IMG/VR virus record: IMGVR_UViG_3300025942_000020
Span: 1-20,385 of that record
Length of the DNA stretch: 20,385 bases
Strand: one strand, 5' to 3'
Source of the DNA: a virus
How positions within the stretch are numbered: the first letter of the stretch is position 1; every line of letters begins with the position of its first letter. The notes under the pieces were generated by a model. The model was given only the letters and a program-made list of their open reading frames with translations. It made no database searches and was not told the origin of the DNA. This document shows positions 1 to 20,385 of this stretch, one piece after another. The position numbers were made by a program, and so were the translations under genes.

Positions 1-403
1 CGTCCCTGGCGGCGGCCGCTGCGCGCCGCGCAGCATCGAGTGCGACCTGCGCCTTCGCAAGCTCAGGCTCGCTCGTGATCGGGGCCAGCGCACGCAGCTG
101 CGCCGCGTGCTCGGCGGTCGCGGGCGACAGCGCGAGCCATGCGGGGGTATGCACGCGCAGGAGCCAGTCGACGGCCAGCCAGGAGCGCTTCTCGCGCAGC
201 GGCTTGCTGCCTTCCAGCGTGCTGAAGAACCGGTCCATCAGCCATGCGGAATCGTCGTAGCGCTTGTCGATGTTGAGCGCTTCGTAGACCGCGAGCAGAT
301 CGGCACTGCCGCTGGGGAACTTGGCCAGGAACCAGCGATAGCCGTCCGCGCAGGCGTCCCAGCCCTTCAGGCGTTCCTTGGTGATCTCGCGGGCGGCGCT
401 CAT
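1..403 (-). CDS. Hypothetical phage protein (3' end outside window)
   Basis: Not assigned to a function. About 134 residues are visible and the reading frame runs off the left edge. The protein begins MSAAREITKERLKGWDACAD and has a GWDAC-x3-GYRWFLAKFP segment of a kind I associate with small phage proteins (from memory, unverified). It looks soluble and helical, with an Ala-rich stretch near the cut. The ATG at 403-401 overlaps the stop of the preceding leftward gene as ATGA, with GGGGAGC just upstream, which fixes the start. It is second in the leftward operon driven from the operator-covered promoter at 765-792, so it is probably repressed in the lysogen. Confidence 0.7.
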   Translation of the reverse strand, partial: MSAAREITKERLKGWDACADGYRWFLAKFPSGSADLLAVYEALNIDKRYDDSAWLMDRFFSTLEGSKPLREKRSWLAVDWLLRVHTPAWLALSPATAEHAAQLRALAPITSEPELAKAQVALDAARRAAAAARD

Positions 404-705
404 GCCAGCTCCCCGAAGTCACGGGCGTCGTATTGGGCGCGCTTGTGCTGGCGGATGCCCGAGAGCTTCATGCAGGCGCGGCGCAGGCGCTTCTCGGCGC
501 TCGCCTTGTGCAAGCCGAGCCAGTGACCGATCGGCGGCTTGGCGGCCGTGCCGTGCTCGAGCCCCTGCTGGTGCTTGCGGCCGGGACCGCGCTTCGTGCA
601 CTTCTCGCGCTTGCCGCCGTGGTGCGACACCAGGCGAAGGTCATCGAGGCCCATGGCGACCAGCAGCTTCTGCGCGGTCGTCAGCTTCATCGGTTGGTAC
701 TTCAT
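400..705 (-). CDS. Basic hypothetical protein, first gene of repressor-controlled leftward operon
   Basis: A 101-aa basic protein of unknown function starting MKYQPMKLTTAQKLL. A longer frame extends upstream to 756, but the ATG at 705-703 is preceded at good distance by GAGAGGAGG, so I chose it; the longer version would also begin almost at the predicted transcription start. The middle is rich in Lys, Arg, Gly and His, and residues about 74-93 (KASAEKRLRRACMKL region) look like a basic helix, so nucleic-acid binding is possible but unproven. It overlaps the next gene by 4 bp. Its promoter carries two copies of the operator also found at the repressor/Cro switch, so expression probably starts on induction. 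Confidence 0.75.
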   Translation of the reverse strand: MKYQPMKLTTAQKLLVAMGLDDLRLVSHHGGKREKCTKRGPGRKHQQGLEHGTAAKPPIGHWLGLHKASAEKRLRRACMKLSGIRQHKRAQYDARDFGELA

Positions 706-764
706 TGCTAGCCTCCTCTCGCCTTGGGCCGCGATATGCGGCGTCTTGTTGGGCAAGTGAGGTC

Positions 765-792
765 ATCCTAGCCGACGGCTAGATAAAGTCAA
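765..792 (-). promoter_or_regulatory. Leftward sigma70-like promoter for genes 705-1
   Basis: Read on the minus strand, TTGACT (792-787) and TAGGAT (770-765) are separated by 16 bp and match the sigma70 consensus at 5 of 6 and 4 of 6 positions. The predicted start is near 758, giving a leader of about 53 nt before the AGGAGG site of the gene starting at 705. Operator 768-782 lies across the spacer and the -10, and operator 790-804 touches the -35, so a bound repressor should block polymerase. Confidence 0.65.
768..782. promoter_or_regulatory. Operator, perfect 15-bp palindrome (left operon, site 1)
   Basis: CTAGCCGACGGCTAG is a perfect palindrome around the central base. The same site with one changed base, CTAGCCAACGGCTAG, lies at 2092-2106 over the promoter of the Cro-like gene. 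CTAG is rare in proteobacterial DNA, which makes the two clusters stand out. The likely binder is the repressor encoded at 1421-2068, the YdaS-type Cro at 2117-2359, or both. Confidence 0.7.
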
Positions 793-804
793 GCGGCCGG
801 CTAG
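790..804. promoter_or_regulatory. Operator, imperfect copy (left operon, site 2)
   Basis: On the minus strand this reads CTAGCCGGCCGCTTG. It shares the CTAGCC half-site with site 1 and the degenerate second half (GCTTG) with the site at 2069-2083. Its centre is 22 bp from that of site 1, two helical turns, so dimers on the two sites would sit on the same DNA face. It overlaps the -35 box. The 12-bp direct repeat CGGCTAGATAAA (776-787 and 798-809) reflects the two sites. Confidence 0.6.
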
Positions 805-821
805 ATAAATTTTCGACGGGC

Positions 822-846
822 AAGAAAAAGCCCGCTCAGGGCGGGC
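822..846 (-). terminator. Rho-independent terminator of the lysogeny operon
   Basis: On the minus strand the stem GCCCGC/GCGGGC with loop CCTGA (846-830) is followed by TTTTTCTT. It lies just after the stop of the exported-protein gene (872-1183) and before the next leftward promoter, so it separates the two leftward operons. The plus strand has no T-tract after the stem, so it acts in one direction only. Confidence 0.85.
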
Positions 847-871
847 ATGGTGGAGGGGCGGCAGATGACCT

Positions 872-1183
872 CTATTGAGGCGGTGTCGCATTCGCGGACG
901 ATCGATCGTCCGAGATGTAGACCACGGGCACGAGCTCCATCTCCTCGGAGTTCGGTCTCTTGAACATCTGCCACATGCGGCCCGTCTTGGTGTCCAGCAT
1001 GTATTGGTCCGCCCGAATGTCATTGACCTGGCCGAAGACAAAGCGGCCATTCCCATTCGCGGCCGGCGGCGCAGATAGCGCACGGGCCGGCGGCGGCTGC
1101 TTGATTTTTATCGCGTCCTGCGCATCAGCGCTTGCGAGCGCCGCAGCCAGGCTGCATGCGATGCCGATCGTTCTAAAGACCAT
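872..1183 (-). CDS. Small exported protein of the lysogeny operon
   Basis: A 103-aa protein with a clear N-terminal signal peptide: MVFRTIGIACSLAAALASADAQ has a short basic start, a hydrophobic core and an Ala-x-Ala-type cleavage area around residues 18-22. The mature part has a Pro/Ala-rich linker and then a compact region, about residues 45-90, with ADQYMLDTKTGRMWQM followed by LVPVVYI. This pattern (a Leu-Asp-Thr-x-Thr-Gly-Arg-x-Trp turn) is, from memory, shared by small proteobacterial proteins of unknown function. I chose the ATG at 1183 because AGGAGAGAGGA precedes it and because it alone gives a proper signal peptide; a longer frame starts at 1222. It overlaps the preceding gene by 11 bp and is followed by a terminator. 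Expression with the repressor suggests a lysogenic conversion or fitness gene; that is inference. Confidence 0.75.
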   Translation of the reverse strand: MVFRTIGIACSLAAALASADAQDAIKIKQPPPARALSAPPAANGNGRFVFGQVNDIRADQYMLDTKTGRMWQMFKRPNSEEMELVPVVYISDDRSSANATPPQ

Positions 1184-1424
1184 TCCTCTCTCCTCTGATT
1201 CGCTGTCCCAGCTCGTCGTCAAGAACGCTCACGCATCCCCGGGCGAAGGTGGGATTGCGAAAGGCCTCCCCCGCGACGTTCACGAAGTATTTGCGCCGCT
1301 TGAGCATCGCGGCGAACGCGAAGCCGATCAAATCGCCACGGCGCGCCATGTCCAGGAGCTGCGCGAGCGCCTCGACGGTGTCGTTCGATACGGCGTCGGG
1401 AACCAGGCTGAAAGGCGGCTTCAT
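1173..1424 (-). CDS. Conserved phage protein of unknown function (83 aa)
   Basis: The 83-aa product begins MKPPFSLVPDAVSNDTVEAL and contains RRGDLIGFAFAAMLKRRKYFV and FRNPTFARG segments. I recall near-identical small proteins in betaproteobacterial prophages, usually beside the repressor gene, without a known function. No membrane segment or catalytic motif stands out. Start ATG 1424-1422 overlaps the repressor stop as ATGA, with AAGAAAGG about 6 nt upstream, so translation is coupled to the repressor gene. It should be expressed in the lysogen. Confidence 0.75.
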   Translation of the reverse strand: MKPPFSLVPDAVSNDTVEALAQLLDMARRGDLIGFAFAAMLKRRKYFVNVAGEAFRNPTFARGCVSVLDDELGQRIRGERNGL

Positions 1425-2068
1425 GAGGCACCTTTCTTCTTGTCGCTGGCGCGGCCGGACCGCTTGGAAATCGGGCTCTCGACAAGCTGCTGGTCAGGCG
1501 GCGGCGCATTGCGCCGCTCTCGTCGCTGAGCCTCGGCGAATGCCTCTTCGACGCGGGAGTCAGCCACCGGGCCGGGAGCCTGGAAACGCTGCTTCAGGAT
1601 CCGGTTGGCCACGCGCTTAGAGGCGTACTCGCGATAGGCCTCCGCCTCCTCGATGACCTCTTCCGGGGTTAGTGCCGCCTGCGGGTACAGGCTGTTCAGG
1701 TAATTCAGGAATTCGTTCAAACCCAGGCCCTCTCTTTTCCCCGTATGGTCGGGCTGGACTGGCTCATCCGCTGCGCCATCGCTCTTTTGCGGCGCAACGT
1801 TGATCCAGCCAGGCGGCCGTCCGTGAGCGAATTCACGGTCAAGGGCAGATGCGAAGTCCGGGCCGACGCGTTTGACGCCGGAATAGACCTGGTAGACATA
1901 CTCGACGCTCTTGCGCGTGCGCGCGGCGATTTCCTTGAACGCCGGGCGCTTGAGTCCGCGCACGTTCGCATCGCCGGGCGCCATCTCGTCGACGATCGCT
2001 CGAAGGTGTGCGTCCCAGATGTCGCTGATGTCCATGCCCGAATTCGAGCAGAAAGCTAGAGTCGGCAT
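1421..2068 (-). CDS. Candidate CI-type phage repressor (HTH, no S24 protease domain seen)
   Basis: A 215-aa protein transcribed away from a YdaS-type Cro gene across a shared operator region, the position of a lambdoid cI. A helix-turn-helix is plausible at residues about 44-70 (FKEIAARTRKSVEYVYQVYSG). The C-terminal part (130-215) is charged and helical, with LNEFLNYLNSLYPQ and an EEVIEEAEAYREYASKR helix; I see no G-x-SM-x-P signature or Ser/Lys dyad of the S24 LexA/CI peptidases. It may therefore not be cleaved through RecA. Start: ATG 2068 has GGAGG only 4 nt upstream and within operator 2069-2083. An internal ATG at 2035 (Met12, MDISDIWDAHL) is the alternative, but its ribosome site is weak. 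Confidence 0.7.
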   Translation of the reverse strand: MPTLAFCSNSGMDISDIWDAHLRAIVDEMAPGDANVRGLKRPAFKEIAARTRKSVEYVYQVYSGVKRVGPDFASALDREFAHGRPPGWINVAPQKSDGAADEPVQPDHTGKREGLGLNEFLNYLNSLYPQAALTPEEVIEEAEAYREYASKRVANRILKQRFQAPGPVADSRVEEAFAEAQRRERRNAPPPDQQLVESPISKRSGRASDKKKGAS

Positions 2069-2083
2069 CTAGCCTCCAGCTTG
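2069..2083. promoter_or_regulatory. Operator in switch region (imperfect copy)
   Basis: CTAGCCTCCAGCTTG shares CTAGCC and GCTTG with the imperfect operator at 790-804 (read on the minus strand). It overlaps the ribosome-binding site of the repressor gene and abuts the -35 box of the rightward promoter. Its centre is 23 bp from the perfect site at 2092-2106, about two helical turns. Part of the match is the GGAGG ribosome site itself, so this copy is less certain. Confidence 0.5.
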
Positions 2084-2109
2084 CGTGAAAGCTAGCCAAC
2101 GGCTAGAGT
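2081..2109 (+). promoter_or_regulatory. Rightward early promoter (PR-like), possibly giving a leaderless transcript
   Basis: TTGCGT (2081-2086) and TAGAGT (2104-2109) are 17 bp apart. Operator 2092-2106 fills the spacer and overlaps the -10, as in the leftward promoter at 765-792. A start 7-8 bp after the -10 falls at 2116-2117, on or next to the A of the Cro ATG at 2117. Confidence 0.6.
2092..2106. promoter_or_regulatory. Operator in switch region (15-bp near-perfect palindrome)
   Basis: CTAGCCAACGGCTAG has 6-bp perfect half-sites and differs from the operator at 768-782 at a single base (A for G at position 7). It overlaps the -10 of the promoter for the Cro-like gene. Repeating this motif over two divergently used promoters about 1.3 kb apart is the strongest regulatory signal in the window. 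Confidence 0.7.
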
Positions 2110-2116
2110 GCGGGGC

Positions 2117-2359
2117 ATGGACGCACAGATCACCCCGAAAGAGCGCGCGGAGCTTGCCGAGAGGGCAGGCGTCAACGAGCAGTACCTCTACCAGTGCCTG
2201 AGCGGCCGCCGCGACATGGACGCCACCCAGGCGTCGATCGTGGAGCGCAAGACGGAAGGGCGCATCCGCCGCTGGCAGCTTCGCCGGGATTGGCACGTCA
2301 CCTGGCCGGAACTGGTTGGCGCGGAGGGTGCGCCGCCGCTTGAGCAGCAGGAGGCCTGA
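2117..2359 (+). CDS. YdaS-type Cro-like repressor
   Basis: An 80-aa small DNA-binding protein. Residues about 11-32 (AELAERAGVNEQYLYQCLSG) form a helix-turn-helix; the segment after it, IVERKTEGRIRRWQLR and then WHVTWPELVGAEGAP, is the hallmark tail of YdaS/Cro-like phage proteins. It is the first rightward gene and faces the repressor gene across the operators, so it probably acts as Cro, shutting off repressor synthesis during lytic growth. I chose ATG 2117; a GTG at 2108 in frame lies inside the -10 region and cannot be used from this promoter. No normal ribosome site precedes ATG 2117. A purely YdaS antitoxin role is the alternative, but no YdaT-like toxin partner is recognised. Confidence 0.8.
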   Translation: MDAQITPKERAELAERAGVNEQYLYQCLSGRRDMDATQASIVERKTEGRIRRWQLRRDWHVTWPELVGAEGAPPLEQQEA

Positions 2360-2362
2360 CTC

Positions 2363-2542
2363 GTGGCCACCGCTCGCTTCATCGTGGCCCTGGTGCTCAT
2401 CGCCTTTGGCTGCGCGCTGCTGATCGTCTCGTTCCAGCCCGCGCAGGCGGCGACGCTGGTGTTGGTCGGTGGTCGGGTTCATGACGTCAGTCTCGTTTTT
2501 TTGCCGCGCGCCGAGATGGCAACGCATGGAAACGCGTCATGA
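2363..2542 (+). CDS. Small single-span membrane or secreted protein (GTG start)
   Basis: A 59-aa frame with GTG start that short-ORF filters miss. AGGAGG lies 8 nt before the GTG, inside the end of the cro-like gene, and the stop overlaps the next start as ATGA, so both ends fit the operon. Residues about 5-24 (RFIVALVLIAFGCALLIVSF) form a strong hydrophobic helix, followed by QPAQAA, which could be a signal-peptidase site or simply the membrane boundary. The rest is short and mildly basic. Function unknown; position just after cro suggests an early, host-directed or superinfection-related role, which is a guess. Confidence 0.65.
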   Translation: MATARFIVALVLIAFGCALLIVSFQPAQAATLVLVGGRVHDVSLVFLPRAEMATHGNAS

Positions 2543-2919
2543 CGTCCGTTGCGCCGTCCCAGCTGACGCTGAACTTTGAGCCGGCGCTGCCCGAGCGGTT
2601 CTCGACGCTGCGCGAGTTCATCGCCCACCGCGTGCAGGTCCAGGCCAAGCCGGCCAAGACGATCGCGATGGACATGGACATGAGCCCGTCGACGCTGTCG
2701 CGAAAGCTCAGCCCGAGCGACAGCGACACCCAGCGCTTCAACGTCGACGACCTCGAGGCGTATTTCCGCAACACCGGTGACGCAGCGGCAGTCATCGAAT
2801 ACCTCGCGGCCAAGTACCTGACCAGCGACGAGCAGCGCCAGGCGCGCGCCATTGCGCGGGTCGAGGCGCTGGCCACCGAGTTCACCCGGGCCCTGGCCTC
2901 TTTGAAAGGAATCGCATGA
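2539..2919 (+). CDS. Phage CII-like regulatory protein (CP76 type)
   Basis: A 126-aa protein with a central helix-turn-helix, residues about 38-58 (PAKTIAMDMDMSPSTLSRKL), then NVDDLEAYFRNTGDAAAVIEYLAAKYL. This arrangement, with a MSPSTLSRKLSP recognition helix, is that of the phage CII/CP76 regulators, which activate or modulate lysogeny genes. The charged helical C-terminus (SDEQRQARAIARVEALATEF) may form oligomers. It is third in the early operon and coupled to both neighbours by 4-bp overlaps. Family membership is judged by eye; the promoter it controls is not evident. Confidence 0.65.
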   Translation: MTSVAPSQLTLNFEPALPERFSTLREFIAHRVQVQAKPAKTIAMDMDMSPSTLSRKLSPSDSDTQRFNVDDLEAYFRNTGDAAAVIEYLAAKYLTSDEQRQARAIARVEALATEFTRALASLKGIA

Positions 2920-3170
2920 CCGACCCCGTCAACCCAATCCACCAACACCTGAGCATCACCGTCTGCGACGGGGCGGCGGACGCGATCGCCAAGGGCTTCA
3001 ACTGGGCCGACGACGCCAGCGTGCACCCGATCGAGGTCGAGCGAGTCATCGTCGTGCGCGGCGGCATGGAGAGCGGCCGCGCATCCGTCGACTTCGTGCT
3101 GCGTGACGGCACCGGCAAGCGCTTCGTGTTCATGGTCACGCGCGCGCTGCTGCAGTCGATTCCGGGGTGA
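2916..3170 (+). CDS. Hypothetical early phage protein (84 aa)
   Basis: An 84-aa acidic to neutral soluble protein that alternates beta-like segments (HLSITVCDGAADAI, VERVIVVRGG, SVDFVLRDGTGKRFVFMVTRAL). It resembles small one-domain beta/alpha phage proteins, but I cannot name the family. No catalytic or metal-binding motif is visible. The ATG overlaps the upstream CII-like gene by 4 bp, and the next gene follows after 4 bp. Confidence 0.7.
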   Translation: MTDPVNPIHQHLSITVCDGAADAIAKGFNWADDASVHPIEVERVIVVRGGMESGRASVDFVLRDGTGKRFVFMVTRALLQSIPG

Positions 3171-3174
3171 GGCA

Positions 3175-3549
3175 ATGCGAGTCCCCAACCAGTTCCGCAT
3201 CCGCGAAGGGCGGATGGGCAGCGACGAGAGCTTCGGCAACAGCGGCGCGTTCCGTGTGCCACTGAAGACGAATCGCCAGACCGTGCACGTCATTGCCAGC
3301 GAGGGAGAAGGGTGGCGCCACGTCAGCGTCTCGCGACCTGACCGCACGCCCACCTGGGACGAGATGTGCGAGGTCAAGGACCTTTTCTTCGGCCCCGATG
3401 AATGGGGGCTCCAGTACCACCCGGCCGCCAGCGACTACGTGAACTTCCACCCGCATTGCCTGCACCTCTGGCAGCCGATCGACGCGCAGGTGCTAACGCC
3501 GCCGGCATGGATGGTCGGGCCGGTGACGGGACGTGGAGCATTGGCATGA
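3175..3549 (+). CDS. DUF7694-like phage protein
   Basis: A 124-aa protein with the landmark sequence VHVIASEGEGWRHVSVSR, PTWDEMCEVKDLFFGPDEW, HPAASDYVNFHPHCLHLWQP. I recognise this Trp/His-rich pattern from a common phage protein type (DUF7694 in my memory), function unknown. The conserved Asp, His and Cys residues could suit a metal site but nothing shows this directly. The frame stays open upstream to 3103, but ATG 3175 follows GGTGAGG at a short distance and the region before it belongs to the preceding gene. It overlaps the next gene by 4 bp. Confidence 0.7.
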   Translation: MRVPNQFRIREGRMGSDESFGNSGAFRVPLKTNRQTVHVIASEGEGWRHVSVSRPDRTPTWDEMCEVKDLFFGPDEWGLQYHPAASDYVNFHPHCLHLWQPIDAQVLTPPAWMVGPVTGRGALA

Positions 3550-4124
3550 CCGTCGCCGTCCTCTTCGCCCGCGCCGACTCGGTCTACAAGACGATGCCGG
3601 AGTGCGACGTCTACGACATCGAGCGCGATGCGCGGCGCTGGCGCGGCGGCTCGCGCGTCATCGCGCACCCGATGTGCCGCGGCTGGGGCCGCCTGCGCCA
3701 GTTCAGCCACGCCACCGAGGAAGAGCGCCAACACGCGGTGCTCGCCGTCTGGATCGTGCGCGCGAGTGGTGGAGTGCTGGAGCACCCGGCCGAGTCCACG
3801 CTGTGGGAGTACCTGGGCCTGCCGTTGCCCGGCCGAGGCCCCGACGCCTACGGCGGCTACACGATCGAGATCCGGCAGTGCGACTGGGGGCACCCGGCCG
3901 AGAAGCTGACGTGGCTCTATGTCGTCGGCTGCGCCGTCGACGATCTGCCGCCCACCCCCCCCCGAGGCACGCCCACCGGCGTCATCAAGCCGCGACGCGG
4001 TGTGCCGCGCACGCTGAAGATCGTCACGAAATACTGGCGCGAAGCCACCCCGCCTGCGCTCGCCCGCTGGCTCGTCGACTTGGCCGCGCGCTGCGTGGTG
4101 AAAGCTGAGGCTGCCGCATGCTGA
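3546..4124 (+). CDS. Short DNA-methyltransferase-like phage protein, function uncertain
   Basis: A 192-aa protein. It resembles a cytosine-C5 methyltransferase fold in outline: a short beta start (VAVLFARADSVYKTM), an acidic loop (DVYDIERDARRW) where cofactor would bind, then VIAHPMCRGWGRLRQF where these enzymes have the Pro-Cys catalytic loop, and ASGGVLEHPAESTLWEYLGL like the later ENV region. The C-terminus has REATPPALARWLVDLAARC. It is far shorter than working C5 enzymes (usually over 300 aa) and the Pro-Cys order is altered (HPMC), so it may be inactive or have another role. I recall homologues in phage early operons annotated as hypothetical. It overlaps both neighbours. Confidence 0.6.
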   Translation: MTVAVLFARADSVYKTMPECDVYDIERDARRWRGGSRVIAHPMCRGWGRLRQFSHATEEERQHAVLAVWIVRASGGVLEHPAESTLWEYLGLPLPGRGPDAYGGYTIEIRQCDWGHPAEKLTWLYVVGCAVDDLPPTPPRGTPTGVIKPRRGVPRTLKIVTKYWREATPPALARWLVDLAARCVVKAEAAAC

Positions 4125-4402
4125 TCGCACTCGATTACGACGGCACCTACACGGCCGATCCCGAGCTCTGGCTGGCTTTCATCGTGAGTGCCCGTGTCCG
4201 TGGCCATCAGGTCTTCGTCGTGACCATGCGCCACGAATTCGAAGGCGCCGACGTCATGCGCCAGCTGCACGGCAAGGTCGATCGGATCGTCTACACCGCG
4301 CGCCGGGCGAAGCGGCCGCACATGGAATTTCTCGGCCACCAGGTCCAGATCTGGATCGATGACGCGCCGCACTGGGTCAACCAGGACGCGGCCGACGCAT
4401 GA
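4118..4402 (+). CDS. HAD-superfamily phosphatase-like protein
   Basis: A 94-aa compact HAD-like protein. MLIALDYDGTYT carries the motif I DxDGT (Asp6, Asp8), VVTMR at 34-38 matches motif II with Thr36, Lys65 is a motif III candidate, and WIDDAP (79-84) matches motif IV with Asp81/Asp82. All four elements needed for a phosphoaspartate hydrolase are therefore present without a cap domain. Substrate is unknown; small phage HAD proteins include 5'-nucleotidase or polynucleotide 3'-phosphatase-like enzymes. It overlaps the previous gene by 7 bp and the replication gene by 4 bp, which suggests a nucleotide or DNA-end role in replication. Confidence 0.8.
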   Translation: MLIALDYDGTYTADPELWLAFIVSARVRGHQVFVVTMRHEFEGADVMRQLHGKVDRIVYTARRAKRPHMEFLGHQVQIWIDDAPHWVNQDAADA

Positions 4403-5379
4403 CAGAAACCACGCCCCCCGCACCCCTGGTGCCTGCCGAGGTCGACCTGCGCGACTTCGGCTTCATGCCACTCGACGTGCGCACGCTGCTGTCCTCCTCG
4501 CTCTGGATCAAGGCGAAGAAGGATCCGCGCCTGGGCCACGCCGCCATGTCGCTCTGGTGCGAGTCCTGGCACCAAGTGCCGGCCGCCAGCCTTCCCGACG
4601 ACGACGAGGTGCTCGCCGAGCTCGCGCGCTGCGACGAGAAGGAATGGCGCCGCATCAAGGATCGCGTCCTCGCCAACTTCGTCAAGTGCGACGACGGCCG
4701 GCTGTACCACGAGACGGTGGCGAAAAAGGCCCTCGAATCTTGGAGCGCGAAGGTCGCCCAGCGGGCCCGAACCAAGGCCGCCACGGAAGCCCGAGAAGCG
4801 AAAAAGCGCGCACGTGACGAACAACGTGACGACGACCGTAACGGTCAACGTGACGAACAACGTGACGTTGCACGTGGCGAAAGTCGTGACGTTCACCAAG
4901 GGACAGGGACAGTAAAGGGACAGGGACAGGGAGACTCTGTAAAAACCAATACCTCAACCCCTGACGGGGTTGATCGTGCTCGTCCGCCGGACGACCACCC
5001 GCAGCTCGCCCTCGTCGACGACATCCGGGGAATCCCCTGGAGTCCGCCGGACTGCCCGCATGGCGCCGTGCTCGCCCTCTGGGCCGAGGTGCTGCCCACA
5101 CTGCCGCAGCACGTGCCATCGCAGTGGAAGGGCGCCCGAGCCGACCACCTCCGAGCCCGTTGGCGGGAGACCGCCGAGGAAAAGCGCTGGCCCGATCAGG
5201 CCGCGGGCTTGGCCTATCTCCGCAAGCTCTTCGCCTACGTCGGCAAGAGCCGATTCCTCACCGGACGCGCCAGCACCGCGCCGGACAAACGCCCATTCGT
5301 CGTTGAGCTCGAATGGCTGGTCAAGCCGGCCAACTGGGCGAAGTTGATCGAGGGCAAGTACCACCAGGACGCGTCATGA
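4399..5379 (+). CDS. DUF1376-type phage replication protein containing the probable origin
   Basis: A 326-aa protein in the place of a lambdoid O gene. Residues about 17-120 (LRDFGFMPLDVRTLLSSSLW, GHAAMSLWCESWHQVPAASLP, WRRIKDRVLANFVKCDDGRLYHE) match the DUF1376/YdaU winged-helix type. A low-complexity linker (about 135-180) encodes the tetrapeptide run RDEQ RDDD RNGQ RDEQ, produced by the 12-bp iterons in the DNA. The C-terminal part (about 220-322), with AGLAYLRKLFAYVGKSRFLTG and FVVELEWLVKPANWAKLIEG, resembles the C-terminal region of phage replication organizers that recruit host DnaB or DnaC. No helicase or loader gene follows in the window, so host machinery is probably recruited directly. 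Overlaps 4 bp at both ends. Confidence 0.8.
   Translation: MTETTPPAPLVPAEVDLRDFGFMPLDVRTLLSSSLWIKAKKDPRLGHAAMSLWCESWHQVPAASLPDDDEVLAELARCDEKEWRRIKDRVLANFVKCDDGRLYHETVAKKALESWSAKVAQRARTKAATEAREAKKRARDEQRDDDRNGQRDEQRDVARGESRDVHQGTGTVKGQGQGDSVKTNTSTPDGVDRARPPDDHPQLALVDDIRGIPWSPPDCPHGAVLALWAEVLPTLPQHVPSQWKGARADHLRARWRETAEEKRWPDQAAGLAYLRKLFAYVGKSRFLTGRASTAPDKRPFVVELEWLVKPANWAKLIEGKYHQDAS
4810..4893 (+). repeat. Seven tandem 12-bp iterons (probable replication origin)
   Basis: Units begin at 4810, 4822, 4834, 4846, 4858, 4870 and 4882, exactly 12 bp apart. Consensus is CAACGTGACGAA; units 2, 4 and 5 share CAACGTGACG exactly, units 1, 6 and 7 differ at one to three positions, and unit 3 (GACCGTAACGGT) is the most diverged. 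The array sits inside the replication gene, as lambda iterons sit in gene O, and is followed by purine-rich repeats, an AT-richer stretch and a hairpin. The protein encoded upstream and around it is the likely iteron binder. Confidence 0.75.
4900..4929 (+). repeat. Purine-rich direct repeats next to iterons
   Basis: GGGACAGGGACAG occurs at 4900-4912 and again at 4917-4929, period 17, separated by TAAA. Each copy is itself two GGGACA units. The block is almost all purine on the plus strand and lies between the iterons and the AT-richer part, so it may be part of the origin. Confidence 0.55.
4954..4973. repeat. Perfect inverted repeat in the origin region
   Basis: TCAACCCC and GGGGTTGA pair perfectly (8 bp) across a TGAC loop. 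It directly follows the local AT-richer stretch CTGTAAAAACCAATACCTCAA (4937-4957), which could be the unwinding element. No T-tract follows, so it is not a rho-independent terminator. Confidence 0.6.
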
Positions 5380-5651
5380 ACCGACAACGCTTCGACGAGA
5401 ACGCGACGGGCGCACTGCCGTCGCTCGACCACTCCCTGCTGTGTTCGAACGCAGGTTGCAACCGCCGGTGGACCTGCGACTTCGGCAAGCGCCTGTGCAG
5501 CGAATGCGACGCGCGGCGCCACAGCGGACACGCGGCCAAGCCGCCGCAGCGCCAGGCCATGCTGCCCGCCATGCCAACGCTGCGCGAGGCCGTCAGGCCG
5601 TACGCGGAGCCGGATGAGCGCGACGAGGAGTACGTTCATGGCGCCGATTGA
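5376..5651 (+). CDS. Small zinc-ribbon-like protein
   Basis: A 91-aa protein with a Cys cluster at about residues 23-44: LLCSNAGCNRRWTCDFGKRLCSEC, giving C-x4-C-x4-C and later C-x2-C, plus HSGH nearby. This looks like a small zinc-binding fold, perhaps for DNA or protein contact. The C-terminal half (LREAVRPYAEPDERDEEY) is acidic and probably extended. The ATG overlaps the replication-gene stop by 4 bp. Position between the replication protein and the resolvase suggests a replication or recombination accessory. No named family is recognised. Confidence 0.7.
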   Translation: MNRQRFDENATGALPSLDHSLLCSNAGCNRRWTCDFGKRLCSECDARRHSGHAAKPPQRQAMLPAMPTLREAVRPYAEPDERDEEYVHGAD

Positions 5652-5844
5652 GCCAGAGATCCACCGGTTGGCGAGGTGCGAGCCCTCCGCATGCTGCCCC
5701 CAGTCACGCGCCTGCGCGCGATGCAAATCCAGCCTCTGCGACCCGCTGCAACAGCCCGTCGACGGCACGGTGCTGAGGCATCGAGATGGCGCCTGGTGCC
5801 CGCTGTTCGTCGACGCGCGCGGCGCGCTGCTGGAGGCCGCATGA
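5638..5844 (+). CDS. Cys-rich small protein
   Basis: A 68-aa protein starting MAPIEPEIHRLARCEPSACC. Seven cysteines fall within residues about 14-54 (CEPSACC, CARC, LC, then WC), a density typical of metal-binding knuckles. GAGGAG stands 7 nt before the ATG, which fixes this start over an in-frame ATG at 5614. The start overlaps the end of the preceding Cys-rich gene by 14 bp and its stop overlaps the resolvase start by 4 bp. Function unknown. Confidence 0.7.
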   Translation: MAPIEPEIHRLARCEPSACCPQSRACARCKSSLCDPLQQPVDGTVLRHRDGAWCPLFVDARGALLEAA

Positions 5845-6350
5845 TCGTCCTCGGCATCGATCCCGGCCTGACCGGCGCCATCAGCGTGCTGGACTCGCAT
5901 GGCCCGCGCCTCCTCGAATGCGCCGACCTGCCGGTGCAGTCCAACGGCACCGCCGGCGGCAGCATGCGCAACTGGCTCGACGTGGCCACGCTGCGCAAGC
6001 TGCTGGGCGAGTGGTCGCAGCGACACGCCTTCGGCGACCACGACGTCGCGGTTGCGATCGAGCGGCCCATCGCCATGCCCTCGCTGCCGGCGCAGACCAT
6101 CGCGAGCCAGTTCGACACCTTCGGCGCGCTGCGCGGCCTGTTCGCCTCGCCGCTATGGGGCCGCAATGTGCTGTTCCCCAGCCCGACGTGGAAACGCGAC
6201 TTCGGGCTCAAGGGCGGCAAGGAGGCGAAGACCGAGAGCCGCGAATGCGCGCTGCGCCTGTACCCGTCGGCGCCGGTCACGCGGGCCAAGGACCACAACC
6301 GCGCGGAGTCGATCCTCATCGCGCACTGGTGCCTCGGCGAGATGGCATGA
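5841..6350 (+). CDS. RuvC-like Holliday-junction resolvase
   Basis: A 169-aa RNase H-fold nuclease of the RuvC type that resolves branched DNA made during phage replication and recombination. MIVLGIDPGLTGAI holds the first catalytic Asp (Asp7), VAVAIERP holds Glu74, and AKDHNRAESILIAHW holds the C-terminal acidic pair region (Asp151, Glu156). Length is close to E. coli RuvC (173 aa). It may trim replication concatemers before packaging, a common role for phage versions. It lies at the end of the early operon, coupled on both sides by ATGA overlaps. Confidence 0.88.
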   Translation: MIVLGIDPGLTGAISVLDSHGPRLLECADLPVQSNGTAGGSMRNWLDVATLRKLLGEWSQRHAFGDHDVAVAIERPIAMPSLPAQTIASQFDTFGALRGLFASPLWGRNVLFPSPTWKRDFGLKGGKEAKTESRECALRLYPSAPVTRAKDHNRAESILIAHWCLGEMA

Positions 6351-6757
6351 GCGTCTGGTCCGATCTCCTCGAGCAGCAGCGCAACGACGCGCTGGACGAC
6401 CTGCTGTCGCGGTGGCATCACTGGCAAATGGAGCAGGGCAGGAGCACCGCGCGCGGCCACGCCGGCCGCAGCACGGTCGTCGGCGACTACATCGCCAGCC
6501 GCCAGTACGACGACGAGAACGGCGCCCTCTACGACGACGAGGAGCAGGTCGTCATGCGCGCGATGCAGGCCCACGTCGACAACATGGCCGAGCCCTACCG
6601 GTCGGCGGCCTACGTGATGGCCAGGTCGCTGTGCCTGGGCACGTCGGCCTTCACCTCGCCGCGGCTGCCGGCCTTCCCAGCCGAGCGTGATCGGGTGCTG
6701 GCGCATGCGCGCAAGTGGCTGATCCTGCGCCTGGTCAGCGGAGGGCTCATCGAATGA
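6347..6757 (+). CDS. Candidate Q-type antiterminator
   Basis: A 136-aa helical protein. LLSRWHHWQMEQGRS near the N-terminus and VVMRAMQAHVDNMAEPYRSAAYVMARSLCLG in the middle recall phage antitermination Q-like (sigma region 4-like) proteins, which start with a short W-x-x-W region and have a helical DNA-binding core. Its gene lies just before a short noncoding stretch with a promoter-terminator pair, exactly where a Q gene is expected. Sequence similarity alone is weak, so the call leans on position. It could instead be an unrelated regulator. Confidence 0.5.
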   Translation: MSVWSDLLEQQRNDALDDLLSRWHHWQMEQGRSTARGHAGRSTVVGDYIASRQYDDENGALYDDEEQVVMRAMQAHVDNMAEPYRSAAYVMARSLCLGTSAFTSPRLPAFPAERDRVLAHARKWLILRLVSGGLIE

Positions 6758-6999
6758 CCCGCATCAGCGCCGCGGCGATCCAGAAGCACCTCAACGCCGC
6801 ATGCCAATGCCCGGCCGGCATGCTGCGCGAGCAGTACGAGGTCTTCGCGCACCGAATGTTCTTCCGCTACGACCTGCCACGGTCGCGTCACGTCGCGTTC
6901 AAGGTGCCCATGGAGGACCTGCATGGCGACCCGAACGAGCTCACCCGAAAGCACCTGGACGCGGTCGTCGACGAGGCCAGGAAACTGCTGAGCATTTGA
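6754..6999 (+). CDS. Hypothetical protein, last gene of the early operon
   Basis: An 81-aa protein starting MTRISAAAIQKHLNAACQCP. It has CQCPAGM and a basic, aromatic stretch (HRMFFRYDLPRSRHVAFKV) and ends in a helix (HLDAVVDEARKLL). I do not recognise the family. Start ATG 6754 overlaps the previous stop by 4 bp. The late promoter region begins 34 bp after its end. Confidence 0.65.
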   Translation: MTRISAAAIQKHLNAACQCPAGMLREQYEVFAHRMFFRYDLPRSRHVAFKVPMEDLHGDPNELTRKHLDAVVDEARKLLSI

Positions 7000-7032
7000 G
7001 ACGCCATGGAGCGCTATGCGGTTTGCTGGAGT

Positions 7033-7062
7033 TTGCGGAACCCCGCGCAACGATGCTACAGT
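7033..7062 (+). promoter_or_regulatory. Candidate late promoter (pR'-like)
   Basis: TTGCGG (7033-7038) and TACAGT (7057-7062) are separated by 18 bp. It is moderate by consensus (3 and 4 of 6) but lies in the only long gap of the rightward transcription unit, downstream of the candidate Q gene and 41 bp before a strong terminator. A predicted start near 7069 gives a leader of about 65 nt. The leader has a small hairpin, TCGCC-TAT-GGCGA (7075-7087). The 7000-7371 gap otherwise holds the terminator and the structured region described separately; I see no gene there. Confidence 0.5.
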
Positions 7063-7102
7063 TCGGCCGCGGCGTCGCCTATGGCGAAGCGCAAAGACAT
7101 TG

Positions 7103-7137
7103 AGCCCGCTCTGAGCAATCAGCGCGGGCTTTTTCGT
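7103..7137 (+). terminator. Strong rho-independent terminator between early and late genes (tR'-like)
   Basis: AGCCCGC (7103-7109) pairs with GCGGGCT (7124-7130); after one mismatch CTGA/TCAG extends the stem, and the loop is GCAA, a GNRA tetraloop. TTTTT follows, then CG and TTT. It would end both early transcripts and any short RNA from the promoter at 7033-7062. Late genes beyond it would need antitermination. Confidence 0.88.
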
Positions 7138-7155
7138 TTCCGGACCGATTTCAGA

Positions 7156-7205
7156 CCCTCGCAGCTCGGTGAGGGCCGCCGCCCATCTGCGAGGCTGGGC
7201 GGCGG
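7156..7205 (+). promoter_or_regulatory. Potential RNA pseudoknot or alternative-fold region upstream of groES-like gene
   Basis: CCGCCGCCCA (7176-7185) pairs perfectly with TGGGCGGCGG (7196-7205). The loop of this hairpin contains CTGCGAGG (7187-7194), the exact complement of CCTCGCAG (7157-7164), which would make a pseudoknot. A rival stem CCCTC/GAGGG (7156-7160 and 7171-7175) would compete for the same bases. No U-tract follows. Confidence 0.45.
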
Positions 7206-7371
7206 GGAACATCGACGGCGAGCTGCCCGTCGTTCCGAGCGCGGCAGCGAACGGCAGCCGACCAGCGCGTGCACAGCGCGTGAGCCCGATGGCCGGCCCT
7301 CCACGGAACCCGAAAGCCTGCGATGCCAGCCCTCAAGACCCTCGTCCCCCCACGCAAACCGGTGCCCAAAC

Positions 7372-7821
7372 ATGCCCCTCAGCCTGCTCCGCGACCGAAT
7401 CCAGGTGCTGCCCGACCCCGTCCGCGATGACATCTCATCCGCGGGCATCGTGATCGCCGCCTCGAAGGGCATCGTCGACAGCCGCGTGCAGTTCGGCCGC
7501 CGCGGCACGGTCATCGCGGTGGGCGCCGACATCGACCAGGAGCAGCTCAAGCCCGGCGACGTCGTGCTGTGGGGCGAGTTCACCTTCCCCGAGTACCGCG
7601 AGGACGGGGTGACCTACGCGATCCTGCAGGACAAGGACCTGACCGGCGTGCTCGAGGCCAGCCCAGCCGAGCGCATGGAGCGCAGCCGGATCGCGGGTGC
7701 CGAATTCGTCTCCGAGACGCAGCGCAATCCGCTGTCGCCTGCCGCGTGCACGGCGTTCAGGCGCATGTTGGTGCTGACCGAAGCCGCTTATCACGCCATC
7801 GACGCACTGGAGGCAGCGTGA
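7372..7821 (+). CDS. Phage GroES-like co-chaperonin
   Basis: A 149-aa protein. Residues about 1-94 follow the GroES/Cpn10 pattern: LLRDRIQVLPDPV at the start, SSAGIVIA at the mobile loop (GGIVL in GroES), RRGTVIAVGA, LKPGDVVLWGEF, then a YAILQDKDLTGVLE end like the GroES ending. GroES is 97 aa; this protein has about 55 extra residues (ASPAERMERSRIAG onward, ending in a helix TEAAYHAIDALEAA). It probably works with host GroEL to fold a virion protein such as the coat, as T4 gp31 does. No clear ribosome site precedes ATG 7372, and the frame is open upstream to 7006, but that upstream part is Pro/Arg/Ser-rich noise running through the terminator. Confidence 0.78.
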   Translation: MPLSLLRDRIQVLPDPVRDDISSAGIVIAASKGIVDSRVQFGRRGTVIAVGADIDQEQLKPGDVVLWGEFTFPEYREDGVTYAILQDKDLTGVLEASPAERMERSRIAGAEFVSETQRNPLSPAACTAFRRMLVLTEAAYHAIDALEAA

Positions 7822-7970
7822 GCATCGCCATCGTGCTCGGCCCGCTGCAGGTGTACCTCGTGGTGGGCCGCGTCTACGTCATCAACTGGGACGGCTGGCA
7901 ACGCACCTGCCTGCGCGTCGCCTGGCGCGGTCATCCGAAGCTGCGCTGGGGCCATTCGCTGGCGCGCTGA
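7818..7970 (+). CDS. Small hypothetical protein (GTG start)
   Basis: A 50-aa frame starting VSIAIVLGPLQVYLVVGRVYV, with GGAGG 4 nt before the GTG and a GTGA overlap with the groES-like stop. The N-terminal half is hydrophobic and beta-like; the C-terminal half is basic with Trp and His (WRGHPKLRWGHSLAR). Function unknown. It fills the space exactly between two solid genes, which supports it as real. Confidence 0.55.
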   Translation: MSIAIVLGPLQVYLVVGRVYVINWDGWQRTCLRVAWRGHPKLRWGHSLAR

Positions 7971-7972
7971 CC

Positions 7973-8389
7973 ATGGCCGCCACCCGCCGACCCCCGACGA
8001 AGTTCTCGCAGAAGGTCGCCGACGAACTCTGCGCCCTTGTGGCCGGTGGCATGAGCCTGCGCAACGCCTGCACGCAGCCCGGCATGCCAGACAAGCGAAC
8101 CGTGCTGCGCTGGCTGGCCAGTGGCGACCGACCCGAGTTCGTCGTGGCCTATCAAGGCGCCTTCGCGGCCCAGGCCGACTCGATCGAAGAGGACATGGCC
8201 GACATCGAGTCGAAGCTGATGCGCGGCCGCATGGACTCCAAGCGCGCGAAGGTGGCCTTGTGGTCGATGCAGTGGCGCGCCGAGCGACGGGCCCCGAAGA
8301 AGTACGGAACCAAGATCCAGCAGGAGATCACCGGTCGCGATGGCGGCCCCGTGGTGATCGCCGGTGCACCCTCGGACGCAGACCTATGA
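7973..8389 (+). CDS. terS: Terminase small subunit (Sf6-like)
   Basis: A 138-aa protein that recognises the viral DNA for packaging. The N-terminal half is a helix-turn-helix: ADELCALVAGGMSLRNACTQPGMPDKRTVLRWLA, which includes the typical GMSLRxACxxxGMPxxxTVxRWL pattern of Sf6-type small terminases. The middle (DSIEEDMADIESKLM, RAKVALWSMQWRAERRAPKKYG) is the helical oligomerisation region, with the W-x-A-x-x-x-x-PKKYG motif common to this type. It precedes the large subunit by one small gene. The packaging site often lies in or near this gene, but I see no sequence I can name as one. Confidence 0.85.
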   Translation: MAATRRPPTKFSQKVADELCALVAGGMSLRNACTQPGMPDKRTVLRWLASGDRPEFVVAYQGAFAAQADSIEEDMADIESKLMRGRMDSKRAKVALWSMQWRAERRAPKKYGTKIQQEITGRDGGPVVIAGAPSDADL

Positions 8390-8637
8390 ACGATCGCCTC
8401 ATCGCCGAATTCCTGGCCGACGCCGCCCAGCAGCCAGCGGGCAAGCGCATGCACCGCCTGATTGCCCTGGTGGCGGAGCGCTGCGCGACGATCATCGACA
8501 TCGAGGCCGACGCCGACCCGGTGGACGGCGCGCGCAGCGCCGCCAACACCATCCGTGCGGCGTTCGTTGAGCGCGTCGAGGTTCCCGAGGGCGGCTTCCG
8601 CCTCAATCCGTCCGCGCAGGCGGCCCGAGCGCACTGA
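8386..8637 (+). CDS. Hypothetical protein between terminase subunits (83 aa)
   Basis: An 83-aa helical protein starting MNDRLIAEFLADAAQQPAGK. It has no recognised motif; the second half is acidic (IDIEADADPVDGARSAANTI). The ATG overlaps the small-terminase stop by 4 bp and its own stop overlaps the large-subunit start by one base (TGATG). The frame is open further upstream to 8260, but that part lies inside the small terminase gene. Position suggests a packaging accessory; this is inference. Confidence 0.65.
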   Translation: MNDRLIAEFLADAAQQPAGKRMHRLIALVAERCATIIDIEADADPVDGARSAANTIRAAFVERVEVPEGGFRLNPSAQAARAH

Positions 8638-10004
8638 TGTTCCAGCTCACCGCCGACCAGGTCAGGGCCAACGCCCTCCTGGCTGGCGGAGCCATGCACA
8701 CGATGCTGTTTGGCGGGTCGCGCTCGGGCAAGACCTTCCTGATCTGCCGCGGCCTGTCGGTGCGCGCGCTGAAGGCACCGCAGAGCCGACACGCGATGCT
8801 TCGGCACCGCCTGGGCCACATCAAGCAGTCCGTGGTGCAGGACACCTTCCCGAAGGTCATGAAGCTGTGTTTCCCGAAGGTGGAGTACGAGCTTCACCTG
8901 GCCGACCTGTTCGTGACCTTCGAGAACGGCTCCGAACTCTGGTTCGGCGGCCTGGACGACAAGGAACGCGTCGAGAAGATCCTGGGCAACGAGTACGCCA
9001 CGGTGGCGCTCAACGAGTGCTCGCAGATCTCCTGGGCGGCCCGCAACATGGCCCTCACGCGTCTCGCGCAGCAGGTCACCGAGCGGATCATGGTGGGCGA
9101 CCAGCTGATCGAGCGCCAGCTGCCGCTGCGCATGTGGTACGACGAGAACCCGCCCGACAAGGCGCACTGGTCATACCGTGCCTTCATCCAGAAGATCGAC
9201 CCGGAGACGAAGAAGCCGCTGCCCAACCCCAACGCCTACGCGGCGTTGCAGATGAACCCGGGCGGCAACGTCGAGAACCTGGCCGCCGGCTACATCGACT
9301 CCCTCAAGGGCATGTCGGCGCGCATGCAAAAGCGCTTCCTCCTGGGCGAGTTCAAGGACGCCAACCCCGGCGCGCTGTTCCCGTCCGAGCACATCGACAA
9401 GTGGCGCGAGCTCGACTCCACGGACCTGCCCGACATGCAGCGCATCGTGGTCGCGGTCGACCCCAGCGGCGCCGATGACGACGACAACATCGAGAACGAC
9501 GCGATCGGCGTGATCGTGGCGGGCCTGGGCGTCGACGGCAACGGCTACGTGCTCGAGGATCTGACCGTCAAGGGCGGCCCGGGCCTGTGGGGCAAGGTGG
9601 TGAGCAACGCCTATGAGCGTTGGGGCGCCGACAAGGTCGTGGCCGAGGTCAACTTCGGCGGCGCGATGGTCAAGCAGGTCATCCAGGCCGCGCGCAAGGA
9701 TCAGGGCCTGCTGCCGGTGCCGTTCCGCGCCGTCACGGCCAGCCGCGGCAAGGTGGTGCGCGCCGAGCCGGTGTCTGCGCTGACCGAGACCGGCCGCATC
9801 CGCTTCGTGGGCTACTTCCATGCGCTCGAGGACGAGCTCTCGGCGATGACCACGCATGGCTACATGGGCGAGGACAGCCCGAACCGGGCCGATGCCTTCG
9901 TGTGGGCCTTCGCCGAGCTGTTCCCGGCCCTGACGGTGGCCGAGAAGACCGAATCCAAGCCGGTGCGCCGGCGCGAGGCCGTTGTCGGCGGGTGGATGGG
10001 ATGA
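8637..10004 (+). CDS. terL: Terminase large subunit (ATPase and nuclease)
   Basis: A 455-aa packaging motor. Walker A is GGSRSGKT at 26-33, Walker B with catalytic Glu is TVALNE at 122-127 (Asn in place of the usual Asp before Glu127). The RNase H-like nuclease domain starts with VAVDPSG (Asp275), continues with VVAEVNFGG (Glu337) and ends with NRADAFVWAF (Asp419), giving the three acidic metal ligands. DDDD (280-283) follows the first nuclease motif. Length fits the Sf6/P22-type family (470-500 aa). It translocates DNA through the portal encoded next and cuts headfuls. It is coupled to the portal gene by an ATGA overlap. Confidence 0.93.
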   Translation: MFQLTADQVRANALLAGGAMHTMLFGGSRSGKTFLICRGLSVRALKAPQSRHAMLRHRLGHIKQSVVQDTFPKVMKLCFPKVEYELHLADLFVTFENGSELWFGGLDDKERVEKILGNEYATVALNECSQISWAARNMALTRLAQQVTERIMVGDQLIERQLPLRMWYDENPPDKAHWSYRAFIQKIDPETKKPLPNPNAYAALQMNPGGNVENLAAGYIDSLKGMSARMQKRFLLGEFKDANPGALFPSEHIDKWRELDSTDLPDMQRIVVAVDPSGADDDDNIENDAIGVIVAGLGVDGNGYVLEDLTVKGGPGLWGKVVSNAYERWGADKVVAEVNFGGAMVKQVIQAARKDQGLLPVPFRAVTASRGKVVRAEPVSALTETGRIRFVGYFHALEDELSAMTTHGYMGEDSPNRADAFVWAFAELFPALTVAEKTESKPVRRREAVVGGWMG

Positions 10005-12154
10005 GCGAGGTCCTGCAGGCCTGCCTGAAGTTCATGCGCGTCGCCGAGGCCGCCGAGTCCGAGACCCGGAAGAAGGCTGTCGCGGCGCTGCGCTTTGCCA
10101 GCGGCGAGAACCAGTGGCCCTCGAGCATCCAGGTGCAGCGCGACCTCGAGAACCGGCCCTGCCTGACGATCAACAAGACGGATGCGTTCTGCAGGCAGGT
10201 CATCAACCAGATGCGCCAGCAGCGCCCGCGCATGACGGTGCACCCGGTGGCCGACGGCGCTGACGTGGACAAGGCCGAGGTGATCAAGGGCGTCCTGCGC
10301 CACATCGAGGTCAACTCGAACGCGGACATCGCCTACGACACCGCCAGCGAGTTCCAGGTGCGCACGGGCCGCGGCTACCTGCGCGTGGCGCACCGCTACA
10401 TCGCCGAGGACAGTTTCGACCAGGACATCTTCATCGACTCGGTCGACAACCCGATGACGGTGTTCTACGACCCGCAGAGCACCTCGCCGGATGGCCTAGA
10501 CGCCGAGCAGGTGCTGGTCGTCACCATGCTGCGGCGCGAGGACTTCAAGCGTCGCTGGCCCAATGCCGACCCGTGCGACTTCCGCTCACTGTCCGAGGGC
10601 GACGATGCCGACTGGGCCACCGAGAGCGAGGTTCGGGTCGGCGAATACTGGTTGGTGGAGAAGGTCGCCGACACGCTGATCGAGTATTCGAACGGCTGGA
10701 GCGGCTTCAAGTCGAAGATGGATCCGCGCGTGGTCGCGGACCTCAAACTCGAGGTCCTGCGCGAGCGCCCCAGCTATCGCCGCCAGGTGCGCGTGCACAT
10801 GTGCAGTGCGCGCGAGGTGCTGGAGTCCAAGGACTGGGCCGGCCGCTACATCCCGATCGTGCCGGTCTACGGCAACCGCCTGAATGTCGACGGCGACGTG
10901 CAGATCTCCGGGATGGTCGAGAACCTGGTCGACCCGCAGCGCATGTACAACTTCTGGCGCACGAGCGAGGCCGAGATCGTCGCGCTCGCGCCGAAGGCGC
11001 CCTGGGTCATGGCCGAGGGCCAGATGGAAGGCCATGAGCCCGAGTGGGAGCAGGCCAACACGAAGAGCTACTCCGTCCTGAGCTACAAGGTCATCTACGA
11101 CGAGTCCGGCGCCGCGCTGCCGCCTCCGCAGCGCCAGCCGCCGCAGCAGATCCCCGCGGCCAACGTCACCGCGGCCAACAACTCGGCCGAAGACATGAAG
11201 GCCGTCGCTGGCATCTTCGACGCGAGCATGGGTGACCGCGAACAGGATCCGTCGGGCATCGCCCTGAGCCGCCACCAGATGGCCTCGGAGATCTCGAACT
11301 TCCACTTCTACGACAACACGTGCCGCGCGCTGCGTGCGGTGGGCCTGATCTGCCTGGACCTGATGCCCCACATCTACGGTCCGGACCGCGTGATGCGCAT
11401 CATCGGGGAGGACGGTCAAGCCGACACCGTGACGCTGAACCAGCGCAAGCAGGCCGACGGCGCGGCAACGGTGCAGATCCTCAACGACGTGTCCGTGGGT
11501 CGCTACGACATCGTCATGGACACCGGCCCGGGCTACAACACGAAGCGCATCGAGTCCGCGGACAACATGATGAAGCTGCTCGGCACGCCGCTGGGCGAAA
11601 AGATCGCCACGGTCGCCGACGACGTCGTGGTGCGCCACTTCGACTGGGCGGGCTCGCGCGACCTGGCCGACCGCCTGGCCGCCGCCAACCCGATCGCGCA
11701 AGCCGAGATGATGCCGGACCTGCCCGAAGAGGCGCAGACCATCGTCAAGCAGCTCCAGGGACAGGTGCAGCAGCTCCAGCAAGCCCTGCAGGAGGCCGAG
11801 CTCGAGAAGAAGTACCGCCTGGAGCAGATCCGCATCAAGGAACATGCGCAGGACGGTCGTCACCTGGTCACCGAGAAGAACGAAAACGACCGCCTGCACT
11901 TCCGCGAGGAGCAGGAGAACGTGCGCCACGGCGCCACGCTCGTGACGAAGACGCACGACATCGCCATGCGCGACGCGACGAAGCGTCACGACACCGAGTT
12001 CCGCGCCTCCACGCAGCTCACGATCGCCGAGATCCAGGCGATGGCCGCCCTCATGGGCAAGCACATCGACGGCAAGCACCTGATGGCCGAGATCGAGGCC
12101 GAAGACCGCCGCACGGCGCAACTCGCCGAACAGAACGAACCCGTCACGAGCTGA
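10001..12154 (+). CDS. P22-type portal protein
   Basis: A 717-aa portal, near the 725 aa of P22 gp1. It starts MSEVLQACLKFMRVAEAAES, and has the P22-portal features NRPCLTINKTDAFCRQVINQ, IEVNSNADIAYDTASEFQ, and RGYLRVAHRY in the first 150 residues, PMTVFYDPQS, then the long helical stem. From about residue 573 the C-terminus (QTIVKQLQGQVQQLQQALQ) forms a Gln/Glu-rich helix, like the barrel of the P22 portal. The dodecamer sits at one capsid vertex and nucleates procapsid assembly with scaffold. Start ATG 10001 overlaps terL by 4 bp. A terminator follows. Confidence 0.92.
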   Translation: MSEVLQACLKFMRVAEAAESETRKKAVAALRFASGENQWPSSIQVQRDLENRPCLTINKTDAFCRQVINQMRQQRPRMTVHPVADGADVDKAEVIKGVLRHIEVNSNADIAYDTASEFQVRTGRGYLRVAHRYIAEDSFDQDIFIDSVDNPMTVFYDPQSTSPDGLDAEQVLVVTMLRREDFKRRWPNADPCDFRSLSEGDDADWATESEVRVGEYWLVEKVADTLIEYSNGWSGFKSKMDPRVVADLKLEVLRERPSYRRQVRVHMCSAREVLESKDWAGRYIPIVPVYGNRLNVDGDVQISGMVENLVDPQRMYNFWRTSEAEIVALAPKAPWVMAEGQMEGHEPEWEQANTKSYSVLSYKVIYDESGAALPPPQRQPPQQIPAANVTAANNSAEDMKAVAGIFDASMGDREQDPSGIALSRHQMASEISNFHFYDNTCRALRAVGLICLDLMPHIYGPDRVMRIIGEDGQADTVTLNQRKQADGAATVQILNDVSVGRYDIVMDTGPGYNTKRIESADNMMKLLGTPLGEKIATVADDVVVRHFDWAGSRDLADRLAAANPIAQAEMMPDLPEEAQTIVKQLQGQVQQLQQALQEAELEKKYRLEQIRIKEHAQDGRHLVTEKNENDRLHFREEQENVRHGATLVTKTHDIAMRDATKRHDTEFRASTQLTIAEIQAMAALMGKHIDGKHLMAEIEAEDRRTAQLAEQNEPVTS

Positions 12155-12176
12155 ACGCGCACAGCTCGCGATGACC

Positions 12177-12209
12177 AGGCCGCCCGAGGCAACTCCGGCG
12201 GCCTTTTTC
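12177..12209 (+). terminator. Rho-independent terminator after the portal gene
   Basis: AGGCCGCC (12177-12184) pairs with GGCGGCCT (12197-12204), loop of 12 nt, and TTTTT follows. It separates the portal gene from scaffold and coat. No promoter I trust lies between it and the scaffold start at 12256, so late transcription probably reads through, which fits an antiterminated polymerase and partial termination. Confidence 0.8.
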
Positions 12210-12255
12210 ATGCGCCCGTCCCGGCCCGCAGACCGTGGAAACCGTGGGAAACCCC

Positions 12256-13167
12256 ATGCCTGACATCACCACCGTCACCAGCGAAAACGCTGCCGAGTTC
12301 TACGCCTCCCGTCTGCCCAAGCGCGATGACGCGCCCCCGGCTGGCGAAACCCAGCCCACCGAGGGCAAGACCGAGACGAAGACCGAAGGCACCGAGACCG
12401 CCGAAAGCAAGGAAGCACGAGTCAAGAAGGTCGCGCCCCGCATCGCCGAACTGGTGGGCGAGCGCAACGCCGCGCGCACGGAAGCCGAGACCAAGGCCCT
12501 CGAGGCCGAGGCCGCTCGGCTCGAAGCGCAGGAGCTGCGCGATCGCCTCGCAGAGGCCGAACGCCAGATTGCCGCGCTGCACACGCCGGCCCAGCAGAAG
12601 GAAGCCGATCCCCGTCCGGAGCGAAAGAACTTCGCTTCGGATGAGCAATACACGGACGCGCTCACCGACTGGAAGGTGGACCAACGCATCGCCGCCGACA
12701 AGCGCAAGGACGCCGAGGCTCGCGCCGCGGCAGCCCAGGCGCAGGTCGCCAACAACTGGAAGGCGCAGATCGAAGCCGGCAAGGACGACATGCCCGACTT
12801 CGACGCTGTCGTCGGCGCGGCAGAGGTCATCTTCCCGCAGGTCGTGCTGGACGCTGTCGTCGACGCCGGCCCACGGGTCGCGTACCACCTGGCGAAGGAT
12901 CCCGACCAGGCGCGCCGCATCGCGGCCATGCGCCCGTCGGCGGCCGTCGCTGCGGTGGTGAAGCTCGGCGAGCAACTCGCTGCTGATGGTGGAAAGACCG
13001 CGGCTCCCGCCGCACCGGCTGCTGCCCCTGCCGCAAAGGGCGAACCCTTCAAGGCCCCGGAGCCTCACGAGCCCCTCAAGGGCGGCACCACCTCCGTCGG
13101 AAAAGACGAGTCGGAAATGTCGTTCGAAGAGTGGAAGGCCGCGCGCAAAGCCGGCCGCATCACGTGA
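12256..13167 (+). CDS. Scaffolding protein (P22 gp8-like)
   Basis: A 303-aa, highly charged, mostly helical protein lying between portal and coat, the P22 order; P22 gp8 is also 303 aa. Residues about 60-115 (long Glu/Arg/Ala run with RNAARTEAETKALEAEAARL) form a coiled coil; ALTDWKVDQRIAADKRKDAE is another helix. An Ala/Pro-rich linker (about 255-275) leads to the C-terminal MSFEEWKAARKAGRIT, a basic helix like the coat-binding end of P22 scaffold. It guides coat assembly and then leaves. I chose ATG 12256; an in-frame GTG at 12235 is possible and would add 7 residues. Confidence 0.85.
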   Translation: MPDITTVTSENAAEFYASRLPKRDDAPPAGETQPTEGKTETKTEGTETAESKEARVKKVAPRIAELVGERNAARTEAETKALEAEAARLEAQELRDRLAEAERQIAALHTPAQQKEADPRPERKNFASDEQYTDALTDWKVDQRIAADKRKDAEARAAAAQAQVANNWKAQIEAGKDDMPDFDAVVGAAEVIFPQVVLDAVVDAGPRVAYHLAKDPDQARRIAAMRPSAAVAAVVKLGEQLAADGGKTAAPAAPAAAPAAKGEPFKAPEPHEPLKGGTTSVGKDESEMSFEEWKAARKAGRIT

Positions 13168-13218
13168 TCCGGGAGTGAGCAACGGGGCGAGCGCCCCAGC
13201 CATTTCTGAGAGAGCAAC

Positions 13219-14544
13219 ATGTCCAATACCCTGCTGACCGTCAGCAAGATCACCAACGAAATGCTGATGGTGCTCGAGAACGAATGCGTTCTCGTCGGCC
13301 AGATCTGCCGCGACTACGACGACCAGTTCGCAGTCACCGGCGCCAAGATCGGCGCGGTCGTCAACGTCCGCAAGCCCGCCCGCTTCAAGGGCACCCTGGG
13401 CCCCGGCCTCAACGTCGAGGATTTCAACGAAACGTCGATCCCGGTGGCGCTGACCAAGCAGTTCCACGTCGACACCCAGTTCACGACCGCCGACCTGGCG
13501 CTGTCGTTGGACGAGTTCAGCGACCGCGTCGTCAAGCCCGTCGTGGCCACGATCGCCAACAAGCTGGACTTCGACGGTGCCGTCGCGGGCTATCAGGCCA
13601 TCGCCAACACCGTCGGCGTGCCCGGCTCCTCGCCCACTGGCGCGCTGCCCTGGCTGCAGGCCGGCGCGCTGCTGGACTCCGAGGCCGTGCCGCGCGACGG
13701 CAAGCGCCGCATCGTCATGGATCCGTGGTCGCAGGCCGCGACGGTGGACTCGCTGAAGGGCCTGTTCAACCCGCAGGGCGCGCTGTCTAACCAGTGGACG
13801 AAAGGCCAGATGGGCGCCAACACGCTCGGCTTCGACTGGTTCATGGACCAGAACGTGGTCAGCTACACCGTGGGCGCGCAGGGTGGATCGCCGGTCTTCA
13901 CGACCACCGGCACGTCGACGGCGCTGCTGACCACCGGCTGGGCCGACAACGGCACGCTGCAGACCTCGGGGTGGACCGCCGCGGCCGCCGCACGCATGAA
14001 CGTCGGCGACGTGTTCACGATCGCCAACGTCTACCTGGTCAACCCGCAATCGCGTGCCCCGGTGGGCCCGAACCGCCTGCGCCAGTTCGTGGTGCGCGCG
14101 GCCACGGGCGTGTCGCTGACGCAGGGCACCTTCGCTCCGACGTTCGACGTCGACGGCACCACGGTGACCGGCGGCACGTATTCGTCGAGCGGCGCCGGCG
14201 CGCTGACCATCTCGATCGCTCCCGCGATCATCAGCGGTGGCCAGTTCCAGAACGTGAACGCTGCGCCGATCAACAACGCCGCGATCACGGTCCTCGGCAC
14301 CGCGGGCACGGTCTCGCCGCAGTGCCTGGCCTTCCATCGCAACTTCCTGACGCTGGCTACCGCGGACCTGCCGCTGCCCGAGGGCGTGCACTTCGCCGGC
14401 CGCGCGTCGACGAAGAAGGGCGGCTACTCGATCCGCATCGTGCGCCAGTACACGATCAACAACGACTCGCTGCCGTGCCGCGCTGACGTGCTGTACGGCT
14501 TCTCGCCGCTGTATCGCGAGCTCGGCACCCGCGTGGCCGGCTGA
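13219..14544 (+). CDS. Major coat protein (P22 gp5-like)
   Basis: A 441-aa coat protein, close to P22 gp5 (430 aa). N-terminal LLTVSKITNEMLMVLENECV and VRKPARFKG, then the HVDTQFTTADLALSLDEFSD region, are typical of P22-like coats. Residues about 225-345 form a beta-rich insertion (I-domain position) including MNVGDVFTIANVYLVN. The C-terminal part LAFHRNFLTLATADLPLPEG and YSIRIVRQYTINNDSLPCR is the best match to the family. The HK97-like fold builds the T=7 shell with scaffold. GAGAGAG precedes the ATG. A small GC hairpin, GGGGC-GAGC-GCCCC, sits 22 bp upstream of the ATG (13184-13197). Confidence 0.93.
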   Translation: MSNTLLTVSKITNEMLMVLENECVLVGQICRDYDDQFAVTGAKIGAVVNVRKPARFKGTLGPGLNVEDFNETSIPVALTKQFHVDTQFTTADLALSLDEFSDRVVKPVVATIANKLDFDGAVAGYQAIANTVGVPGSSPTGALPWLQAGALLDSEAVPRDGKRRIVMDPWSQAATVDSLKGLFNPQGALSNQWTKGQMGANTLGFDWFMDQNVVSYTVGAQGGSPVFTTTGTSTALLTTGWADNGTLQTSGWTAAAAARMNVGDVFTIANVYLVNPQSRAPVGPNRLRQFVVRAATGVSLTQGTFAPTFDVDGTTVTGGTYSSSGAGALTISIAPAIISGGQFQNVNAAPINNAAITVLGTAGTVSPQCLAFHRNFLTLATADLPLPEGVHFAGRASTKKGGYSIRIVRQYTINNDSLPCRADVLYGFSPLYRELGTRVAG

Positions 14545-14599
14545 TCGACCTGCCTGGCCCTGACGGGTCGGGCGTCCACCACTTCACAGGAGCACCAAC

Positions 14600-14983
14600 A
14601 TGCCCACCGTCAATCCCGGACCGTCGGTCACGACCACCTTCAACACCCAGCCGCCGCAGTCCAACCTCGCCAAGATCGAGACCCTCGCGGTCAATCTCGG
14701 CACCATCGCGCAGATCGCCACGATCACGGCGACGGAAATCACCTTCTCGGGCCTCGGAACCGGCATCTTGCCCGGCGACGTGATCCTGAGCGTGAGCAAG
14801 CCCACCGCGCAGGCGGGGCTTGGCATCGCCGGCTGGCGCAACGACCCCGCGGTCGCCGACAAGTTCTACATCACGTTCGTCAACCCGACGGCCGCCGGCA
14901 TCACCCCGACGGCCTCGGAGACCTACGCGATCACGATCGGTCGTCCGATCCCGGGCTCTGCGGCCATCGCCGCGGTCGTCTGA
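14600..14983 (+). CDS. Decoration-like structural protein, paralog 1
   Basis: A 127-aa beta-rich protein following the coat gene. The core (ITFSGLGTGILPGDVILSVSKP then DKFYITFVNPTAAGITPTAS and ETYAITIGRP) shows a pattern also seen in the next two genes: a P-G-D-V turn, an F-x-N-x-T strand, an (S/I)TP segment and a final R-P. This suggests a shared immunoglobulin-like or jelly-roll fold of a head decoration or fibre protein. AGGAG lies 8 nt before the ATG. No signal or catalytic motif. The role is inferred from position and repetition. Confidence 0.65.
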   Translation: MPTVNPGPSVTTTFNTQPPQSNLAKIETLAVNLGTIAQIATITATEITFSGLGTGILPGDVILSVSKPTAQAGLGIAGWRNDPAVADKFYITFVNPTAAGITPTASETYAITIGRPIPGSAAIAAVV

Positions 14984-14993
14984 TCCTTGATCC

Positions 14994-15021
14994 GCGGGCC
15001 CTTCGGGGCCCGCTCCTTTTC
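14994..15021 (+). terminator. GC-rich hairpin with UUCG tetraloop, probable partial terminator
   Basis: GCGGGCCC (14994-15001), TTCG loop, GGGCCCGC (15006-15013), perfect 8 bp, followed by TCCTTTTCC. The T-run is broken, so termination may be partial; the ribosome site of the next gene (AGGAGG, 15023-15028) follows at once. It may also protect the coat mRNA from 3' exonucleases. Confidence 0.65.
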
Positions 15022-15032
15022 CAGGAGGCCAC

Positions 15033-15359
15033 ATGCCCGGATCCACGATCCCTCGCGGAAACATCCTCTACACGAAGCAGTTCGCCACCGTGCTGACCCC
15101 CGCTTCGGTCGGGGCCAACACCACCGCGGAGCAGAACTTCACCATCCCAGGCCTGCAGGTGGGCGACTACCTGAACTGCCAGTGCGCGGGAGCGCAGACG
15201 GCGGGCATCTCGGTGGCCAACGTGCGCGTGACGGCGCCGAACACTGCGACGATCGCCTTCAACAACTCCACCGGCGGCTCACTCACGCCGGCGTCGACCG
15301 CCTACGGCTTCATCTGGGGCCGGCCGGAGTCGCTGCCGCTGCCCTCCGACGCTCTGTGA
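15033..15359 (+). CDS. Decoration-like structural protein, paralog 2
   Basis: A 108-aa protein starting MPGSTIPRGNILYTKQFATV. It shares with the next gene TAEQNFTIPGLQVGDYL (cf. SAEQTFSVPGLLVGDQV), FNNSTGGSLTPA (cf. FQNNTGGSLTPP) and the ending RPESLPLPSDAL (cf. RPETLPLPSNAS), so they arose by duplication. Short beta strands and no hydrophobic segment suggest a secreted-like virion surface protein. AGGAGG lies 4-5 nt before the ATG. Confidence 0.68.
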   Translation: MPGSTIPRGNILYTKQFATVLTPASVGANTTAEQNFTIPGLQVGDYLNCQCAGAQTAGISVANVRVTAPNTATIAFNNSTGGSLTPASTAYGFIWGRPESLPLPSDAL

Positions 15360-15366
15360 GGACGCC

Positions 15367-15696
15367 ATGACCAGCACCACCATCAACCGCGGAAACATCG
15401 CCACCACGATCCTCATGAGCCTCGCGCTCACGCCGGTTGCGGTGGGCGCCACGACCTCCGCCGAGCAGACCTTCTCCGTGCCGGGTCTGCTCGTCGGCGA
15501 CCAGGTCTCCGCGCTGCAGTTCCAGGGCGCCTGGACCGTCCTCATCGACATCGTCAACCTGCGCGTGAGCGCGGCGGGGACGCTGTCGGTCTCGTTCCAG
15601 AACAACACCGGCGGCTCCCTGACGCCGCCGGCGGGCAACTACCTGCTCGAGGTCAACCGGCCCGAGACCCTCCCACTCCCTTCCAACGCGAGCTGA
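15367..15696 (+). CDS. Decoration-like structural protein, paralog 3
   Basis: A 109-aa paralog of the previous gene (shared features listed there), beginning MTSTTINRGNIATTILMSLAL; the RGNI-x-(Y/T)T opening is also common to both. The N-terminal portion is more hydrophobic (ILMSLALTPVAVGA), which could be misread as a signal peptide, but it aligns with the ordinary strand of paralog 2 (VLTPASVGA). It follows after 7 bp. Its strand order VSALQFQG, RVSAAGTLSVSFQNN fits a compact beta sandwich. Confidence 0.68.
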   Translation: MTSTTINRGNIATTILMSLALTPVAVGATTSAEQTFSVPGLLVGDQVSALQFQGAWTVLIDIVNLRVSAAGTLSVSFQNNTGGSLTPPAGNYLLEVNRPETLPLPSNAS

Positions 15697-15700
15697 CACC

Positions 15701-15934
15701 ATGACCTATCCGAAGATGCTGTATCGCAGCGACGTGCAATTCCCCGACGAAGAGGCCCTCAAGGCCGGCCTGGCGCCGGGTGGCTCCATCAAGAAGCTGG
15801 TCATCGAGAGCGAGCAGGACGAGGCCGAAGCTGTCGATGGCGGTTGGACCGACTCGCCGATCGATTTCATCGGCGCGGCTGAAGCGCCAAAGCGCGCCCG
15901 CAAGGCCGCCAAGACCGAGGAACCCGCGGCGTGA
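15701..15934 (+). CDS. Small acidic hypothetical protein
   Basis: A 77-aa protein starting MTYPKMLYRSDVQFPDEEAL. Acidic centre (ESEQDEAEAVDGG) and a basic, Ala/Lys-rich tail (APKRARKAAKTEEPAA), without a recognised domain. Small proteins like this between coat and gp4-type genes are common in P22-like head clusters. It overlaps the next gene as GTGA. Function unknown. Confidence 0.65.
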   Translation: MTYPKMLYRSDVQFPDEEALKAGLAPGGSIKKLVIESEQDEAEAVDGGWTDSPIDFIGAAEAPKRARKAAKTEEPAA

Positions 15935-16875
15935 CCACCGCCCTGGACTTGATCACCGGCGCGCTCCGGAAGATCAACGTCCTGGCCTCGGGCGAAGTGC
16001 CTAGCGGTGCCGAGGCCGCCGATGCCCTGGTGGTGCTCAACGACATGATCGACACCTGGTCGACGGAGCACCTCTCGGTGATCAACAACACCGAGAACAT
16101 CATGACCTTCCAGAACGGGAAGGCGACCTACACCGTGGGCAACCCGGTGACCGGCTCGTTCTCGGGCATCGTCACGCAGGGCTCGAACATCATCACCGGC
16201 GTCACGGTGCCAGCGGGCATCATCCTCGGTTCCGGCCTAGCCGCGCCGGGCATTCCGAGCGCCGCGGTCGTGACGGCGATCGGCGCCAACACGATCACGT
16301 TCACGCCGGCGCTGCCCGCCACGGCCACCTTCCCGGCGCAGCTCGTGAGCTTCACGGTGCCCGGCGACTTCCCGATCGCGCGGCCGCTGCGCGTGACCAA
16401 CGCCTACACGCGCTTGACCACGAGCGGCCAATCGAACATCGACCAACCATGCGACATCTGGACGCTGGACCAGTACAGCGGCATCGGGCTGAAGACACAG
16501 CCGGGCCCGTGGCCGAAGGTGCTGTTCTATAACCCGGGATTCCCGTACTCCACGATCACGGTCTGGCCGGTCCCCAACGGCGCCGCCGAGCTGCACATGT
16601 GGACGGACGCGATCATCGCGGACTTCGCGACGCTCACCGATACCGTCAGCCTGCCTCAGGGCTACTCGCGCGCGATCAAGCTGAGCCTGGCTCTCGAGCT
16701 CGCTCCGGAGTACGGCAAGCAGCCACCCGCGCTGCTGGGCGCGCAGGCGAAGAAGGCCAAGGATGCCCTGCGCGCGCTCAATGCGAGCCCGCCGACGCCA
16801 TCGAGCTATGACGGCGGCATCGTGGCGCCTGGCCGCGCCGATGCAGGCTGGATCCTTCACGGGGGATTCGAATAA
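15931..16875 (+). CDS. P22 gp4-like head-completion protein with inserted domain
   Basis: A 314-aa protein, about twice P22 gp4 (166 aa). Residues 1-70 (LDLITGALRKINVLASGE, ADALVVLNDMIDTWS, ending KATYTVG) and 144-314 (PGDFPIARPLRVTNAYTRL, then PKVLFYNPGFPYSTITVWPVP, YSRAIKLSLALELAPEYGK) look like one family domain interrupted by residues about 71-143. In relatives I recall, a YTVGxGGDF-type motif runs across this point. The insert has GSNIITGVTVPAGIILGSGL and ANTITFTPALPATATF, beta-strand repeats like those of tail fibres. gp4 plugs the portal and receives the tail. Start is GTG, overlapping the previous stop by 4 bp. Confidence 0.75.
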   Translation: MTTALDLITGALRKINVLASGEVPSGAEAADALVVLNDMIDTWSTEHLSVINNTENIMTFQNGKATYTVGNPVTGSFSGIVTQGSNIITGVTVPAGIILGSGLAAPGIPSAAVVTAIGANTITFTPALPATATFPAQLVSFTVPGDFPIARPLRVTNAYTRLTTSGQSNIDQPCDIWTLDQYSGIGLKTQPGPWPKVLFYNPGFPYSTITVWPVPNGAAELHMWTDAIIADFATLTDTVSLPQGYSRAIKLSLALELAPEYGKQPPALLGAQAKKAKDALRALNASPPTPSSYDGGIVAPGRADAGWILHGGFE

Positions 16876-18347
16876 TGGACTGGGGTTTCGTCGGCGATGC
16901 CTACGCCGCTGCGAACCCCGACCAAGATGCCCAGGAGCTGATCAACTGGTTTCCGGAGCAATCTCAGCGCGAGAAGTCGAAAGAGCAATGGACGCTGCTA
17001 GGCTGCCCTGGGCTGCAGCAAGTCGCGGCGATGTTCGCTGGCGAAGTGCGCGGCGCGTGGGTGCTCCCTGGCGGCGCAACGTGCCTATGGGTCTCGGGTT
17101 CATCGGTCTACCTGCTATCCGTCATCACGGCGGCGACGTCGACCGCGTTCCCGGCGTACTCGGCGGCGCTCGTCGGCACCATAGCGTCATCGACCGGGCA
17201 GGTGGGTATTCGGGATAACGGGACCGGTGGCATTGCAGTGCTCGTCGATGGTACGGCAGCCGGCTACGTCTACACGATCAGTTCGAAGACGCTGAAAGCG
17301 ATCTCAGACCCGGCGTTCTATGGATCCGACAGGGTCCTATTTGTCGATGGCTGGCTCGTTTTCAACAAGCCGGGCACGCAGACCTTCTACACGTCACCGC
17401 TCTACTGGGATGGTGTGAAATCGTTCGACGCGACCTATTTCGCGCTCAAGGACTCGAGCACCGACAACCTGATCACGATGATCGAGTCGCTGCGCGAGAT
17501 ATGGCTCGTCGGCGAGCGCACGACCGAGGTCTGGTACGACGCCGGCAACCAGTTCTTCCCGTTCTCGCGACTGCAGGGCGTGACGCTGCAAATCGGCACC
17601 GCAGCGAAGCACTCGATCACCCGGTTCGACACGGGACTCGCATGGCTGGCCAGCTCGGAGCGCGGCCAGAACCTGGTGGTGATGACCGAGGGCTACCAGG
17701 TCAAGGTCATCTCGAGCGAGGCAGTCGCACAGGCGATCAATGGCTACCCGGTGGTGAGCGACGCGATCGCTTATAGCTACTCGGAAGGCGGCCACACGTT
17801 CTACGTGATCACGTTCCCAACGGCCGACGTCACCTGGGTCTACGACAAGACCGCGGACCGCTGGCACAAGCGCCTGAGCTTCGATGCGACGACCGGCTTG
17901 TTCCACCGTCACCGCTCCAACTGCTACGTCAATTTCCAGAATCAGCGCCTGGTGGGCGACTATGCCAATGGGCAGATCTATGCGCTCAGTCGCAACGTCT
18001 ATACCGACAACGGCGCGCCGCTCGTAACCGTGCGGCGGACGGCGCATGTGTGGGACGGCGAAATGCGTGAACGCCTGTTCCACAACACGCTGCAGGTCCA
18101 GCTGCGATCGGGCCAGGGGCCGCTGACGGGCCAGGGCGCCAATCCGCAGTTGATGCTGCGTTGGTCCGACGACTCGGGCCAGACGTGGAGCAACCAGCGC
18201 CAAGTCGCGATCGGCCAGACCGGCGCCACCAAGCAGCGCGCCATCGCGCGCAGGCTCGGTGCCGCGCGTGACCGCATCTACGAGGTGTCCATCAGCGACC
18301 CCGTCTGCCGAGACGTCATCGGCGCTTCTCTTCAGGTGTCCCAATGA
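16875..18347 (+). CDS. P22 gp10-like DNA-stabilisation (tail hub) protein
   Basis: A 490-aa protein, close to P22 gp10 (472 aa), which forms a hexameric hub under gp4 that seals the packaged head. Opening features AANPDQDAQELINWFPEQ and LLGCPGLQQVA are those of phage-stabilise family members; beta-propeller-like segments follow, such as VWYDAGNQFFPFSRLQG, TRFDTGLAWLASSERGQ and WVYDKTADRWHKR. Near the end, LMLRWSDDSGQTWSNQR and the final SDPVCRDVIGASLQV are family marks. TAATG couples it to the gp4-like gene. Confidence 0.9.
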   Translation: MDWGFVGDAYAAANPDQDAQELINWFPEQSQREKSKEQWTLLGCPGLQQVAAMFAGEVRGAWVLPGGATCLWVSGSSVYLLSVITAATSTAFPAYSAALVGTIASSTGQVGIRDNGTGGIAVLVDGTAAGYVYTISSKTLKAISDPAFYGSDRVLFVDGWLVFNKPGTQTFYTSPLYWDGVKSFDATYFALKDSSTDNLITMIESLREIWLVGERTTEVWYDAGNQFFPFSRLQGVTLQIGTAAKHSITRFDTGLAWLASSERGQNLVVMTEGYQVKVISSEAVAQAINGYPVVSDAIAYSYSEGGHTFYVITFPTADVTWVYDKTADRWHKRLSFDATTGLFHRHRSNCYVNFQNQRLVGDYANGQIYALSRNVYTDNGAPLVTVRRTAHVWDGEMRERLFHNTLQVQLRSGQGPLTGQGANPQLMLRWSDDSGQTWSNQRQVAIGQTGATKQRAIARRLGAARDRIYEVSISDPVCRDVIGASLQVSQ

Positions 18348-18922
18348 GCCTCACCATCGCGGCCAAGAACACGATGCTCAATGCGTTGACGGTCGACACC
18401 GCATCGCTGCACACGGCCTTCCCAGGCCTGACCGGCGCCAACGAAGTCAGCGGCGGCGCGCCGGCCTATGCGCGCAAGGCGGTGACGTTCGGCGCGGCGG
18501 CGGGCGGATCGCGTGCGCTGTCTGCCGCCGTGACGTTCGATGTTCCGGCGACGACCGTCCGATGGTTCGGCTTCTGGGTTTCCGGCACCTATGTGGGCTA
18601 CGCTCCCAACGGCGGCTCGCAACTGCTGTTCCAAATCGACGTGGCCAACAATCTCGTGCGATCGACCGCGCACGGCCTGGCCAATGGAACCAAGGTCGTC
18701 TTCTTCAACAGCACTGTGCCGCCTCCGCTGGTCGAAGGCACCGTCTATTTCGTCGTCAACGCGACGACGGACACGTTCCAGGTGTCGGCGACTGCAGGCG
18801 GCTCCGCCATCGTTCTAACCGGCGCCGGCAGCGGCAGCGCGCTGTCGACCATCATCGAGGACGTGTATGCGGCGCAGGGGAGCCACACGCTCAGCGCTGA
18901 CAGCTACGGCCTGATCTTCTAG
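18344..18922 (+). CDS. Virion-associated beta-rich protein (tail or fibre related)
   Basis: A 192-aa protein. The first part, MLNALTVDTASLHTAFPGLTG, then ANEVSGGAPAYARKAVTF, resembles structural proteins I know from phage tail-fibre regions. Residues about 97-160 (ANNLVRSTAHGLANGTKVVF, then YFVVNATTDTFQVSATAGG) form a separate repeat domain often inserted into phage adhesins. Overlaps gp10-like gene by 4 bp. A role in the tail or head surface is inferred. Confidence 0.65.
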   Translation: MSLTIAAKNTMLNALTVDTASLHTAFPGLTGANEVSGGAPAYARKAVTFGAAAGGSRALSAAVTFDVPATTVRWFGFWVSGTYVGYAPNGGSQLLFQIDVANNLVRSTAHGLANGTKVVFFNSTVPPPLVEGTVYFVVNATTDTFQVSATAGGSAIVLTGAGSGSALSTIIEDVYAAQGSHTLSADSYGLIF

Positions 18923-18926
18923 CGCC

Positions 18927-19427
18927 GTGGCCTCCGAGACCGCTTCGATCAGCCTGGGCGTCTTCCTGGGCAACACGTCGAAGAAGGGCGGCGCTGCGAG
19001 CGCTCAGATCATCGCTGGAGCGCTGGAACAGCCGCAGCCATACAGCGGGGGCACCGGCATCCAACAATCGGCGAGCGCCGCCAATCAGAAACTGCAGCTG
19101 CCGACGAGCCAGTTCATCGGCACCGTCGAGAAGGACGGTCGAGTCCGCATAAATCCGGACTGGTATCGCTTCCTGCATGACCTGTTCGAGCAGCGGCTCG
19201 GAGGCGTGCAGGGCGACTCGATTCCTGACTTGTCGAACACCGTCGTCGACACCCGCGCTCAGGCGATCACGGCCGTCAATGGCGTCTCCGCCGTGTCGCA
19301 GCAGGTCGATGCGAACGCCCAGACCCTCGCTGCGACCGTCCAGGTCGCCCAGAACAACTCGCTGACGGGCTCAACGCAGATTCCGCCGGTCGTTTACAGC
19401 TCCAAGCCGGGGCAGATGGAAAGGTAG
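18927..19427 (+). CDS. Putative tail-associated structural protein (GTG start)
   Basis: A 166-aa protein. VEKDGRVRINPDWYRFLHDLFEQRLGG in the middle resembles a phrase seen in phage tail or neck adapter proteins. The rest is Ser/Ala/Gln-rich, and a helical, coiled-coil-like segment near the end (RAQAITAVNGVSAVSQQVDANAQTLAATVQVAQ) could act as a stalk. A stop at 18912 in frame leaves GTG 18927 as the only upstream start, with no clear ribosome site, so the true start is uncertain. Position after gp10 is where P22 has its tail-needle gene 26, and the C-terminal coiled coil would fit a needle-like protein, but I cannot show this. Confidence 0.6.
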   Translation: MASETASISLGVFLGNTSKKGGAASAQIIAGALEQPQPYSGGTGIQQSASAANQKLQLPTSQFIGTVEKDGRVRINPDWYRFLHDLFEQRLGGVQGDSIPDLSNTVVDTRAQAITAVNGVSAVSQQVDANAQTLAATVQVAQNNSLTGSTQIPPVVYSSKPGQMER

Positions 19428-19431
19428 GACC

Positions 19432-19767
19432 ATGTCCTCGAAAAAGCTCAAGCGCACGTCGACCGCCGACGTCAACCTCGCGACGGTTCAGCAGCTTGGT
19501 GGCAACCTGCGCGGCATCATCGCCGTCAACACGAATGCCGCGGCGCGCTATCTGAAGTTCTACGACAAGGCTGACCCGGTGGTGGTGGGTACCGATGTGC
19601 CCGCGATCACGTTCGCGCTGCCGGCCTCGAGCGGCTTCACGGCCTTCCCGACCGACGGGATCAACTTCAAGCTGGGCATCGTGATGGCGATGACGGTCAA
19701 CGCGGTCGACACAGACAACACCGGCGTCGGCGCGGGCGACATCATCTTGACGGTGCTGTTCGAATGA
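19432..19767 (+). CDS. Virion-associated hypothetical protein
   Basis: A 111-aa beta-rich protein. GIIAVNTNAAARYLKFYDKADPVVVGTDVPAITF resembles a pattern I know from small phage structural proteins with NTNASARYLKLYNKA and GTDTPVLTIPIP sequences. GGTAGGA is 3 nt upstream. It may coat the tail or head surface. No catalytic residues. Confidence 0.65.
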   Translation: MSSKKLKRTSTADVNLATVQQLGGNLRGIIAVNTNAAARYLKFYDKADPVVVGTDVPAITFALPASSGFTAFPTDGINFKLGIVMAMTVNAVDTDNTGVGAGDIILTVLFE

Positions 19768-20096
19768 GCCTCGCCAACGACATGGCTGCCCTCGGAATCG
19801 AGGGCGACGCCTTCTTCGTCGGAGATGGCTTCGCGAAGGTGTTCCGTATGCCGGCCGGCCGCGTGATCGGCCAGCACGCGCACACGGTGGATCACTTGGG
19901 GATGCTGCTGCTGGGCGCCGTGCGCGTGACGACGTCGCAGGCAGTCACCGAGTACGAAGCGCCAGCCGCGATCGAGCTGCCGGCGCACGTGGCCCATGAG
20001 ATCGAGTCCGTCACGCCGGCGCTGTGGGCCTGCGTCTGGCCGAACACCGACGGCGCTCTGACCGAGGAAGACTTCGAGAGGCTGGTGATCGCATGA
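19764..20096 (+). CDS. Cupin-fold protein
   Basis: A 110-aa single-domain cupin. RVIGQHAHTVDHLGMLLLGAVRV carries the first metal motif (His-x-His with a distant Gly), and AAIELPAHVAHEIESVTPALWACVWP carries the second (Pro-x-His-x-x-His-x-Ile). Metal-bound small cupins may be isomerases, oxygenases or non-catalytic sugar binders; the residues here fit metal binding but do not choose. It sits in the structural operon, overlapping both neighbours by 4 bp. It is followed by a likely oxygenase, so the two could act on the same host or virion substrate. Confidence 0.75.
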   Translation: MSLANDMAALGIEGDAFFVGDGFAKVFRMPAGRVIGQHAHTVDHLGMLLLGAVRVTTSQAVTEYEAPAAIELPAHVAHEIESVTPALWACVWPNTDGALTEEDFERLVIA

Positions 20097-20385
20097 AGAC
20101 TTTCGAACAGATCGCCGCGGGCGTCGACGTCATGCCGCTGCTGCTCGAACTGCAGCGCCAGCCCGAGCTGTGGGACAAGAACCCGTGCCGCCTGTCGAAG
20201 CGTGGCCCGCACCACGAGACGCAGGACATCTTCCTTCGCTACAAGGATGAGCGGCCGCACATCGAATCGGGCGACTGGTCCGGCTTCAGCGCCGAGCACA
20301 TTCCGACCTGGTACGCGTCGATCGATCGCCTGCCGACCGCGCGCCAGATCTGCTTCGATCTCATGGCGCGCGTGCGCGGCGAGAT
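20093..20385 (+). CDS. Probable Fe(II)/2-oxoglutarate oxygenase (aspartyl-hydroxylase-like), 3' end outside window
   Basis: About 97 residues are present. MKTFEQIAAGVDVMPLLLEL then PELWDKNPCRLSKRG, HHETQDIFLRYKD and SGFSAEHIPTWYASIDRLP match the opening of phage proteins I recall as aspartyl/asparaginyl beta-hydroxylase or 2OG-oxygenase-like. HHETQDIFLRY could be the start of the metal site, but the catalytic second half lies beyond the window. ATGA overlap with the cupin gene. Function of such phage enzymes in virions is largely unknown to me. Confidence 0.5.
   Translation, partial: MKTFEQIAAGVDVMPLLLELQRQPELWDKNPCRLSKRGPHHETQDIFLRYKDERPHIESGDWSGFSAEHIPTWYASIDRLPTARQICFDLMARVRGE

Follow-up and report, generated by a model that had tools for sequence, protein, structure and literature searches.

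A candidate lambda-type replication origin with 12-bp iterons and a purine repeat array inside the linker of a DUF1376 phage initiator gene

The window, that is, the whole 20,385-bp stretch of viral DNA that was analysed, contains a replication gene with a set of origin-like elements in its central part (Table 1). The product of 4399-5379 matched Pfam family PF07120 (DUF1376) with an E value of 1.8e-11 and a score of 44.7 bits, the cut-off of this family being 30.1, and it matched PHROG 22470 (replication protein) at 1.6e-47. Residues 214-322 matched PHROG 5810 (replication initiation) at 1.8e-16, and the O-like PHROG 345 was matched at 4.1e-7 by the C-terminal part only. These matches confirmed the gene assignment of the original prediction, which had placed origin-like signals inside a replication gene. 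In the AlphaFold2 model of the protein, the N-terminal domain was winged-helix-like and was extended by a long helix as far as residue 148 (pLDDT 95.9), residues ~155-210 formed a disordered linker of low confidence, and the C-terminal domain was helical. When the N-domain fold was compared with the PDB, the top matches were winged-helix proteins, including RepA-type initiators, and none of them was significant (E 0.1 or worse). The PDB sequence matches of the replication protein were not significant either.

By its sequence, the setting is that of a lambdoid early right operon, the transcription of which would run through the candidate origin; putative regulators lie upstream. No helicase or helicase loader gene was found within the window. 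The end of the replication gene is overlapped by a small ORF (5376-5651) that has a zinc-ribbon-like CxxxxC...CxxC pattern and is without a family match. Elsewhere in the window, a tRNA-His (GTG) was predicted on the minus strand, with plus-strand phage genes on either side (7231-7309), and the similar neighbouring ORFs 15033-15359 and 15367-15696 are an apparent tandem duplication (15033-15696).

Table 1. Features of the replication gene and its upstream region (positions in the window)
Feature	Position	Strand	Remarks
Cro/YdaS-like and CII-like regulators, upstream	2108..2919	+	PF15943 E 8.3e-9; PHROG 101 E 2.8e-6
Replication initiator gene	4399..5379	+	N-terminal DUF1376 domain, disordered linker, O-like/DnaD-like C-terminal domain
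Winged-helix-like DNA-binding domain (predicted)	4417..4755 (residues 7-119)	+	long helix continuing to ~residue 148
Seven 12-bp iterons	4811..4892	+	core ACGT-N-ACGT, odd palindrome
Junction string ACGTTCACCAAGGGA	4889..4903	+	between last iteron and GGGACA array
Purine tract, GGGACA tandem array	4898..4934	+ (coding strand)	one T in 37 nt
AT-richer stretch CTCTGTAAAAACCAATACC	4935..4953	+	
Hairpin TCAACCCC-TGAC-GGGGTTGA	4954..4973	+	8-bp perfect stem, loop TGAC
Second near-perfect inverted repeat	4976..4998	+	11-nt arms, 91%
C-terminal domain, probable helicase recruitment part	5038..5367	+	PHROG matches

The seven units of exact 12-bp period that had been predicted were recovered. Their 9-nt cores begin at 4812, 4824, 4836, 4848, 4860, 4872 and 4884, and units 3 (CCGTAACGG) and 5 (ACGTGACGT) are fully symmetric. 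The run of seven CGTN(A/G)CG motifs at 12-bp spacing was compared with 2000 codon shuffles of the gene, in which the longest run was 2. All seven Arg codons of the iterons were CGT, versus 3 of the 24 Arg codons outside them in this gene (p 4.6e-5); in nine other genes of the window, CGT was used for 13 of 139 Arg residues. The iteron cores were common to 11 relatives, in most of which CGTNACG is read as Arg-Asp; the reading frame deviates in L411, where it gives Val-Thr, and in L433, where it is the third one. The number of units was found to be 4 in L398, 5 in L153, 8 in L151 and 13 in L077 and to change by whole 12-bp units, which agrees with the proposal that a repeat run in a disordered linker can gain or lose units in frame.

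CGTGACG at 12-bp spacing was also observed, in another frame, in tail-fibre-like GNVTGNVTG proteins (L135, L136, L146, L147, L149, L150 and L154-L156), which are probably unrelated look-alikes of the iterons. In AT-rich phage proteins of L131, L133, L138, L141 and L145, VRDELRDGERDE, which contains CGTGACG three times at 12 bp, is followed by long Asn-repeat DNA, and this repeat region is possibly another in-gene origin.

In the purine tract, GGGACA begins at 4900, 4906, 4917 and 4923, and GGGAGA begins at 4929. A spacing of 17 bp had been assigned to these repeats; this is correct from one pair to the other, but a more apt description of the array is a 6-bp tandem with 5 nt inserted into it. 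Because of this 5-nt insert, the first pair is translated as GTGT and the second pair as GQGQ. When it was judged within the window alone, the tract ranked second, behind a Lys/Glu-rich region, and its significance on this basis was rejected; its significance comes from the comparison with relatives described below. Codon bias within the tract was discarded as evidence, being partly circular.

The AT-richer stretch of the original prediction was present but mild, with a GC content of 0.475 in 4910-4949 versus about 0.7 downstream. In the test for an AT-rich unwinding region, the AT content of the relatives was 0.43 versus 0.37 (p 0.04). The 8-bp perfect inverted repeat was found as described, and stems of length 7 or more were present downstream of the tract in 21% of the relatives versus 3.4% of control windows.

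The relatives were compared for unit number and for conservation of DNA versus peptide, and the DNA words of the linker were found to be kept, whereas the peptides were not. The string ACGTTCACCA at the junction of iterons and array was kept in all three reading frames; this junction is translated as VHQG in the window and in L008, L009, L153 and L426, as VHQE in L398, as TFTKG in L411 and as RSPQ in L433. A sample of 80 viral loci picked by the N-terminal domain only was collapsed at 75% identity into 29 lineages. Of the 14-mers common to different lineages, 72 of 312 in the linker were out of frame (16 of 63 after removal of the array words), compared with 0 of 513 in the N-domain. The 14-mer figures were preferred, since with shorter words chance matches blurred the C-terminal control. 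In a pooled set of 49 lineages, which included loci found through GGGACA, the array was read as GQ/GE in 38, as GT in 18 and as RD in 3. Conservation of the linker repeats at the peptide level was rejected because the DNA words were common across frames. This is the opposite of the case that had been named as refuting the prediction, in which peptide repeats are kept and DNA repeats are lost. By these comparisons, the linker is a clear natural case in which selection on DNA operates within protein-coding sequence, and does so in three frames.

The occurrence of the purine tract in other phages was also studied. Viral stretches with three GGGACA copies lay in DUF1376-like ORFs in 75 of 120 cases, whereas stretches with three copies of GGGCAA, a control of equal composition, did so in 0 of 120. 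In 27 of the 29 DUF1376 lineages, the linker contained a purine segment that outscored every segment elsewhere in the gene (mean score of the best segments 31.5 vs 11.9, p 4e-6), and at a score threshold of 18 the tract was found downstream of the iterons in 25 of them. By this score, L402, L403 and L433 were without a clear tract, and L406 scored low. The tract consists of a purine-rich, nearly T-free coding strand with repeats of 5-12 bp, the units being GGGACA, GGGAGA, GGGAAA, GAGAG, GAGAA, GACAA, or 7-bp and 11-bp sequences; its constant property is a coding strand with 3% T and 7% C. Among these sequences, the iterons vary from phage to phage and the purine tract persists.

A second initiator family (PHROG 1408/2149/16167) also has a purine array in the linker (GGAAAGGAACAGGGAAC) after variable upstream repeats, but it differs in its N-domain, which has no detectable homology to DUF1376. 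The linker tract was the strongest in 26 of 28 lineages of this family (p 8e-6), and out-of-frame sharing of DNA was 24% in the linker and 0% in the N-domain; the seed alignment of this family was made from purine 7-mer loci, and its 80 loci were picked by protein alone. The Lactococcus phages r1t and Tuc2009 had no significant purine tract, and extension of the purine rule to Lactococcus phages was unsupported. In these two phages, T-containing tandem repeats follow the N-domain (RLDKNRLDKN in r1t, L560:3896-4630; GKDSIGKDSI in Tuc2009, L561:4097-4879), and these are perhaps a variant form of the same element.

Origins inside genes are already known from lambda, SPP1, P1 and pSK41. In lambda, the region adjoining the iterons opens on binding of O and has almost all its purines in one strand, an asymmetry called paradoxical since it stiffens the DNA (PMC5043065). 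The top-scoring purine tract of lambda gene O was found to be 48 nt long and to start at the end of iteron 4, in the very region that opens on O binding; by codon shuffling alone it was not significant (p 0.14). The origins in lambda O and P22 gene 18 resemble the present one in lying in the linker of an initiator gene at an equal operon position, in having direct repeats of an inverted-repeat site, and in having a purine-biased coding-strand tract right after the last iteron and then a palindrome. They differ in that the lambda-type iterons are 18-19 bp long, in contrast to 12-bp units with a 9-bp odd palindrome, and in that the lambda-type tract is A-rich, whereas here it is a GC-rich tandem of GGGACA. 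The annotated origin of P22 consists of a T-poor, A-rich repeat plus the CCCCCTAAAGGGGG hairpin; in the gene 18 sequence (L479:189-1004), two direct repeats ACAAAAGACAATAW precede this hairpin, which resembles that of the DUF1376 contig L003.

Three features of the lambda-type layout, namely a repeat array in the linker, a strand-asymmetric purine region by the iterons and a palindrome beyond the tract, were found in the window. The claimed likeness to the lambda origin held for the layout, but the AT-rich stretch is weak and the GGGACA array, far from being a minor part, is the feature common to unrelated initiators and reading frames. The protein had no Pfam match to PF04492 (the lambda O family) and none by hhalign, its N-domain being without detectable sequence homology. 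Thus, a lambda-like way of working is proposed here and membership of the O family is not claimed.

Other known origins show partial likeness. In the staphylococcal RepA_N plasmid pSK41, the origin lies in the middle of rep, the N-terminal domain binds boxes there, and the linker is dispensable as a peptide (PMC5703833). RepA-type structures were among the best, non-significant fold matches of the N-domain (4pta and 5kbj at E 0.2-0.6), but pSK41 RepA belongs to a separate sequence family, and no Pfam match to RepA_N was obtained. SPP1 oriL in gene 38 and P1 oriL in repL are in-gene phage origins too (PMC6316719), and synonymous changes in P1 repL lower its activity (PMC9948254); their proteins are unrelated to DUF1376 and their unwinding elements are AT-rich. 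The iteron plasmids RK2 and F (TrfA, RepE) combine iterons with a repeated unwinding element that is bound strand-specifically, the Rep proteins holding one strand of the repeats and all repeats being required (PMC4081077); in contrast to the present case, the origin lies outside the gene and contains AT-rich 13-mers. No Rfam match was obtained.

The locus is probably a lambda-type phage origin inside the linker-coding part of the gene for its own initiator, with a winged-helix initiator acting on the iterons and the purine repeats serving as the opening and strand-capture element. By analogy, the DUF1376 N-terminal domain would bind the seven odd-palindromic iterons, and the initiator-iteron complex together with negative supercoiling would open the adjoining DNA, as in the lambda and iteron-plasmid models (PMC5043065, PMC7466680, PMC4081077). 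Opening and strand capture would depend on the GGGACA tract and not on AT-richness alone: the tract may melt more readily than other parts of the gene and, without folding on itself, offer a tandem, strand-asymmetric single strand to the initiator or helicase loader, while the C-terminal domain would recruit the replicative helicase. The observations behind this reading are the sequence anatomy, the gene family, the cross-frame conservation of DNA and the recurrence in two other initiator families, and from them protein binding, melting, strand capture and helicase loading at this origin are inferred. Since both periods, 12 bp and 6 bp, are divisible by three, the signal can lengthen or shorten in a dispensable disordered linker with the frame intact. 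Two observations speak against the role given to the tract: its GC-richness, which sets it apart from classical unwinding elements, and the mildness of the AT-richer stretch.

The physical properties of the tract were calculated, the duplex and hybrid energies with nearest-neighbour parameters. Despite its G content, the tract duplex was weaker than the gene average (-1.40 vs -1.59 kcal per step, p 1e-7), and its single strand was nearly unfolded (MFE -0.7 vs -8.0 kcal/mol with RNA parameters, p 1.5e-8). RNA:DNA pairing had an advantage over DNA:DNA pairing of 0.36 kcal per step within the tract, compared with 0.11 for the gene (p 3e-8); were the tract the template strand, the hybrid would be unfavoured. 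This advantage, as well as the constant position of the purines in the coding strand, would also suit an R-loop, in which the purine-rich early right transcript stays on the pyrimidine template and opens the origin, as in ColE1 (PMC5043065). However, the lambda origin can be activated by a downstream promoter pointing away from it, transcription of the origin itself being dispensable (PMC5043065), and the RNA should be covered by translation; an R-loop was regarded as unlikely.

The C-terminal domain is exchanged independently of the N-domain: in 613 pairs of relatives, the N-domains were more than 70% identical and the C-terminal groups differed. The array, which lies at the module boundary, might accordingly be mainly a recombination joint for swapping N-terminal/iteron and C-terminal modules, and L009 indeed combines the N-domain, iterons and array of the window with an unrelated C-terminus. 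Such a joint was considered quite improbable, because it leaves the purine bias, the varied repeat units and the placement in a second unrelated family unexplained, and because swaps between arrays of different frames would cause a frameshift. It is very improbable that the iterons are a self-regulating operator or incompatibility array with the true origin elsewhere. Autoregulation is frequent among iteron arrays, but the layout matches that of in-gene origins established by experiment, namely those of lambda, SPP1 oriL and pSK41 (PMC7466680, PMC6316719, PMC5703833), and no comparable array was found elsewhere in the window, although the window may be incomplete.

Two further explanations were largely excluded, and the chance of either is slight. 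Strand separation by G-quadruplexes fits the many arrays with a G3 motif, such as (GGGACA)4GGG in phi297, but was rejected as a general principle because four G3 runs with loops of at most 7 occurred in only 8 of 25 tract-bearing lineages picked regardless of the array and the GAGAA, GACAA and GGAAA variants have no G3 runs. A low-complexity linker with repeats that arose by slippage or persist for the sake of their peptides (RDEQ, GQ, GT), without DNA function, agrees with the modelled disorder and the variable unit numbers, but is refuted as a complete account by the identical DNA in three frames, the 5-bp and 7-bp repeats, whose lengths do not fit the codon period, the absence of the control hexamer from DUF1376-like ORFs (0 of 120) and the position of the tract, always downstream of the iterons.

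In the searchable literature, which does not include most subscription journals, no paper was found on GGGACA origins, on DUF1376 in connection with an origin of replication, or on a frame-independent purine array common to initiator families and separate from AT-richness, nor was one found with DUF1376 in its title or abstract. With confidence just short of even, the reading of the locus as an in-gene origin may be extended: proteobacterial phages with unrelated initiators may have one common cis element, a tandem, nearly T-free, frame-independent purine array in the coding strand adjoining replaceable iterons. The so-called AT-rich region of lambda would be an A-rich case of this element, and what matters most for opening would be strand asymmetry and not AT content, the effect passing through a step on the host side that these phages have in common, for instance helicase loading. 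The lambda region is both purine-asymmetric and AT-rich, whereas the tract described here is GC-rich; thus, the two properties are separated, and the opening property becomes directly testable. On this reading, DUF1376 would gain a function, and phage genomes would gain a sequence rule for finding origins.
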